A stretch of DNA of 64,000 nucleotides from an uncultured Acetobacteraceae bacterium. GTDB lineage: Bacteria; Pseudomonadota; Alphaproteobacteria; Acetobacterales; Acetobacteraceae. Made by a program: the position numbers and the translations under genes. A model generated the notes under the pieces. It was not told where the DNA came from, did no database searches, and saw only the letters and a list, made by a program, of their open reading frames with translations. This document shows, piece by piece, positions 1 through 64,000 of the stretch (position 1 is the stretch's first letter; each line of letters begins with the position of its first letter). The stretch spans positions 1-64,000 of the forward strand of contig CAIXEA010000010.1 in assembly GCA_903918315.1 (NCBI GenBank). The letters run 5' to 3'.

Positions 1-48
1 AAGCCGGCCCGCCCCCACCCCCCGCCGAACCGGGTTGGCGCGAAAACC

Positions 49-996
49 GTGCTATGGCACGAACAGACCATGAACACGATCCGCCTCCCTCATCCGCCCG
101 CCCCGCGCCACGCGCTTTTGGCCCGGCAAGACCCCATACGCCCTGAGCCGCCGCTCTGGGCCTCCAGCCTCAGCTCCAAACCGGTCTGGAGCGGCAAGCC
201 AGCCGATCTGCGGCGGCCGCGGGAGGATACGGCCGTGCCGTTGTTCCCGGTGCTGGAGACCATCCTCGGCACCTGGGACCCCGGTCGGCATCCGCTCTAT
301 CGGATGGCGCCGCAACAGCCCATGCGCCGTGAGGCGGCGGCGATCGCACCGCCGGAAAACCCCATACACCGTGACGCCGCCGCGCCCGATCCCCTGCGGA
401 ACGGCCCACTGCGGAGCGGCCCCCTCCGGAACGGCAACCCGCGCGGCAACCCCAACAGCGCCCCCCGCTGCGGCGCGAGGACCCGCCTGGGCTGCCCCTG
501 CCAGGGCCCGGCGATGAAGAACGGCCGGTGCCGCATGCATGGCGGTGCCGCCACCGGCCCGAGGACGGCGGAGGGCCGGGCCCGCATCGCCGCCGCCGCC
601 CGTTCACGCGCGACAAACCCCATACGCCGTGAGCTGGAAGCCCGGACCACCGCGCTGGCGGCGCGGAGCCGGGTGCTGGCCGCGGTCGTCGAAACCGGCC
701 TGCCGTTGGAGGCGGTGACGCCGTTGCTCCTGCGTCTCCGGCCGGAGGCGTGCAATAGCCCATGCGCCGTGAGCCCGGCGCTGCTGTTCGACACCGCGCT
801 GACCCCGGGGGAGGCGCGCGGCCTGGTGCGGTGGATCCGGGCGGCTAACGCCCGAAGCCCGGTACCCGGGGAAAGCCATTCGGCGGCATCCGGCCGGTCT
901 GGCCCCGGTTGCCCAGCCACTCCCGCAAGTTGGTTTCCGTGCGCGTCCGCTCCCCCGACCGCCAGGTCAGGCCATCGGCGAGGCGGAAGACCTTGA
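49..996 (+). CDS. HGG-motif hypothetical protein
   Basis: Function unknown. The only recognisable block lies near residues 145-185: a Cys-containing stretch (GCPCQGP) followed by CRMHGG and then [12 protein letters not shown]. Small alphaproteobacterial proteins, some near phage-type genes, carry a similar HGG/TGPRT motif. The N-terminal half is low complexity and Pro/Arg rich, with [10 protein letters not shown] units. It also contains in-frame peptide repeats (PIRPEP, PMRREA, PIHRDA, PIRREL) that come from a dispersed 15-bp DNA repeat. The GTG at 49 gives the longest form; an ATG at 70 is equally possible, and neither has a clear Shine-Dalgarno. The last 150 nt run antisense over the 3' end of parC, so the true C-terminus is uncertain. 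Confidence 0.5.
133..773 (+). repeat. Five dispersed copies of CCCATRCGCCGTGAG
   Basis: A 15-bp sequence occurs at 133-147 (one mismatch), 319-333, 361-375 (two mismatches), 619-633 and 759-773. Four copies share one reading frame of the overlapping HGG protein; the fifth is in another frame (140 nt spacing). Conservation therefore looks nucleotide-level rather than protein-level. The sequence is not palindromic. I saw no further copy elsewhere in the window by eye. Confidence 0.7.
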
Positions 997-3064
997 TGTC
1001 CGCCAGGCCGCCATCCTTGTAGCGCTGCAGGATCACGCCCGCGCCGCGCGCCATTTCCGGGACCTCGTTCAGGGCGAAGACCAGCAGCTTGCGGCCTTCA
1101 CCCACAATGGCGACATGGTCGCCCTCGGCGGGGACGCAGAAGGCGGCTTCCTCTCCCGGCTTCAGGTTCAGCACCTGCTTGCCGGTGCGCTTTTCCGCGC
1201 CCAGCTCGGCGCCGTCGATCAGGAAGCCGCGGCCGGCATTGGACGCCAGCAGATATTTGGCGCCCTCGGCGGCCACGAACAGCAGGATGACGTCGTCTTC
1301 GTTGGACAGGTCGACCAGCACCCGCAGCGCCTGGCCGTCCCCACGCCCGCGTGGCAGTTCGCTGGCCTTCAGCGTATAGGCGCGGCCATTGGTGCTGAAC
1401 AATGTCAGGCGGTCGGTGGTGAAGCAGGGCAGAATGAGTTTGAGCTTGTCACCTTCTTTGAATTTCAACTCCGCCGGTTCCGCCACCGCGCCCTTCACGG
1501 CCCGGATCCATCCTTTCTCGGACAGAATGACGGTGATCGCCTCGCGTTCGATGAAGGCGTCCGGCGCCACGTCCGCGACCACGGGCATGACGCCGATTTC
1601 GGTCCGCCGATCGCCGAGGGGGCCGGAACCGAATTTGTCGCGGGTCTTGCCGATCTCGTCGGCGATGCGCGACCAGCGCAGCGTCTCGCTGCCCAGAAGG
1701 GCGCGCAGATCCTTGCCTTCCTTGGACAAGGCTTTGTGCTCCTTGCGGATCTCCATTTCCTCCAGCCGGCGCAGGCTGCGCAGGCGCATGTTCAGGATCG
1801 CCTCCGCCTGCGTATCGGTCAGGGAGAAATGCGCCATCAGCCGGGCTTTGGGTTCGTTTTCCTCCCGGATGATGCGGATGACTTCGTCGATATTGAGGTA
1901 GACGATCAGATACCCGTCGAGGATTTCGATCCGCCGCTCGATCGCCGTCAGCCGGTGGTTGGATCGCCGGACCAGCACCTCATGCCGGTGATCGAGCCAG
2001 GCGCGCAGCACCTCCGGCAGCGCCATGACGCGCGGCGTGCGGGTGGCATCGAGGACGTTCATGTTCAGCGAGAAGCGGGTTTCCAGCTGGCTGGCGCGGA
2101 ACACGGTTTCCATCAGGACCTCGGGCTCAACGCCGCGGGTCTTGGGTTCCAGCACGAGGCGGATGATGTCGCTGCTCTCGTCGCGGATATCGCCCAGCAG
2201 GGGGAGCTTCTTCTCCTCCATCAGCTGCGCGATCTGCTCGATCAGCTTGTTCTTCTGCACCTGGTAGGGGATTTCGGTGACGATGATCGACCAGGTGCCA
2301 TGCGCGCCCTTCTCCACCGCCCATTTGGCGCGCAGCCGGAAGCCGCCGCGCCCGGTCTCATAAGCGGACTGGATGGAGGCCGCTTCTTCCACCACCACGC
2401 CGCCGGTCGGGAAATCCGGTCCGGGCATGAACCGCAGCAAATCGGCGGCTGTTGCCTGGGGGTTCTCGATCAGATGCAAAGCGGCGGCGCAGACCTCGCC
2501 CACATTATGCGGGGGGATGGAGGTCGCCATGCCCACCGCGATCCCCGCCGCACCATTCGCCAGCAAATTCGGAAACGCCGCCGGCAAGACGATCGGCTCG
2601 TTCTCCTCCCCATCATAGGTGGGGCGGAAATCGACCGCGTTCTCGTCGATGCCTTGCAGCATCGCCTTGGCGACCTCGGTCAGGCGGGCTTCGGTGTAGC
2701 GCATGGCGGCGGGGTTATCGCCGTCGATATTGCCGAAATTGCCCTGGCCCTCGACCAGCGTGTAGCGGGCGGCGAATTCCTGCGCCATGCGCACCATGGC
2801 GTCATAGATCGATTGGTCGCCATGCGGATGGTACTTGCCCATGACGTCGCCGACGACGCGGGCGCATTTTTTGAAGCCGGACGTCGGGTCCAAACGCAAT
2901 TGATGCATCGCGTAGATCAGCCGCCGGTGAACCGGCTTCATCCCATCGCGCACATCGGGCAGGGAACGCGACATGATCGTGGACAGGGCATAGGCCAGGT
3001 ACCGCTCGCTGAGTGCGTCGGTCAGGCGTGTGTCTTCGATATGCCCGGCGAAATCATCCGGCAT
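845..3064 (-). CDS. parC: DNA topoisomerase IV subunit A
   Basis: ParC is the DNA-cleaving subunit of topoisomerase IV and decatenates chromosomes together with ParE. The 739-aa product starts [11 protein letters not shown] and then shows the GyrA/ParC winged-helix core: [20 protein letters not shown], the quinolone-region helix [12 protein letters not shown], and [10 protein letters not shown] with the catalytic Tyr. A C-terminal beta-pinwheel region with [14 protein letters not shown] follows. The start at 3064 is preceded by GGAG and gives the normal family N-terminus; a longer in-frame extension is not family-like. It overlaps the recO stop by 11 nt, so the two are probably translationally coupled. 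ParE is not in the window. Confidence 0.95.
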
Positions 3065-3818
3065 GGTCAGCTCCAGGGGTGGGATTCGACTCGGCTTGCG
3101 CCAGCGTGGTGACCCGGTCGTATAGCATGACGCGCGCCTGCGGCAGCGGCCGGTGACGATGACCGAAGGCATCGCGCGCCAGGAAATGCCCGGTCAGGCG
3201 CAGCCCGTCACTATGGTCCCGCGCGGTCGCGACATTGCCGCCCGCCATGAAGCCAGGGAGTTTCAGGAGCTTGTCCTTGTAAGCCTCGCCCGCTTCGGCG
3301 GTCACCGCCCGGCCCGATCGAGGGGACACATAGGCCAGACCCGCCGTGGCCCCCGTGACAGCGCACCGCGTCAGGTCCAGCCCATAGCCGAGTTCCATCA
3401 GCAGCGTGACCTCCCACTGGATCAGTTCCGGCAGCATCGCCGCGCCCAACGGGATATGCGCGATCAGCCGCAGCAGGCCGGCGAACACGGTCGGGTGGGG
3501 TTCGCGTTCGGGCAGCGCCCCCTCGGCCGTGGCGCAGACGGCCGACAGCATCGCCAGGGCCAGAGGATCGTCCATCACCTGCGCCGCGTTGGCATGGATC
3601 ATCTCGGCCCGGAATGCCCCCAGCTGATCCGCCAGCCGCGCCGTCCAGCGCACCTGCGCGAAATTGCCGGCCTGCCAGAGCGCCGCATGGGCGCGGGCGG
3701 CGCCACCCTTCGCGAGACCCCGGTGCAGGCCATGGTCCGCCGTCATGACGGTGGCGATGACGTCGCCCTCGTTATACGGACGGGCGTCGAGGATGATGGC
3801 GGGGGCGTCCCATTCCAT
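3054..3818 (-). CDS. recO: DNA repair protein RecO
   Basis: RecO is the annealing and RecA-loading mediator of the RecFOR gap-repair pathway. The 254-aa product has the typical N-terminal OB-fold opening ([29 protein letters not shown]), then GLAKGG, and an alpha-helical middle with [17 protein letters not shown]. Length is normal for the family. The alphaproteobacterial form lacks a full four-Cys zinc site, and only one Cys is visible here in the usual region. Its TGA lies inside the first codons of parC, forming a two-gene operon. Confidence 0.93.
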
Positions 3819-3908
3819 GGCGCGGCTTTCGGGGCGAGATGCGATCCTGTTTTACAGGAGGTTCTGCCCCGATGGGCTAAGCAATCGCAGGGGCTTTCGC
3901 AATCGCGC

Positions 3909-5216
3909 TTATCCCCGGTACTCCAGCACGTGCAGGCCCGCATTCCAGTCGCTGAGGTAAATGATGCCCTCCTTGGTCACATAGGCGTCGCAGGTCTGGG
4001 CGGCCAAAGCGATGTTCGGCCGGGGGTCGATCAGCTTCTTCGGCACCGGCGGGATCCAATAGGCCACCTCCTTGGGGGCGAACTGATCCCGGATGTCGAA
4101 CACCCGCAGCCCGGCGTTGTGGTAGGTGGCGAAGATCGTCGTCTCCGACTGGAACGAGCCGGGCCGGTTCTCATGCAGGTTATGCGGCCCGAAATTGCCC
4201 AGCGCGCAATAGTCCCGCTCCGTCGGTGTCGGCAGCGTGGCGATCGGCACCGGATTTGCCGGTGCCCGAGCATCCAGTATGAAGGTGTGGAACGTGCCCT
4301 TGGCGCATTTGTCGGCGTTCGACTCGTCGGCCACCACCACCAGATTGCGGCCCGGCAGGGGCAGCGGAGTATGGGTGCCGCCGGGGAAGGGCGGCGACCA
4401 GTTCAGCCGCGAGAGCAGCTTGGGCGCGGCGGGATCGCTGATGTCGTGGATGGTGAAGCCCCCGTCGCGCCAGGCCGCGTAGCCCTTGTCGCCGGCGGTG
4501 ATCATGTGATGCAGCGCCCAGCGCTTCCCCTTCGGTGCCTGCGGCGTTTCCCCCGCCGCGCGGTTCATGCCGGGCAGCCACCACTTCGATACGATCTCCG
4601 GCTTCGTGATATCCTTCAGATCGACGATGCACAGGCAGTGATCGGTCATGCCGTCGAAATGCGCCGACACATAGGCGTAACGCCCGCCCACCCACCACAG
4701 GCGGTTGATGCCGAGGCCCGGCATTTCCAGGAAGGCGATTTCCCGCAGTTCCGCCGGCTTGGAGATGTCGTGGATCGACAGGCCGGAGCGGAACTTCTTC
4801 TTGTTGGTGATGCTGTCGGCGAGGTTGTTCTCGAAATAGCCCCGCATGCTGTCATAGCTCTGCATGGCCACGATATTGGCGCCGTTGGCGACCAGCATGA
4901 TGTCGCCGGAAACCTGCAGATGGTGCGTGCGGGTGAAATCCCCCGCCGTCCAGAACCCTACCGGCTTCAGCTTCCTGGGATCAGCGGCGTCCAGCACGGT
5001 GATGCCATTGCTGAACATGTGCCCGACATAGATATGGCCCCGATTGGCCATCACCTGCACCCCATCCGGGCGGCCGCCCTGGTCGGAATAGGACAGGTGC
5101 CTGATCTTGTGGCCAATCCCCTCCGGCGGAATCGGCGCCTCCGCTCTGGCAAGGCCGGGTGCGAGGCCAGCGGTCAAAATCCCGGCCGACAGGCCGCGGC
5201 GCGTCACACCTTGCAT
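3909..5216 (-). CDS. Secreted LVIVD-repeat protein, likely Tat exported
   Basis: The 435-aa product begins with a twin-arginine-like signal (TRRGLSAGILTAGLAPGLARAEA). Repeats typical of LVIVD/beta-propeller proteins follow: ITVLDAADPRKLKPVG, LSIHDISKPAELRE, FTIHDISDPAAPKLL, LRVFDIRDQFAPKEVA. The biochemical role of this family is not established. ATG at 5216 has GGAG seven bases upstream; a longer in-frame extension has no signal peptide at its start and is rejected. The gene is transcribed in the same direction as recO-parC but separated by 90 nt. It is divergent from the membrane protein at 5419. Confidence 0.8.
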   Translation of the reverse strand: MQGVTRRGLSAGILTAGLAPGLARAEAPIPPEGIGHKIRHLSYSDQGGRPDGVQVMANRGHIYVGHMFSNGITVLDAADPRKLKPVGFWTAGDFTRTHHLQVSGDIMLVANGANIVAMQSYDSMRGYFENNLADSITNKKKFRSGLSIHDISKPAELREIAFLEMPGLGINRLWWVGGRYAYVSAHFDGMTDHCLCIVDLKDITKPEIVSKWWLPGMNRAAGETPQAPKGKRWALHHMITAGDKGYAAWRDGGFTIHDISDPAAPKLLSRLNWSPPFPGGTHTPLPLPGRNLVVVADESNADKCAKGTFHTFILDARAPANPVPIATLPTPTERDYCALGNFGPHNLHENRPGSFQSETTIFATYHNAGLRVFDIRDQFAPKEVAYWIPPVPKKLIDPRPNIALAAQTCDAYVTKEGIIYLSDWNAGLHVLEYRG

Positions 5217-5418
5217 AAGGACACTCCATCCCGAACATGTTCTTGTCCGGCGATGCTGACGACCGCACCGGGCCTGGTCAACGCTTGAATGTCGCAATGG
5301 CCGGGACCGGTTGGGTTCACGAATCCATCCGCCGTTATTCACATTGCCTCGCGCGGCACGGTGTCGGTAATCTGCACCTTCAGGTTGCAGGGCCGGATGA
5401 CGAACAACGAGGATTCCA

Positions 5419-6495
5419 ATGGCGGAAGATGATACCGTGGTCGTTCGGGCCGGCGGGGCCTGGGGACGGGCCACAGGGCCAGAGGTCAAACACGCCTATC
5501 CTCTCGCGGTGCGCGATCACGGCCTGGCGACCGCGGTCGGGTTGCTGATGCAAAGCCTGCCTTATGCCCTGGCCCGATTCGGGATCCTGCTGGCTTATTC
5601 GGTCGCCTGCCTGGTCTGGATCGTCATCGCCTTCGGCGGCGCGGCCTGGCTGGGCAAGCATATCGCGGACGCGTTTGGCATCGTGTGGCTGATCGCCTGC
5701 CTCGCCGGTGTCGGATGGTTCTGGGGCGCGATCCTGCGCTACATGCTGCATTTATTGGCCTGCGGCCATGTCGCTGTCCTGACCGAGCTCATCACCAAAG
5801 GTCAGGTCGGCAACGGATCCGAGCCCATGCTCGCTTACGGCAAGCGTGTGGTGACGCAGCGGTTCGGGCAGGTGAATGCTTTGTTCGCCCTGAACGGCAT
5901 CGTGCGCGGCATTATTGGCGCATTTCACAGCACGCTCGATTGGCTCGACCAGCTGATTCCGATTCCCGGGCTGGATAGTCTGGCCAATCTGATCAACATC
6001 GTGCTGCGCGCGGCGACGCGGTACCTGGACAAGGTGATCCTCTCCTACAACCTTGCCCGCGCCGATGAGGACCCATGGACCGGCGCCCGTCAGGGCATGG
6101 TCTATTATGCGCAGAATGCGGTGCCGATCCTGAAGACCTCGGTGTGGATCGTGGTGCTGGAACGGGTGCTGAGCGTGGTGCTCTGGCTGCTGCTGTTGAT
6201 TCCGGCGGCGGGCATCACGGTTCTATTGCCCCATGCCGTGCGGGAGCAGGCGGGCATCGTCACCATGCTGGTGGCGGTTCTGCTGGCGGGGCCCTTGCGG
6301 TCCGCCTTCGTCAAACCGCTGTTCCTGATCATGATGATGGTGCGGTTCCACGCCCTGATTGAGAACCAGCCGATCAACCGGGAATGGGATGCGCGGCTGG
6401 CGTCAACGTCGGACAAGTTCCGGGACTTGGGCAATCAGGCCCAGGCGGCGATGGGGTCCGCCGGGTTTGGCGCTGGGGCGTTCTTCCGGCGGTGA
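5419..6495 (+). CDS. Polytopic membrane protein, unknown function
   Basis: The 358-aa product has several clear hydrophobic segments: about residues 50-75 (ILLAYSVACLVWIVIAFGGAAWL), 85-110, 230-260 (VVLWLLLLIPAAGITVLL) and 270-300. A loop contains PIPGLDSLANLINIVLRAATRYLDKVILSYNLAR. The C-terminus is cytoplasmic-looking and Gly/Ala rich. GAGG sits six bases before the ATG. I do not recognise the family with confidence. It is divergent from the LVIVD gene across about 200 nt and convergent with the thiolase-like gene 13 nt downstream. Confidence 0.75.
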   Translation: MAEDDTVVVRAGGAWGRATGPEVKHAYPLAVRDHGLATAVGLLMQSLPYALARFGILLAYSVACLVWIVIAFGGAAWLGKHIADAFGIVWLIACLAGVGWFWGAILRYMLHLLACGHVAVLTELITKGQVGNGSEPMLAYGKRVVTQRFGQVNALFALNGIVRGIIGAFHSTLDWLDQLIPIPGLDSLANLINIVLRAATRYLDKVILSYNLARADEDPWTGARQGMVYYAQNAVPILKTSVWIVVLERVLSVVLWLLLLIPAAGITVLLPHAVREQAGIVTMLVAVLLAGPLRSAFVKPLFLIMMMVRFHALIENQPINREWDARLASTSDKFRDLGNQAQAAMGSAGFGAGAFFRR

Positions 6496-6508
6496 AGGCG
6501 CGCCCCCC

Positions 6509-7693
6509 TCAATAAGGCTCCCTCACGAAAATAAATGTCGTACCCGTCACGATCGGCGCGCTCGCGCCGACGAAGGACACGTTCACATCCTTGACCTGCC
6601 GCGATCCGGCCCGGCCGGAGGCCTGCAAGGCGCCTTCGATGATATGCCAAAGCCCATGAATCCGCCCGGTCCCCAACGACCCGCCGAACGTGTTCAGCGG
6701 CAAGTCTCCATCCAATTCGATGCGCCCATCCTGGATGAAGTCCAACGCCTCCCCTTCTTTGCAGAACCCGTACGACTCCAGCCCGTAAATCACCGAGGCC
6801 GAGAACCCGTCATAGATCTGCGCGACGTCGACATCCTTGGGGGTGAAACCGGATCGTTCCCAGGTCAGCTTGGCCGAACTGCTGCCGCCTTCCATGTAGC
6901 TCGACAGGCTGCCGATACGCCCGGCGGTTTCGAAGTGCAGCCGCTGCCCATATCCCGCCAGATAGGCCGGCGCCGGTTTCAAATCCCGCGCCCGATCGGC
7001 CAAAGTCAGCACCACCGCCACCGCGCCCTGCACGGGGATGTCGCAGTCGAACAGGCAGAAGGGATAGGCGACCATGCGGGAGGCGAAATAATCCTCCCGC
7101 GTCAGCGGCGTCCCGTAGAAATAGGCATGCGGGTTATGCTGGGTGTGCTTGCGCTGCGTCACCGCCAGGGTCGCCATCTTGTCGCGGGTCTGGTTGTTCT
7201 TCTCCAGCCAGCGGGTATAGGCGACCGCCATGCCCTGGCCCGGCCCGCCGAAGCCGAACGGTCCGGTGAACTGGGTGGCGCCGGCGGCCATATTGCCGGG
7301 GAGGTTCTGATAGGTCCCGCTCGGGTTGTGCATCGCGCGCCAGACGACGGCGTATTTGCAAACCCCCGCGAGCAGCGCATTGGTCGCCTGCTGCACCGCG
7401 CCGCCGATATTGGTGGTGCCGACCTGAATGTGCCAGGTGAGGTTGGGCAGCTTGAGCATGGCCATCATGCAGTTGACCGAGACGACGGAGATCCCGTCGA
7501 CCTCCGCATGGCCGGTCGCGGGCAGCTCGGGATAGGTCGCGAGACCGTCGATATCCTCCATCCGCAGGCCGGAATCAGCGACCGCGCCGCGCACCGCTTC
7601 CAGCGCATGCGCCGCGAGGGGGATGTCGGCCGAACGGGTCGCCTTGGAGTAGCCCACGCCGCTGATGGCGACTTTGCACCGGTTTTCCCACAT
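6509..7693 (-). CDS. Thiolase-superfamily protein (SCP-x/Ltp2-like)
   Basis: A 394-aa thiolase-fold protein of the lipid-transfer/SCP-x branch. Diagnostic pieces are the N-terminal AISGVGYSK, DIDGLATYPE, the mid-protein QIYDGFSASVIYGLESYGFC and the C-terminal NTFGGSLGTGRIHGL. At the position of the usual nucleophilic Cys the sequence reads VGTTNIGGAVQQA, with no Cys, so a normal acetyl transfer mechanism is doubtful. The next gene encodes a DUF35 protein. In steroid side-chain degradation, Ltp2-type thiolase-fold proteins pair with DUF35 subunits as retro-aldolases. A related acyl-CoA carbon-carbon cleavage role is inferred here. GGGAG precedes the ATG. Confidence 0.85.
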   Translation of the reverse strand: MWENRCKVAISGVGYSKATRSADIPLAAHALEAVRGAVADSGLRMEDIDGLATYPELPATGHAEVDGISVVSVNCMMAMLKLPNLTWHIQVGTTNIGGAVQQATNALLAGVCKYAVVWRAMHNPSGTYQNLPGNMAAGATQFTGPFGFGGPGQGMAVAYTRWLEKNNQTRDKMATLAVTQRKHTQHNPHAYFYGTPLTREDYFASRMVAYPFCLFDCDIPVQGAVAVVLTLADRARDLKPAPAYLAGYGQRLHFETAGRIGSLSSYMEGGSSSAKLTWERSGFTPKDVDVAQIYDGFSASVIYGLESYGFCKEGEALDFIQDGRIELDGDLPLNTFGGSLGTGRIHGLWHIIEGALQASGRAGSRQVKDVNVSFVGASAPIVTGTTFIFVREPY

Positions 7694-7705
7694 GGTCCGT
7701 CTCCC

Positions 7706-8134
7706 TTACACGTTCGCCAGGCGCCATTGCGGCAGCGTGATGTCATCGTTGAGCGGCTCGAACACGACCTCCACCCGGCGGCCGACCTTGGCTTCGGTGT
7801 ATTCGGCCCCCAGGAGATTGCCGGCCATCAGCGCGCCCGGGGCATCGTCGAGTTCGACCACGATGCTGGCATAGGGGACCGCGGAGGCGAAGCGCTTGTC
7901 GCCGGTGTGGTACATGATCGTGTAGGCGTAGATCGTGCCGACGCCGCGCACCGGTTCGAATTTCAGGTCGATGCTGATGCATTGGGTGCAGGTGGCGAAG
8001 GGCGGGTGCTGGAAATGGCCGCAGCTCTGGCAGCGCTGCAATTCAAGCGCATTGCGCTTCGCCGCGGCCCAGAACGGCCGGGTCCACTCGTTCGGAACGG
8101 GGATGGGCCGGGTTACCTTGCTCCAGTCGCTCAT
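7706..8134 (-). CDS. DUF35 OB-fold zinc-ribbon acyl-CoA-associated protein
   Basis: The 142-aa product has an N-terminal rubredoxin-like zinc ribbon with Cys35-x2-Cys38 and Cys49-x2-Cys52. An OB-fold follows (GVGTIYAYTIMYHTG, PYASIVVELDD, VGRRVEVVFE). This is the standard DUF35 architecture. Such proteins bind thiolase-fold partners and help position CoA thioesters. It lies 12 nt upstream of the thiolase-like gene on the same strand, so the two are probably co-transcribed and form one complex. Confidence 0.9.
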   Translation of the reverse strand: MSDWSKVTRPIPVPNEWTRPFWAAAKRNALELQRCQSCGHFQHPPFATCTQCISIDLKFEPVRGVGTIYAYTIMYHTGDKRFASAVPYASIVVELDDAPGALMAGNLLGAEYTEAKVGRRVEVVFEPLNDDITLPQWRLANV

Positions 8135-8263
8135 GGTCGTCGCCCTTTGTCTGCCTGGCTGGGTGCCTGCGATTGTTCGGCGGAGTGTACTAGGGCGACG
8201 GGGACGCGGATAGTGTCAGGGTGTGCTCCCCAGTTTGGATGGCTCAATCGCTGCCACGCCCGC

Positions 8264-8473
8264 TCAGGCGGCGATCGCGGCCTGAGGCGAACCCAGACGG
8301 CCGGTCAGCACCAGGCCACGCACCAGGCGCTTGACGTCCGCCAAAGTCGGCCAGACCGAGCCGTCGAGCTCTTCGGCCCGCGGATCGGTGGCGATGAAGA
8401 AATAGCCGCGGTCGGAGCGCACAGCGACGCCGGCAAAGGCGCCGTCGATGTCGATGACATGAGATTGTAACAT
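8264..8473 (-). CDS. Small hypothetical protein (69 aa)
   Basis: A short acidic-to-neutral protein with no recognised domain. It includes IDGAFAGVAVRSDRGYFFIATDPRAEEL and ends RLGSPQAAIAA. AAGGA is well placed before the ATG. An AT-rich promoter-like region lies about 200 nt upstream. It is isolated between the DUF35 gene and a long non-coding stretch. Function unknown. Confidence 0.6.
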   Translation of the reverse strand: MLQSHVIDIDGAFAGVAVRSDRGYFFIATDPRAEELDGSVWPTLADVKRLVRGLVLTGRLGSPQAAIAA

Positions 8474-8914
8474 GGAATTTTCCTTCGGAACCGGTGATCA
8501 GGAGACAGCGTGGCGCGGCGTCGTCATTCGACAGCGAACGGGCGCACACATCATCGGGCACGCCAGGGCTTGGGTTCCGATGGGGGTGTGAGCGTGCTCG
8601 GCCATGGCCATTGCTCCCTATGGGTCCGAAAGTGGTGACGCGGGATGCGTCGCGAGTTCGCGGTAGATGGGAGTATAATTTCCCATAAATGGCAATATTA
8701 AACTCGAAAAAAGATTTATTTTCTTTTTATTCAGTTTTTTCTGCGGAAATCCCTTGCTTGCGGCTGGTTCCCCCCGCGGTTTCCTGCCCCACGCCTCGGG
8801 CAGGCAGACCCGAGGCCAGCAGGCATGGGCTGGCAGGGCACGCGCTGGCTGGGTCGCGAATCATAACGCCCTGCCCGGTTGCCGGTTGTGCGGACCCGTA
8901 TAGAGTATTGCCCC
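8474..8914. other. Non-coding stretch with an AT-rich island
   Basis: About 440 nt without a convincing gene. Bases 8670-8745 are strikingly AT-rich against the GC-rich surroundings and carry promoter-like sequence. Bases 8785-8835 contain GC-rich self-complementary segments (CCTGCC/GGCAGG, CCTCGGG/CCCGAGG), possibly a terminator or an mRNA hairpin. Short frames here have no protein-like features. Confidence 0.5.
8667..8686 (-). promoter_or_regulatory. Inverted repeat over a -10-like TATACT
   Basis: ATGGGA and TCCCAT flank an 8-bp spacer. On the minus strand the hexamer TATACT (8677-8672) overlaps one arm and the spacer. This would suit an operator overlapping the promoter of the small gene that starts at 8473. 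No good -35 is evident at 17 bp. Confidence 0.35.
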
Positions 8915-10090
8915 ATGACGTTACCGACAGCGCCCGTCCCCATGACCACCACCGAACTGCTGGCCCGGCTGGTCGCCTTCGACACGACCAGCCGCAACGC
9001 CAACCTGCCGCTGATCGGCTTTGTCCGGTCCTATCTGGACTCGCATGGCGTGCCCTATCGGGTCAGCTACGATCCAACCGGGCAGAAAGCGAACATCCAC
9101 GCCATTATTGGCCCGCAGGAAGCGGGCGGCATGGCGCTGTCCGGCCATGTCGACACGGTCCCCGTGGACGGTCAGGACTGGAGCAGCGATCCTTTCACCT
9201 TGCGCGCGCAGGACGGCAAGCTGTTCGCGCGCGGGGCCTGCGACATGAAGGGATTCGTGGCCTCCTGCCTTGCCGCGGTGCCGCATTTCCAGGCGCGCGC
9301 GTATAAGCGCCCTCTGCACCTGTTCATCAGCTATGACGAAGAGGTCGGTTTCGGCGGTGCCAGGCGGTTGATTCAGGACCTGACGGAGTCTGGCCTGAAG
9401 CCCGCATTGTGTGTCGTGGGGGAGCCGTCGGGCATGAAGCCGGTTCTGGCGCACAAGGGGAAGGTCAATCTCCATGTGACCGTCAAAGGCCGCCCGGGTC
9501 ATTCATCCGAACCGGGCAAGGGCGTCAACGCCATCTACGCCGCCGCCGCCGCTATCGGCTGGGTGCGGGCCGAGGCGGACCGGTTGGCGGCCGAAGGCCC
9601 GTTCGAGGACGGATTTGACCCGCCGCATACCACGATCCATGTCGGCACGGTCGAGGGCGGATCGATCCTCAACATCATCCCCGAACAGGCCGCCTTCACC
9701 ATGGAATGGCGGAACATCCCCGGTGACGATCCGATGCGTCATGTCGCCCGCCTCCAGGCCCATGTCGCGGCCACCATCGAGCCGGCGATGAGGGCGATCG
9801 ATCCCAGCTGTGGCTTCAGCTACGAGATCGCGCTCGATATGCCGGAAATGGGACTGCCGGCGGATCATGAACTGGCCTCGGTGGTGAAGCAGGTCACCGG
9901 GTCGAATAGCACCGGTAAGGTCAGCTACGGCACCGAGGGCGGTTTCTACCAGAACGCCGGTATTCCTTCGATCGTCTGCGGGCCGGGTCACATCGCCCAG
10001 GCGCATCAGCCCGACGAATGGATCGCGCAAAGCGAGCTCGATTCCTGCGACGCCTTCATCCGCCGGCTGGCCGATCGGCTGTTGGCCTGA
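8915..10090 (+). CDS. argE: Acetylornithine deacetylase (M20 family)
   Basis: Predicted to hydrolyse N-acetylornithine to ornithine in arginine synthesis. The 391-aa zinc peptidase-fold protein shows the M20A metal and catalytic signatures in order: SGHVDTVPVDG, ARGACDMKG, SYDEEVGFGG with the catalytic Glu, and VVGEPSGMKP. The dimerisation domain and a C-terminal GPGHIAQAHQPDEW His ligand motif follow. Start 8915 gives a standard N-terminus; ATG 8942 is an alternative. Many bacteria use ArgJ instead of ArgE, so activity on another N-acyl amino acid cannot be excluded. The next gene, also a deacylase, starts 14 nt downstream. Confidence 0.85.
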   Translation: MTLPTAPVPMTTTELLARLVAFDTTSRNANLPLIGFVRSYLDSHGVPYRVSYDPTGQKANIHAIIGPQEAGGMALSGHVDTVPVDGQDWSSDPFTLRAQDGKLFARGACDMKGFVASCLAAVPHFQARAYKRPLHLFISYDEEVGFGGARRLIQDLTESGLKPALCVVGEPSGMKPVLAHKGKVNLHVTVKGRPGHSSEPGKGVNAIYAAAAAIGWVRAEADRLAAEGPFEDGFDPPHTTIHVGTVEGGSILNIIPEQAAFTMEWRNIPGDDPMRHVARLQAHVAATIEPAMRAIDPSCGFSYEIALDMPEMGLPADHELASVVKQVTGSNSTGKVSYGTEGGFYQNAGIPSIVCGPGHIAQAHQPDEWIAQSELDSCDAFIRRLADRLLA

Positions 10091-10104
10091 GACGCGCGGG
10101 AAGC

Positions 10105-11112
10105 ATGGGCCAGAAATCCCCGCACCATCCGTTGCCGGAATTCGAGGTTCGCCTCAGCGCGCCCGATCTGTGGGATTGGCGGGCTGGCAACACCGGCATC
10201 CCCGGTGTCACGACGTTCGAGTCCGGCAAACCTGGCCCCCATGTGGCGCTGTTCGCGATCACGCATGGCAATGAAATTGCCGGTGCCATCGCCTTGGACC
10301 ACCTGCTGCGTACCGGGTTGCGCCCGGCGATCGGACGCCTCACCTTCGCGTTCGGCAATCTGGCCGCCTATGACCGTTTCGACCCCGCTCGTCCGACCGC
10401 GTCGCGCTTTGTCGATGAAGACCTCAATCGGGTCTGGGATCCCAGCGTGCTGGACGGGCCGCGCCATTCCATCGAGTTATCCCGCGCCCGTGAATTGCGG
10501 CCGTTGGTTGATACGTTGGATGTGCTTCTGGATCTGCATTCGATGCTTTGGGATGCGGATCCGCTGACCTTGTGCGGGGAGACGGCGGCCGGCCGCGCCA
10601 TGGCCCTGGGCATTGGCACCCCGCGGCTGGTCGTCGCCGATTCAGGGCATGCCAATGGCCGGCGCATGATCGACTACACCCGCTTCATGGCCCCAGGGGC
10701 AACCAGCAGCGCCAATCTGATCGAGGCTGGGCAACATTGGCGGCCCGCTACGGTCAGGACGGCGCTGGAATGTATCGGCGGCCTCCTGCGTTGGGTCGGG
10801 ATGCTTGGGCCGGATGCCGATATCCCGGTAGCGGTCCAGGAGCCGCAGCGCGTGGCGGAGGTCACCAGGGTCGTGACCGCGGCCACCAGCCAGTTCGCCT
10901 TCGTGCAGCCCTGGCGCGGTGGCGATATTGTTCCAACCCGCAACACGCTGCTGGCCCTGGACGGGGAAACCGAGATCCGGACCCCGCATGATGATTGCCT
11001 GCTGGTCATGCCGAGCTTACGCCCCGGGCGCGGCCACACCGCGGTGCGGCTCGGCCGCTTCGTGGATGGTCGCGGTCAGACACCGCTTTTCAAGGCCCCT
11101 CAATCACCCTAG
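10105..11112 (+). CDS. Succinylglutamate desuccinylase/aspartoacylase family protein
   Basis: A 335-aa zinc carboxypeptidase-fold deacylase. The metal motif HGNE appears in FAITHGNEIAGA (roughly residues 50-60), with the third ligand in LLDLHSM (about residue 150). RFVDEDLNRVWDP is the substrate Arg/Asn region typical of AstE/AspA proteins. Substrate is probably an N-acyl amino acid or a similar amide. It follows the argE-like gene by 14 nt and precedes an MFS carrier by 33 nt. The three may form a uptake-and-deacylation unit, which is an inference from spacing. Confidence 0.85.
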   Translation: MGQKSPHHPLPEFEVRLSAPDLWDWRAGNTGIPGVTTFESGKPGPHVALFAITHGNEIAGAIALDHLLRTGLRPAIGRLTFAFGNLAAYDRFDPARPTASRFVDEDLNRVWDPSVLDGPRHSIELSRARELRPLVDTLDVLLDLHSMLWDADPLTLCGETAAGRAMALGIGTPRLVVADSGHANGRRMIDYTRFMAPGATSSANLIEAGQHWRPATVRTALECIGGLLRWVGMLGPDADIPVAVQEPQRVAEVTRVVTAATSQFAFVQPWRGGDIVPTRNTLLALDGETEIRTPHDDCLLVMPSLRPGRGHTAVRLGRFVDGRGQTPLFKAPQSP

Positions 11113-11145
11113 GCTTCCCGGTAACGAAAACCAGGGGGCAAACCG

Positions 11146-12444
11146 ATGGATGCCGCAACCGAGAAGTCGGCCATGCGCAAAGTATATATGCGCCTGCTGC
11201 CGTTAACGATGCTGTTATACTTCCTGTGTTATATCGACCGCATCAATGTCGGCTTCGCGGCGTTGACCATGAACAAGGACATCGGCCTCGATGCCTGGAC
11301 CTTCGGCTTGTCGTCCAGCGCGTTCTATCTCGGCTATGTTCTCTTCGAGGTGCCCAGTAACCTCGTCATGGAGAAAGTGGGCGCCCGGCTCTGGCTGGCA
11401 CGGATCATGGTGACCTGGGGTCTCGCCTCCGGTGCGACGTCATTGGTCATCGGGCCGAACACCTATCTGCTGGTCCGCTTTCTTCTGGGGGTCGGGGAGG
11501 CCGGTTTGTTCCCCGGGGTCATCCTCCTGTTCACCTATTGGTTCCCGGACAAGCATCGTGGCCGCATCTCTGGCTTTTTCACCCTGGCACTGCCGGTCTC
11601 GGTGGCCTTGGGTGGACCGATCTCAACGGCGATTCTGGGCATGGATGGGGTCTTGGGCCTGAAGGGCTGGCAGTGGGTGTATGTCCTGGAGGCTGTCCCA
11701 ACCGTCATCGTCGGCTTCGCGCTGCTGTGGATGATGACCGATAGTCCGGCTCAGGCCCGTTTCCTGAATGAACGGGAACGCGCCTGGCTCGTCGGCACGC
11801 TGCAAAGTGAACGCCGGGCGATCGAGGCCGGTGGCAAGTACAGCATCATGCAGGCCATGATGAATCCCAAAATCCTGCTCCTGTCGTTGAACTACCTTGG
11901 GATCGTCACCGCGAGCCTGGGGCTTCTGATGTTCATCCCACAGATCATCAAGTCGCTCGGCACGTCGAATATGGGCGTCGGCTATGCCACGAGCCTGGCC
12001 TATGTCTGCGGTGCGGTCGCCATGTCGCTGTTTGGCTGGCTGTCTGATCGATGGGGTGACCGCCGCTGGCTGCTCTGCCTGTCCTGCGTCATAGCCACCG
12101 TCGGCTTGCTGATCGCCGGTGCCACGATGGGGAGTTGGTGGTCGTTGGCGGGCATGTGCCTCGCGGCGGCGGGTTTCTATGGCACCAAGGGCCCATTCTG
12201 GGCGATGCCGCCGATGATGCTGACCGGGGCGGCAGCGGCCGGTGGCATCGGGTTCATCAACGCCTTCGGCAATATCGGGGGCGCGGTCGGCCCGGCGGTC
12301 GTTGGCTGGTTGAAGGATTCGACCGGCAGCTATTCCGGCGGGCTCTATGGTCTCGCCGCGTTTACCGCGATCAGCGCGCTGATCGCGGCGGCCTGGCTGC
12401 ACATCCCTCGCCGGGTGGGGGCGGCCGTGGTTCCCGCCGAATAG
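11146..12444 (+). CDS. MFS transporter, anion:cation symporter family
   Basis: A 432-aa, 12-segment major facilitator of the ACS type. The N-terminus has LLYFLCYIDRINVGFAAL, the hallmark of the phthalate/tartrate/hexuronate permease group. FEVPSNLVMEKVGARLWLARIM and LLGVGEAGLFPGVILLFTYWFP follow. These carriers import organic anions with protons. A GGGGG stretch lies before the ATG. It follows the two deacylase genes and ends 3 nt from the convergent SDR stop. The substrate is not predictable from sequence. Confidence 0.88.
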   Translation: MDAATEKSAMRKVYMRLLPLTMLLYFLCYIDRINVGFAALTMNKDIGLDAWTFGLSSSAFYLGYVLFEVPSNLVMEKVGARLWLARIMVTWGLASGATSLVIGPNTYLLVRFLLGVGEAGLFPGVILLFTYWFPDKHRGRISGFFTLALPVSVALGGPISTAILGMDGVLGLKGWQWVYVLEAVPTVIVGFALLWMMTDSPAQARFLNERERAWLVGTLQSERRAIEAGGKYSIMQAMMNPKILLLSLNYLGIVTASLGLLMFIPQIIKSLGTSNMGVGYATSLAYVCGAVAMSLFGWLSDRWGDRRWLLCLSCVIATVGLLIAGATMGSWWSLAGMCLAAAGFYGTKGPFWAMPPMMLTGAAAAGGIGFINAFGNIGGAVGPAVVGWLKDSTGSYSGGLYGLAAFTAISALIAAAWLHIPRRVGAAVVPAE

Positions 12445-12447
12445 GTC

Positions 12448-13203
12448 TTACAATGCCGCCGTTAGTCCCCCGTCCGCCACCAATACCTGACCGGTGACGT
12501 AGGACGCGGCGGCCGAAGCCAGAAAGACCGCCGGCCCGGCAATCTCGGCCGGATCACCCCAGCGCCCCATGGGGGTGCGCCCGGCGATCCAGTCTTTGAA
12601 TTTCGGGTCCTGATAGAGAACATCCGTGGCATCGGTGGGGACGAAGCCCGGTGCGATGGCGTTGACCGTCACCCCGTGTGGCGCCAACTCAATCGCCAAG
12701 GCGCGCACCAGCCCGTGCAACCCGGCCTTGGCGGTGATGTAACCCGGCAAGGTCGGGCGGGCGACGATGCCTAAAATCGAGGAAATCATGATGATCCGCC
12801 CGCTCCTGGCCGGGACCATCAGGCGTGCGGCCTCTCGCGACATGCGGAAATAGGCCGACAGGTTGGAGTCGATCACCGTGCTCCAATCCGCGTCCGTCGT
12901 CTCCAGCAGTGGCTTGCGCGGGATCACCCCGGCGTTGTTCACGAGGATATCAAGCCGTCCGTGTTCGGCGGTGATGCGGGCAAAGGCATCGCGCATGGCG
13001 TCCGCATCGGACACATCGAAGGCCAGAACCCCGGCAGCACCGGGCAGGGCCGCTGCACGTTCCGCCAGCAAAGCGGTGTCGCGGCCGTGCAGGAGGACCC
13101 GCGCGCCGGCGGCGGCGAGGCCTTGCGCCACGCCCCAGCCAAGACCGCGCGAACTGCCGGTGACCAGCGCCAGACGGCCGGTCAGGTCAAATGAAGTCTG
13201 CAT
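12448..13203 (-). CDS. SDR oxidoreductase (gluconate 5-dehydrogenase-like)
   Basis: A 251-aa classical short-chain dehydrogenase. The Rossmann motif is TGSSRGLGWG, with NNAG in ILVNNAGVIPR. The catalytic Ser is in IIMISSILG and the YxxxK motif in PGYITAKAG. The tail VTGQVLVADGGLT is typical of IdnO/Gno-like polyol and sugar acid dehydrogenases. It is convergent with the MFS gene and divergent from the VOC gene, so it is probably a single-gene unit. Confidence 0.87.
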   Translation of the reverse strand: MQTSFDLTGRLALVTGSSRGLGWGVAQGLAAAGARVLLHGRDTALLAERAAALPGAAGVLAFDVSDADAMRDAFARITAEHGRLDILVNNAGVIPRKPLLETTDADWSTVIDSNLSAYFRMSREAARLMVPARSGRIIMISSILGIVARPTLPGYITAKAGLHGLVRALAIELAPHGVTVNAIAPGFVPTDATDVLYQDPKFKDWIAGRTPMGRWGDPAEIAGPAVFLASAAASYVTGQVLVADGGLTAAL

Positions 13204-13314
13204 GCGAAAGTCCTGGCCGGATGATCCGGCGAAGTCAACGCGCCGTTAATCCCCGGTTCCCCAAATCGGGGAAATCCGCTACGTGCGGCTATCCATCCCC
13301 GGAGGGCCTCACGC

Positions 13315-13716
13315 ATGCGCTTCACCATCGACCGCATCGACCATATCGTGCTGAACGTGAAGGACGTGGAGATCGCCGCGGCCTGGTATCAGCGCGTCCT
13401 CGGCATGGAGCGGGAGGACTTTGGACCCAAGCAGCGCACAGCGCTGAAGTTCGGCGGCCAGAAGATCAACCTCCGCCCGGCGGGGACGCCGATCTCAGAA
13501 TGGCCGACAGGGGCGGTGGATGACGCCGGAGCCGGGGATTTCTGCTTCATCACCGCCGTGCCGCCGGATGAGGTCGTCGCCCATCTGCATGACTGCGGCG
13601 TTATGATCCTGCAAGGCCCGACGGAGCGGGCCGGCGCGCTCGGCCCCATCATGTCGGTCTATTGCCGCGATCCCGACGGGAACCTGGTTGAGATCGCCTC
13701 CTATCAGTCGCGCTGA
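13315..13716 (+). CDS. VOC/glyoxalase-family protein
   Basis: The 133-aa product has the vicinal oxygen chelate fold: IDHIVLNVKDVEIAAAWYQRVLGME at the N-terminus and YCRDPDGNLVEIASY at the C-terminus, supplying metal-ligand His/Glu positions. The substrate is unknown. GGAGG stands ten bases before the ATG. Its stop is immediately followed by the ATG of the VUT transporter, so it appears to be the first gene of the queuosine operon. A direct role in that pathway is not known. Confidence 0.85.
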   Translation: MRFTIDRIDHIVLNVKDVEIAAAWYQRVLGMEREDFGPKQRTALKFGGQKINLRPAGTPISEWPTGAVDDAGAGDFCFITAVPPDEVVAHLHDCGVMILQGPTERAGALGPIMSVYCRDPDGNLVEIASYQSR

Positions 13717-14259
13717 ATGACCCGCACGACCCGCCTCGGCCTCGCGGCCTTTGCCGCTTTCCTGGCCTGCATTCCGTTCGCCAACTGGATGATTGGCCAT
13801 ATCGGCACGGTGTGCGTGCCCAATGGACCCTGCCTGTTGCCGGTCGCTCCCGGGCTGATGGCCCCATCGGGCGTCGTGACCGTGGGCGTGGCGCTGGTGT
13901 TGCGGGATGTGGTGCAGCGCTGCCTCGGATTGCGCGCGGGCCTGGTGGCCATCGCCATCGGCACGGCCCTGTCGGCCGCTGTCGCGCCGGGTGCGTTGGT
14001 CCTGGCATCCGGCGTGGCGTTCGCGCTCAGTGAACTCGCCGATTGCGCCGTCTACACGCCTTTGCAGCAGCGCCGCCTTCTGCTGGCGGTCGTCGCCTCA
14101 TCCTGCGTCGGATTGGTCGTGGATTCCGTGGTCTTCCTGACCCTGGCCTTCGGCAGCCTGGAGTTCCTGGCAGGCCAGATCGTCGGCAAGCTTTGGGCGG
14201 TGCTGTTCGCGGTGCCGCTGGTGCGTCTGTTGCGCCGCCTGGCGCCGACGCCGGCCTGA
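13717..14259 (+). CDS. VUT-family transporter (queuosine precursor type)
   Basis: A 180-aa integral membrane protein with about six hydrophobic segments. Features typical of the YhhQ/VUT family are GPCLLPVAPGLMAPSGVVTVGVALVLRDVVQR, ELADCAVYTPL and VDSVVFLTLAFGS. Family members import 7-deazaguanine precursors such as preQ0 or preQ1. Placement directly before queA, tgt, queF and queG supports that role here. It abuts the VOC stop and sits 7 nt before queA. Confidence 0.85.
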   Translation: MTRTTRLGLAAFAAFLACIPFANWMIGHIGTVCVPNGPCLLPVAPGLMAPSGVVTVGVALVLRDVVQRCLGLRAGLVAIAIGTALSAAVAPGALVLASGVAFALSELADCAVYTPLQQRRLLLAVVASSCVGLVVDSVVFLTLAFGSLEFLAGQIVGKLWAVLFAVPLVRLLRRLAPTPA

Positions 14260-14266
14260 GTTCCGG

Positions 14267-15306
14267 ATGGCAGTCAGCACCGCCGATTTCGATTTTGAGC
14301 TGCCCCCGGACCGGATCGCGCATCAACCCGCGCGCCCGCGCGATTCCGCGCGTCTGCTGCATGTCGCCCCGTCGGGATTGGCCGACCTGCATGTGTTCGA
14401 CCTCCCGGGGCGGCTACGGGCCGGGGATATTCTGGTGTCGAACAATACACGCGTTATCCCCGCGCAACTATCCGCCCGCCGCGGCGATGCGCGGATCGGC
14501 ATCACCCTTGATCAACCCCGCCCGGATGGCAGTTGGCATGCTCTGGCGCGCAATGCGCGCCGGCTGCGCGCAGGCGATGTCCTGACTTTCGAAGGATCGG
14601 ACGCACTGACCGCCGTGGTGCGGGCCCGGGATCCCGACGGCGGCGTCATCCTGGCGTTCAACCACGCCGGAGAGGCATTTTCCGCCGCTTTGCGCCAGGC
14701 CGGTGCGTTGGCGCTGCCGCCCTATATCGCGCGCCCGGCCGGTCCTTTGCCCAGCGATCAGCAGGATTACCAGACCATCTTCGCGCAGCAGGAAGGCGCG
14801 GTCGCCGCCCCCACCGCCGGCCTGCATTTCACCCCGTCCTTGCTCGCCGCCCTCGATGCCAGGGGGGTCAAGCGGGCCACGGTGACCTTGCATGTCGGTG
14901 CCGGCACCTTCCTGCCGATGCGCGATGACGATGTGTCCCGTCACACGATGCACAGCGAGCGTGGCGTGGTGACGGCGGACGCAGCGGTCGCGATCAATGC
15001 GGCCCGTCAGGCCGGCGGCCGTGTGATCGCCGTCGGCACAACCAGTCTCCGTCTGCTGGAAAGCGCGGTGACCGAGGATGGCATCGTCCAGCCCTTCGAC
15101 GGCGATACCGCGCTCTTTATCCTGCCGGGCTTTCGCTTCCGGGCGGTCGACCTGCTGATGACCAACTTCCATCTGCCGCGTTCGACGCTATTCATGCTGG
15201 TCTGCGCCTTCGCGGGCACGGATCGGATGCGCGCGGCCTATGCTCATGCGGTCGCCGCGGGCTACCGGTTCTACTCTTATGGCGACGCCAGTTTGTTCGA
15301 GCCGGC

Positions 15307-15310
<4 letters not shown>
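14267..15310 (+). CDS. queA: S-adenosylmethionine:tRNA ribosyltransferase-isomerase
   Basis: QueA transfers and isomerises the ribosyl moiety of SAM onto preQ1 at tRNA position 34, giving epoxyqueuosine. The 347-aa product has normal length. Family signatures include [52 protein letters not shown] and [20 protein letters not shown]. It overlaps tgt by 4 nt (ATGA), so translation is coupled. Confidence 0.96.
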
Positions 15311-16424
<1,114 letters not shown>

Positions 16425-16428
<4 letters not shown>

Positions 16429-16889
16429 CAACCAATCCCTATGCCGGCCTGACCCAGCTTGGCCAGCACACGACGGCGCCAGCCTCCCCGGATGTCGCGC
16501 TGCTCGAACGCGTGCCCAACCCGGCGGTCGGCAAGCACTATGTGGTTCGGTTCACCTGCCCGGAATTCACCTCCCTCTGCCCCCTGACCGGTCAGCCCGA
16601 CTTCGCGCATCTGGTGATCGACATCATCCCCCGCGACTGGATCGTGGAAAGCAAGTCGCTGAAGCTGTTTTTGGCCGCCTATCGCAACCACGGCGCCTTC
16701 CATGAGGCCTGCACGATGGAGATCGCGGACCGCCTGATCGCGCTGCTGGACCCGCTTTGGCTGCGGATTGGCGGTTATTGGTATCCGCGCGGCGGCATCC
16801 CGATCGACGTGTTCTGGCAGACCGGCGCCGCGCCCGACGGGGCCTGGATTCCACCGCAGGACGTGCCAGGCTACCGTGGCCGGGGGTAA
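16425..16889 (+). CDS. queF: NADPH-dependent 7-cyano-7-deazaguanine reductase, type I
   Basis: QueF reduces preQ0 to preQ1 with two NADPH. The 154-aa product is the single-domain type. The thioimide-forming nucleophile is Cys52 in [12 protein letters not shown], with Asp59 as the proton donor. The NADPH/preQ0 motif is ESKSLKL, followed by the typical NHGAFHE. A QueF acting just before Tgt indicates the cell makes or imports preQ0. queC, queD and queE are not in the window. Confidence 0.96.
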
Positions 16890-16892
16890 GGC

Positions 16893-17933
16893 TTGTCCGA
16901 CCCCCGCCCGCTGATCCGCGATCGGGCCTTGGCCCTCGGCTTCGACGCCATCGGCTTTGCCCCGGCGTCACTCGGGCCGGAGGCGCGGGACCGGTTGGGG
17001 GCCTTCATCGCCGCCGGACAGCATGGCGACATGGGGTGGCTGGCGGAGCGGGCCGAGCAGCGATCCCATCCCCAGGCATTATGGGCCGAGGCGCGCAGCG
17101 TGATCGCGCTCGGCCTGTCCTACGCGCCGGAGGAGGATCCTTTATCGTCCTTGGCCATGCCGGATCGGGGCACAATCTCGGTCTATGCGCGCAATCGGGA
17201 TTACCATGATCTGGTGAAGGGGAAACTCAAGCACCTCGCGCAGTTCGTGGTGTCGCGCTTTGGACCGGCCGTGAAGGTGTTCGTCGATACCGCGCCGGTG
17301 ATGGAGAAGCCATTGGCGGCGCAGGCCGGGCTGGGCTGGCAGGGCAAGCACACCAACCTGGTGTCCCGCCAGCACGGTTCCTGGCTGTTTCTCGGGGAGG
17401 TTTATACGACCCTGGAGATTCCCCCCGACACGCCGCATGCGGATCGTTGCGGGTCCTGTTCGCGCTGCCTGACGGCCTGCCCCACGGCGGCGTTTCCGGC
17501 GCCGTACCGGCTGGATGCGACGCGCTGCATCTCGTACCTGACGATTGAGCATAAGGGGTCAATCCCGGAGGACCTGCGTCCGTTGATGGGCAATCGGATA
17601 TATGGCTGTGACGATTGTCTGGCGGCATGCCCCTGGAACCGCTTCGCTGTGGTCTCGCCGCATGACGCGTTGCGGGGCCGGGCTGATTTGGCGGCGCCGT
17701 CCCTGGCCGATCTGGCGATGCTGGATGACTCCGGGTTTCGGGCGCGATTTTCAGGCTCCCCGATCAAACGGATTGGCCGGGGACGGTTTGTGCGGAATGT
17801 GTTGATAGCGGTGGGGAATTCAGGGGATCCGGGGCTGCTGCCGCTGGCGGAGGGGTTGGCGACGGACGCAGACCCTGTGGTGGCCGATGCGGCAGGCTGG
17901 GCTGTGTCGCGGTTGTTGAATTTGAATCCATAA
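16893..17933 (+). CDS. queG: Epoxyqueuosine reductase
   Basis: QueG reduces epoxyqueuosine in tRNA to queuosine using cobalamin and two 4Fe-4S clusters. The 346-aa protein shows the cluster motifs [16 protein letters not shown] and [14 protein letters not shown]. The N-terminal cobalamin-binding half includes [10 protein letters not shown] and [17 protein letters not shown]. Translation appears to start at a TTG at 16893, three bases past the queF stop, with AAGG just upstream; the nearest in-frame ATG would remove conserved sequence. It is the last gene of the operon. An AT-rich stretch without an obvious terminator follows. Confidence 0.94.
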
Positions 17934-18028
17934 ATATTACGAATCATATATGTCATTGAACCATCTCTTGTCTTGAGCTGAATATTACGGTTTTCGTTTG
18001 ACGGTTAACAGCTTGGAAACTACCGATC

Positions 18029-18736
18029 ATGATCGTCTCCGCCCGTTATCTGCTTTCAGGGTGTTGCGCCCTGCTGTGGGCCGCTCCGGCCTTGGCTGTC
18101 GAACCCTATGCGACCAACATCGCGGTGCCGCTGCAATCCCTGCTACCGCCGCCGCCGGCCAAAGGTTCCCCCGCTGACATTGCGGATCTGCGCGCTGTTC
18201 TGGACGCGCAGTCGCACGCCAGCGCGGCCCGCAAGGCTCAGGCTCTGGCAGATTCGAAAGAGACAATGGACGTCATGTTCGGTCAGATACTGGGTGCGAA
18301 ATTTGTCCTGGCGGAGCTGCCGAAGACCAGCCTGCTGTTTGAGCGCATTGGCGCGAACGAGGATAAATGGGTCGATAGTGCCAAACCCGCCTTCGCCCGC
18401 CCGCGTCCGTGGATTGCGCATCCCGAGGTCCTGGCGGTTGCTAAACCGACCAAAAGCGGGTCGTACCCGTCTGGTCACGCCACACGCGTCGTTGCTGACG
18501 CCATCGTGCTCGCTGCCATGGTTCCCGAGAAGCAGAGCCAAATCTGGGCGCGTGCCGAGGATTACGGGACAAGCCGTGTCATCGGGGGGGCGCATTATCC
18601 CACCGACGTTCAGGCGGGATGGCTGACGGGTACCACGATGGCCGCATTGCTGTTTCAGCAGCCGGAGTTCCGGGCTGATTTCGAGGCTGCGAAAACGGAG
18701 TTACGCGCGCAACTCGGTATCGCACCGACGAATTGA
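18029..18736 (+). CDS. Class A non-specific acid phosphatase (PAP2 superfamily)
   Basis: A secreted 235-aa phosphatase with signal peptide YLLSGCCALLWAAPALA. It matches the class A signature completely: K-x6-RP in KPAFARPRP, PSGH in SYPSGHATR, and SR-x5-H-x3-D in SRVIGGAHYPTD. The second His is the expected nucleophile. It would release phosphate from organic esters in the periplasm. The AT-rich 95 nt upstream may hold its promoter. It is convergent with the TonB gene and shares a hairpin with it. A link to the outer-membrane receptor next door is possible but unproven. Confidence 0.92.
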   Translation: MIVSARYLLSGCCALLWAAPALAVEPYATNIAVPLQSLLPPPPAKGSPADIADLRAVLDAQSHASAARKAQALADSKETMDVMFGQILGAKFVLAELPKTSLLFERIGANEDKWVDSAKPAFARPRPWIAHPEVLAVAKPTKSGSYPSGHATRVVADAIVLAAMVPEKQSQIWARAEDYGTSRVIGGAHYPTDVQAGWLTGTTMAALLFQQPEFRADFEAAKTELRAQLGIAPTN

Positions 18737-18756
18737 TACCATTGTGTCCATCGGTG

Positions 18757-18784
18757 ACCGCGGCATCCTGGCTGATGCCGCGGT
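18757..18784. terminator. Hairpin terminator between phosphatase and tonB
   Basis: A perfect 11-bp stem (ACCGCGGCATC/GATGCCGCGGT) with loop CTGGCT. It is followed on the plus strand by TATCTATTTTC, which makes a plausible rho-independent terminator for the phosphatase gene. The right arm touches the tonB stop, so it could also end that transcript. Confidence 0.75.
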
Positions 18785-19512
18785 TATCTATTTTCAAGGA
18801 AATTGATTGTCGTGCTGCCGGAAAACATCCCATCCGGCGGTGGGCCTGGCGTGGCTGCGCGTACCATCCGCAACGCCGCGGAATCGAGCGCGTCGTTCCC
18901 TGATGAACGGATAACCGATATATTCATCATTTCGCCATTCGGGCCGATGCTAAAGGCCACGCCGACGGAACCGACCCCAACGGCTGGCGTTCGATGATTA
19001 CGGATTTCCTGCAAAACCTTCGACGCATAGGTCGCACGGGCCTGGGTGCGAGCGGCCTCCGCCTCGGGCGTACCGGTGGTGTTGGTCTCTGTCACCGGTT
19101 GCGGTGGTGGATTGATCGGCTTGGGGTGGGTCGGCTTCGGTTTAGGGGGGGCGGTCCAGACTGGGGCGTCCTTGACCTCGCGCTTCGGGGGATCCGGCAG
19201 CGGGGGAGGTGGAGGCTCCGGCGGTGGTGCGGGGGGCGGTGGTTCCGGCACTGGCACCGGCGTGTCCAGTGGCGGCACCGGGAGTGATTCGGGCTCGGGT
19301 GCAGGCGGTTCAGGCGGTTGTTCAGCGGCTGGGGTACCTTGCGCGATTGTGATTTCGACACCATCTGCCGGTGAGGATAGGTCCGACTTGCCCAATGTGG
19401 CCACCATCGCGGCGCCGATATGCACGCCGATAATCACAGCCAGGGCCCCCGGGCGCAACCAGGCCGGCCGAATGCCGGGTTGGTTGTCGCGCCCTCCGAT
19501 CGCTAGGGTCAT
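18784..19512 (-). CDS. tonB: Energy transducer TonB
   Basis: TonB links the ExbB-ExbD motor to outer-membrane receptors. The 242-aa protein has one N-terminal membrane anchor (ALAVIIGVHIGAAMVATLG, about residues 23-42). A long Pro-rich periplasmic spacer of about 80 residues follows. The C-terminal TonB domain contains GVAFSIGPNGEMMNISVIRSSG and ALRMVRAATPGPPPDGM. It overlaps exbD by 4 nt (ATGA). It is the last gene of the exbB-exbD-tonB unit and probably serves the adjacent receptor. Confidence 0.9.
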   Translation of the reverse strand: MTLAIGGRDNQPGIRPAWLRPGALAVIIGVHIGAAMVATLGKSDLSSPADGVEITIAQGTPAAEQPPEPPAPEPESLPVPPLDTPVPVPEPPPPAPPPEPPPPPLPDPPKREVKDAPVWTAPPKPKPTHPKPINPPPQPVTETNTTGTPEAEAARTQARATYASKVLQEIRNHRTPAVGVGSVGVAFSIGPNGEMMNISVIRSSGNDALDSAALRMVRAATPGPPPDGMFSGSTTINFLENR

Positions 19513-19955
19513 TGCGGGCGTGGGTCCTCATTTTTCGATTTGCCATCGGAGATCAGCGCGATGTGCACCAGGCCGTTGCTTGCCATCTGATCGATCAAGC
19601 CGACAACGGCACCATAATGGGTGGTCCGATCAGAACGAATTTGTATTATTCTGGAGGTGTCTTCGCCTGTGACTTTAATGAGCGCGGCGATCAGTTCCGC
19701 GAGCTCCAATTTCTGCGTCCCAAGAGCGAAGGTACCGTCACTGGTGACAGAAACGACAATCGGGTCCTTGGGATTGACTGGTTGTGCGGTCTTTGCTTGT
19801 GGCAGATCAACTTTCAATCCCGTCGCCAGCATCGGTGCGGTGATCATGAACACGATCAGCAACACCAGCATGACGTCTACGAGGGGTGTGACATTGATAT
19901 CAGCGAGGGGACGATGCAGCCCTCCGCCGCCCAGCGGCCGATCGGAGAAAGCCAT
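19509..19955 (-). CDS. exbD: Biopolymer transport protein ExbD
   Basis: A 148-aa proton-channel subunit. The N-terminus LADINVTPLVDVMLVLLIVFMI contains the conserved membrane Asp essential for proton flow. The periplasmic domain ends with SRIIQIRSDRTTHYGAVVGLIDQMASNGLVHIALIS, standard for ExbD/TolR. Its ATG overlaps the exbB stop by one base (TAATG) and its stop overlaps the tonB start. Confidence 0.93.
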   Translation of the reverse strand: MAFSDRPLGGGGLHRPLADINVTPLVDVMLVLLIVFMITAPMLATGLKVDLPQAKTAQPVNPKDPIVVSVTSDGTFALGTQKLELAELIAALIKVTGEDTSRIIQIRSDRTTHYGAVVGLIDQMASNGLVHIALISDGKSKNEDPRPQ

Positions 19956-20596
19956 TAAACCACCTCTTTCAGGCGGCGATGTTTGACGGAGGGATTAACA
20001 GCGTCCAACGCCTCTTCTTCGATCAGGCTGGAAAGCGTTTGTGTCGCGGCGCCGATGGACGCGCCGATGCGGGTGTAGCCGATGGAGGCTGGGATGGCGG
20101 CGGCCAGGCCGATGGCGGTGGTGGCCAAAGCTTCTGCAATGCCGGGCGCGACCACGGCCAGGGATGTGTCTTTAGCAGCAGCGATTGCTGAAAAGCTCGA
20201 CATGATTCCCCAGACCGTGCCGAGCAGCCCGACAAATGGCGATACCGAGGCGATGACGGCGAGATTGGGAAGACCGCCCTCAACGGCTGCGATTACCGAT
20301 CGGGCGCTCCGGTTCATGGCTTCCATGATCCGGACCCGCGCCTCGCCAGTGCTTTCACCGGGTAAACGCAGCGCAGCTGCCTTGACCCCGGCCTCAATCA
20401 CCGAGGCGACCAAGGGTGTCGTTTCACTTCGATGCCACCGGCTGAGCGCCGTCCTGAAACGTGCGACAGCGATGATTCCTTCGACAATCAGTAACCAGCA
20501 CCACACGGATGCGGCCAGCAAGATCAGCATGACCGCTTTGCCCACGATCCCGGCGGCCAGGAAGAATTCTATTGGCGATAGGGTCGTTACGGTCAT
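19955..20596 (-). CDS. exbB: MotA/TolQ/ExbB proton channel protein
   Basis: The 213-aa inner-membrane protein has three hydrophobic segments: about residues 13-38 (GIVGKAVMLILLAASVWCWLLIVEGIIA), 110-135 and 150-175. The channel region is PFVGLLGTVWGIMSSFSAIAAAKDTSLAVVAPGIAEALATTAIGLAAAIPA. Pairing with exbD and tonB, rather than tolA and tolB, supports ExbB over TolQ. It follows the receptor gene after a hairpin, so receptor and motor may share a transcript with partial termination. Confidence 0.92.
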   Translation of the reverse strand: MTVTTLSPIEFFLAAGIVGKAVMLILLAASVWCWLLIVEGIIAVARFRTALSRWHRSETTPLVASVIEAGVKAAALRLPGESTGEARVRIMEAMNRSARSVIAAVEGGLPNLAVIASVSPFVGLLGTVWGIMSSFSAIAAAKDTSLAVVAPGIAEALATTAIGLAAAIPASIGYTRIGASIGAATQTLSSLIEEEALDAVNPSVKHRRLKEVV

Positions 20597-20625
20597 TCGG
20601 TATGCCTTGCATGTCGGTGAAATAC

Positions 20626-20659
20626 AGAAGGGGGTTGAGCCACCGTCGAACCCCCCTCT
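20626..20659 (-). terminator. Hairpin between TonB receptor and exbB
   Basis: On the minus strand an 11-bp stem with one mismatch (AGAGGGGGGTT with AACCCCCTTCT) is followed by TGTATTTC. This would give partial termination after the receptor gene, lowering exbB-exbD-tonB relative to the receptor. Confidence 0.55.
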
Positions 20660-20683
20660 GGCTGTTAAGCGATGGGCTATGCC

Positions 20684-23044
20684 TTAAAAGCTAATGCCGA
20701 GGCTGGCGAACAGTGTTCGACCTGGCAGAAACGAATAGGCCATCGTCGTATTATTGAGGCTGCTGACCCCCGTCGGGTCGCCGGCGACCTCGGTCGTGTT
20801 GCGGTGGTCGAAGATATTGTAGATACCGGCACGGACCTTAACACTGTTACCGATGCCGATGTTGTGCAGCGCACTGGTCCTGAAGCCGACGATCAGATCG
20901 GTGGTGTTGTAGCTTTTGATGTAGTTCAACGATGCATTGGTGGTCGCTGAACCGGCCTTCTGCCCACTGCTGCCATAGGCCGCACCGGTGAATTTCTGCA
21001 TCAGCGAGCCGAAAAAGAAGCCGTCGTCATAAACTGCTCCCATGACCGCGGTATAGTCGGGTGCGTCGCCGACACGCAGGCCGGAGAACTGACCGGCGAT
21101 GTATTTCGCGCTGATCGCTGCGGCGCTGCCGTAAATGGAGAACCCGTTCCAGAGGGAATAGCTGCCTTCGGCTTCAAGCCCACGGTATTGCGCAGTACCG
21201 CCGTTTACATAGGTGCTCAGCCCCGTGGCCGAGACATTAACAATCGGGAAGTTGTTCGCGGTCACTTGATAGGCATCGACATCCGCGGTGATTTTGCCGG
21301 ATTTATAGACCGCCCCGGCCTGATAGTTCGTCGTGGTCTGCGGCGCGATGCCGTTCTGAGCCGGGTTGAAGACATAAAACGCGGAGACCGTGGGCGCCAG
21401 GAAGCCCTGCGAAGCCTGGGCATAGATGGTCACTTGCGGTGTCAGCTTATAGCGGACCGACAGGAACGGCAGATTGGCGGTATAGGTGGCCGAATAATTC
21501 ATCGGCTGTAGCGTCGTCTGGTTCACGACCGCATCGTGATCTCGAGTGAACGCTTCGAATTTATAACCGGGCGTGATCGACAGACCTTCCAGCGGGCGAC
21601 ATTCGTACTCGATGAAGGGCTGGTAGTTCGTGATGTGCGAGGACAAGTTGAGCTTGTAGGATGCCTGCAATCCATTGCCGAGTGCAGGAAATGTCTTGCC
21701 GGACGTGTAATCGATGTATTCCTGCAACCGGTCATTATCGACGTGTTCGATCCACGCACCCATGCGCAAAGTGCCGCTGAACGTGCCTGCGTCGATGTCG
21801 CGGCTTAATTTGAAGATATCGCCATAGGCTCGGTAGTTGTTGTATTTGACATAGCCGACGACATCGCCATTGCTGACGCCGATGATGGGCGTCTTGATCT
21901 TGGAGCCGGAAATGGTCGGTACCGATACCGTCGTGATCGTGCCACCATTTGCAGTTGAAGCGTTGCCTTCGATGGTTTGATTGGCGCCGTTGTTCTGCAA
22001 CTGGGGATACCAGTAGGAATATGTGTAGGTTTTATTATCGAAATGCCAGCCGTGCGCATCGCCCTCAATCCCGACATATTCCATGTCGGTCGCTTTCTGC
22101 GAATTGTTGTAATCGGCGAACTGTTGGCTGAGCGGGTTGGCGTTCACGGCCCCGTAGCGTTTGCCATAGGCCTGCCACTGGGGATACGTGATACCGACGA
22201 CGTTGTTGTACTGCTGCTGCCCGTAGTTACCAAATATAGTAACCTTGAAATTATCGAATTGCTTCTCGACCTTGCCAAGGAATTGGTCCTGGTTGACCTT
22301 ACCATACAACAATGCACCGCTTGTATTGCCATGCGCGTATTGAAACAAGGAGCGCACGCCGGTATTGCCGATCAGACCGGACTGCGCGGTAAGGCTGGAT
22401 GTAAAGGTGTTGAACGAGCCGTAGGAGCTGTCGATGCTACCACCGAACGTATCGCTGAGGTCGACCGATTGCAGCGCCATCGTGCCGCCGAAGGTCGCAT
22501 AGCCAACCTGGGACGCAGCTCCTGGCCCCCGGTCGATGGTAACCCCACCCAGAAAGGCGCTTGGAAAATATGCGGCAGAATGATGCGTGGGGTCATTGGC
22601 ATCCCCAAATGGAATGCCATCGAAGGTGATATTGAACTGCCCATCCTGAAAACCGCGCCAGCCACCTTTGGTGTCGCCGATCAGACCATTGGAATTGGAG
22701 GAGAAGTAGCCTGGGGTGTATTTCGCGGTTTCATTGTAGTCGGAACTGGGGGGGATCACATCGCGGATCACCTTGTCGCTGACAATTGAACTGGGCTGAA
22801 ACGAATCCAATGAACCCTGCGCCGGCGCCAGAGCGGGTGCGGAGCCGGGTGGGGCTTTGCTGCCGACGACCGCGGCACCTGACACTGCTGGCGCCGCGGG
22901 AAGCGCGGCGCGCCCGCCCTGGACGTCAACCGACCCAATATCCGTCGATTCGGCCATCGCAGGCGCCGCAGTCAGCAAGAGTGGAAACAAAAAGGTGGAC
23001 GTAAGCAACGCGGTTTTGCGCGCCTGATGATACCCAGCTGTCAT
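20684..23044 (-). CDS. TonB-dependent outer-membrane receptor
   Basis: A 786-aa receptor with a signal peptide cleaved near AMAESTD. A plug domain includes SIVSDKVIRDVIPPSSDYNETAKYTPGYFSS and GFQDGQFNITFDGIPFGD. The beta-barrel of about 600 residues ends in an aromatic residue (LGISF), as expected for BamA recognition. The mature N-terminus carries an Ala/Pro-rich linker instead of a signalling domain. The substrate cannot be read from sequence. exbB-exbD-tonB lie directly downstream. AGGAG precedes the ATG. The upstream region is AT-rich. Confidence 0.92.
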   Translation of the reverse strand: MTAGYHQARKTALLTSTFLFPLLLTAAPAMAESTDIGSVDVQGGRAALPAAPAVSGAAVVGSKAPPGSAPALAPAQGSLDSFQPSSIVSDKVIRDVIPPSSDYNETAKYTPGYFSSNSNGLIGDTKGGWRGFQDGQFNITFDGIPFGDANDPTHHSAAYFPSAFLGGVTIDRGPGAASQVGYATFGGTMALQSVDLSDTFGGSIDSSYGSFNTFTSSLTAQSGLIGNTGVRSLFQYAHGNTSGALLYGKVNQDQFLGKVEKQFDNFKVTIFGNYGQQQYNNVVGITYPQWQAYGKRYGAVNANPLSQQFADYNNSQKATDMEYVGIEGDAHGWHFDNKTYTYSYWYPQLQNNGANQTIEGNASTANGGTITTVSVPTISGSKIKTPIIGVSNGDVVGYVKYNNYRAYGDIFKLSRDIDAGTFSGTLRMGAWIEHVDNDRLQEYIDYTSGKTFPALGNGLQASYKLNLSSHITNYQPFIEYECRPLEGLSITPGYKFEAFTRDHDAVVNQTTLQPMNYSATYTANLPFLSVRYKLTPQVTIYAQASQGFLAPTVSAFYVFNPAQNGIAPQTTTNYQAGAVYKSGKITADVDAYQVTANNFPIVNVSATGLSTYVNGGTAQYRGLEAEGSYSLWNGFSIYGSAAAISAKYIAGQFSGLRVGDAPDYTAVMGAVYDDGFFFGSLMQKFTGAAYGSSGQKAGSATTNASLNYIKSYNTTDLIVGFRTSALHNIGIGNSVKVRAGIYNIFDHRNTTEVAGDPTGVSSLNNTTMAYSFLPGRTLFASLGISF

Positions 23045-23186
23045 CGAACCCTATCTCCTGTCTGGCGCCGGTGACTCGGAACGCCAAATTCGAGGGACTC
23101 TTACCAGCGCGAGAGCAGGTGTGGGTTACAGCTCTGTGGCAATCGAGTGATAAAATAGCGTAAGAGGATGGTGTCGATCGATTGCT

Positions 23187-23199
23187 ATTATTAAATAAT
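23187..23199. promoter_or_regulatory. AT-rich inverted repeat upstream of the receptor gene
   Basis: ATTATT and AATAAT are separated by one base, about 145 nt upstream of the receptor ATG in an AT-rich island. It is a candidate operator or promoter element. It does not match a Fur or Irr box well enough to name a regulator. Confidence 0.3.
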
Positions 23200-23244
23200 C
23201 ACTACGCAATGTATTCTGCCTGTCATCAGGCTATTGCCCGATTT

Positions 23245-23501
23245 GGCAGCCGGCTGTTCGGCGATCATGACGGTGCGCTCACTGGTCTGGCGATCCTTCC
23301 GGGTGCGGCTGGCTTTGGCCTTGTCTGATCGCGACACTCAGCGCAGCCGCGCCCGCAGGGCTTTCATGCCGTCCGAAAGCGCCTCCTACGCCAGATATCG
23401 GTTGGCGAACCGGGTGTCCCCGCCTTTCGGCGGCAGTTCCCGCGCCAGATCGCCCCCGCGATCTCTGCCGTCAAAGCTCTGCCGACCGGCTGGATGTTCA
23501 T
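23245..23501 (-). pseudogene. Decayed TauD/TfdA-family dioxygenase
   Basis: Remnant of an iron(II)/2-oxoglutarate dioxygenase. An ATG at 23501 overlaps the cupin stop (ATGA) and begins MNIQPVGRALTAEIAG, matching the usual TauD N-terminus. In another frame, after loss of the following roughly 80-90 residues, DLARELPPKGGDTRFANRYLA continues with EALSDGMKAL, a hallmark TauD segment. An in-frame TAG (23388-23386) interrupts it and a TGA lies at 23340-23338. A weak match (ERTVMIAEQPAA) follows. The C-terminal half is absent. The gene was probably once coupled to the cupin gene. Confidence 0.7.
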
Positions 23502-24247
23502 CCCCGGCGCGGGAACTGCATCACAACCACATCCAGGCCTGCGGCCCCGGCCTGCGCCGCCAAAGGCGGTGCATCAGGATACACGAACGAGCAGGACAGG
23601 CGCGGCAGAGACGCCTCGTCCTGGATCATCTCACCGCCGACGACGACCCAATACTGGCCGCGGCCCTCCGCCGGGTCCGGCCCGACGGCGCGTTCCCCCG
23701 GGGCCAGCCGGTAACGCCAGGCGCCCATGCCATCGGCTTCCTGCGCCAGCAAAGTCTCGGCGGCGGGGCCAGCATCGGGCAGCGGGCCGTTCACGGCCTC
23801 CCGATGCTTGCGGCCGGGGACGGAGCGCAGGAACACCCGGTTCTCCGGCATGGTCATGAATCGGGCGCCGGGGTCGAAGCCATTGCGCAGAGTGAAGTAG
23901 TGCACCCCCGCCTCCTTATCCGCCCGGATCGGCCCATAAGCCGTGTAGGCGCCGGTGAAATGCACCGTCACCGGCCCGACCTCATGCGTGCCCATGATGC
24001 CGTGGCCATCAACGACCAGCTGGAACTGGTCTTGCTGATGATAGTGCGCGCTGGCGGTGCTGCCGGGGTCCTGCTCCACCAGGAAGGCCATCGGGAACAG
24101 CGCCGATTTCTCCGGTTCGGCTGTCCCCGGCGCCATGTTGTAGCGGGACGTGCCCAGATACAGCGTGTGCCAGAACGTCACCCCATCGGCGGCGGAGCCG
24201 CGGCGGCGGTTGGCCCGGGCGGTGTCAGCGGGGGCGGTTAACAGCAT
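23498..24247 (-). CDS. Cupin-like protein of unknown function
   Basis: The 249-aa product has cupin features: ASAHYHQQDQFQLVVDGHGIMGTHEVGPVTVHFTGAYTAYGPI, with HxH and later Gln/His positions that could bind a metal. A second, weaker beta region begins near QYWVVVGGEM. No catalytic assignment is possible. GGAG lies eight bases upstream and overlaps the zur stop codon region. Its own stop overlaps the start of the decayed dioxygenase. It lies immediately after zur, so zinc-responsive control is plausible. Confidence 0.75.
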   Translation of the reverse strand: MLLTAPADTARANRRRGSAADGVTFWHTLYLGTSRYNMAPGTAEPEKSALFPMAFLVEQDPGSTASAHYHQQDQFQLVVDGHGIMGTHEVGPVTVHFTGAYTAYGPIRADKEAGVHYFTLRNGFDPGARFMTMPENRVFLRSVPGRKHREAVNGPLPDAGPAAETLLAQEADGMGAWRYRLAPGERAVGPDPAEGRGQYWVVVGGEMIQDEASLPRLSCSFVYPDAPPLAAQAGAAGLDVVVMQFPRRG

Positions 24248-24259
24248 TGGACAGTCTCC

Positions 24260-24715
24260 TTAAGCAGCGGCGGCGCAGGACGCGCACTGGCCCTCCGCCT
24301 CAATGGTGGCTTTGCCGACGGTGAAGCCGAGGCGTTTGGCCGCGTGCTCCAGCGCATGGGCGAGTTCGTGGTCCTCGATTTCGGCGACCCGGCCACAGCC
24401 GCGGCAGATCAGGAACTGGGCGGCATGGGCGTGGTCGTCATGGGCGATGCAGCCGACAAAGGCCGACAGCCGCTCCAGCTTGTGGATCAGGCCCTGTTCC
24501 AGCAGGAAATCCAGCGCCCGGTAAACCGTGGGCGGCGCGGCACCGTCGCGGGTGGCCCGCAGCCGATCCAGCAGGTCGTAGGCGCCGGTGGGCTGCGAGG
24601 CATCGAGGATCAACCCCAGCACCTGCCGCCGCAGATCGGTCAGCCGCGCCCCGCGGCCATCGCAGATGACGCCGGCGCGGTCGAGCAATGTCTCGGTGCG
24701 GGGGGAGAACCCCAT
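24260..24715 (-). CDS. zur: Fur-family regulator, Zur type
   Basis: The 151-aa repressor has an N-terminal winged helix (RLTDLRRQVLGLILDASQPTGAYDLLDRL, TVYRALDFLLEQGLIHKLE) and a C-terminal metal/dimer domain. The Cys in SAFVGC, the ICRGCG pair and the final CASC are typical of Zur rather than Fur. ATG at 24715 has AAGGAG well placed; a longer extension is unsupported. The gene is divergent from hisI across 44 nt and followed by the cupin gene. It probably represses zinc-uptake genes when zinc is sufficient. Confidence 0.87.
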   Translation of the reverse strand: MGFSPRTETLLDRAGVICDGRGARLTDLRRQVLGLILDASQPTGAYDLLDRLRATRDGAAPPTVYRALDFLLEQGLIHKLERLSAFVGCIAHDDHAHAAQFLICRGCGRVAEIEDHELAHALEHAAKRLGFTVGKATIEAEGQCASCAAAA

Positions 24716-24759
24716 GGTCGCTCCTTTTCGGCATGCAGCCGACAGCTTAGATAGCATCC

Positions 24760-25176
24760 ATGACTCAGGAAACCACGCAAGACCCGATCCTCGCCGCCAT
24801 CACGTTCAATCGCGACGGGTTGGTCCCCGCCATCGCCCAGCAGCACGACACCGGGGAGGTGTTGATGATGGCCTGGATGAACCGCGAGTCGGTCGCCGAA
24901 ACGCTGGCGACCGGACGCGTCTGCTACTACAGCCGCAGCCGCGGCGGGTTGTGGCGCAAGGGGGAGAGTTCGGGCCAGACGCAGCATCTGAAAGAGCTCC
25001 GCATCGATTGTGACGGCGACACGCTGTTGCTGCTGGTGCATCAGGACGGCGTCGCCTGCCACACCGGGCGGCGCAACTGCTTCTTCCAGGCGGTGCGGGA
25101 CGGGGTTCTGGTTGAAATCGCCGCGCCCGAGGTGTCGCCGGAGGCCCTGTATGGCGCCGGGCACAAGCATGCCTGA
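24760..25176 (+). CDS. hisI: Phosphoribosyl-AMP cyclohydrolase
   Basis: HisI opens the purine ring of PR-AMP in histidine synthesis and is a zinc enzyme. The 138-aa single-domain protein carries [38 protein letters not shown], the Mg-binding [11 protein letters not shown] and the zinc motif [11 protein letters not shown]. The zinc ligands are intact, so this is the canonical form. It is divergent from zur and overlaps the next ORF by 8 nt. Confidence 0.94.
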
Positions 25177-25501
25177 CACCGTTCCCGTCACCGTGCTTGC
25201 GGGACCATTACCCGCTGCCTGGCGGGATCGGCCTGGTTGGGCAAAAACCGCAGTTCTGTCCGCCCCTGCGGTGGTGAACCCATTTCAGCGGGCTGGCGGA
25301 TGCGCCTGCTGCGCGCCCAACGGCGGATTGACCCGCGCCATGCGTGGACTGGTCGCTAAGGCGCGGCGCGGTGAGATCGACCGCGTCGTCATCGAGTCCG
25401 CGGCTGACCCGCGGCATGTCAGGGCAGCGCTGGAAAACGACCCTGTTCTGGCTTCGGTCTTCCACATCGACCGCACCGTACCGGCCGCACCGGAGATTTG
25501 A
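25169..25501 (+). CDS. Short COG0523/CobW-like protein lacking the P-loop
   Basis: The 110-aa product aligns by eye with the first part of COG0523 metallochaperone GTPases. It begins [14 protein letters not shown], where the family has a G-x4-GKT/S nucleotide loop that is missing here. It keeps the metal motif as GGCACC (Cys45, Cys47, Cys48) and the segment [19 protein letters not shown]. It ends before the later GTPase motifs. COG0523 proteins are often zinc-linked and Zur-controlled, and zur is 450 nt away. Translation is coupled to hisI. A GTP-independent zinc-handling role, or a decaying gene, are both possible. Confidence 0.65.
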
Positions 25502-25589
25502 GGGCAGTCACCCGTTGTGGGCGCATACCCCGCTTCGCGCCGGGCGGGATGCCAGCTAACATGGTGCCAATCAACCAAAGGACTGCCCC

Positions 25590-26771
25590 ATGATGGCGCG
25601 CGTCTTCCTGGCTTTTCTGTTGGCCTGCACCGCGGGCGCCAAGGCCCAGGAGCCCGTCCGTATCGGGGTTCTGACGGATTTTTCCGGAAATTTCGCCGCG
25701 GTTTCTGGCCGAGGCGCCTTGGTAGCCACGTTGATGGCGGTCGAGGATTTTGGCGGCACCGTCCTTGGCCGCCCGATCGAGGTGCTGCAGGCGGATCATA
25801 AGAACAAGCCCGATCTGGCACTGTCCTTCGCGCGCGGCTGGTACGACAACGGGGTGGATGCCATTGTTGATATCGTGAACTCCGCCGCCGCCTTGGGGGT
25901 TCAGGACCTGGCGAGGCAGAAAAACCGCATCGCCATCGTCTCCGGCGCCGGCAGCGTCGATCTCACGGGACCCCGCTGCTCACCCACCACGTTTCATTGG
26001 ACCTGGGACACCTACGCCGACGCCAATGTGCCTGTTGCCGCGCTGGCCAAGGATGGTGGACTGAAATGGTTCTTTCTCACGGCTGATTTCGCCTTCGGCA
26101 CGGCCATGGAGCGCGATGCGACCGCCGCCTTGACCGCGGTCGGCGGCACGGTCCTTGGCACCGCGCATCACCCGCTGGGGGAGACGGATTTTGCCGCCTA
26201 TCTGCTGAAAGCCCAATCCAGTGGCGCGGATGTCGTCGCTTTGGCGAACGGCGGGGCCGATACCATCAACAGCCTGAAACAGGCGGCTGAGTTCGGGCTG
26301 ACCAGGAAACAGAAGGTCGCAGCGCTGGCGATGAATATTCCCGACATCAAGGCAATCGGCCTGGAAAAGGCCCAGGGCGCCCTGGTGGTGGAGGCATTCT
26401 ACTGGGATCGTGATGAGGCAACCCGCGCCTGGAGCAAGCGTTTCTTCGACCGGGTGGGCGCCATGCCCGCGCAAGGACAGGCCGGCGATTATTCTGCTGT
26501 CATGCATTACCTGAAAGCGGTAAAGGCTGCGGGGACGACTGACGCCTCCGCCGTGGCCGACAAAATGCGGGCCTTGGCGGTGGACGATATGTTCACCCAT
26601 GGCGGTATCGTGCGCGGTGATGGCCGCATGATCCACGACATGTACCTCATGCGGGTGAAAAGCCCATCGGAGTCGAAATACCCGTGGGATTATTATACCA
26701 TTGCCGAAACCGTTCCCGGTGCGCGCGCCTTCCGATCTCGCGAGGCGGGTGGGTGCCCGCTGCCAGGCTGA
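25590..26771 (+). CDS. Branched-chain-amino-acid-type ABC substrate-binding protein
   Basis: The 393-aa periplasmic binding protein has a short signal (VFLAFLLACTAGAKAQ) and a type I fold (PVRIGVLTDFSGNFAAVSGRGALVATLMAVEDFGG). WFFLTADFAFGTAMERDATAALTAVGG and the C-terminal GDYSAVMHYLKAVKAAGT follow. Such LivJ-like proteins bind amino acids, amides or aromatic acids. No permease or ATPase gene is adjacent, so partners must lie elsewhere. An 8-bp inverted repeat overlaps the ribosome-binding region. It sits one base before lpxB. Confidence 0.88.
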   Translation: MMARVFLAFLLACTAGAKAQEPVRIGVLTDFSGNFAAVSGRGALVATLMAVEDFGGTVLGRPIEVLQADHKNKPDLALSFARGWYDNGVDAIVDIVNSAAALGVQDLARQKNRIAIVSGAGSVDLTGPRCSPTTFHWTWDTYADANVPVAALAKDGGLKWFFLTADFAFGTAMERDATAALTAVGGTVLGTAHHPLGETDFAAYLLKAQSSGADVVALANGGADTINSLKQAAEFGLTRKQKVAALAMNIPDIKAIGLEKAQGALVVEAFYWDRDEATRAWSKRFFDRVGAMPAQGQAGDYSAVMHYLKAVKAAGTTDASAVADKMRALAVDDMFTHGGIVRGDGRMIHDMYLMRVKSPSESKYPWDYYTIAETVPGARAFRSREAGGCPLPG

Positions 26772-26772
26772 C

Positions 26773-27933
26773 ATGCCGCTGATTTATCTGATCGCCGGTG
26801 AACAGAGCGGTGACGTTCTGGGTGGGCGCCTGATGCGCGCCATCATCGCGGCGCGGCCCGATGTGACCTTCGCCGGCGTTGGTGGCGCGATGATGGAAGC
26901 CGAGGGTCTGAACAGCCTGTTTCCCATGCGTGAACTGGCGCTGATGGGCCTGCTCGAGGTGCTGCCCAAACTCTTCAGGCTGAAGGCCCGCATTCGTGAG
27001 ACCATCGCCGATATTATTTTGCGCAAGCCTGATGTGGTCGTGACCATCGACTCCCCCGGCTTCACGCTGCGGGTGCTGCGAGGCATCGCCGATCAGGGCA
27101 TCAAGCGGGCGCATTATGTCGCGCCGCAGGTCTGGGCCTGGCGCGAAAGCCGGGTCAGGCATTACCCGGGCTTGTGGGACAAGCTGTTGTGCCTGCTCCC
27201 GTTCGAGCCCGCCTTCTTCGCCCGGCATGGCCTGGCGGCGGAGTTCGTCGGACATCCGGTGTTGGAAAGCGGGGCCGGATTGGGTAACGCGGCGCGGTTC
27301 AGGCAACGGTATCAGATCGATGCCGATGCCCGCATTCTCACGGTTATGCCTGGCAGCCGCCGATCCGAAGTGTCCCGCCTGATCCCCATCCTCGGCGCCA
27401 CGCTCAAAGAGTTGCCAAATCGGGTCGTTCCGGTCGTGCCGGTGGCCGCCACGGTCGCGGAGTCCGTTCGCGCGGGCACCGCGCACTGGCCCATACCGCC
27501 GGTGCTGGTGACGGATACGCAGGACAAATTCGATGCCTTCGCCGCCTCAACGGCGGCGTTGGCGAAATCCGGGACATCCACCCTGGAACTGGCACTCGCG
27601 GGGGTGCCCATGGTCGTGACCTACAGGGTCAACCCGCTGACGGCGGCGATCGTGCGGCGGGTGTCGAAAGTCAAATATGTTTCGATTGTTAATCTTCTGG
27701 CCGATGCCTCGATCATCCCGGAGTTGATCCAACAAGACGCAACCCCAGACCGTCTCGCTGACGTTCTCAACCGGATTCTGACCGATCCAAGGATCGCCCA
27801 GGCACAGGTGGCGGCCTATCAGGCCCCCCTGGCGATGCTAAGGCCCCCGACGGGTCTGCCATCCGAAGCCGCGGCCGCCGCGGTTCTGGCGCTGTTGCAC
27901 GATGAGCCGCGGAATTCTCCGCGGCCCATTTGA
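26773..27933 (+). CDS. lpxB: Lipid-A-disaccharide synthase
   Basis: LpxB condenses UDP-2,3-diacylglucosamine with lipid X in lipid A synthesis at the inner membrane. The 386-aa product shows LIAGEQSGDVLGGRLMRAI, APQVWAWRESRV, VGHPVLES, MPGSRRSEVSRLIPIL and SGTSTLELALAGVPMVVTYRV. Length is normal. It lies outside the usual lpxD-fabZ-lpxA-lpxI-lpxB group, directly behind a periplasmic binding protein. A GC-rich 8-bp hairpin (27906-27925) lies in its last codons. Confidence 0.95.
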   Translation: MPLIYLIAGEQSGDVLGGRLMRAIIAARPDVTFAGVGGAMMEAEGLNSLFPMRELALMGLLEVLPKLFRLKARIRETIADIILRKPDVVVTIDSPGFTLRVLRGIADQGIKRAHYVAPQVWAWRESRVRHYPGLWDKLLCLLPFEPAFFARHGLAAEFVGHPVLESGAGLGNAARFRQRYQIDADARILTVMPGSRRSEVSRLIPILGATLKELPNRVVPVVPVAATVAESVRAGTAHWPIPPVLVTDTQDKFDAFAASTAALAKSGTSTLELALAGVPMVVTYRVNPLTAAIVRRVSKVKYVSIVNLLADASIIPELIQQDATPDRLADVLNRILTDPRIAQAQVAAYQAPLAMLRPPTGLPSEAAAAAVLALLHDEPRNSPRPI

Positions 27934-27968
27934 TGGCATCGTGATCGGCTGATGATGGTGCGGTCAAC

Positions 27969-28520
27969 TTACGCGGCGTGATGCCGCACGAACGCGGTGT
28001 AGCGATCCATCCAGGTCTGAAGGAACCCGCGGCTTGCTTCGCCGATCGTGCCATCGGCGTTGAACAACCCTTCCTTGTTTTGCAAAAAGACCTCGGGCTG
28101 GCCGAGCGTGGGCACGTCCAGGAAAGCCAGGATGTTGCGCAGGTGCTGTTGCGCCATCGCGGTGCCCGCGGCGCCGGGCGAGATCCCAATAACGCCCGCG
28201 GGCTTGCCGGCCCAGGCGCTTTTTCCATAAGGGCGGGACCCGTGATCGAGCGCATTCTTCAATACGCCAGGAATGGAGCGGTTGTATTCCGGGGTGACGA
28301 ATAGCAGGCCACGGGCGGATGCGATCTGGCTCTTCAGACGCAGCACGGTTTGCGCCTGATTGGCATCGTCGTCCTGATTGTAGAGCGGCAGATCGCCGAT
28401 TTCGACGGTGGTGAAGGCGAAGTCCGCCGGTGCGAGGCCCGCGAGTCCGGCAGCCAGCTTGCGGTTGAACGAGTCGCGGCGAAGGCTGCCGACGATGGTG
28501 GCGATCGTGTACTGGGCCAT
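27969..28520 (-). CDS. NADPH-dependent FMN reductase family protein
   Basis: The 183-aa flavodoxin-fold protein has the FMN phosphate loop VGSLRRDSFNRKL at residues 9-21 and LLFVTPEYNRSIPGVLKNALDH around residue 75. GVIGISPGAAG follows. These are typical of the ChrR/SsuE/azoreductase group. ATG at 28520 has GGAG upstream; a longer in-frame extension is not family-like. It is divergent from a LysR regulator that probably controls it. It may supply reduced flavin or detoxify quinones. Confidence 0.9.
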   Translation of the reverse strand: MAQYTIATIVGSLRRDSFNRKLAAGLAGLAPADFAFTTVEIGDLPLYNQDDDANQAQTVLRLKSQIASARGLLFVTPEYNRSIPGVLKNALDHGSRPYGKSAWAGKPAGVIGISPGAAGTAMAQQHLRNILAFLDVPTLGQPEVFLQNKEGLFNADGTIGEASRGFLQTWMDRYTAFVRHHAA

Positions 28521-28692
28521 GTTTGAACTCCGAATGGTGGGTATGGATATGTCCGATGGGGCGATGCGGTGGCTTGATTGCCGCCCCGCGATCGCCATTG
28601 GTCTGATGCGGCAATCGATAGTCCTTTTCATCAGTGCATGGTATTGACGATTATCGCAGCTTGTCTGTGCGTTAATGCAGAGGTGCCGGACT

Positions 28693-29583
28693 GTGTTGCC
28701 CTGGGATGACCTGCAAAGCTTTCTCGCGATCGCCCGTCATGGCACGCTTTCGGCGGCCGCCCGCGTGCTCGGCGTCCGTCAGACCACCATGGGCCGGCGT
28801 CTGGCCGGCCTGGAAGCGCGGGCTGGTGCCAGGCTACTGGCGAAAACGCCTGGTGGCTTCGTTCTGACCCCTGCCGGAGACGCTATTCTGAGCCACGTCG
28901 AACGGATCGAAGCGGAATCGCTGGCAATCGAAACCCGAATCAGCGGCCGCGACGTCAGGCTGGAAGGTGTGGTGCGGGTCACGACCATCGAAATTCTCTC
29001 GGTCGACGTTATCACGCCCGCCTGTGCTTTGTTGCAACGAGATCATCCAGGCATCGTCGTTGAATGCGTCACCGACTCCCGCAGCCTGAGTCTGACCCGG
29101 CGGGAAGCCGATGTCGCGTTGCGGCTGGTGCGGGTGACCCAGAACGATCTGGCCGTGCGCCGTGTCGGGTCATTGGCCTTTGGCGTTTATGCGTCAGAGG
29201 CGTATCTGGCGCGGCAGGGCGTTCCGGATTTCGCGGCCGGCGCGCCGGGACACCGCACCATCCTCAATCCCTCGGAGGGGATGGAATTGCCGGAAATGAG
29301 CTGGTTCGCGCGGCTGACCCACAAGGCCCAGCCCGCCATCCGGCACAACAACCGCTTCGGCCAACGCGCGGCGGCCGAGGCCGGGATGGGTCTGGCCGTG
29401 CTGTCCCGCTTTATGGGCGACAAGGCAAGGCTGGTGCGCCTTCCCGTGCCCGATCCGATGCCGCCCCGAGACGTGTTCCTGGCCGTCCATCATGACATTC
29501 GCCATATGCCGCGAATTCGGGTGGTGACCGATATGATCGTGGCGGCGATGCGTGGTTCGGCAGCGGTTCTGGCCCCGGCTTAA
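28693..29583 (+). CDS. LysR-family transcriptional regulator
   Basis: The 296-aa regulator has an N-terminal winged helix-turn-helix (WDDLQSFLAIARHGTLSAAARVLGVRQTTMGRRLAGLEARAGARLL) and a periplasmic-binding-like effector domain. GTG at 28693 is preferred because AGAGG stands nine bases upstream; an ATG at 28675 has no ribosome site. It is divergent from the FMN reductase gene, its likely target. Its stop overlaps the stop of the convergent isomerase gene through the shared TTAA at 29580-29583. Confidence 0.9.
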   Translation: MLPWDDLQSFLAIARHGTLSAAARVLGVRQTTMGRRLAGLEARAGARLLAKTPGGFVLTPAGDAILSHVERIEAESLAIETRISGRDVRLEGVVRVTTIEILSVDVITPACALLQRDHPGIVVECVTDSRSLSLTRREADVALRLVRVTQNDLAVRRVGSLAFGVYASEAYLARQGVPDFAAGAPGHRTILNPSEGMELPEMSWFARLTHKAQPAIRHNNRFGQRAAAEAGMGLAVLSRFMGDKARLVRLPVPDPMPPRDVFLAVHHDIRHMPRIRVVTDMIVAAMRGSAAVLAPA

Positions 29584-30194
29584 CCTCCACCTTGTCCGAT
29601 GATGGCCTCCTCCACCTCCCGCAGGCGATCTTTGCCGAAATAAATGTCATCGCCGACGAAGAATGTGGGGGAGCCGAAACAGCCGCGTGCCACGGAGGCT
29701 TCGGTATTGGCGATCAACTGCGCCTTCACCACCGGATCCTCCGCGCGTGCGAGGATCGCGGTCCCGTCGAGCCCAGAGGAATCGAGCGCCGCACGGATGA
29801 TCTCCGGCTCATCCATCTTCTTCGGTTGTTCCCACATATGGTGATAAACGGCCTCGACGTAGGCCGGCAGAAACCCATCCATCGCCGCCGCCACCGCGCC
29901 GCGCATGAGGCGGAGGGTATTCACCGGGAAAAACGGGTTGCGCTGGTATTCTGTGATCGCATGCCGCCGGAGAAACCGTTGCATTTCCAAGCGTTCATAG
30001 TCCAGCTTGTTCGTGATGCCGGCAAAGGCCTCCGACGGCGAACGGTTGCCGGTTGCTTTGAACACGCCCCCCAACAGGATCGGCACATAGGCAAATGAAG
30101 CGCCGGTGCGCGCTTCAATCGCAGGGATCACACGATGCGACAGATAGGCGTTGGGGCTGCCGAAATCGAAATGAAATTCAACGGTCCGGGTCAT
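29580..30194 (-). CDS. 2-hydroxychromene-2-carboxylate isomerase-like protein (DsbA/GST-kappa fold)
   Basis: The 204-aa thioredoxin-fold protein begins VEFHFDFGSPNAYLSHRVIPAIEARTG. The catalytic Ser of this family lies in FGSPNAY, with YVPILLGGVF, PFFPVNTLRLMRGAVAA and GSPTFFVGDDIYFGKDRL downstream. HCCA isomerases act with glutathione in naphthalene-type degradation; others act on different substrates. It follows the crotonase gene by 17 nt on the same strand, suggesting co-transcription in a catabolic unit. Confidence 0.88.
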   Translation of the reverse strand: MTRTVEFHFDFGSPNAYLSHRVIPAIEARTGASFAYVPILLGGVFKATGNRSPSEAFAGITNKLDYERLEMQRFLRRHAITEYQRNPFFPVNTLRLMRGAVAAAMDGFLPAYVEAVYHHMWEQPKKMDEPEIIRAALDSSGLDGTAILARAEDPVVKAQLIANTEASVARGCFGSPTFFVGDDIYFGKDRLREVEEAIIGQGGG

Positions 30195-30211
30195 GCTGCG
30201 ATCCTGTCCGT

Positions 30212-30994
30212 TCAGCGGCCTTTGAACACCGGCTTGCGCTTCTCCTTGAACGCGGCAACCGCTTCGCGATGGTCCTCGGTCTGGGAGCAGCGGGCCTGAT
30301 TATAGGCCTCCAGGTCCAAGACGGTGGCGAAGCTCTCCGTCTCCGCGGCGAACAGGTTGCGCTTGATGCCAGCGATCGCGACCTGCGGCATGGCGGCGAT
30401 CCGGCGGGCCATGTCCATCGTGGTGGAGAGCAGCGCGTCGTCATCAACGACCTTGTTGAGGAGACCGAGGTTCAACGCGTCATCAGCGCCGACCATATCG
30501 GGGAGGAAAAACAACTCGCGGGCCTTGGCGGTGCCGACGAGGCGGGTCAGCGTCCAGGTGCCGCCCCAATCGCCGGACAGACCGATTTTGAGGAATGCGG
30601 TCATGAAGCGAGCGGATTTGCCGCCCACGCGCATGTCCGCGGCCAGGGCCATGCTCATGCCGGCGCCGGCGGCGACGCCGTTGATCATGCCGATGATGAC
30701 TTTGGGATGCTTGCGCATCGCCATCGGGATGGTGTTGGAGAACTGGATGCCCCGCGCCCGGGCCTCATAGCCGCGATCCGCACGCTCTCCCATGCCCTTG
30801 ACGTCGCCGCCGGATGAAAAGGCGCGGCCGGCGCCGGTGATGATGATGCAGCCGACATCGGGGTCTTCAGCGGCGCGCGCCATGGCGTCGAGCAGGCCGT
30901 TGCGGATGTCCATGGACAGCGCGTTCAGCGCCTCCGGCCGGTTCAGGGTCAGCGTCAGGACGCCGTCTTCGCGATGTTCCAACAGATCGGGCAT
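30212..30994 (-). CDS. Enoyl-CoA hydratase/isomerase family protein
   Basis: The 260-aa crotonase-fold protein has the oxyanion-hole segments GAGRAFSSGGDVKGMG and GMINGVAAGAGMSMALAADMRV. The second catalytic position reads GLSGDWGGTWTLTRLVG, with Asp where many hydratases have Glu. That resembles PaaG-type epoxyphenylacetyl-CoA isomerases and other isomerases more than simple hydratases. It is the first gene of a two-gene unit with the HCCA isomerase-like gene and divergent from the LLM gene. Confidence 0.88.
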   Translation of the reverse strand: MPDLLEHREDGVLTLTLNRPEALNALSMDIRNGLLDAMARAAEDPDVGCIIITGAGRAFSSGGDVKGMGERADRGYEARARGIQFSNTIPMAMRKHPKVIIGMINGVAAGAGMSMALAADMRVGGKSARFMTAFLKIGLSGDWGGTWTLTRLVGTAKARELFFLPDMVGADDALNLGLLNKVVDDDALLSTTMDMARRIAAMPQVAIAGIKRNLFAAETESFATVLDLEAYNQARCSQTEDHREAVAAFKEKRKPVFKGR

Positions 30995-31118
30995 AGGTTC
31001 CTCCGTTTGGTCCCGTCATGGTCGGGCTTGACCAACCATCTCATGAGAACAGCGCATGGCAAAGCCTTGGCGGGCGCTTGCCTTGGTTGCACCATCCGGA
31101 AAACGGAGGAACCCAGTC

Positions 31119-32105
31119 ATGGCCCTGACCCTCGATACCCGCCTGCGCATCGGCATCCAGACCATCCATCGCCGCACGGAACCCGCGACCGGCCCGTGGG
31201 CGCCGCGGATCGACGAACTGGTGGAACTGGTGCGGCTGGTGGATCGCTGCGGCTATGAGTCGCTCTGGGCGGGGGATCATATTTCGTTCGCGATCCCCAT
31301 CCTTGATCCGCTGCTGCAACTCGCCCAGGCGGCGGTGGTGAGCCGGCGGCTGACGCTGGGGACTTCGGTGTTGCTGCTGCCGCTGCGCCACCCGACGCCG
31401 GTGGCAAAACAGGTGTTGACGCTCGATCACCTGACGGAAGGGCGGTTCATCTTCGGCGTCGGGGTTGGCGGTGAATTCCCCCGCGAATACGCCGCCTGCG
31501 ACGTGCCGCACAATGAACGCGGCGCCCGGTTGGCGGAGGGCGTGCAGGTCGTGCGCAAGTTCTTCTCCGGTGAGCCCGTCAGCCACCAGGGGAAATTCTA
31601 CGGCCCGTTCGAGGATATCCCAATGCTGCCGGGCCCGCGCCAGGCCGGTGGCCCGCCGATTTGGTTTGCTGGACGCAAACCAGCGGCGCTGCGGCGTATC
31701 GGCCGGCTGGGCGACGGATTCCTGGCCTACGTCATCTCCCCCGCCATGTACCGCGACGCGTTGCATACGATCGGGGAGGCCGCGGCGGCGGCCGGGCGGG
31801 CGGAGGTCCCTTTCGGTACCGGGCATCTGCTGTTCACCCGCCTGGACGTCGACTACGAAACCGCGCTGGACCGCGCGACGGAAACGCTCAGCGTTCGCTA
31901 CGCCATGGATTTTCGAAAAGCCGCCGCGCGCTACTGCGCCTTGGGCACCCCGCGACAGGTGGCGGATCGCATTCGGGAGTTCCATGCCGCGGGGGTGCGG
32001 CATGTGGTGCTGGATCTGCTTGGCCCCTACGAGCAGCGCAACCGGCAGATTGAATGGTTCGCCGCCGAGGCCATGCCGTTGCTGGCGGACCTGATGGCGG
32101 GTTAG
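31119..32105 (+). CDS. LLM-class flavin-dependent oxidoreductase
   Basis: The 328-aa luciferase-like TIM-barrel protein starts at the ATG at 31119, which has GGAGG upstream; an earlier in-frame ATG lacks one. Features are CGYESLWAGDHISF, LTLGTSVLLLPLRHPTPVAKQVLTLDHLTEGRFIFGVGVGGEFP and PPIWFAGRKPAALRRIGRLGDGFL. LLM enzymes use FMN or F420. The cofactor and substrate are not determined. It begins a five-gene run with FAH, barrel, esterase and SDR genes. Confidence 0.88.
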   Translation: MALTLDTRLRIGIQTIHRRTEPATGPWAPRIDELVELVRLVDRCGYESLWAGDHISFAIPILDPLLQLAQAAVVSRRLTLGTSVLLLPLRHPTPVAKQVLTLDHLTEGRFIFGVGVGGEFPREYAACDVPHNERGARLAEGVQVVRKFFSGEPVSHQGKFYGPFEDIPMLPGPRQAGGPPIWFAGRKPAALRRIGRLGDGFLAYVISPAMYRDALHTIGEAAAAAGRAEVPFGTGHLLFTRLDVDYETALDRATETLSVRYAMDFRKAAARYCALGTPRQVADRIREFHAAGVRHVVLDLLGPYEQRNRQIEWFAAEAMPLLADLMAG

Positions 32106-32131
32106 GCTGGGTCATCAAATCGGAGGAAACC

Positions 32132-33055
32132 ATGAAACTCGCGTTTTTCAATGACTTCGTGCTTGGCGTCGTCAAGGGCGACAGCATCGTCGACGTCTCC
32201 GCCGCGGTGGCCGATGTGCCGCATACCGGCCCGGGCGATCTGATGAGCAACCTGATCGCCAATTTCGGCGCCTATCGCGGCAAGATCGAGGCGGCCGCTG
32301 CCGCCGGCGCCGGCGTGCCGGTTTCCAGCGTGCGCATACGCCCGCCGGTGCCCAAGCCCGGCAACATCGTCTGCATGGCCGTGAATTACATGGAAAACGG
32401 CACCCTGCCGAAGAAGCCGCAGATCAACGCCTTCCACAAAGCCGCCACCGCGATCATCGGGCCGGGCGACACGATGGTGCTGCCGGACGAACCCGCGACG
32501 ATCTTTGAGGGCGAGGCCGAAATGGCGCTCGTGATCTCCAAACGCGCCGACAAGGTGAAGGCAGCGGACGCGTTCGACCACATCTTTGGCTACATGAATT
32601 TCATTGACGGCTCGGCGCGCGGCCTGGCCTCGGGCGGGTTCTTCGCGATGAAGTCCCGCGCGACCTTCGCCCCGATCGGGCCGTATCTCGTGACGGCGGA
32701 TGAAATCGCGGACCCGCAGAACCTGGATGTGAAGCTGACGGTGAACGGGGAGGTGAAACAGGACTTCAACACCTCCGATATGGCGCATCAGATCGCGCGT
32801 TGCATTGAGTGGGTGTCGTCCGTGCATGTGCTGGAACCTGGCGATATCCTCGCCACCGGCACCAACCATCGCGGCCTGTCCAGCTTCATGGATGGCGACG
32901 TGGTGACGTTGGAAGTGCAGGGCCTGGGCAAGCTGGTGTTCAATGTGAAGGATGATCTGAAGCGCACTTGGTCGCGCGAGACGCGGCAGGATCGCAAGGA
33001 GAAGGGGCTGGAAGGCCCAACGAACCAGCTCACCGGCAAATACGCGGCGGGCTGA
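32132..33055 (+). CDS. Fumarylacetoacetate hydrolase family protein
   Basis: The 307-aa product has a C-terminal FAH fold. The metal ligands are in FEGEAEMALVISKRADKV (Glu-x-Glu) and further Asp in GYMNFIDGSARGL; MKSRATFAPIGPYLV and ILATGTNHRGLSSFMDGDVV follow. Members hydrolyse or decarboxylate acylpyruvates and 2-oxo-enoic acids at the end of aromatic catabolism. CGGAGG precedes the ATG. The next small gene starts one base after its stop. Confidence 0.9.
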   Translation: MKLAFFNDFVLGVVKGDSIVDVSAAVADVPHTGPGDLMSNLIANFGAYRGKIEAAAAAGAGVPVSSVRIRPPVPKPGNIVCMAVNYMENGTLPKKPQINAFHKAATAIIGPGDTMVLPDEPATIFEGEAEMALVISKRADKVKAADAFDHIFGYMNFIDGSARGLASGGFFAMKSRATFAPIGPYLVTADEIADPQNLDVKLTVNGEVKQDFNTSDMAHQIARCIEWVSSVHVLEPGDILATGTNHRGLSSFMDGDVVTLEVQGLGKLVFNVKDDLKRTWSRETRQDRKEKGLEGPTNQLTGKYAAG

Positions 33056-33056
33056 G

Positions 33057-33368
33057 ATGGCCGCAGCCTGGCTCGTGGTGCGCGCGACTGTTGCGAATTC
33101 AGCAGATCGCGCGCGGTTCGATCAGTGGTACCGAGAGGAACATCTGCCGGACGCCATGAAGGCGTTTGGCGTGTCCTCGGCCTGGCGGGGCTGGAGCCAG
33201 CAGGATCCGGCCGTGCATTGCGCGCATTACCGGTTCGAGTCGGTCGAGCGCTTGCAGACCATGGCGTCCGGCCCGGAAATCGCCGCCCTGATCGCCGAGT
33301 TCGACCGCTGGTGGCTGGGCAAAGTCATCCGGACCCGGGAAATCCTTGTCGTTGCTGATGAGGTCTGA
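33057..33368 (+). CDS. Dimeric alpha-beta barrel (EthD-like) protein
   Basis: The 103-aa product begins AWLVVRATVANSADRARFDQWYREEHLPDAMKAFG. The WY-x2-EHLPDA motif is typical of small ferredoxin-like dimeric barrels of the EthD/DUF4286 type, often found in catabolic operons. No catalytic residue can be named. It starts one base after the FAH gene stop, so the two are co-translated. Confidence 0.75.
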   Translation: MAAAWLVVRATVANSADRARFDQWYREEHLPDAMKAFGVSSAWRGWSQQDPAVHCAHYRFESVERLQTMASGPEIAALIAEFDRWWLGKVIRTREILVVADEV

Positions 33369-33470
33369 TCCCCGCTCGCCCCCCGGTATCGTCTGAACCT
33401 GCCCTGATCGGCCGCTGCCTTGACGTGTGCGCCGGACTGGTCACCCTGTCGGTATCGACAGGGGGAAACC

Positions 33471-34361
33471 ATGGCAGATCCAGAAATCGCCGCCTTGCGG
33501 GCGGTCATCGCCAGCCGCACACGGGCGACCGAAATCGCGCAGATGCGCAAGGATATCGACGCGCGCGGGCTGAACTTCGGCCTTGCGTCCGATGTGACGG
33601 TGGAGCCGGTTTCCGCCAACGGCGTCCGCGCCGAATGGACGGCCACACCGAGGGCCGATGCGTCCAGGGCTATTTTGTATTTGCACGGCGGCGGCTACGT
33701 CATCGGCTCCCTCGACAGTCACCGCCACGTGGTGTCTGAGGCCGGGCGCGCGGCGGGCTGCCGCACGCTGGCGATCGACTACCGCATGGCGCCGGAGCAT
33801 CCCTTCCCCGCCGCGGTTGAGGATTCCATCGCGGCCTACCGCTTCCTTCTTGATAGCGGCATCGCGGCGAAGAACATCGCGATCGCCGGCGACAGTGCTG
33901 GCGGCGGGCTGGTTGTCGGTGCGATCCTGGCGATCCGCGATGCCGGATTGGCGCTGCCGGGCTGCGCCTGGTGCATCTCCCCCTGGGGGGATATGGAGGC
34001 TTTGGGCCAGTCCTTCACCGACCGTGCCGCGACCGACCCGACCGTGCAGGCCCCCACGATCCGCTTTATGGCGGAAACCTATCTGGCCGGAGCCGATCCG
34101 CGGCATCCGCATGCCGCACCGCATTATGGCGATCTGCGGGGGCTGCCACCGATGCTGATTCAGGTCGGAGCCTGTGAGACGCTGCTCGATGACTCCATTC
34201 AGCTCGCCCGCGCGGCGGGGATCGCCGATGTGATCGTAAACCTGCAAATCTGGCCGGAGATGATCCACGTCTGGCACCTGTACCACCCTGTTCTCGCCGC
34301 CGGTAAGCGCGCCATCGCGTCCGGCGGGTCTTTCGTGCGTTCCACCTTGCAAGGAGCCTGA
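33471..34361 (+). CDS. Alpha/beta hydrolase, hormone-sensitive-lipase family
   Basis: The 296-aa esterase carries the HSL oxyanion motif HGGG (LYLHGGGYVIGSLDSHRHV), nucleophile motif GDSAGGGL, and late Asp and His regions (GACETLLDDS, MIHVWHLYHP). These are complete for a serine hydrolase. ATG at 33471 follows GGGGG; an earlier in-frame ATG is less likely. It ends 3 nt before the SDR gene. It may open an ester or lactone in the surrounding pathway. Confidence 0.88.
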   Translation: MADPEIAALRAVIASRTRATEIAQMRKDIDARGLNFGLASDVTVEPVSANGVRAEWTATPRADASRAILYLHGGGYVIGSLDSHRHVVSEAGRAAGCRTLAIDYRMAPEHPFPAAVEDSIAAYRFLLDSGIAAKNIAIAGDSAGGGLVVGAILAIRDAGLALPGCAWCISPWGDMEALGQSFTDRAATDPTVQAPTIRFMAETYLAGADPRHPHAAPHYGDLRGLPPMLIQVGACETLLDDSIQLARAAGIADVIVNLQIWPEMIHVWHLYHPVLAAGKRAIASGGSFVRSTLQGA

Positions 34362-34364
34362 ACC

Positions 34365-35276
34365 ATGGATGTTCGTTATGACGACCGGGTCGCGATCGTA
34401 ACCGGTGCCGGCGCCGGCCTCGGCCGTTGCCATGCGCTGCTGCTGGCCTCCCGCGGGGCCAAAGTGGTGGTGAACGATCCTGGCGGATCGGTGGACGGCA
34501 CGGGCGGGGCCAATGCCGCGGCCGATCGTGTGGTCGCGGAAATCCGTGCTGCCGGTGGTGAGGCGGTCGCCAGCTATGCCTCGGTCGCGGACGAGAAAGC
34601 CGCCCAGAGCATCATCGACACCGCTGTGAATACCTGGGGCCGGCTCGACATCCTGGTCAACAACGCCGGCATCCTGCGCGACAAAGCGTTCAACAACATG
34701 TCGATGGAGGACTACGAATTCGTCAATCAGGTCCACCACTTCGGCACGGCTTACTGCATCAAGGCGGCCTGGCCGATCATGCGCAAGCAGCAGTATGGGC
34801 GGATCGTGGTGACGACATCGGGATCCGGCACGGTCGGCAATTTCGGCCAGGCCAATTACGGCGCGGCGAAGATGGCGGTGAACGGGCTGATCAACGTGCT
34901 GCGGTTCGAGGGGGCTAAATACAACATCCGGCTGAACGCGATCTCCCCATCGGCTTACACCCGCATGACTGAGTCCCTGCTGCCGCCAGATATCGCACCC
35001 TGGATGAAGCCAGAGCTGGTGTCGCCGATGGTCGCCTGGCTGTGCAGTGAGGAATGCGACCAGAATGGTGAGATCATGGCCGCCACCGCCGGCGGTTACG
35101 CCCGGGTGCAGTATTTCGTGACCGAAGGCGCCCAGTTCGATCCGGCCGAACCGGTGACGATTGAGATGGTGCGGGACTCATTGGGATCCATCCGTGATTT
35201 GTCAAATGTCAAACCATATTTCGGCATGATGGGCAACGTGGTGGAGAAATTGCGGGAGATGGGCCGGATCAAGTAG
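34365..35276 (+). CDS. SDR oxidoreductase, MFE-2 hydroxyacyl-CoA dehydrogenase-like
   Basis: The 303-aa protein has TGAGAGLGRCHALLLASRGAKVVVNDPGG, the extended NDPGG/DGTGG loop of peroxisomal MFE-2-type 3-hydroxyacyl-CoA dehydrogenases. ILVNNAGILRDKAFNNMS, catalytic Ser in VVTTSGSGTVGNFG and YxxxK in ANYGAAKMAV are intact. The C-terminal extension (YFVTEGAQFDPAEPVTIEMV) is typical of the group. It would oxidise a hydroxyacyl-CoA in side-chain beta-oxidation. A strong hairpin follows. Confidence 0.88.
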   Translation: MDVRYDDRVAIVTGAGAGLGRCHALLLASRGAKVVVNDPGGSVDGTGGANAAADRVVAEIRAAGGEAVASYASVADEKAAQSIIDTAVNTWGRLDILVNNAGILRDKAFNNMSMEDYEFVNQVHHFGTAYCIKAAWPIMRKQQYGRIVVTTSGSGTVGNFGQANYGAAKMAVNGLINVLRFEGAKYNIRLNAISPSAYTRMTESLLPPDIAPWMKPELVSPMVAWLCSEECDQNGEIMAATAGGYARVQYFVTEGAQFDPAEPVTIEMVRDSLGSIRDLSNVKPYFGMMGNVVEKLREMGRIK

Positions 35277-35292
35277 GGTTGTTTCGTCTGAG

Positions 35293-35324
35293 TTTTGGGG
35301 GAAATGAGAAAATTTCCCCCAAAA
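35293..35324. terminator. Perfect 13-bp hairpin after the SDR gene
   Basis: TTTTGGGGGAAAT and ATTTCCCCCAAAA form a perfect stem with loop GAGAAA, 17 nt after the SDR stop. There is no downstream U-run on the plus strand, so termination may be partial, or the palindrome may serve as a binding site. Confidence 0.6.
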
Positions 35325-35424
35325 TGATGGAGCACTGATACCACTAGTTGCCATATTTTGCCTTAATGAGACGTTTTTGCAACGCAGGGTTGCCTCATTT
35401 CGTGAAATCCGATAGGCAACGGGG

Positions 35425-37227
35425 ATGCGAGAGAACGGTCACACGCTCTCCCGCCTCCCATGTGCCCGTGTGCTGTTTGCCGGGGCCATGATTCTCACGG
35501 GCGCGCTGGCGCCCGTTGTGCACGCCGAGGTGCCAGAATCACGGGTGGCTGGACGAGCCGGTCCACGGATTTATCCGACGGACGTTACGCACCCACAGTC
35601 ACCGGCCGAAGAGGTCGCGCTGCTGAACCCCCATATCACCCTCCAGGGTGAAAGGGCGCAGATCAACGCACCGCGCCCGCTCGACCCGGGGGAGGCCGCG
35701 CAGACCCGCCGGGTGTTCGCGTTGCAGGCGCGCGGGAAATTGGCCGAGGCCTCGGCCGCGACCGATGATCTGCATGATCCGCTGTTGTTGGCGTCCATTC
35801 TGGCGGATCGCTATTTGGGGCGGTTCCATCGGGTTACGCCAGCCGAGTTGACGGATTGGCTGGCGGCCAACGGGGATCACCCGGACGCGCCCGCGATCCA
35901 CGCCTTGCTGCTGCGGCGACTTCCGAAAGGGGCAGACGCCCCACCGCCACCATCGGTCGACGCGCTCGCCAATCCGGCCGAACCGGACACATTGCCAGAA
36001 GACCTGATCCCCCGTGATCGGGCTCAGACCGATGAACCGGCGCCGCATGGCCGCGCGGATGCCGCCCGCGCCGCCTTCGTGCACAACAAGGATGACGACG
36101 CCTGCCGCATCGCCACGGCTGTGGTTCGCCAGAAGCAGGCCGAGGCGACGAGTGGTGAGGCCGCCTATGTCGGTGGTCTGGCAGCCTGGCGGCTGGATCG
36201 CACGGACGATGCCCGGACCCTGTTCGTCGCGGCGGCTGACGCGCAGGACGCGTCCCCTCGTTTGCGGGCCGCGGCCACGTTCTGGGCTTACCGCGCCAGC
36301 CGTCGCATTGGTGACACCCATGCCGCATTGGTCTGGCTGCGCCGCGCCGCGGAAGAGCGCCGTACCCTGCATGGGTTGATCGCGCGCCGGTTGCTGGGGC
36401 TTGATACCGGCATTCAGCCCAGTTTCGCACTCCTGAGCGTGGCCGACATGGATGCCATCGCCGCCACGAAGCTGGGGCGGCTCGGTTTCGCGCTGCTCCA
36501 GGTTGGTCAGACCGACAAGGCCGAGGCCGCGTTCCGCGCCTTGTGGCCGGAGATCAGAAATAAGCCCGCGCTGGCGCGATCGCTGCTGCTGGTCGCATCT
36601 GGCACCGGGCTGACTGACTTCGCCGCGCAACTGGCGACGTTGGTGCAGGCGGTTGATGGCCGGGCCCAGGACGAATTGCGTTTCCCGGTGCCGCGCCTGC
36701 GTCCCGCGGCGGGTTTTCAGGTCGATCCGGCGCTGGTGTACGCACTGACCCGGTTGGAGTCGAACTTCGACCCCAAGGTTGTCTCCCCGGCTGGGGCCCG
36801 CGGGCTGATGCAAATCATGCCCATTACCGCCCGCTCGGTCACCGGCAATGCCTCCTTTCCCGTCGATCGGCTGCATGATCCCGCGTTGAACCTGGATCTC
36901 GGGCAGCGCTACGTAGCCTCATTGTCCCGCATGGATGATATTGGGGAGGATCTGTTGCGGGTGCTCGCCGCCTATAACTCCGGTGCCACCAGCTTCCAGC
37001 GATGGAGTGCCGATATCCGCGATGATGGTGATCCGCTTTTGTTCATCGAGGCGATCCCCAAGGATGAGACCCGGGCCTTCGTCGCGCATACGCTGATTTA
37101 TAGCTGGATCTACGCCGCCCGGCTGCACCTGCCCGCGACCAGCCTCGACGAACTGGCTGCCGGGGAATTCCCGCGCTTCACGCCGATCGTGGACGAGGGC
37201 ACAGTGGGATCGACGACGACCCAATAG
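35425..37227 (+). CDS. slt: Soluble lytic murein transglycosylase
   Basis: A 600-aa exported enzyme that cleaves peptidoglycan with 1,6-anhydro product formation. A signal peptide (VLFAGAMILTGALAPVVHA) precedes a long alpha-helical, TPR-like superhelix (about residues 70-400). The C-terminal SLT goose-lysozyme domain has catalytic Glu in TRLESNFDPKVVSPAGARGLMQIMPITA and VLAAYNSGATSFQRW. It stands 8 nt before moaB. Confidence 0.92.
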   Translation: MRENGHTLSRLPCARVLFAGAMILTGALAPVVHAEVPESRVAGRAGPRIYPTDVTHPQSPAEEVALLNPHITLQGERAQINAPRPLDPGEAAQTRRVFALQARGKLAEASAATDDLHDPLLLASILADRYLGRFHRVTPAELTDWLAANGDHPDAPAIHALLLRRLPKGADAPPPPSVDALANPAEPDTLPEDLIPRDRAQTDEPAPHGRADAARAAFVHNKDDDACRIATAVVRQKQAEATSGEAAYVGGLAAWRLDRTDDARTLFVAAADAQDASPRLRAAATFWAYRASRRIGDTHAALVWLRRAAEERRTLHGLIARRLLGLDTGIQPSFALLSVADMDAIAATKLGRLGFALLQVGQTDKAEAAFRALWPEIRNKPALARSLLLVASGTGLTDFAAQLATLVQAVDGRAQDELRFPVPRLRPAAGFQVDPALVYALTRLESNFDPKVVSPAGARGLMQIMPITARSVTGNASFPVDRLHDPALNLDLGQRYVASLSRMDDIGEDLLRVLAAYNSGATSFQRWSADIRDDGDPLLFIEAIPKDETRAFVAHTLIYSWIYAARLHLPATSLDELAAGEFPRFTPIVDEGTVGSTTTQ

Positions 37228-37235
37228 GAGGTCCC

Positions 37236-37781
37236 ATGCCCCTTGATCCCAATCGAACCTTCATCCCGGTCCATATCGCGGTCTTGACGGTATCCGACAC
37301 CCGTACGCTGGCCACCGATACCTCCGGTGCCACGCTGGCGGATCGCATCATCGCCGCCGGGCACGTGGTGGCCGAACGTGCGCTGGACAAAGATGATGCG
37401 TCCGTGATCGAGGCGCGGCTGCGTGGTTGGATCGCCAATCCCGCCATCGATGTCGTCATCACCACCGGTGGCACCGGTATTACCGGCCGTGATGTGACCC
37501 CGGAAGCGTTCGACCGGGTTCTGGAAAAGCGTATCGAAGGCTTCGGTGAACTCTTCCGCATGTTGAGCTACGCCAAGATCGGCACCTCCACCATCCAGTC
37601 TCGTGCGATTGGCGGCGTTGCTGGCGGGACCTACCTGTTCGCGTTGCCCGGCAGCACCGGCGCGGTGAAGGATGGTTGGGACGACATCCTGGTGCACCAG
37701 TTGGATAACCGCTTTCGCCCCTGCAACCTGGTGGAACTGATGCCACGGCTTCAGGAACACCTGAAGCCAGCCGCCACATAG
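37236..37781 (+). CDS. moaB: Molybdenum cofactor biosynthesis protein B
   Basis: The 181-aa protein of the MoaB/MogA fold has AVLTVSDTRTLATDTSGATLADRIIAAGH, the adenylation/molybdopterin loop VVITTGGTGITGRDVTPEAF and ALPGSTGAVKDGWDDIL. It likely adenylates molybdopterin before molybdate insertion. GGAGG stands at an ideal distance. The only visible molybdoenzyme subunit in the window is at 53930-56257. Confidence 0.93.
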   Translation: MPLDPNRTFIPVHIAVLTVSDTRTLATDTSGATLADRIIAAGHVVAERALDKDDASVIEARLRGWIANPAIDVVITTGGTGITGRDVTPEAFDRVLEKRIEGFGELFRMLSYAKIGTSTIQSRAIGGVAGGTYLFALPGSTGAVKDGWDDILVHQLDNRFRPCNLVELMPRLQEHLKPAAT

Positions 37782-37835
37782 GCAGCAGCCCCGGAAACCG
37801 GGTAGACATCTCCGATCAAGCGCCGGGAGCATACC

Positions 37836-38828
37836 ATGGCACGCAAACTGAAGGTCGCGGTCCAGATGGACCCGATGGATACGATCAATATCGACGGCGA
37901 TTCCACCTTCGCCCTCATGCTCGAAGCACAGGCCCGCGGCCATGTGCTGTGGCATTATGAGGTGAAGCACATGGCGCTGACTGAAGGCGTGCGCCAGCCG
38001 AATGGCACCCGGGAGGAACGCCTGATGGCCCGGGCCCGGCCGGTGACGGTGGCGCGCCAGCATGGCGCGCATTACGAATTTGGCGCCCAGTCGGAGGTCA
38101 ATCTGGCCTCGATGGACACGATCCTGATGCGTCAGGATCCGCCCTTCGACATGGCCTATATCACCGCCACGCATCTGCTGGAGCATATCCACCCCAGGAC
38201 ATTGGTGGTGAATGACCCGGCCTCGGTCCGCAATGCGCCGGAGAAGCTGCTGGTCACGCATTTCCCGGACCTGATGCCGCCGACCATGATCACCTGGGAT
38301 CTGGAGGCGATCCGGTCCTTCCGTGCCCAATACAAGGACATCATCGTCAAGCCACTGTTCGGCAATGGCGGCGCCGGTGTGTTCCGGATCAAGCCGGATG
38401 ATGAGAACCTCGCCAGCCTCCTGGAAATGCACTTCGCCCGGTCGCGTGAGCCGCTGATGTTTCAGCGCTATGAGGCCTCGGTGCGCAAGGGCGACAAGCG
38501 GATTATCCTGGTCGATGGCGAACCGATGGGCGCGGTCAACCGCGTTCCGGCCGAGGGGGAGGCACGGTCGAACATGCATGTCGGCGGCAGACCGGAGAAA
38601 TCACCGCTGACCGCGCGGGATCGGGAGATCTGCGCCGCGATCGGTCCGACCTTGCGGGCGCAGGGGATGATCTTCGTCGGAATCGACGTGATCGGGGACT
38701 ACCTGACCGAGATCAACGTGACATCGCCGACGGGTTTGCAGGAGATTGCGCGGTTCGACGGAGTGCATCTGGAAAAGGCGATCTGGGACCGGATCGAGGC
38801 CAAGGTCGAAGCCAGCGCGCATATTTGA
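37836..38828 (+). CDS. gshB: Glutathione synthetase
   Basis: GshB joins gamma-glutamylcysteine and glycine with ATP. The 330-aa product shows [49 protein letters not shown], the ATP-grasp segment [18 protein letters not shown] and the C-terminal [22 protein letters not shown]. Length and motifs are standard. GGGAG precedes the ATG. Confidence 0.96.
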
Positions 38829-38891
38829 TCCCGTGTTCACGCCGGGCAATCACACTTGAACCCGAACCGGCAAAGCCAGGAGATAGCACCC

Positions 38892-39704
38892 ATGCCCGTC
38901 GTCGAAACCGAACGCCACGGCCAAATCCTCGTCGTCCGGATGAACCGACCCGAGCGGCTGAACGCGCTGAATCATGAAATGCGGTCGCTCCTGGCGGAAA
39001 CCTGGACCGAATTCCGCCATTCGGACACGCTGGAAGTCGCGATCTTCACCGGTGCCGGCCGCGGCTTTTGCGCCGGGGAGGATATGAAGGAATCGCTTCA
39101 GGATGGCGCTCCCGGCGGCCGCCGACCGGCGATGGAAGACCCGTTCATGTCGGGGGCGCTGGAAAAGCCGGTCATAGCTGCCATCAACGGCTTCGCCATG
39201 GGCGGCGGATTCATGCTGGTCGAGCGGACCGACCTCCGTTTGGCCGCGCGCGGCACGGTGTTTGAAGTGTCGGAGGCCAAGCGCTGGCTCCTCGGCGGCT
39301 ATAATCACGGCCATATCGCAAACGTGCCCTATCCGATCGCGATGGAAATGGCGTTGGGGTACCGCTTCACCGCGGAACGCTTCTATGAGCTTGGTTTTCT
39401 CAATCGGCTGACAGACCCGGACGATCTGATGCCCAGCGCGATGCAAATGGCTGAGCATCTGCTGACCCTGCCGCCGGCATCGCGCGTCAACACGGTGCAT
39501 ATGATGCGTCAGATGCGCCCGGCACCGAGCGCGGAGATGCAACGCCTTGCTGAAGCGCTGCATCATCACGGAGCGAAAAGCGACCGTATGGAATCCCGTG
39601 CCGCTTTCGCCGAGAAGCGTAAGCCCAATTACATTGGCTGGGACGATCCCCAGGATCGCTACCGGCTGCCGACTTTGGAATCGATCAAGGCGTCGGACGG
39701 CTGA
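38892..39704 (+). CDS. Enoyl-CoA hydratase/isomerase family protein
   Basis: The 270-aa crotonase begins VVETERHGQILVVRMNRPERLNALNHEM and has oxyanion segments GAGRGFCAGEDMKE and INGFAMGGGFMLVERTDLRL. The region for the second catalytic residue, EVSEAKRWLLGGYNHG, differs from ordinary hydratases, so the reaction is uncertain. AGGAG lies before ATG 38892; an earlier in-frame ATG at 38856 lacks one. It is probably separate from gshB (63-nt gap). Confidence 0.85.
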   Translation: MPVVETERHGQILVVRMNRPERLNALNHEMRSLLAETWTEFRHSDTLEVAIFTGAGRGFCAGEDMKESLQDGAPGGRRPAMEDPFMSGALEKPVIAAINGFAMGGGFMLVERTDLRLAARGTVFEVSEAKRWLLGGYNHGHIANVPYPIAMEMALGYRFTAERFYELGFLNRLTDPDDLMPSAMQMAEHLLTLPPASRVNTVHMMRQMRPAPSAEMQRLAEALHHHGAKSDRMESRAAFAEKRKPNYIGWDDPQDRYRLPTLESIKASDG

Positions 39705-39728
39705 AAGCGAGCCTGCGGGTCGCAACCA

Positions 39729-40673
39729 TCAGCGCGCCTGTTGGATCGCAGACAGGATCCAGTGACCGCCGCTGGCCCGGACGAACGTCCAGATTTCGGT
39801 CGCCACCACGTGCTCGGTCGGGCTGCCGTCCACGATCCGGCCGGTTTGGTCCATGGTCACATCCGTCATGGAGAACCGCATGGCCACCGTGGCGTATTCG
39901 GTCGCGCCCTCGGCCCAGGCCTGTGCCAGGTCGCCGGATTGCAGCCGCACGTCGCTGACGACGTTGCGCAGGCCGCGGCTCACCTGCTGCGACAGCTGTT
40001 CATTGAAATAGCTTAACATTTCGGGCGTCGCCATCGCACGCAACCCGTTCAGGTCATGCGCGCTCCAGGCGGCCTGGATGCCTTTCAGCAACTGCTCGAA
40101 CTGCTGGTAATCCTGTGGCCCGATCTGGATTGGCGGCGGGCCCGCCGGGGCGCCGCCCGCCATGCCCGACGGCATCCCACCCGGGATTCCCCCAGGCAGT
40201 CCTTGACGCATCATCGGCCCCTGCGCCGGCGCCGGGGCGCGGTTCATGAACATGCCCCACAGCCAGCGCACCAACATCCCGATCAGCGCGAATTGCAGCA
40301 GAAGTCCGAGGAATCCCATCATCCCCAGCCCGCCGCCCATGAAGCCATGGCCGAACAGCATCCCGCCGATACCGGCCCCGATCAGGCCGCCCATGAGACC
40401 GGATGTGAACGAGGAGCGCGGCGCCATCGCCGGCTGCGACGCGTAGCCCGGTGCGCCGGAGGGGGCGCCGTAGCCGGGGGTGGGCGCGGTCATGCTGCGC
40501 TGCATCGGCGCCGCGCCCATGGGGGCGGTATTGGTCCGTGGTGGCGCGGAGAAGGTCATGCTGCCCCGGCTGCCCATCGACGAAGAATCACCGGCGCGCG
40601 CGAGGGATAAGCCGGGCGCCAGGGCGATCGCTAAAGCGGGCAGGAGGGTAAGAATAAAACGGCTGCGTTGCAT
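39729..40673 (-). CDS. Secreted/membrane Tim44-like domain protein
   Basis: The 314-aa product has a signal sequence (FILTLLPALAIALAPGLSLARA). A Ser/Pro/Gly/Met-rich linker and a Gly-rich hydrophobic region (GLMGGLIGAGIGGMLFGHGFMGGGLGMMGFLGLLLQFALIGMLV) follow. The C-terminal Tim44-like/NTF2-type domain (DYQQFEQLLKGIQAAWSAHDLNGLRAMATPEMLSYFNEQL) closes it. Bacterial members have an unclear role at the cell envelope. It lies 72 nt downstream of pmbA on the same strand. Confidence 0.85.
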   Translation of the reverse strand: MQRSRFILTLLPALAIALAPGLSLARAGDSSSMGSRGSMTFSAPPRTNTAPMGAAPMQRSMTAPTPGYGAPSGAPGYASQPAMAPRSSFTSGLMGGLIGAGIGGMLFGHGFMGGGLGMMGFLGLLLQFALIGMLVRWLWGMFMNRAPAPAQGPMMRQGLPGGIPGGMPSGMAGGAPAGPPPIQIGPQDYQQFEQLLKGIQAAWSAHDLNGLRAMATPEMLSYFNEQLSQQVSRGLRNVVSDVRLQSGDLAQAWAEGATEYATVAMRFSMTDVTMDQTGRIVDGSPTEHVVATEIWTFVRASGGHWILSAIQQAR

Positions 40674-40745
40674 GGTTGTTTTGGCTCTTATTGTTGGACC
40701 AAACGCGATATGGGGTGCCGGTCGATGTGGCAACAGGGGGCACAT

Positions 40746-42077
40746 TCAGCTCCCTGCCAATGTCATTTCCTCGATCCGCACCGTCGGCGAATCCGTGCCA
40801 CGGCGGAACCGAAGATCACTGGCCGGCGTCAAATGGGCGAACATCTCGTTCAGATTCGACGCGACCGTGATCTCTGCCACCGGTTCGGCCAATACGCCGT
40901 CGCGGATCATGAACCCCGCCGCGCCCCGGCTGTAATCGCCGGTCAGCCCGTTCACGCCCATGCCGATGAGCTCGGTGATATAAAGCCCGAGCTTGATGTC
41001 GGCCATGAGTTCGGCCGGGCTGAGCGCGCCGGCTGCCAGGTACAAGTTGGTGGCCGAGGGCGACGGCGGGCCACTCGTCCCGCGCGCCGCGTGACCGGTC
41101 GAGACCAGCCCCAATTGCCGCGCCGAGCGGCTATCCAGCAGCCAGGTCGTCAAAATCCCATCTTCAATCAAAGCCCGTGCCCGTGTCGGCGTGCCTTCTC
41201 CATCGAACATTTTGGAACGCGGTCCGCGCACCCGGCGCGGATCGTCATGGACAGCGATGCCCGGCGCGAAGAGCCGCTGCCCCATCTTGTCCTTGAGGAA
41301 CGTGGTCCCGCGTGCGACCGAGGCGCCATTGATCGCGCCCGTCAGATGCCCCAGCAGGCTGCCGGCCACGCGGGGATCAAAGACGACCGGCATTTTTCCG
41401 GTTTGCGGCCGGGTGGGATTGAGCCGGCGTACCGCCTGTTCCCCGGCATTGCGCCCGATCGCAACGGGATCGTCGAGGTCCGACAAATAGGCGGTGCTGT
41501 GGTAGTCGTAATCGCGCTGCATTCCGGTGCCGCTGCCAGCCAAAGCGGTGGCGGAGATCGAATGCCCGGTGCCGGCGCGCCGCCCCGAGAAACCGGCGGA
41601 TGTGACCAGGAACACCTCCGACCGTCCGTAGCCGGCGCTGGCCCCTTCTGAATTCGTCACCCCGGCAACCGCCATCGCGGCCTCTTCCGCGGCTGAGGCA
41701 CGGGCGATCAGGTCCGCAGAACCGGGTTCCCGCGGATCGTCCTGATCCAGCGTGTCTGGGTCCGGTGGCGCCATGGTGTCGGCCAGACCGGCATAACGGT
41801 CTTCGGGCACGACTTTCGCCATGGCCACGGCACGCCTGGCCAGCGCATCAAACCCAGCGGGGTCCACCGAACTGGAGGATACGATCGCGGCGCGTTGACC
41901 CAGAAACACCCGAAGGCCGAGGTCCCGCCCCTCCGACCGTTCAATATGATCGGTCTGGCCCAGGCGGCGCTGTACCGAGACAGAGGTGCCAGCGACAAGC
42001 AAGGCATCCGCGGCATCCGCCCCGGCGGCGCGGGCGCGGGCGATGAGGTCGGACAGAAGTGAAGCGTAATCGGTCAT
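40746..42077 (-). CDS. pmbA: TldD/PmbA family metalloprotease subunit
   Basis: PmbA (TldE) forms a heterodimeric protease with TldD that degrades peptides such as CcdA and matures microcins. The 443-aa protein has GTSVSVQRRLGQTDHIERSEGRDLGLRVFLGQRAAIVSSSSVDP and MPVVFDPRVAGSLLGHLTGAINGASVARGTTFL. GVNGLTGDYSRGAAGFMIRDG near the C-terminus is typical of TldE, which lacks the metal site of TldD. TldD is not in the window. It is divergent from the mlaF-like gene. Confidence 0.92.
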   Translation of the reverse strand: MTDYASLLSDLIARARAAGADAADALLVAGTSVSVQRRLGQTDHIERSEGRDLGLRVFLGQRAAIVSSSSVDPAGFDALARRAVAMAKVVPEDRYAGLADTMAPPDPDTLDQDDPREPGSADLIARASAAEEAAMAVAGVTNSEGASAGYGRSEVFLVTSAGFSGRRAGTGHSISATALAGSGTGMQRDYDYHSTAYLSDLDDPVAIGRNAGEQAVRRLNPTRPQTGKMPVVFDPRVAGSLLGHLTGAINGASVARGTTFLKDKMGQRLFAPGIAVHDDPRRVRGPRSKMFDGEGTPTRARALIEDGILTTWLLDSRSARQLGLVSTGHAARGTSGPPSPSATNLYLAAGALSPAELMADIKLGLYITELIGMGVNGLTGDYSRGAAGFMIRDGVLAEPVAEITVASNLNEMFAHLTPASDLRFRRGTDSPTVRIEEMTLAGS

Positions 42078-42264
42078 GCCGGTTGGGTTCCGCTCAGGTT
42101 GGGTGCCACTCAGGGGCGCGCGATCGCACCCTATCGCGATGTGCCCGCCGGGTCACGCGGTCAAGGCGGGCGCCTTTCTCCCCGTCACCCGATTGCCCTG
42201 GCAGGTGGCGCGCCGCGGCGCCGCATGCCAGAACACGGCACTCACAACCGCCCGGCCGAAGCTC

Positions 42265-43041
42265 ATGACCGACGTGACCCCCAAGATCCGCCTGCGCGGT
42301 CTGCGCAAGAGTTTCGGCCCCAAGGTCGTGCTCGACGGCATCGACCTCGACGTCATGCCCGGGACCTCCCTGGTCGTTATCGGCGGGTCCGGTTCCGGCA
42401 AGTCGGTGCTGCTGAAATGCATCATCGGATTGATCCAGCCGGACTCCGGCAGCATCGAGATCGATGGCCATGACATCACCCGTCTTCCCTACCGGGAGCA
42501 GGTCGAGGCGCGGGCCCATATCGGCATGCTGTTCCAGGCCGGGGCGCTGTTCGACAGCTTGCCGGTCTGGGAGAATGTCGTGTTCGGGCTGCTGGCCCAG
42601 CGCAAACTCACGCGGTCCGAAGGCCGCGACAAAGCGGCCGAATTCCTGGCACAAGTGGGCCTTGCCGCCAGCGTGGGTGAGCTTTCGCCGGCGGAATTGT
42701 CCGGCGGTATGCAAAAGCGCGTCGCACTGGCCCGCGCCATCGCCGCCCGCCCCGATATTCTGTTCTTCGATGAGCCGACGACCGGGCTCGATCCGATCAT
42801 GGGTGCGGTCATCGATGGGTTGATCGTCGAATGCGTCAAGGGCCTCGGCAGCACGGCCATCGCCATCACGCATGACATGGCCAGTGCGCGCCGTATCGGT
42901 GATGCGGCGGCGATGATCCACAAGGGTCAGATCGTGTGGACGGGCAAGGCGGTCGAATTGATGGACAGCGGCAACGCCATGGTCGACCAGTTCACCCATG
43001 GCCGTCGTGAGGGGCCAATCCAGATGGAGTTGCGGCGCTGA
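42265..43041 (+). CDS. ABC transporter ATP-binding protein, MlaF-like
   Basis: The 258-aa ATPase has Walker A GGSGSGKS, Q-loop MLFQAGALFDSLPVWENVVF, signature LSGGMQKR and Walker B ILFFDEPTTGLDP. The Q-loop and QAGALFDSL text match the MlaF/phospholipid retrograde-transport family. MlaF normally works with MlaE and MlaD, but no permease or MCE gene is adjacent on either side. ATG at 42265 begins the conserved domain; an earlier in-frame start adds non-conserved residues. The next gene begins 5 nt after its stop. Confidence 0.88.
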   Translation: MTDVTPKIRLRGLRKSFGPKVVLDGIDLDVMPGTSLVVIGGSGSGKSVLLKCIIGLIQPDSGSIEIDGHDITRLPYREQVEARAHIGMLFQAGALFDSLPVWENVVFGLLAQRKLTRSEGRDKAAEFLAQVGLAASVGELSPAELSGGMQKRVALARAIAARPDILFFDEPTTGLDPIMGAVIDGLIVECVKGLGSTAIAITHDMASARRIGDAAAMIHKGQIVWTGKAVELMDSGNAMVDQFTHGRREGPIQMELRR

Positions 43042-43046
43042 TACGC

Positions 43047-43637
43047 ATGCGCGGGGTGAGGGCGGCACTGCTGATGACGGCGTTGGGGTCGACAGGCCCG
43101 GCGTTCCCAGGCGCTGCCGCGGCCCCTGTCCCCACGCCCCGCGGCGGTATGATCCCGGCACCGGTCGTTATGACCGCCGACACGGCTCGCCCGGCAACCC
43201 AATTCGCGGGCCTGTTTGTCCAGGCCTGCATGGCCTTCGCCGGTGACGCCGCGGGGTTGCGCGGCTGGGCGGCCAAAACCGGCCTGCCGGCGCTGCCGGA
43301 TCAGGTGGCCGCGGTTTTGCTGCACAATGCCCCAGGCCGCGCCTTCGATGCCTCGCCGGCCGGCACGAAGCTGGCACTGGTGTCTTCCGACGATGGAATA
43401 TGTGCCGTCGTAACCGACCGGGCCGCGCAGGCCGCGGTCACGGAGTCCCTGGAAGCCGCGCTGACCCAGGCCGGCGTGGCCTTCCGCCTTGCCATCGACC
43501 GTGACGATACCCGGACCAGGCCGCTTCATTTTCGGGAGTATCTCGCGACCCGCACAAGCCGCTCCTGGCGAATCCTGGCAGCGACCGTCAATGATCCGGT
43601 TGGCGGGCAGGCGATGCTCACCGCCGCCCCTGAATAG
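43047..43637 (+). CDS. Secreted hypothetical protein
   Basis: The 196-aa product has an N-terminal export signal ending near AAAAPVPTP. A globular region includes FAGLFVQACMAFAGDAAGLRGWAAKTGLPALPDQ and LALVSSDDGICAVVTDRAAQAAV, with two conserved-looking Cys. This resembles small periplasmic proteins of unknown function seen in related bacteria. It lies between the mlaF-like gene and radA, 8 nt before the latter. Confidence 0.65.
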   Translation: MRGVRAALLMTALGSTGPAFPGAAAAPVPTPRGGMIPAPVVMTADTARPATQFAGLFVQACMAFAGDAAGLRGWAAKTGLPALPDQVAAVLLHNAPGRAFDASPAGTKLALVSSDDGICAVVTDRAAQAAVTESLEAALTQAGVAFRLAIDRDDTRTRPLHFREYLATRTSRSWRILAATVNDPVGGQAMLTAAPE

Positions 43638-43645
43638 GAAACCGC

Positions 43646-45037
43646 GTGGCCAAGCCCGTCACCCGCTTCGTCTGCCAGTCCTGCGGCGCCGTCACCCTGA
43701 AATGGGCCGGCAAGTGCGAGACCTGCGGCGAATGGAATACCGTTGAAGAAGAGACCATTGCCGCCCGGCCCGGCCCCGCTGGCAAGGCGGCCACGGGTAA
43801 GCGCGTCTCCTTCGTCGGCCTGTCCGGCACCGCCGAACCGCCGCCGCGCGCGCCCACGGGGATCGACGAGCTGGACCGCGTCCTCGGCGGCGGGCTGGTG
43901 CCATCCTCCGTCGTGCTGGTCGGGGGCGACCCTGGTATCGGCAAATCGACGCTGCTGCTGCAGGCCGCCGCCCAGCTCGCCCGCACCGGCAAGCGAGTGC
44001 TTTATGTCTCCGGCGAAGAATCGATCGAACAGGTGCGTCTGCGCGCCCGCCGGCTGGGCGTGTCCGACACGTCCATCGAGCTCGCGGCCGCCGTCAATGT
44101 GCGCGACATCGCCGCCACGCTGGAGCAATCGAAGGACGCTGCTCTGGTGGTCATCGACTCCATCCAGACCATGTGGCTGGATTCGATCGAAAGCGCGCCC
44201 GGCACGGTCGCCCAGGTTCGCGCTTGTTCGTTCGAACTGATCCGGCTCGCCAAGACCAGCGCCTTCAGCCTCGTGCTGGTTGGCCACGTCACCAAAGACG
44301 GCTCACTCGCCGGCCCGCGTGTGCTGGAGCACATGGTCGACGCGGTGCTGTATTTCGAGGGCGATCGCGGCCATCAGTTCCGCATCCTGCGCGCCGTCAA
44401 GAACCGCTTCGGCGCCACCGATGAGATCGGCGTGTTCGAGATGACCGAGCGCGGCCTGGCGGAAGTTCCGAACCCTTCGGCCCTGTTCCTGGCCGAACGT
44501 CGCGGCAACATTGCCGGCAGCGCCGTGTTCGCCGGCCTGGAAGGTACGCGACCGGTGCTGGTGGAGGTGCAGGCCTTGCTCGCCCCCAATCCCGGCGGCT
44601 CGCCCCGGCGATCGGTCATTGGCTGGGATGGCGGCCGGCTGGGCATGCTGCTGGCGGTGCTGGAAACGCGCGCCGGCGTGCGGATGAACCAGACGGACGT
44701 CTATCTGAACATCGCCGGCGGCTTGCGGGTCAACGAGCCTGCCGCCGATTTGGCCATCGCCGCCGCCATCGCCTCCGCCGCCTTTGACAGGCCCACCAGT
44801 CCAGGCATGGTCTATTTCGGTGAAATCGGCCTGTCGGGGGAGGTCAGGCAGGTTGCTCAGGCGGAAGCGCGGCTGAAAGAGGCGGCCAAACTCGGGTTCG
44901 ACTCGGCTGCTTTACCGCGCCGGCTCGCACACGGAAATCGCAAGCTGGCGGCACCGGAGGGACTTCGGCTTGAGGAAATCGGCCACATTACCGATCTGGT
45001 GGCCCGCTTTGCGCCGGAATCCGAAAAGGCAGTGTGA
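43646..45037 (+). CDS. radA: DNA repair protein RadA
   Basis: RadA is a RecA-like branch-migration helicase acting in recombination. The 463-aa protein has the N-terminal zinc finger (FVCQSCGAVTLKWAGKCETCGEW), Walker A GGDPGIGKSTLLLQ, Walker B VVIDSIQTMW, the family-specific KNRFGATDEIGVFEM and a C-terminal Lon-like domain (FGEIGLSGEVRQVAQAEARLKEAAKLGF). The start is GTG with AGGAA upstream. It is followed by cvpA and purF, an alphaproteobacterial gene order. Confidence 0.96.
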   Translation: MAKPVTRFVCQSCGAVTLKWAGKCETCGEWNTVEEETIAARPGPAGKAATGKRVSFVGLSGTAEPPPRAPTGIDELDRVLGGGLVPSSVVLVGGDPGIGKSTLLLQAAAQLARTGKRVLYVSGEESIEQVRLRARRLGVSDTSIELAAAVNVRDIAATLEQSKDAALVVIDSIQTMWLDSIESAPGTVAQVRACSFELIRLAKTSAFSLVLVGHVTKDGSLAGPRVLEHMVDAVLYFEGDRGHQFRILRAVKNRFGATDEIGVFEMTERGLAEVPNPSALFLAERRGNIAGSAVFAGLEGTRPVLVEVQALLAPNPGGSPRRSVIGWDGGRLGMLLAVLETRAGVRMNQTDVYLNIAGGLRVNEPAADLAIAAAIASAAFDRPTSPGMVYFGEIGLSGEVRQVAQAEARLKEAAKLGFDSAALPRRLAHGNRKLAAPEGLRLEEIGHITDLVARFAPESEKAV

Positions 45038-45099
45038 TCTTGGCTTGGCTCCGGCGCCAAGGCGGACGATAACCCCCGCGGGCGTTATGTGGCGGTTGC

Positions 45100-45666
45100 A
45101 TGACCTGGGTTGATTTGGCTGTTCTGGGGTTGCTTGGCCTTTCGGGCCTGCTGGCGTTCATGCGCGGGCTGGTGCGAGAGGTCCTTGGTATCGGCGCCTG
45201 GATCGGCTCCGTGGCGATCGCCACGACGGCGCTGCCGTGGGGCCGGGAATTCGGGGCACAATGGATCAGCGACCCACAATTGCTCACCGCCGCCAGTTTC
45301 ACCGCCATCCTGCTGATCGCGCTGATTGTGCTGTCATTGATCGCACGCCAGGTCAGCAATGCGATCAAAGGTTCGGCGCTGGGCGGGATCGACCGCACGC
45401 TGGGGCTCGTGTTTGGGCTGGCGCGTGGCGCGGCCGTCCTGATTATCGCCTACCTCGTTGGGGGGATGGTGGTTGCCACCGATCATTGGCCCCCCCAGAT
45501 CCTTGAAGCCCGCAGCCTGCCGCTCATCTATGAGGGTGCGAAAACGGTGCGGGATTTGTTGCCCGCTGGCTACCAACCAAAAATCTTTGAACCACCAGCA
45601 GGGCGGCATACCTCGGCCGATGCCTTGCTTCATGCGGCCCCGCAAGGCCGTGCTATCGGCCGCTGA
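45100..45666 (+). CDS. cvpA: CvpA family membrane protein
   Basis: The 188-aa inner-membrane protein has about four hydrophobic segments: WVDLAVLGLLGLSGLLAFMRGLVREVLGIGAWIGSVAIA, SFTAILLIALIVLSLIARQVS and ALGGIDRTLGLVFGLARGAAVLIIAYLVGG. The GIDRTLGLVFGLARG motif is characteristic. CvpA is linked to colicin V export and to envelope homeostasis; its mechanism is unsettled. It sits 20 nt before purF, as in many bacteria. Confidence 0.92.
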   Translation: MTWVDLAVLGLLGLSGLLAFMRGLVREVLGIGAWIGSVAIATTALPWGREFGAQWISDPQLLTAASFTAILLIALIVLSLIARQVSNAIKGSALGGIDRTLGLVFGLARGAAVLIIAYLVGGMVVATDHWPPQILEARSLPLIYEGAKTVRDLLPAGYQPKIFEPPAGRHTSADALLHAAPQGRAIGR

Positions 45667-45686
45667 GGCGAACCAGGAGACTCATC

Positions 45687-47156
45687 ATGGCACGCGCGAT
45701 CGATAACGGCGACGGTGATTCGTTGCACGAAGAATGCGGCGTCTTTGGCATCTGGAACGTGCCTGATGCGGCGGTGGTCACCGCGCTCGGTCTGCATTCC
45801 TTGCAGCATCGCGGGCAGGAGGCGACCGGGATCGTCAGTCTGGATCGGGGGAAATTCCACTCCCACCGTGGTCTCGGCCTGGTGGGGGACAATTTCAGTG
45901 AACCGCGGGTCATGGCGGGCCTGCCAGGGCGCACCGCCATCGGCCACAACCGATATGCCACCACCGGCGACACCATCCTGCGCAACGTCCAGCCGCTCTA
46001 CGCCGATTTTGAGTTCGGCGGCTTCGCCGTCGCCCATAACGGCAATCTGACCAACGCCCATATCCTGCATCGCCAATTGGTGCGCCGTGGTTGCCTGTTC
46101 CAGTCCACCACGGACTCGGAGGTGTTCGTCCACCTCATCGCGATCAGCCTCTATTCCACGGTCGAAGACCGGCTGATCGACGCGCTCAAGCAGGTGGTCG
46201 GCGCCTATTCTCTGGTCGCGCTGTCGAATCATGCCTTGATCGGTGTGCGCGACCCGCTGGGCGTGCGGCCGCTGATCCTGGGCCGCGTGCCCGATGCCGG
46301 CCCGACCGGCGGCTGGGTGTTGGCGTCCGAGACCTGCGCGCTCGACATCGCCGGGGCCGAGTTCATTCGCGACGTGGAACCCGGTGAGATCGTTGTGATC
46401 GACGACAACGGGGTGCGCAGCATCAAACCCTTCACCGCGACGAAAGAGCGGTTCTGCGTCTTCGAATATATCTATTTCGCCCGGCCGGATTCGGTCATGG
46501 AGGGCATGCCGGTTTACAACGCGCGCAAGCGTATCGGCGCCGAACTGGCGCGGGAAGCCCATGTGCAAGCCGACGTGATCGTGCCCGTGCCGGACTCCGG
46601 CGTGCCCGCGGCTATGGGCTATGCGGTCGAAAGCGGCATTCCCTTCGAGCTTGGAATTATTCGTAACCATTATGTCGGGCGCACGTTTATCGAGCCGACC
46701 GATCATATTCGGAATCTTGGCGTGAAGCTGAAACACTCGGCCAATCGGCCGGTGCTGGATGGGAAGCGGGTGATTTTGGTGGATGATTCCATCGTGCGCG
46801 GCACCACCAGCAAGAAGATCGTCGAAATGGTCCGCAATGCGGGCGCGAAAGAGGTGCATATGCGGATCTCCTCGCCACCCACGACGCATTCCTGCTTTTA
46901 CGGCATCGACACGCCGGAGCAGAGCAAACTGCTCGCCCATAGCCATAGTGTAACGGAAATGGCGGAACTCATTGGTGTCGATAGCCTGGCCTTCATCTCC
47001 ATCGACGGGCTTTACCGGGCCTTGGGCAAGCCTGGCCGTAATGCGGCTGATCCGCATTACTGCGACGCCTGTTTCACCGGCGATTACCCGATCGCGCTGG
47101 CTGATCAGGAAGCGACGCCGGAGCGCCAACTGAGCCTCCTGGCAGCAACCAACTGA
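45687..47156 (+). CDS. purF: Amidophosphoribosyltransferase
   Basis: PurF makes phosphoribosylamine from PRPP and glutamine, the first step of purine synthesis. The 489-aa product carries a 16-residue propeptide before the N-terminal nucleophile Cys17 (HEECGVFGIW), glutaminase residues LGLHSLQHRGQEATGI and GHNRYATTG, and the PRPP loop VILVDDSIVRGTT. CYGIDTP-like text appears as FYGIDTPEQSKL. AGGAG precedes the ATG. Its stop overlaps the next start by one base (TGATG). Confidence 0.97.
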   Translation: MARAIDNGDGDSLHEECGVFGIWNVPDAAVVTALGLHSLQHRGQEATGIVSLDRGKFHSHRGLGLVGDNFSEPRVMAGLPGRTAIGHNRYATTGDTILRNVQPLYADFEFGGFAVAHNGNLTNAHILHRQLVRRGCLFQSTTDSEVFVHLIAISLYSTVEDRLIDALKQVVGAYSLVALSNHALIGVRDPLGVRPLILGRVPDAGPTGGWVLASETCALDIAGAEFIRDVEPGEIVVIDDNGVRSIKPFTATKERFCVFEYIYFARPDSVMEGMPVYNARKRIGAELAREAHVQADVIVPVPDSGVPAAMGYAVESGIPFELGIIRNHYVGRTFIEPTDHIRNLGVKLKHSANRPVLDGKRVILVDDSIVRGTTSKKIVEMVRNAGAKEVHMRISSPPTTHSCFYGIDTPEQSKLLAHSHSVTEMAELIGVDSLAFISIDGLYRALGKPGRNAADPHYCDACFTGDYPIALADQEATPERQLSLLAATN

Positions 47157-47860
47157 TGACGAAGCCGCTGCAAGGCGCCGTCGCGCTGGTCACAGGCGCC
47201 AGCCGGGGTATCGGCGCATCCACCGCTGTGGAACTGGCGCGGCTGGGTGCGCATCTGGTGATCACCGCCCGTACCCAGGGTGGGCTCGAGGAAACCGACG
47301 ATGCCATCCGCGCCGCCGGTGGCACCGCGACCCTGCTGCCGCTTGATCTGAAGGAAGGCGAAAAGCTCGACGTCCTGGGGGCCAGCATTTATCAGCGCTT
47401 CGGGCGGCTGGACGTGCTGGTGCACAACGCTGCCAGCCTCGGAAAGCTCACACCGGTCGGGCATATCGCCGCGGATGACTGGCAGGAAGTCGTCGCTGTC
47501 AATCTGGGCTCCGCCTGGCGCCTGATCCGCGGCTGCGATCGGCTGCTCCGATTGGCGCCCGCCGGACGGGCGGTGTTTGTGACCGATGCGGTTGCCACCA
47601 TGCCTGTCGCCTATTTTGGCGCGCTGGGCGCGACCAAAGCGGGTATGGAAAATTTGGTGCTCACCTGGGCCGCCGAGACGCGCACCAGCGCGCTGCGGGT
47701 TAATCTCTTTGATCCCGGTATCGTCGCGAGCCGGATGCGCTCCGCCGCTTTCCCCGGTGAGAACCCGGCTTCAGTGCCGGGACCCGAGACCGTCGCCGGC
47801 GCCCTGGCGGCGTTATGCCTGCCGACGGAAACACGCCACGGGGAACGGGTGGCTGCCTGA
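47156..47860 (+). CDS. SDR-fold protein lacking catalytic Ser and Tyr
   Basis: The 234-aa Rossmann protein keeps the cofactor motif TGASRGIGAS and a modified NNAG (VHNAASLG). The active site is altered: the expected Ser position reads Asp144 in FVTDAVA, and the YxxxK motif reads Leu157-GAT-Lys161 in FGALGATKAG. Normal hydride-transfer catalysis is therefore unlikely. Related SDRs after purF in other alphaproteobacteria keep Tyr, as far as I recall. Translation is coupled to purF through TGATG, so a purine- or envelope-linked structural role is possible but unknown. Confidence 0.85.
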   Translation: MTKPLQGAVALVTGASRGIGASTAVELARLGAHLVITARTQGGLEETDDAIRAAGGTATLLPLDLKEGEKLDVLGASIYQRFGRLDVLVHNAASLGKLTPVGHIAADDWQEVVAVNLGSAWRLIRGCDRLLRLAPAGRAVFVTDAVATMPVAYFGALGATKAGMENLVLTWAAETRTSALRVNLFDPGIVASRMRSAAFPGENPASVPGPETVAGALAALCLPTETRHGERVAA

Positions 47861-47875
47861 ACGATGGGGGGAAAC

Positions 47876-48700
47876 ATGGGTATTCAGGTTGAGGATATCG
47901 TCTATCAAAGCCCGGATGGCGCGCCATTGCTGGCACGGCTGTACCGGCCGGAAGGGCCCGGCCCCTTTCCCGCCGTGCTCGAAGTGCATGGCGGCGCCTG
48001 GACGGGTGGTGATCGGCTGAACAACGTCGCGATCGCGGAATCCCTCGCCGCTGATGGCATCGTCGTGCTGTCGATCGATTTCCGCATGCCCCCTGTCGGC
48101 CGTTATCCCGTGAGCTGCCAGGACGTCAATTTGGGTATCCGCTGGCTCAAGGCCCATGCGACGGAATTTGGCTCCCGGCCAGAATGGGTGGGTGGTCTGG
48201 GGACATCCTCGGGTGGCCATTTGCTGCTGTTGAGCGCGCTGCGGCCCACCGATCCCCGTTATACGGTGCTGCCGCTCGCAGGATCCGACGTTGACGCCTC
48301 GCTGGCTTTCGCCATCGCGTGCTGGCCGGTGGCGGACCCGCTGAAACGCTACAACACGGTCAAAGCCGTTGGGAATACGCGACTGGCCGCGGCGCATGAC
48401 GCCTTCTGGCCGTCGGTCGCGGAGATGACCGATGCCAATCCGACGCTGATCCTGATCCGGGGGGAAGCGGGTGTTCTGCCGCCGGCCTTGGTGATTCAGG
48501 GGACGCAGGACAACAACCTGACACCCGATATGACCGGTGCCTTCGCGATGGCCTATGCCGCCGCGGGTGGCAAGGTGACGTTTGAAAGCTTCCCCGGCCA
48601 GCCGCACGCATTCATCCCAAGCAGCCCGGCCGCGCCTGATTCGGTCCGGGCGCTGGAGATCATCAAGGGCTTCATTCACCGCGTTGCCGGGTCAATCTAA
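47876..48700 (+). CDS. Alpha/beta hydrolase (esterase/BD-FAE-like)
   Basis: The 274-aa hydrolase has LEVHGGAWTGGDRLNN (oxyanion), the nucleophile elbow LGTSSGGHLLLL and late Asp/His in LVIQGTQDNNLTPDM and FPGQPHAFIPSS. ATG at 47876 is preferred because a GGGGGG run lies 4 nt upstream; an ATG at 47864 is possible. It lies 15 nt after the SDR-fold gene on the same strand. The substrate is unknown. Confidence 0.87.
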   Translation: MGIQVEDIVYQSPDGAPLLARLYRPEGPGPFPAVLEVHGGAWTGGDRLNNVAIAESLAADGIVVLSIDFRMPPVGRYPVSCQDVNLGIRWLKAHATEFGSRPEWVGGLGTSSGGHLLLLSALRPTDPRYTVLPLAGSDVDASLAFAIACWPVADPLKRYNTVKAVGNTRLAAAHDAFWPSVAEMTDANPTLILIRGEAGVLPPALVIQGTQDNNLTPDMTGAFAMAYAAAGGKVTFESFPGQPHAFIPSSPAAPDSVRALEIIKGFIHRVAGSI

Positions 48701-48776
48701 TTGGCCGCGGCCCTGCTTTAAGTGCTTGCATCGGCGCGGTCAGGCGCGTCACACTTCCTGTGTGTTCAACCAACTG

Positions 48777-48791
48777 AAAGGAGGTGATCCA
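48777..48791 (+). promoter_or_regulatory. Full-length extended Shine-Dalgarno
   Basis: AAAGGAGGTGATCCA, with the G of the next GTG, gives a 16-base perfect complement to the 3' end of alphaproteobacterial 16S rRNA (CTGGATCACCTCCTTT). The core GGAGG ends 7 nt before the GTG. A 5-bp CACAC/GTGTG hairpin (48750-48764) lies upstream. Confidence 0.8.
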
Positions 48792-48857
48792 GTGTCTCAT
48801 TGTTCCTTGGCGTCCCACGTTGTGACTCGGATCGCCGGCGCAAGCGCGACGGCGTAG
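48792..48857 (+). CDS. 21-codon leader-like ORF
   Basis: A GTG-started ORF beginning MSHCSLASHVV and ending GASATA, then TAG. It lies in the 245-nt gap before tag. The extreme ribosome site argues that it is translated. The peptide has no signal or membrane segment and no run of one amino acid that would suggest classical attenuation. A rho-independent terminator lies 41 nt after its stop, so it may be a leader peptide controlling tag, or an independent short transcript. It is too short for family assignment. Confidence 0.6.
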   Translation: MSHCSLASHVVTRIAGASATA

Positions 48858-48897
48858 ATTTCTCCGGTCCGGCGACGGACAGTCATAAACAATGCCA

Positions 48898-48934
48898 GGG
48901 CTTCGGGGGCGACCCCGGAGCCCGCTTTGTTTTC
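48898..48934 (+). terminator. GNRA-loop terminator between the leader ORF and tag
   Basis: An 11-bp stem (GGGCTTCGGGG/CCCCGGAGCCC, one G-U pair) with tetraloop GCGA is followed by CTTTGTTTTC. This is a strong rho-independent terminator or attenuator candidate. It ends 11 nt before the tag ATG, so tag expression must pass it or start within it. Confidence 0.75.
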
Positions 48935-48945
48935 AGGGTAAGCCC

Positions 48946-49518
48946 ATGACCGAACCAACCGTGCACCGTTGCGCCTGGGCTGCCACCGGTGATGCGCAGA
49001 TGCGGGACTATCATGACCGCGAATGGGGCATTCCGGTCCACGACGATTCCCAATTGTTCGAAATGCTGACGCTGGAAGGCGCGCAGGCCGGGTTATCCTG
49101 GCGGACCGTACTGATGCGTCGTGACGCTTATCGTCGCGCCTATCATGAGTTCAATATCGAACAGGTCGCGGCCATGCCCGATGCGCTGCTGGAGTCGCTG
49201 CTGCGGGACTCCCCGCTCATCAAGAACCGGTTGAAGATCTATTCTGTACGTGACAACGCGCGGGCCGCACGCGCTGTGATCGCTGGGCATGGCGGTCTGG
49301 ACGCGTTTTTGTGGGCGCTGGCTCCTGGTGCGCCGATGATCAATCGCTGGACCGAGGCGGCGCAGGTCCCGGCCACGACCCCGGTCTCTGACCACATGAG
49401 TAAAACCTTGCGCAAAGCCGGGTTCCGCTTTGTCGGTTCCACGATATGTTATGCCTTCATGCAGGCGACAGGCATGGTCAACGATCACCTGACCACCTGC
49501 TTTTGCCACGGCCGATAA
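48946..49518 (+). CDS. tag: DNA-3-methyladenine glycosylase I
   Basis: Tag removes 3-methyladenine from alkylated DNA. The 190-aa protein has the N-terminal zinc ligands HRCAWA and the conserved YHDREWGIPVHDDSQLFEMLTLEGAQAGLSWRTVL. SPLIKNRLKI, FRFVGSTICYAFMQATGMVNDHLTTCFCH with the C-terminal Cys/His zinc ligands complete the family pattern. ATG at 48946 has only a weak AGGG upstream. A terminator and leader-like ORF precede it. Confidence 0.95.
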   Translation: MTEPTVHRCAWAATGDAQMRDYHDREWGIPVHDDSQLFEMLTLEGAQAGLSWRTVLMRRDAYRRAYHEFNIEQVAAMPDALLESLLRDSPLIKNRLKIYSVRDNARAARAVIAGHGGLDAFLWALAPGAPMINRWTEAAQVPATTPVSDHMSKTLRKAGFRFVGSTICYAFMQATGMVNDHLTTCFCHGR

Positions 49519-49531
49519 AGGGATGTCCGGG

Positions 49532-50950
49532 ATGCGTAATACCGAGGAAATCTGGCGTCTGGTGGACGCCCATCAGGACGAATTTATCGCCCTCTCCGAC
49601 CGCGTCTGGGAAATCCCGGAGCTTTGCTACGGCGAAGTCCAATCCTGTGCCGAGCACACATCGATGTTGGAAACCCAGGGGTTCCGGGTGACGCGCAATG
49701 TCGCGGGGATTCCCACCGCCGTCATGGGGGAGGCCGGCGAAGAGGGTCCGGTCATCGCGATTCTCGGTGAATACGATGCGCTGCCCGGCCTGTCGCAGGA
49801 AGCGGGCGTGGCCGAACCTCGACCTTTGCCAGGTCCTGGCTTTGGCCATGGCTGTGGGCACAACCTGCTGGGGTCCGCCTCTTTGCTCGCTGCCACGGCG
49901 GTGAAGGACTACCTCGCGGAGCGGGGGCTGAAGGGCCGTGTGCGATATTACGGTTGCCCCGCCGAAGAAGGCGGCGCGGCCAAGGGCTTCATGGTCCGCT
50001 CCGGTGTCTTTGACGATGTTGACATCGCCATTTCATGGCATCCCTCGTCGTTCTCCGGCATTTGGGAGGCTGCGTCCCTCGCCAACACGCGCATCGATTT
50101 CGCCTTCACAGGGCGCGCCTCGCATGCCGCCGCCGCGCCGCATCTGGGGCGGAGCGCGCTGGACGCGGTCGAATTGATGAATGTCGGCGTTAACTACATG
50201 CGCGAACACATGCCGTCCGATGCGCGGGTGCATTATGCCATTCTGGACGCGGGTGGTATCGCCCCGAACGTGGTGCAGGCTTTCGCCAAGGTCCGGTATC
50301 TTATTCGGGCTCGCAACCTGCCGGAGTTGAATCGCCTGATCGAGCGGGTGAAGAAAATCGCGGAAGGGGCGGCCTTGATGACGGAGACGTCGGTCAAGGC
50401 CACGACCATCAGCGCGGTGTCGAATTTGCTGGCCAACACCCCGTTGGAGAAAGCCTTGCACGACAATCTTTGCCGTCTTGGCCCGCCGGAATTCGATGAA
50501 CTGGATCGCGCGCGAGCCGCCGAATTTCAGGCGACGCTGAGTGAGGAGGATATTGAAAGCTCCTACCGCCGCGCGGGGGTTCCCTATGAGCCCGGCATTC
50601 CGCTGTGCAATCTGATCGTGCCACTGGATGCCAAGACCGCGCCGATGCTGGGCTCGACCGATGTGGGCGATGTCAGTTGGGCGGTGCCAACGGTGCAGGC
50701 TCGGGGGGCGGTTTATGCCATTGGGACGCCGGGCCATTCCTGGCAGTTGACGGCGCAGGGCAAAATGCCGGCGGCGCATAAGGGAATGGTCCACGTCGCC
50801 AAAGCCATGGCTGGCACTGCGTTGGACGTGCTGCACGACCCTACGCTCCTGTCACAGGCCAAGGCGGACCATCAGGCGCGCGTCGCGCGCACCCCCTATG
50901 TTTGTCCCATCCCCGATGATGTCGAGCCGCCGATCCAGATGTCGGCATAA
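49532..50950 (+). CDS. M20-family amidohydrolase (AbgB-like)
   Basis: The 472-aa zinc amidohydrolase has the M20D metal motif GFGHGCGHNLLGSASLLAA, then YGCPAEEGGAAKGFMV with the catalytic Glu pair, and ISWHPS. The dimerisation domain contains FTGRASHAAAAPHLGRSALDAVELM. The match is closest to p-aminobenzoyl-glutamate hydrolase subunit B. ATG 49532 has AAGGG nine bases upstream; ATG 49523 abuts that site and is less likely. No abgA partner is adjacent. Confidence 0.9.
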   Translation: MRNTEEIWRLVDAHQDEFIALSDRVWEIPELCYGEVQSCAEHTSMLETQGFRVTRNVAGIPTAVMGEAGEEGPVIAILGEYDALPGLSQEAGVAEPRPLPGPGFGHGCGHNLLGSASLLAATAVKDYLAERGLKGRVRYYGCPAEEGGAAKGFMVRSGVFDDVDIAISWHPSSFSGIWEAASLANTRIDFAFTGRASHAAAAPHLGRSALDAVELMNVGVNYMREHMPSDARVHYAILDAGGIAPNVVQAFAKVRYLIRARNLPELNRLIERVKKIAEGAALMTETSVKATTISAVSNLLANTPLEKALHDNLCRLGPPEFDELDRARAAEFQATLSEEDIESSYRRAGVPYEPGIPLCNLIVPLDAKTAPMLGSTDVGDVSWAVPTVQARGAVYAIGTPGHSWQLTAQGKMPAAHKGMVHVAKAMAGTALDVLHDPTLLSQAKADHQARVARTPYVCPIPDDVEPPIQMSA

Positions 50951-51028
50951 GGACTTGGCGGCGGCGTGGCTTGAGAACATCTGCCGCCCGTCGCACACTC
51001 CCCGCCATCAACCAGGAGGGAACACCCA

Positions 51029-51964
51029 ATGAAGATCGGTTTTATCGGTCTGGGCACGATGGGCGCCGGGATGGCGGCCAATCTGCAAAAGGCTGGCTAT
51101 CAACTTGTCGTTAATGATCTGACGCGACAGGCGGCCTCCCGCCATCTGAACGATGGGGCGATCTGGGCGGAAACCCCGAAGGCGGTGGCGGAGCAGTGTG
51201 AGGTCGTATTCACCTCCCTTCCCACGCCCGCCGATGTCCGCAAGGTCGGGACCGGTGAGAACGGGTTGATCGAGGGTTTCAAACCCGGTTCCGCCTGGTT
51301 CGATCTATCAACCAACGCGGTCGATGTCGTTCGGGATTTAGAATCGATTTTGAAAGAAAAAGGCGTCGAGTTCCTGGATGCGCCGATCAGTGGCGGCCCG
51401 CGTGGGGCGAATAGCGGCAAGCTGGCGATCTGGGTGGGTGGCGACAAGGCCGCGTTCGATAAATACCAGGCGGTCTTAAGCGCGATGGGCGACCAGGCCC
51501 GGTATATCGGGGCCATCGGCGCGGGTTCGATTGCCAAGCTGGTGCATAATGCGTCCTCGGCGGCGATCAATGTTGTTCTTTCAGAAGTGTTTACGATGGG
51601 CATCAAAGCCGGTGTCGAGCCGCTGCAGCTGTTCGAAGCCGTGCGCCAGGGCGCGTCGGGCCGGGCGCGGGTGTTCGATCGCCTATCGAACCAGTTCATG
51701 ACCGGCGTGTACGATCCACCGGATTTCGCGTTGCGGCTGCTACACAAGGATGTGTCGCTGGCGTGCCAGTTGGCGCGAGAAGTGGGTGTTCCGATGCGGT
51801 TGACCAATCTTGCCCATCAAGAATTGACGGAGGCGTTGAATCGCGGTTGGGGCCATCGCGACAGCCGGGTTGGCGCGCTTCTGCAACAGGAACGCGCAGG
51901 CATCGAGCCGATCAAGGTGGATCCGGCGAAGATCAAGGCGGTGCTGGAGGCGGATAATAAGTAG
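51029..51964 (+). CDS. NAD-dependent 3-hydroxyacid dehydrogenase (HIBADH-like)
   Basis: The 311-aa beta-hydroxyacid dehydrogenase begins KIGFIGLGTMGAGMAANLQKAGY, the dinucleotide-binding motif. The substrate loop is FLDAPISGGPRGANSGKLAIWVGG and the catalytic Lys is in GAGSIAKLVHNASSAAIN. The family includes 3-hydroxyisobutyrate dehydrogenase and tartronate semialdehyde reductase. AGGAGG precedes the ATG. It lies between an M20 hydrolase and an LLM gene, likely in one catabolic unit. Confidence 0.9.
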   Translation: MKIGFIGLGTMGAGMAANLQKAGYQLVVNDLTRQAASRHLNDGAIWAETPKAVAEQCEVVFTSLPTPADVRKVGTGENGLIEGFKPGSAWFDLSTNAVDVVRDLESILKEKGVEFLDAPISGGPRGANSGKLAIWVGGDKAAFDKYQAVLSAMGDQARYIGAIGAGSIAKLVHNASSAAINVVLSEVFTMGIKAGVEPLQLFEAVRQGASGRARVFDRLSNQFMTGVYDPPDFALRLLHKDVSLACQLAREVGVPMRLTNLAHQELTEALNRGWGHRDSRVGALLQQERAGIEPIKVDPAKIKAVLEADNK

Positions 51965-52011
51965 CCTCGCCACCAGCGCCCATCCCCTTAAACAAATCAG
52001 GATTACCCATC

Positions 52012-52908
52012 ATGCAACTCGGCGCATCTCTCCCCGTCGGCGATATCGGTACCGGCCCGGCCGTTATTCGCGATTATGTGCAAACCCTGGAAGGCCAGGG
52101 TTTTCATTACATCCAGGCCCCTGACCATGTCCTCGGCGGCAATCCAGCAGGGCATAAGGATAAAGCGCGGGTCGGAACCACGGTCACCGCCTATCACGAC
52201 CCATTCGTCCTGTTCAGCTTCATCGCCGGCTGCACCAACACGATTGGCTTTGCCCCCGGGGTGCTGATCCTGGCACAGCGCCAGGCCGTGCTGGTGGCGA
52301 AACAGGCCGCCAGCCTCGATGAACTGTCGAACGGCCGTCTGCGCCTTGGCATTGGCGTTGGCTGGAACGAACTGGAGTTTACCGGCCTCAACGAGAACTT
52401 CAAAAACCGCGGCAAGCGGTCTGAAGAGCAAGTGCAGGTCATGCAGGCGCTCTGGGCCAACGATCATGTGGATTTCAAGGGCAAGTACCACACGATCGAC
52501 GACTCCGGCATCAATCCGCGCCCGAAATCAGGCCGGGTGCCGGTGTGGTTCGGCGGCCATGTCGATGCAACGTTGGAGCGGACGGCAAAATGGGGCGACG
52601 GCTGGATGCCGCTGGCCTATCCGGCGGATGACTCCGCGCTTGCCGCGTTCGACAAGCTGCGTGGCCTGGTGGCCGCGGCCGGGCGTTCGATGGATGACGT
52701 TGGAATCGAGGTTTGGGTGTCGCTGGGCAACGACGATCCGGATCAGTGGCGCAAGGATGTCTTATTCTGGAAGAAGGCCGGTGTAACGCATGTGACGGCG
52801 CACACCACCTATGCCAGCGGGCACCACAAGCGCATTGCCGGGAAATCGGCCGCCGAGCATCTGGCGGCGATTTCGAAGTTTCAGAAAGCAGTGGGCGACT
52901 TGCTCTGA
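52012..52908 (+). CDS. LLM-class flavin/F420-dependent oxidoreductase
   Basis: The 298-aa luciferase-like protein has LEGQGFHYIQAPDHVLGG, IGFAPGVLILAQRQAVLVAKQAASLDELSNGRLRLGIGVGWNELEF and VPVWFGGHVDATLERTAKWGDGW. The pattern resembles F420-type LLM proteins, but the cofactor in an alphaproteobacterium may be FMN. It is convergent with another LLM gene and separated from it by a 12-bp hairpin. Confidence 0.88.
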   Translation: MQLGASLPVGDIGTGPAVIRDYVQTLEGQGFHYIQAPDHVLGGNPAGHKDKARVGTTVTAYHDPFVLFSFIAGCTNTIGFAPGVLILAQRQAVLVAKQAASLDELSNGRLRLGIGVGWNELEFTGLNENFKNRGKRSEEQVQVMQALWANDHVDFKGKYHTIDDSGINPRPKSGRVPVWFGGHVDATLERTAKWGDGWMPLAYPADDSALAAFDKLRGLVAAAGRSMDDVGIEVWVSLGNDDPDQWRKDVLFWKKAGVTHVTAHTTYASGHHKRIAGKSAAEHLAAISKFQKAVGDLL

Positions 52909-52916
52909 CGGTCAGC

Positions 52917-52945
52917 ATTCCCCCTCCCTTCGTGGGAGGGGGAAT
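52917..52945. terminator. Bidirectional hairpin between two LLM genes
   Basis: ATTCCCCCTCCC and GGGAGGGGGAAT form a perfect 12-bp stem with loop TTCGT between convergent stops. The flanks lack long U-runs. It probably serves both transcripts. Confidence 0.7.
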
Positions 52946-52953
52946 TCCGAATC

Positions 52954-53928
52954 TTACGCGAAAATTTCACCCAGACGCTTGATCGAATCCAGCGTCTTCT
53001 CCACCGGCAGGCCCGGCCATTGACAGCGCATAACGAAATGATTCACACCGAGGATTTCGTTATACCGGGCAATCTCCTCCTTCACCTTGACCTTGTCGCC
53101 AATGATGAATTTGTCGCGGGCGTAATCTTCAAACCCCATTTCAATCTTGCGGCCTTCGAAACCCCAGGCGGCATAGGCGGCGTATTTGTATTGCAGGGGT
53201 TCGCGGCATTCCTCATGCGCGGTGGCGTTGTTTGCGCCGACATAGCATTCCACCATGATGGGAAAGTCGGTCGCGGTGCGGCCGTATTCGGTCAAGGCCG
53301 AGCGGTAGGTTTTCATCAGTGGTTCGGAATGGCTCAGACCGTTGCTATTGACGATGATCCAGGCATCACCGATCCGTGCGGCACGGCGCACTGCCACGTC
53401 GGACGAGCCCCCGATATACAGCGGCGGCCCGCCGGGACGGATCGGCTTCACACCGATTCCAGCATCGTTGACAGTGTAGAAGCGGCCTTTATGCGTAACC
53501 TTATCCTCGGTCCATAGGCGCTTCATCAGGCCAATCGCTTCGTTGAAACGGGGTGCCCGTTCCGTGAGTGGAATGCCGAAGGCGTCGAATTCCGGCTGAC
53601 GGTATCCCAGCCCGAGGCCGAGGATGTAATTACCACCCGTCAGAACATCCAGGGTCGCGGCCTCTTCCGCGACATGCATGGGATTTTGCGGCGGCAAGAT
53701 CAGGATATTCGGCCCGATCGTCATGCCCTGGGCATGCGCGGCGATATAGCCCATCAGCGGGGAAATCTGCAGCATCTGCATCGGGTAGGTCAGCCAGTGA
53801 TGCGGGAACCACAGGGATGAAAACCCCGCGTCACGCGCCACTTTCACCTGCGTTACGATCTCGGGCACCCGCGCCGCGACGTTCGTTCCCTCTGGGAACT
53901 GGGTGTTGATCATCAGGCCGACTTTCAT
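52954..53928 (-). CDS. LLM-class flavin-dependent oxidoreductase
   Basis: The 324-aa protein has ARDAGFSSLWFPHHWLTYPMQ, MTIGPNILILPPQNPMHVAEEAATLDVLTGGNYILGLGLGYRQPEFDAFG and PPLYIGGSSDVAVRRAARIGDAWI. It is distant from the convergent LLM gene, so the two are not a simple duplication. It starts one base after the stop of the molybdopterin hydroxylase gene and is probably co-transcribed with it. The pair may act on the same substrate. Confidence 0.88.
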   Translation of the reverse strand: MKVGLMINTQFPEGTNVAARVPEIVTQVKVARDAGFSSLWFPHHWLTYPMQMLQISPLMGYIAAHAQGMTIGPNILILPPQNPMHVAEEAATLDVLTGGNYILGLGLGYRQPEFDAFGIPLTERAPRFNEAIGLMKRLWTEDKVTHKGRFYTVNDAGIGVKPIRPGGPPLYIGGSSDVAVRRAARIGDAWIIVNSNGLSHSEPLMKTYRSALTEYGRTATDFPIMVECYVGANNATAHEECREPLQYKYAAYAAWGFEGRKIEMGFEDYARDKFIIGDKVKVKEEIARYNEILGVNHFVMRCQWPGLPVEKTLDSIKRLGEIFA

Positions 53929-53929
53929 C

Positions 53930-56257
53930 TCAGGCTACTCCCTGTTGCAGCGCCCGCCAGATGCGTTCGCTGGTGACTGGCATTTCAATGTCGGTGACGC
54001 CATGCGGCGCGAGTGCGTCCAGAATGGCGTTGACGATGACCGGGATCGCGCCAACAGTTCCAGCCTCGCCCGCACCCTTGGCCCCCAGTGGGTTGAGTGA
54101 TGTCGGTACCGGGTTGCTGACGATCTTGATGTCGCAGGTGGTATCGGCGCGGGGCATGGCATAATCCATGAAACTGCCTGACAGAAGCTGGCCGGAATCC
54201 GGATCATAGACGACCTGTTCCATCAGCGCCTGGCCGAGCCCCTGTGCCACCCCGCCATGAATCTGGCCCTTCAGGCCGATAGGGTTCATCACGGTACCGA
54301 CATCGTCGGAGACAGCGTAGCGCAGCACCGCGACCGCGCCCGTTTCGGGGTCGATCTCGACCTCGCAGACATGGCAGCCATTGGGGTAAGTGTCCTGTTT
54401 GGGGGTGAATGTGCCGGTTTCGTAAAGCCCCGGCTCCAGCCCTGGGGGCAGGCGGGCGGGTTGGAAGGCGGCCATGGCGACCGCCTTGATTGTTACGCCC
54501 TTATCGGTGCCCGCAACACCAAAAAAACCATCCTTGAATTCCAGATCGGCTTCCGCCGCTTCCAGCAAATGCGCCGCGATTTTGCGCGCTTTGACCAAAA
54601 TCTTTCCGGCTGCGACCGTCAGTGCGGAGCCGCCGATCACCGTCGACCGGGAGCCCATCGTTCCGATGCCGAAGGCCACCCGATCGGTGTCGCCGTCGAT
54701 GAACTGGACCTCATGCGGGTCGAGGCCGAGGCGGTCGTTGACAATCTGCTTATACATCGTCTCATGCCCTTGGCCCTGGTTCTTGGTGCCCATCAGGACC
54801 ATAGCGGAACCACCGGGGTTGAAGCGGATTTCAGCGAACTCCAACCCTGGGGAGGCCGCACGCTCAATCGCGTTCACAAGCCCAATGCCGCGCAAGCGCC
54901 CGCGCGACGCGGATTCGGCTTTGCGGGCTGGATAGCCATCCCAGTCTGACAAGGCCAGAGCCGCATCCATGCCGCGCTCGAACGCGCCGCAGTCGTAATT
55001 GACCCCAAACGGGTTGCGATACGGCATCGCGCTTTCCGGGATCAGGTTGCGCCGGCGCAGATCGACCCGGTCGATACCAAGCTGCGCCGCGGCCGTATCG
55101 ATCAGACGCTCGATGACATAAGTGGCTTCGGGCCGGCCCGCCCCGCGATACGGGGCCGTGGCGTTGCTGTTGGAGAATGCGACCTTCACATGCGTGTAGG
55201 CCGCCGGAATCGCATAGGTCCCGGCCAGTGTCGAAACATTGCTGAACGTGGACAGCAGATTGCGCTCCGCCGAGATGTAGGCCCCGACATTGCACAATGT
55301 ATCGACCCGCAAGCCAACAAAGCGTCCACCGGCGTCCAGCGCCAGCGTGGCGTCGGCGATATTGTCGCGGGCATGCTCGTCGGACTGAATGGCCTCACTT
55401 CGGGAACTGGTCCATTTCACCGGGCGCCCGAGGGCGCGGGCCGCGAACAATGTCAGCCGATGCTCGACATATTGCCAGCCCTTGGTGCCAAAGCCGCCGC
55501 CGACATCACCGGCGATGACGCGAATCTTGCTCTCGGGGACCTTGAAAATATTGCGGGCCAAAGCGTCGCGGACGCGGTGTGGATATTGCACATCAGCATA
55601 AAGCGTATAACGTTCCTCACCGGCATCATAAGTCGCGATGGCGCCGCGCGTTTCCATGAACTGCGCATACACGCGGGAGATGACGATGCGCTGCTTCACC
55701 ACATGCGCCGCGCCGGCGATCGCCGCTTCGGTCGCGGCACGGTTCCCCTGTTCGAAGATGTGCGACAGATTGCCGGGGCAGTCAGCCCAGACGGCCGGCG
55801 CATCGGGGTCCAAAATCCGCGCCGTTTCGGTGACCGACGGCAGCGGCTCGTATTCCACCGCTACCAGCTCCGCCGCGTCACGCGCTTGGGTCAGGGTCTC
55901 GGCCACGATCATCGCCACGGGATCCCCGACATAGCGCACGAAGCCCCGCGCCAGGCCGGGATGCGGCACGTAAAAGAGCGGCGAGCCATCCGGGCGTTTG
56001 CGTGGCAGCGCCACCCGCATCGTGCCCAGGCCGGCCGCTGCCAGATCGGCTTCCGTGAACACCGCCAACACGCCAGGTGCCGCCAGGGCCGCGCTGGTGT
56101 TGATCGCGACGATCCGCGCATGCGCGTGCGGGCTGCGCAGCATGGTCGCATGCGCCTGTCCCGGCAGGTTCACGTCGTTGATGAAGCGCCCCTGGCCGCG
56201 CAGTAAACGGGGATCCTCAAACCGGGACACCGGTTGGCCGATACCGTACTGACCCAT
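53930..56257 (-). CDS. Molybdopterin-binding large subunit, xanthine dehydrogenase/CoxL family
   Basis: The 775-aa protein has an N-terminal aldehyde oxidase a/b-hammerhead region (GQPVSRFEDPRLLRGQGRFINDVNLPG) and molybdopterin regions with GDVGGGFGTKGW. The active-site loop reads PYRGAGRPEA near residue 367, the form II CoxL-like motif rather than the CO-oxidising AYxCSFR. GAKGAGEAGTVGAIPV near the end carries the catalytic Glu. No FAD or 2Fe-2S subunit gene is adjacent. ATG 56257 has GGAG upstream; an earlier in-frame start adds non-family residues. Confidence 0.92.
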   Translation of the reverse strand: MGQYGIGQPVSRFEDPRLLRGQGRFINDVNLPGQAHATMLRSPHAHARIVAINTSAALAAPGVLAVFTEADLAAAGLGTMRVALPRKRPDGSPLFYVPHPGLARGFVRYVGDPVAMIVAETLTQARDAAELVAVEYEPLPSVTETARILDPDAPAVWADCPGNLSHIFEQGNRAATEAAIAGAAHVVKQRIVISRVYAQFMETRGAIATYDAGEERYTLYADVQYPHRVRDALARNIFKVPESKIRVIAGDVGGGFGTKGWQYVEHRLTLFAARALGRPVKWTSSRSEAIQSDEHARDNIADATLALDAGGRFVGLRVDTLCNVGAYISAERNLLSTFSNVSTLAGTYAIPAAYTHVKVAFSNSNATAPYRGAGRPEATYVIERLIDTAAAQLGIDRVDLRRRNLIPESAMPYRNPFGVNYDCGAFERGMDAALALSDWDGYPARKAESASRGRLRGIGLVNAIERAASPGLEFAEIRFNPGGSAMVLMGTKNQGQGHETMYKQIVNDRLGLDPHEVQFIDGDTDRVAFGIGTMGSRSTVIGGSALTVAAGKILVKARKIAAHLLEAAEADLEFKDGFFGVAGTDKGVTIKAVAMAAFQPARLPPGLEPGLYETGTFTPKQDTYPNGCHVCEVEIDPETGAVAVLRYAVSDDVGTVMNPIGLKGQIHGGVAQGLGQALMEQVVYDPDSGQLLSGSFMDYAMPRADTTCDIKIVSNPVPTSLNPLGAKGAGEAGTVGAIPVIVNAILDALAPHGVTDIEMPVTSERIWRALQQGVA

Positions 56258-56384
56258 GGGGGCTCTCTCCTGCGCTGTGAATCGCCGCGTAGTTGACCAC
56301 GGACCGGCGCTGGCGTCGATCATAGCGGCACGCGGTTGCAGCGATGGCAGCGGGATGCTCCGCATCAGGCGATGGCGCCGGATA

Positions 56385-56426
56385 TTGATGTGAATCAACG
56401 CAATATCGTTGAGTTCATCATATATT
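56385..56426 (+). promoter_or_regulatory. FNR/FixK box with matched -10
   Basis: TTGATGTGAATCAA (56385-56398) is a perfect TTGAT-N4-ATCAA FNR/Anr/FixK site. TATATT at 56421-56426 sits where a -10 should be if the box is centred near -41.5. That is a class II activated promoter for the pal-like gene starting at 56458, implying induction under low oxygen. Confidence 0.75.
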
Positions 56427-56457
56427 CCAGGCGGTTTCCGGAAGAGGGTTTTGTGCC

Positions 56458-56952
56458 ATGTCCATGTTCAGGCGAACCATTGCCATCGGCCCGTTGGTCG
56501 TTGGGGCGGCGTTGCTCGCGGGATGTGCGGCGACTCCGCAGGCCCCCGTCGGTCCCGTGGCAGACGGGGTCAGACCCGGTAGTCAGGAAGACCTTGTCCA
56601 AAACGTAGGGGACCGAATCTTCTTCGATTTCGATCGGGCCGATCTGAGGGGCACGGGGGCCCGGGTCGCCAACAACATGGCGACGCTCGATCGGCAGTCG
56701 GCCTGGTTAGCGAAATTCGCCCAGAACAATGTCCAGATCGCGGGGAATTGCGATGAACGAGGGACGGAGGAATATAACCTCGCGCTGGGTCAACGCCGCG
56801 CCTTCACGATGCGAAATTACATCGTAGGCAAAGGCATCGCCGGCACTCGGATCACGACGATCAGCTTCGGAAAGGAGCGCCCGACGGCATTGGGTTCGAA
56901 TGAAGACGCCTGGTCTCAGAACCGGAACGCGATCATGGCACTGAGAGAATGA
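56458..56952 (+). CDS. OmpA/Pal-family lipoprotein
   Basis: The 164-aa lipoprotein has a lipobox (GAALLAGC, Cys23) and a C-terminal OmpA-like peptidoglycan-binding domain. Its segments are IFFDFDRADLRGTGARVANNMATLDRQ and IAGNCDERGTEEYNLALGQRRAFTMRNYIV, ending in SQNRNAIMALRE. This matches Pal, but tolQRAB are not nearby and a cytochrome gene follows with overlap. It may be a second Pal-type protein under oxygen control rather than the housekeeping copy. Confidence 0.88.
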   Translation: MSMFRRTIAIGPLVVGAALLAGCAATPQAPVGPVADGVRPGSQEDLVQNVGDRIFFDFDRADLRGTGARVANNMATLDRQSAWLAKFAQNNVQIAGNCDERGTEEYNLALGQRRAFTMRNYIVGKGIAGTRITTISFGKERPTALGSNEDAWSQNRNAIMALRE

Positions 56953-57302
56953 TGGGCGCGTTCACGACGGTCGCACCTTGGTGCCGGGTGTTGGCTGTGG
57001 CCGTGTTTGCCGTCATGGCGTCGCCACTCTCGGCAGCGGGCCCGGGCGACGCCGAGGCTGGCCGCCGCATCGCGGAGGCGTGGTGTGCCAATTGTCATCT
57101 GGTCGGTGCCGGGCAAACGACCGCTACCAGTAACGGCGCACCAACCTTTCCGGCGATCGCGGGCAGCGTCGCGATGACGCAACCCAAACTCAAAGCGGTC
57201 CTGCAGACCGCGCATCAGCGGATGCCGGATCTGCACCTGAGCGGGACGAATATCGACGACGTGATTGCTTATATCGCCTCGTTGCGTCCGCCCCGTCGCT
57301 GA
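56949..57302 (+). CDS. Small periplasmic c-type cytochrome
   Basis: The 117-aa product has a signal peptide (VLAVAVFAVMASPLSAAG), one heme site CANCH in RIAEAWCANCHLVGAG and the distal Met probably in AHQRMPDLHLSG. It resembles class I cytochrome c of about 10 kDa. The start overlaps the pal-like stop, so the two share the FNR/FixK promoter. It probably carries electrons in a low-oxygen respiratory branch. The partner complex is not in the window. Confidence 0.88.
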   Translation: MMGAFTTVAPWCRVLAVAVFAVMASPLSAAGPGDAEAGRRIAEAWCANCHLVGAGQTTATSNGAPTFPAIAGSVAMTQPKLKAVLQTAHQRMPDLHLSGTNIDDVIAYIASLRPPRR

Positions 57303-57332
57303 ACCGGGCAGGACGCCCCGTGGCTGGGTCTT

Positions 57333-58895
57333 TCACACGCGTGCCGCCGTGGCCCGGCGGCGGCGCGTCAGGCCCAGCCCGCCCAGCGCGACCGAGATCA
57401 GCGCGATGGATGCGGGTTCCGGTGCCGGGGCGAACGAGACGCCACGGATATCGGTCCCTGACGCGGCGGTGTAAAGCGTGGTAAAGGTTTCGCTGGCCGC
57501 CTGGGTGATCGTGGAGAAAGCCAGCGTATCGGTGATCTCGTAAAGGTAGCTGGTCGATAGCTCATTCAGACCATAGCTCGTCGCGAATAGCTCGACCTGG
57601 CCACCAACAACCTGGCCGGTCAGGCCGAACAGGCCCGTCACACCCGGTGCTGTCGGTGTCGCGGCATTGGCCGTCGCGTTGTTCACGAGGTTGAGCCCAC
57701 TGACCAGATCGTAGTCGAGCGTCCAGACACCGCCGATGAGCGACCATTTCTGCAATCCGCCTTCACCCAGACCCGCGGCCCCGGCTGAACCATTCTTCGG
57801 CGCGCCACTATCGGCCACATACATCGTGTTCGCGTCGGCGAAGAAGAACTGCTCAGGGCTCAAATAAACGAATTTGCCGATGCGGCTGTTGTTGACGCCG
57901 TTCGCCAACCCGGCCGTCAAATTGATCGAGCCTGTGTTACCGCCAAGGCTGCTGCCGGTGCCTGATGCTGTCGGATTGATGAGCCGCGTGCCAACAAGGC
58001 CCGCCGCCGATGTCGGCAAGCCGCCCGCCGCATTGGTGAGCGAGCGGATGTCCGTGGTGTCGTTGGGTGTCCCTGCGGCCTTCACATCGCGCGAAACGGT
58101 CAGCACGTTACCGCTACCGGTGTTGACGATTTCAGCCACCCGGGCCTCTGTGCCATAGGTCGCTGACGCGGTACCGTTCGGGTTACCCCCGGGGATGGTT
58201 GTGCTGGCAGTGATCGCGGTTGCCGTTGTGGCCCCTTTCGTCGCGTAAAACACACCACCTGTACCGTCACCCGTCACGCCCTGACCGGTGATATAGAACG
58301 ACGATCCGTCGACGGTCGCCGCGCTGCGCGGATTGTTGGTGTTGAACACGCCGGTCAGTGCCGTCGTGGTGTCCACGGTGGCGCTGGCATTGATCAACGC
58401 CACGACGCGCGGCACGACGGTGTTGGTGCCATTCGCCACACTGATGCTCTGACCGAGCGCGGCATTGCCATAGGTTGCCAATGCGGCGCTGTTGAACACA
58501 TTGGCGTTCACGCCATAGCCCATCATGGTCAGGTATTGACCGTTCCCGGACAGCTGCAAAATCCCTTCGGAAGCGGAGCCGTACTCCCCCGAAATCGCGG
58601 CGTTCGCGCCGTTGGCGGTCTGGGGCAGGGTCAACGTTCCGGCAGCGGCAGCCACCGTGCCCGCACCGTTCAACTGGAATTGCATCAACGTGATCGGCGA
58701 AGCCGTATCCAGTCCGCCGCTGGCGCTGCTGCACGCAGAGGAACCAGCCGAACATGTAACCGTGCTGATGACCAGATCACCGGCGGTGAAGTTTGTCAGG
58801 GCGGAGGCTGAACCCGGCAGCGCTGCGCTGAGACCCAGCAGCCCGGCCGTCAAGGACAGCAAGGGATGGCGACAAATGAGATCGGATCGGGCCAT
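57333..58895 (-). CDS. PEP-CTERM sorted surface protein
   Basis: The 520-aa exported protein has a signal peptide (LLSLTAGLLGLSAALPGSASA) and a long Ser/Thr/Gly/Asn-rich beta-type region with ILQLSGNGQYLTMMGYG, VYLSPEQFFFADANTMYVADSG and related propeller-like text. The C-terminus is a textbook PEP-CTERM: PEPASIALISVALGGLGLTRRRR. Such proteins are processed by exosortase/EpsH and linked to exopolysaccharide. No exosortase gene is in the window. It is AT-richer in its upstream region than its neighbours. Confidence 0.85.
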   Translation of the reverse strand: MARSDLICRHPLLSLTAGLLGLSAALPGSASALTNFTAGDLVISTVTCSAGSSACSSASGGLDTASPITLMQFQLNGAGTVAAAAGTLTLPQTANGANAAISGEYGSASEGILQLSGNGQYLTMMGYGVNANVFNSAALATYGNAALGQSISVANGTNTVVPRVVALINASATVDTTTALTGVFNTNNPRSAATVDGSSFYITGQGVTGDGTGGVFYATKGATTATAITASTTIPGGNPNGTASATYGTEARVAEIVNTGSGNVLTVSRDVKAAGTPNDTTDIRSLTNAAGGLPTSAAGLVGTRLINPTASGTGSSLGGNTGSINLTAGLANGVNNSRIGKFVYLSPEQFFFADANTMYVADSGAPKNGSAGAAGLGEGGLQKWSLIGGVWTLDYDLVSGLNLVNNATANAATPTAPGVTGLFGLTGQVVGGQVELFATSYGLNELSTSYLYEITDTLAFSTITQAASETFTTLYTAASGTDIRGVSFAPAPEPASIALISVALGGLGLTRRRRATAARV

Positions 58896-58977
58896 GACAT
58901 ATTCCTGAACGCGGGCGGTGATCACCGCAGGGTGTAACAGGTGCCCAGGCCCTGTCGTATGACAGTTCCATGACGGA

Positions 58978-58983
58978 ATTATA
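58978..58983 (-). promoter_or_regulatory. TATAAT -10 upstream of the PEP-CTERM gene
   Basis: A perfect TATAAT on the minus strand lies in an AT-rich island (58970-59010), about 80 nt upstream of the start codon. No good -35 is visible at 17 bp. Activator dependence or another sigma factor is possible. Confidence 0.45.
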
Positions 58984-59057
58984 GAATTCGAAATAAATAT
59001 GTATCGATTAGAAACCGAATCTGGCCGGGCAGGATCGCATCCCAATGTACCCGTAGA

Positions 59058-59804
59058 TCAGCCAGCCCGCTGTAATTTCCGATCGATCGCAAGCATGGCG
59101 AGGTTGACCGATGCGGCAAAGATGATGAGTAACAGGGTCAGGGCCATGATCTCATGTACGTGGTTTAGCCCGATGGCATTCATCAGAAGGAAGCCGATCC
59201 CATTCCTGGATCCGAACATTTCGCTCAGTAGAACGCCCAGCATCGTCGCGGCGAAACCGATACGAAGTCCGGAGAAAACTTCCGGAAGGGCGGCCGGAAG
59301 CGCGACCCGCCAGATCGTCTGCGGCAGCGTCAGCCGCATGGTGCGGGCGGCCCGCAGGTAGATCGGACGGATCGTCCGCACCGCATTCATGGTGAACAAA
59401 ATAATCGGCAGGATGCCGTGCATCACCGCGAACACCACCACCGAGGTCAGGCCGATACCGCAGACCATCAGCACCACCGGGTAAAAGACGATTTTCGGGA
59501 CTGCATAGAACCCCATGATGATCGGCTCCATTACCTCCCGCATCAGGCGGTTCAGGCCCAGGATCGTACCGATCAGGAGGCCGAACAGGACTTCGATGGC
59601 CAGTGCGAGGCCGAGCGCGCGCGCGCTGCTGACGACATGCGGCCAGAACTCACGATCGCCCAGCAGGATGATGGCATTGCGAATCGTGCCCAAGGGTGGC
59701 GCCAGTGCCAAGGGGCCCACGAGCATCGATACAATCTGCCAAACGCAAACCGCCAGGAACAAAAGCAACACCGTATCGGTGGTGCGTTGTGGCACCACGG
59801 TCAT
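59058..59804 (-). CDS. ABC transporter permease, NitT/TauT type
   Basis: The 248-aa permease has about six hydrophobic segments and the BPD_transp_1 EAA-loop region AARTMRLTLPQTIWRVALPAALPEVFSGLRIG. The start at 59804 overlaps the upstream permease stop (ATGA). These systems import nitrate, taurine, sulfonates, pyrimidine precursors or organic acids. No ATPase or binding protein is adjacent. The upstream tartrate dehydratase-like gene suggests an organic acid substrate. Confidence 0.88.
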   Translation of the reverse strand: MTVVPQRTTDTVLLLFLAVCVWQIVSMLVGPLALAPPLGTIRNAIILLGDREFWPHVVSSARALGLALAIEVLFGLLIGTILGLNRLMREVMEPIIMGFYAVPKIVFYPVVLMVCGIGLTSVVVFAVMHGILPIILFTMNAVRTIRPIYLRAARTMRLTLPQTIWRVALPAALPEVFSGLRIGFAATMLGVLLSEMFGSRNGIGFLLMNAIGLNHVHEIMALTLLLIIFAASVNLAMLAIDRKLQRAG

Positions 59805-60553
59805 GACTGGCCGCGCCGACGCAGCAGGCGACGCTCCCAATTCAGCAGCGCGGCGTTGACGCTGGCGACCACGATCACCACCAGCAGGATCAGCCCGTAC
59901 ATCCGTTCATTATCAAAGCCGTTGAAGGCATAGGCGATCTGATAGCCGACGCCGCTGCCGGACAGGATAAACTCCGCCCCCAGCACGCCCACGAAAGAAT
60001 AAGCGATGGCGAGTTTAACGCCGCCGAACAAATAGGGTGCCGCGGCTGGCAGCACGATGCGGGCGATGGTCGCGGCCCCGCCCATGCGATAAACCCGCGC
60101 CGCCCGGAACAGGACCGATGGCACGCGGTCCAGCCCGGTCATGGTGCTGGTCATCATGGCGATGACGGCGAACATGAAGCCGATGACGACGATGGGGATA
60201 CGATTGAGCCCAAAGAGCACGATGAACATCGGGTAGAAGATGAACGTTGGGATGGCATAATACGTCGCGAGGATCGGATCGAGCGCCACCCGCGCCCGCG
60301 GCCAGGACCGCAGAGCACAACCGAGCAGGAAACCCACGATGATCGCGCCACAGGCGGCGCCGGCGATGCCACCGAGCGTCGTCACGATCTCCCGTCGCAT
60401 CTCGGGGGAGCCCAGTGCCGCGGTCAGCCCGCGCACCATCACCGTGGGCGGCACCATGGTCAGTTGAGTGATCGCGCCCAGGCGGCAGGCGGCCTCCAGC
60501 GCCAGCAGGCAGACCGCCATCCCCGCGAGCCTGATGCCAACCGCGACGTTCAT
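59801..60553 (-). CDS. ABC transporter permease, NitT/TauT type
   Basis: The 250-aa permease has the EAA loop in ARVYRMGGAATIARIVLPAAAPYLFGGVKLAIAYSFVGVLGAEFI. It pairs with the downstream permease through a 4-nt overlap, indicating a heterodimeric membrane unit. It lies 9 nt after the tartrate dehydratase-like gene, so the three are co-transcribed. The ATPase and periplasmic component must be encoded elsewhere. Confidence 0.88.
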   Translation of the reverse strand: MNVAVGIRLAGMAVCLLALEAACRLGAITQLTMVPPTVMVRGLTAALGSPEMRREIVTTLGGIAGAACGAIIVGFLLGCALRSWPRARVALDPILATYYAIPTFIFYPMFIVLFGLNRIPIVVIGFMFAVIAMMTSTMTGLDRVPSVLFRAARVYRMGGAATIARIVLPAAAPYLFGGVKLAIAYSFVGVLGAEFILSGSGVGYQIAYAFNGFDNERMYGLILLVVIVVASVNAALLNWERRLLRRRGQS

Positions 60554-60562
60554 GCCGTGGGC

Positions 60563-61732
60563 TTAGGATGCGAGTTCATGCATTTCGCGGTACAGGTCGG
60601 CTTTCCCCTCGAACCCGATTCCCGGCAGATCGGGGAGGGTGACGATACTGTTCTCCACCCGCGTACCATCCGGGAAGCCGCCATAAGGCTGGAACACATC
60701 GGGATAGCTCTCATTGCCACCCAGCCCAAGACCGGCCGCGATGTTGAGCGACATCTGATGGCCGCCATGCGGGATGCAGCGCTTCCACGACCAGCCCGCA
60801 TCCTTCAGCATCGCCAGCGTGCGCTGATATTCGCAAAGACCGTATGACAGGGCGCAATCGAATTGCAGCCAGTCGCGATCGGGGCGCATGCCGCCATGGC
60901 GAATGAGGTTGCGGGCGTCCTGGTGGCTGAACAGGTTTTCGCCGGTTGCCATCGGACCGGGGTAAAATTCCGCCAGGGCCGCCTGAAGCTGATAGTCCAG
61001 CGGGTCGCCGGCTTCCTCGTACCAGAACAACGGGTAGTCCCGCAGCATTTTCGCATAAGCGATGGCGGTCTCCAGATCGAAGCGGCCATTGGCGTCGACG
61101 GCGAGCTGAGCTTTGCCATCCAGCTCGGTCAGGACCGCTTCGAGCCGGCGGCGATCCTCAGCCAGGCTTTCGCCGCCGATTTTCATCTTCACCACTGTGT
61201 AGCCGCGGTCGAGGTAGCTGCGCATTTCACCGCGCAGGGCGGAGTCATCCTTGCCGGGATAATAATAGCCGCCGGCGGCGTAGACAAAGATCCTCGGGTC
61301 CGCTTCGACACCATGGCGCTCGGCCAGCAGGCGGAAGAGCGGTTTGCCGGCGATTTTGGCCACGGCGTCCCAGACCGCCATGTCGATCGTCCCCACCGCG
61401 ACGGACCGATCGCCATGCCCGCCAGGCTTTTCATTGGTCATCATCGCGCGCCAGACCCGGTCGGGGTCCAGATTCTCCCCGGTTGGGTCGAGAAGCGCGG
61501 TGGGGTCCGCTTCCAGAATCCGCGGTGCGAACCGTTCCCGGATCAGGCCACCCTGGCCGTAGCGGCCATTGGAGTTGAAGCCATACCCGACCACGCGTTT
61601 GCCGTCCCGCTCCACATTGGTGACGACAGCGACAAGGCTCGAGGTCATCTTGCTGAAGTCGATATACGCATTGCGAATGGGCGAACTGATCGGCTTGGTG
61701 ACCTCGCGCACGTCGAGAATGCGGATGGGCAT
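60563..61732 (-). CDS. Enolase-superfamily dehydratase, D-tartrate dehydratase-like
   Basis: The 389-aa protein begins IRILDVREVTKPISSPIRNAYIDFSKM, as in Bradyrhizobium D-tartrate dehydratase, which has the same length. The catalytic Lys region is YTVVKMKIGG, the metal ligands lie in LAVDANGRFD, WYEEAGDPLD and ATGENLFS, and the catalytic His is in CIPHGGHQMSLNIAAGLGLGG. AGGAG precedes the ATG. It heads a unit with two permeases and follows an IclR regulator on the same strand. Substrate is inferred by similarity only. Confidence 0.85.
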   Translation of the reverse strand: MPIRILDVREVTKPISSPIRNAYIDFSKMTSSLVAVVTNVERDGKRVVGYGFNSNGRYGQGGLIRERFAPRILEADPTALLDPTGENLDPDRVWRAMMTNEKPGGHGDRSVAVGTIDMAVWDAVAKIAGKPLFRLLAERHGVEADPRIFVYAAGGYYYPGKDDSALRGEMRSYLDRGYTVVKMKIGGESLAEDRRRLEAVLTELDGKAQLAVDANGRFDLETAIAYAKMLRDYPLFWYEEAGDPLDYQLQAALAEFYPGPMATGENLFSHQDARNLIRHGGMRPDRDWLQFDCALSYGLCEYQRTLAMLKDAGWSWKRCIPHGGHQMSLNIAAGLGLGGNESYPDVFQPYGGFPDGTRVENSIVTLPDLPGIGFEGKADLYREMHELAS

Positions 61733-61792
61733 GGCGGGGCTCCTGCTATGTGGGTGATATCCCCCCTAGCCGGGCAAGGTGATGCCGGGCAA

Positions 61793-61820
61793 GCCCCGGG
61801 CTGTCGGCACAGCCCGGGGC
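61793..61820 (-). terminator. Perfect 12-bp hairpin after the IclR gene
   Basis: GCCCCGGGCTGT and ACAGCCCGGGGC form a perfect stem with a four-base loop (CGGC), 26 nt past the IclR stop and before the dehydratase gene. No U-run follows, so it may be a rho-aided or weak terminator. Confidence 0.6.
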
Positions 61821-61846
61821 CAGCAGCCCCACTCACATGACCAGGC

Positions 61847-62833
61847 TCAGGCGCGCGGCCGGCTGGCAGGTGTGCTTGTGCGCAAGCTCATCGCCGAGGC
61901 GGCGGGGAAGCCGGGGTCAGCCTGCTTGCGAGGCACCGGGCCGGTGACCACCAGCGGCTCGGACCGCGTATGGCCGAGCGCATGACTCAGCTTGGCGGCG
62001 GCATCCTGCACGATTGACACCAGCGCGCGCGGCCGCGGTGGACGCATGCGCATCGTCGGCGCGCTGACGAAGATCACCGCGATGACCTGCCCGGACGCGT
62101 CCCTGACGGGAGCGGCGACGCTCACCGCGCCAGGCACGACCTCATCGGACGAGATAAGATAGCCCCGGGCCCGGATGCGCTGCAGATCGGCGGCAATCCA
62201 GGTTGCGTCCGTGCGGGTGGCGGGGGTGAAGCGTTGCAGGCGTTGGGTCAGGATCTGAGTCTGGACCGCTTCCGGGGCATAGGCCAGAAGCAGCCGGCTG
62301 ACGCCCGCGTGCAGCGTGCCGCGATGCCCCACGTCTGAATAAACGCGCAGGGCGGGGTCGATCTGGAACAAGGCCACGGTTTCGCTGGCCATGCCGTCAC
62401 GCACACGGATGTAGGCATTCTCGCCGGCGGCGGTGGCCAGGGCGGCCAGAAACGGCTTCGCGGTTTCGGCAAGGGCACTTTGTTCGCTGGCGGCCTGGGC
62501 AAAGGCGTTCCATCGCGTCCCGACGCGCCAGATGCCGGTGGCGTCGTCACCGACGACAAAGCCGCGCCCTTGCAACAGGCGCAGGAGGCGGGCCGCGGTG
62601 ACCGGGGCGCAGCCGGTGGTCTTGGCCAGGTCCGGCAAAGCGGTGGGGCCATCCTGGGCGAGGTGTTCGAGCAGATCGAGTGCCCGCTCGAGCGGGGCCA
62701 GGCTCGCTTCGCGGGGCGGTTCGGGTGCCTTGACCGGGGCGGCGGGCGGGCTCGGCGCGGCGCGGTGACCAAATTTTGGTGCGGGCTTGAGCCGGCTTTT
62801 GAGCGGTGTGTGCTTCTCGGACGCCATGTTCAT
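61847..62833 (-). CDS. IclR-family transcriptional regulator
   Basis: The 328-aa regulator has an N-terminal Pro/Ala-rich tail, then a winged helix (ALDLLEHLAQDGPTALPDLAKTTGCAPVTAARLLRLLQGRGFVV). The effector domain includes GTLHAGVSRLLLAYAP, RARGYLISSDEVVPGAVSVAAPVRDASGQVIAVIFVSAP. The long N- and C-terminal tails are unusual for the family. An ATG at 62827 is an alternative start. It likely controls the adjacent dehydratase-permease unit. Confidence 0.88.
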   Translation of the reverse strand: MNMASEKHTPLKSRLKPAPKFGHRAAPSPPAAPVKAPEPPREASLAPLERALDLLEHLAQDGPTALPDLAKTTGCAPVTAARLLRLLQGRGFVVGDDATGIWRVGTRWNAFAQAASEQSALAETAKPFLAALATAAGENAYIRVRDGMASETVALFQIDPALRVYSDVGHRGTLHAGVSRLLLAYAPEAVQTQILTQRLQRFTPATRTDATWIAADLQRIRARGYLISSDEVVPGAVSVAAPVRDASGQVIAVIFVSAPTMRMRPPRPRALVSIVQDAAAKLSHALGHTRSEPLVVTGPVPRKQADPGFPAASAMSLRTSTPASRPRA

Positions 62834-63149
62834 GCTCTTGGTTCAAGCGTTGGTGGGGCAGACCAGCCCCCACGAGGTGCCCGGCCGCCGTTTCAGGCCA
62901 CCGAACAAGGTCAATCTTACTGTCTGGTAGCATCGCATTCCGCTTGGTGGGGTCATACGGCGCGAATTGAATATCTGGTATGTGATTGGCGGAGGGGCGC
63001 TCAGATTTGGGTCTTTATGGCAATCCGGCAACGCGGCGCTTGTCGTCACTGCCGCCCTGCGCTAAAGCGCCGCGTTCACGGCCACGCACCGGGCAATACG
63101 GCGCAGTGTGGGGTTGTTTGGGCTCATGAAGGCCGGGGACCGGTGCGGC
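62834..63149. other. Non-coding stretch between the IclR gene and tRNA-Leu
   Basis: About 315 nt that should hold the IclR promoter (minus) and the tRNA promoter (plus). An apparent plus-strand reading frame crossing the tRNA is a by-product and not a gene. I see no clear operator. Confidence 0.5.
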
Positions 63150-63233
63150 GCGGGCGTGGTGAAATGGTAGACACGCCAGATTTAGGTTCTGGTGGCGCAA
63201 GCCGTGGGGGTTCAAGTCCCTTCGCCCGCACCA
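63150..63233 (+). tRNA. tRNA-Leu (anticodon UAG)
   Basis: The acceptor arms GCGGGCG (63150-63156) and CGCCCGC (63223-63229) pair perfectly, with A and an encoded CCA at 63230-63233. The anticodon stem-loop CCAGA-TTTAGGT-TCTGG gives anticodon UAG at 63183-63185. The T-loop GGTTCAAGTCC is standard. A variable arm fits the class II length of 84 nt. It reads CUA and, by wobble, other CUN codons. Confidence 0.95.
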
Positions 63234-63238
63234 GCTCT

Positions 63239-63260
63239 CAACCGGACTTCGGCTGTTTTT
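63239..63260 (+). terminator. Terminator after tRNA-Leu
   Basis: A short stem CAACCG/CGGCTG (one mismatch) with loop GACTT is followed by TTTTT at 63256-63260. This is a simple rho-independent terminator between the tRNA and tig. Confidence 0.6.
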
Positions 63261-63275
63261 AGGATTGGCGGGGAT

Positions 63276-64000
63276 ATGCAGGTTACCGAGACTCTTTCCG
63301 ACGGGCTGAAGCGCGCTTATGCGATCGTCGTGCCGGCCGCGGATATTGAAACCCGCCGCATGGCGCGTCTGACCAGCCTGGGTAAGACCCTGCGCCTTCC
63401 GGGCTTCCGCCCTGGCAAGGTGCCAATGCCGGTCATTCGCCAACGCTATGGCAACGCGGTGTCGGCCGAGGTCATGGAAGAGTCCGTGAACGACGCCACC
63501 CGCAAAGTGCTCGAAGAGCGCGGGCTGCGTCCGGCGTTCCAGCCCAAGGTTGACCTGGTCTCCGCGGATCCGACCAGCGGCGGGGCAGGGAAAGACCTGG
63601 AATTCAAACTCGAGATGGAGCTGCTCCCGGAAATCCCCATGCCGGATTTCGGCGCGCTGTCGCTGACCCGCCTGAAGGCACTTGCGTCTGATGAGACGAT
63701 TGATAAGGCCCTCGCCGATATCGCTGCCCGGTCGCGCGAGCTGGTGGAACTGACTGAGGAAGAGCTGGCCAGCCGTGACGCGCCCGGTGCCGCGGCCGGC
63801 GATGTGCTGAAAGTTGATTTCCTGGGCAAAATCGACGACGTGCCGTTCGAAGGTGGTCAGGCCAGTGACATCAACGTCGATATTGGCGGGTCGGATTTCA
63901 TCCCCGGTTTCGCCGAACAGCTCGTCGGCGCCAAGGCCAATGAGGCGCGGACGATTTCCGTGACATTCCCCGCCGATTACGGCGCGGAGAACCTCGCTGG
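63276..64000 (+). CDS. tig: Trigger factor (5' part, runs off the window)
   Basis: Trigger factor is the ribosome-bound chaperone and prolyl isomerase. The visible 241 residues start MQVTETLSDGLKRAYAIVV and include the ribosome-binding signature GFRPGKVPMPVIRQRYG. The PPIase (FKBP) domain begins near residue 165 (GDVLKVDFLGKIDDVPFEGGQASDINVDIG, FIPGFAEQLVGAKANEARTISVTFP). The gene continues past base 64000. A clpP-clpX pair often follows tig but cannot be seen here. Confidence 0.95.
   Translation, partial: MQVTETLSDGLKRAYAIVVPAADIETRRMARLTSLGKTLRLPGFRPGKVPMPVIRQRYGNAVSAEVMEESVNDATRKVLEERGLRPAFQPKVDLVSADPTSGGAGKDLEFKLEMELLPEIPMPDFGALSLTRLKALASDETIDKALADIAARSRELVELTEEELASRDAPGAAAGDVLKVDFLGKIDDVPFEGGQASDINVDIGGSDFIPGFAEQLVGAKANEARTISVTFPADYGAENLA

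Follow-up and report, generated by a model that had tools for sequence, protein, structure and literature searches.

A predicted small RNA homologous to CC2171 combines a near-complete complement of the 16S rRNA tail with a conserved short reading frame in Alphaproteobacteria

We propose, with a probability of roughly 55%, that a short element in the genome of an uncultured Acetobacteraceae bacterium is a translated, self-closing small RNA homologous to the Rfam family CC2171, and that the act of translating it, not the peptide produced, is its regulatory output. The element lies in a window of 64,000 nt, which covers positions 1-64,000 of the forward strand of contig CAIXEA010000010.1 (assembly GCA_903918315.1). 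It is predicted to be a gene in its own right, some 170-180 nt long, with estimated ends. Comparison supports a near-complete complement of the 16S rRNA 3′ tail at its 5′ end and a terminator of its own. The anatomy described here is likewise based on comparison, and the mechanism and function proposed for it are putative.

All parts of the element are on the forward strand. A promoter-like pair, TTGCAT (48726-48731) and CACACT (48750-48755), is spaced by 18 nt, and transcription probably starts near 48761. A scan for strict consensus promoters returned none at the window element. Across 213 elements, the first hexamer of the best -35/-10-like pair fell 47-51 nt 5′ of the Shine-Dalgarno (SD) sequence in 100, whereas 20 mononucleotide shuffles gave 18.6 on average and never more than 24. 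Directly 5′ of the SD lies a conserved, AACAAC-like segment (48768-48775), where column conservation at positions -8 to -1 reaches up to 1.75 bits among 48 elements of the own family. The extended SD itself (48776-48792) is a 17-nt complement of the 16S 3′ tail, identified by sequence match and predicted duplex. The original prediction of a 16-nt full anti-16S sequence was accurate, with AAAGGAGGTGATCCAG found exactly at 48777-48792; a G at 48776 extends the complement to 17 nt of the alphaproteobacterial tail. As also predicted, a GTG-initiated mini-ORF of 21 codons follows (48792-48857), reading VSHCSLASHVVTRIAGASATA and ending in a TAG stop.

Codons 3-5 of this ORF, CATTGTT (48798-48804), form the putative 5′ strand of a helix, H1, whose 3′ strand, AACAATG (48888-48894), lies directly 5′ of the terminator; both strands are assigned from covariation and fold. 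Further into the ORF, GGATCGCC (48829-48836) could pair with GGTGATCC (48783-48790) in the SD, a pairing with moderate support. A hairpin, GTCCG-GCGA-CGGAC (48867-48880), lies 3′ of the stop codon and was seen by eye in most of the genus loci listed. The intrinsic terminator (48898-48933) consists of an 11-pair stem (48898-48923) with a GCGA loop and a T-rich tail, GCTTTGTTTT; the terminator scan found one in the window against 0.3 in shuffles. The expected GNRA-loop terminator upstream of tag is therefore present, at a distance of 12 nt from the gene and not the 11 nt first given. The neighbour tag (DNA-3-methyladenine glycosylase I, 48946-49518) lies outside the element; its NCBIfam score of 208.6 bits is below the cut-off of 232.5, and its Pfam score of 238.4 bits is above the cut-off. 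The stretch 48923-48946 leaves almost no space for a tag promoter after the terminator.

CC2171 is a Caulobacter small RNA that is said to originate from Landt et al. in 2008. At the gathering threshold, the sole Rfam match in the window is a tRNA. At low threshold, RF01867 (CC2171) aligns to 48768-48924 over its full length (model positions 1-159 of 159) with 67.1 bits and an E-value of 7.1e-14, short of the curated cut-off of 75 bits. A relative of the same family (L008) scores 88.4 bits, and matches were obtained in 19 of 20 further loci, from 34.0 bits (cut by a contig end) to 90.7 bits, with L065 the one locus lacking a match. We thus call the window copy an RF01867 homologue below the formal cut-off. 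The model holds the SD, the long-range helix and the terminal hairpin, as does the window element, and its closing helix CAUUGUC/GACAAUG corresponds to CATTGTT/AACAATG in the window. Whereas the Rfam entry is typed as 'Gene; sRNA', the window element carries a mini-ORF whose frame appears to be selected; an ORF of 22 codons can also be read in the RF01867 consensus as printed, with GUG, 21 further codons and UAA. Matches at E ≤0.001 occur in 85 of 385 genomes of the class, 13 of them above the cut-off, and among 14 control genomes Caulobacter vibrioides alone matches. Two low-scoring places among 40 fetched (L273 and L275) have no SD and are probably false matches.

In the literature searched, the names CC2171 and RF01867 were found in the intended sense in two papers only. 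The accessible part of the Rfam 15 paper includes RF01867 in its R-scape table (PMC11701678), and that of the Mesorhizobium huakuii study describes candidate MH_s33, labelled RF01867, as a sequenced 215-nt transcript (PMC5596092); this RNA-seq support for expression applies to the Mesorhizobium relative, not to the window genome. Exact-string searches matched a single paper, on YbeY oligonucleotides, and no description of the mini-ORF or of a function was recognised among the matches listed. According to the consulted portion of Schrader et al. 2014, Caulobacter intergenic ncRNAs are mostly untranslated and two earlier-predicted ncRNAs are translated (PMC4117421), so those data may already show CC2171 to be coding.

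The 16-mer is single-copy in the 5.04-Mb genome at up to one mismatch, and it is the sole site in the window at up to three mismatches, where shuffles average 0.39. No 16S gene was found in the 241-contig source assembly by a search whose control was positive in just 9 of 14 known genomes; the tail comparison thus rests on the S. meliloti sequence, taken from the 39-mer GGCUGGAUCACCUCCUUUCU... as given in the excerpt consulted (PMC6943124). The predicted duplex with the 16S tail amounts to -35.0 kcal/mol vs -11.6 kcal/mol for a short SD. The last G of AAAGGAGGTGATCCAG doubles as the opening base of the GTG (48792-48794); a complement paired with the tail over its full length would therefore be expected to preclude use of the start codon, and vice versa. 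The start codon lies 1 nt 3′ of GATCC, and in 72 of 94 distinct elements the second codon is TCT. A relic or antisense copy of 16S rRNA was considered and rejected, as the sequence past CCAG differs from antisense 16S and no rRNA family matches at the element.

A complement that spans the whole tail and pairs so stably could also serve as a decoy for the free 16S tail of 30S subunits, acting by titration, hibernation or 16S protection. In line with this, 29 of 36 substitutions at positions 3-15 of the 15-mer (94 elements) retain 16S pairing through G-U pairs (A to G 13 and 1, C to T 15), whereas 7 break it (C to G 5, C to A 1, T to C 1); 20 further substitutions fall at positions 1-2, four of them A to G. 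The pattern would fit selection for 16S pairing, and equally transition bias and shared ancestry. A pure decoy would, however, need neither the reading frame nor the start and stop that are kept, and we consider this explanation quite unlikely.

The conserved frame argues for the preferred reading, a small RNA whose translation is its output, and the features that show it lie for the most part beyond the letters used as search patterns. In 262 of 270 elements the reading frame meets its first stop at codons 14-36; in the other 8 the stop comes later, and in none earlier. For the other two frames, 82 and 99 of 270 first stops lie in this range; some early stops in one control frame stem from a TCTAGT common to the MSS types, and elements too short for the needed stretch were left out. 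In the set drawn from the class, the stop lies within this range in 106 of 111 elements, and in 34 and 27 for the other frames. The motif TGGAT is in frame in 58 of 59 matches over all types, at spacings that differ by multiples of three, and in all 53 MSHC-type ORF matches, at 27, 33, 36, 39 and 42 nt. Of the 21 genus loci listed, 20 have their stop directly after codon 21, with TAG, TAA and TGA interchanging. As the frame is conserved, the RNA is predicted to be translated.

The peptide behaves differently. For 18 distinct genus ORFs, pN/pS was 0.75-0.88 in the ORF frame and 0.60-0.61 and 1.34-1.41 in the control frames (duplicates and the 22-codon L038 were excluded, and the named record L194 is the same ORF as L048). 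A conserved peptide was rejected on this basis, the ORF value not being below that of one control frame. With such values despite the kept stop position, the frame seems to be selected more than the peptide. Taken together, the comparison supports an ORF that stops before the 3′ strand of H1 and stays open for mostly 14-36 codons, its frame being constrained and its amino acids hardly.

These observations bear on the simplest alternative, a plain small mRNA whose product is the peptide and whose long SD merely serves high expression. Such an mRNA would account for the retained ORF, frame and stop, and some lineages do have an ORF of 55-59 residues with a start that resembles a signal peptide by eye. 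Against it speak the genus pN/pS and the complete replacement of the ORF text between families under a constant 5′ end, with MSHC, MSHG, MSSE, VSRK and 14-codon KRCHLAGIAR forms. Moreover, codon 4 switches between Cys, Arg and Gly in step with its H1 partner. We therefore regard the plain mRNA as an unlikely explanation.

Covariation of the H1 strands supports a helix in the CAT types between codons 3-5 and the stretch directly 5′ of the terminator. The exact partner CAATG is present in 101 of 106 CATTG-type elements vs 4 of 112 elements of other types, CCATG in all 52 CATGG-type elements vs 4 of 166, and CGATG in 5 of 8 CATCG-type elements vs 4 of 210. By the same exact 5-mer measure, no partner was found in nine other 5′ types (AGTGA 0/10, CATTC 0/5 and none in seven smaller types); the closing helix is seen in CAT types only. 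Own pairings exceed swapped pairings with t of about 5 (n=91), and a test that allowed the partner anywhere downstream was weak, with full 8-mer pairings in 56 of 191 elements vs 13 of 191 after shuffling. The exact partner lies within 28 nt 5′ of the terminator in 159 of 173 CAT-type elements having a terminator. In none of these 159 does it overlap the ORF, the gap having a median of 38 nt and a minimum of 12. A terminator-like structure was detected in 218 of 237 elements vs 8 of 237 mononucleotide-shuffled ones; for all H1 and terminator counts, elements shorter than the needed stretch were left out. As the partners covary, H1 can be expected to form. The predicted fold of the window RNA includes H1, with a z-score of -2.85 and 1 of 200 shuffles equally stable, and has the SD partly paired with the terminator tail. 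In a MAFFT alignment of 51 elements, the 3′ strand of H1 was unaligned between the CATTG and CATGG types.

The SD can also find partners within its own RNA. Its best internal complement averages -15.27 kcal/mol vs -13.49 kcal/mol in shuffled sequences (n=111), and in MSHC types this self-complement is largely the in-ORF GGATC. There, the base before the start codon and its in-ORF partner covary partially (A/T 33/52, G/C 8/12, T/A 5/12, C/G 1/2). The pairing is uneven, with TGGATC for GATCCA in 33 of 135 cases, CGGATC for GATCCG in 8 of 76 and TGGACC for GGTCCA in none of 15. Speculatively, lineages may share one topology yet differ in the pairs that close it, namely H1 in the CAT types and an internal anti-SD in some members of family f23. 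In that family, the anti-SD directly 5′ of the terminator of L331, GGACCATCTCCTTT, faces AAAGGAGGTGGTCC of the same RNA at -26.0 kcal/mol, compared with a mean of -16.3 in shuffled sequences. It is likewise clear in L266 (-16.7 vs -11.5 when shuffled) and weak in L321 and L324, where it barely exceeds shuffled values.

In the mechanism that we favour, the very strong SD would load ribosomes co-transcriptionally, once the 5′ end of the RNA has been made. At the end of transcription, the newly made 3′ strand of H1 would pair back onto the initiation region, and this closure would limit further initiation. The RNA would thereby switch from an open form that is translated to a closed one, with translation itself, not the peptide, as the regulatory output. 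A further step can be offered as speculation and is itself unlikely: the element as an RNA machine in which the 16S-tail complement captures a ribosome, an ORF of near-free sequence acts as a timer, and the closing RNA reports ribosome availability to a partner. Should translation itself be the function, the element would be a ribosome-gated small RNA, testable in model organisms such as Caulobacter. The combination, over 270 elements, of a strong selected-frame signature and a near-complete match to the ribosome tail in a family that Rfam types as sRNA indicates that small RNAs filed as non-coding can conceal selected frames.

The element is widespread among Alphaproteobacteria. The DNA search matched 28 of 40 genomes, the own genome counted, and of the 33 genus genomes, 30 carry the SD-start pattern. 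The three genus genomes without it are at most 80% complete, and one of them (L053) has the element cut at a contig end; among genus genomes at least 90% complete with at most 5% contamination, all 23 match. The ORF-terminator pair of the original prediction is present in these close relatives. In the wider family, the exact 18-mer occurs in 58 of 150 genomes. A pattern of SD, start and TC with up to two mismatches matched 118 of 385 class genomes, compared with 15 of 385 for a reversed-pattern control. At up to one mismatch, the same short pattern matched 49 of 299 Pseudomonadota genomes (control 0), which divide into 49 of 86 Alphaproteobacteria vs 0 of 213 other Pseudomonadota. All these occurrence counts presuppose the SD in the search pattern; some patterns include TCTCAT, and the conservation of the SD and TCTCAT letters comes partly from match selection.

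At least 120 named stretches carry the element, including Sphingomonas, Novosphingobium, Bosea and Methylobacterium, with Microvirga, Roseomonas, Brevundimonas and Azospirillum as further hosts among the matches listed. Of 207 elements, 14 were dropped as duplicates or too short, and 120 locus identifiers yielded the 94 distinct elements retained above. Nearly all matched genomes hold one copy; G183 has two elements of different type, L057 and L061 (MSHG and MSHC). One element of alphaproteobacterial type (L151) lies on a MAG contig labelled Candidatus Kuenenia stuttgartiensis, a placement that is probably a binning error.

The genomic neighbourhood argues for a unit of its own. According to tblastn on fetched flanks, tag lies 3′ of the element in 9 of 20 genus genomes tested (L045, L053 and L061 are absent from this test, with the pattern unmatched or at a contig end) and is absent from the flanks of all 30 loci taken from the family's other genera. 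At these 30 loci, a crude ORF caller gave a nearest downstream ORF for 29, of which 17 run on the opposite strand. A conserved operon partner was sought by clustering the neighbours and rejected, as linkage did not go beyond the level of a genus or clade; one cluster, for instance, covered 26 of 120 named loci. As the linkage to tag is patchy and the neighbours differ, we read the element as independent of tag and not as its leader. The original prediction had put forward a translated leader governing tag by attenuation, for which the terminator tail ending 12 nt before the tag start and the presence of tag in 9 genomes could be cited. With 11 of 20 genus genomes and every other-genus locus lacking tag in the flank, a frequently convergent downstream ORF and no attenuator-typical codon run visible by eye, this explanation is very improbable. 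The best fit among the earlier suggestions is the independent short mRNA, as promoter-like signal, ORF and terminator travel together. The accompanying remark that the element fits none of the known attenuator classes may be right; among small RNA families, however, RF01867 matches it end to end, if below cut-off.

Comparing the element with known systems reveals partial similarities. In hok mRNA, the 3′ end folds back to inhibit initiation of a short ORF. The 3′ end of our element would similarly fold onto the region where its short ORF is initiated; however, H1 pairs within codons 3-5, and no toxin-like peptide is apparent by eye. A hok-like type I toxin mRNA that folds back into a closed form would explain the short ORF in a structured RNA and the 5′-3′ closing pairing. 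It is nonetheless scarcely credible, as most of the peptides lack a membrane-spanning stretch (by eye) and are unconserved, and nearly all matched genomes are single-copy. Dual-function small RNAs such as RNAIII/hld and SgrS/SgrT encode peptides that are conserved or of known role. Like these and, from the portion of the report consulted, Pos19 of Rhodobacter (PMC5036791), the element is a small autonomous RNA with a short ORF. The difference is that here the frame and the RNA are conserved and the peptide hardly. Extended SD sites in Staphylococcus aureus are presented, in the sections available, as a general mRNA feature with long start-proximal pairing and short ORFs (PMC13009471), whereas the 16-mer described here occurs once in its genome and reaches the start codon.

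Two further observations concern the ORF. In MSS-type ORFs, a C-terminal EQP(S/L) was examined as peptide conservation in 78 elements and rejected, as 22 of 30 nucleotide hits lie in one frame but 5 and 3 in the two remaining frames. The underlying GAGCARCC near the ORF end (for example in L245, L268, L288 and L326) reads mostly as EQP and in some elements in other frames, and may be an RNA motif. In L065, L068, L131, L161, L172 (MSHGA type) and in L244, L298 and L300, the same 5′ module is followed by the ORF of 55-59 residues, whose start resembles a signal peptide by eye. In L161, ACCATG is still present 3′ of the stop codon of this long ORF.
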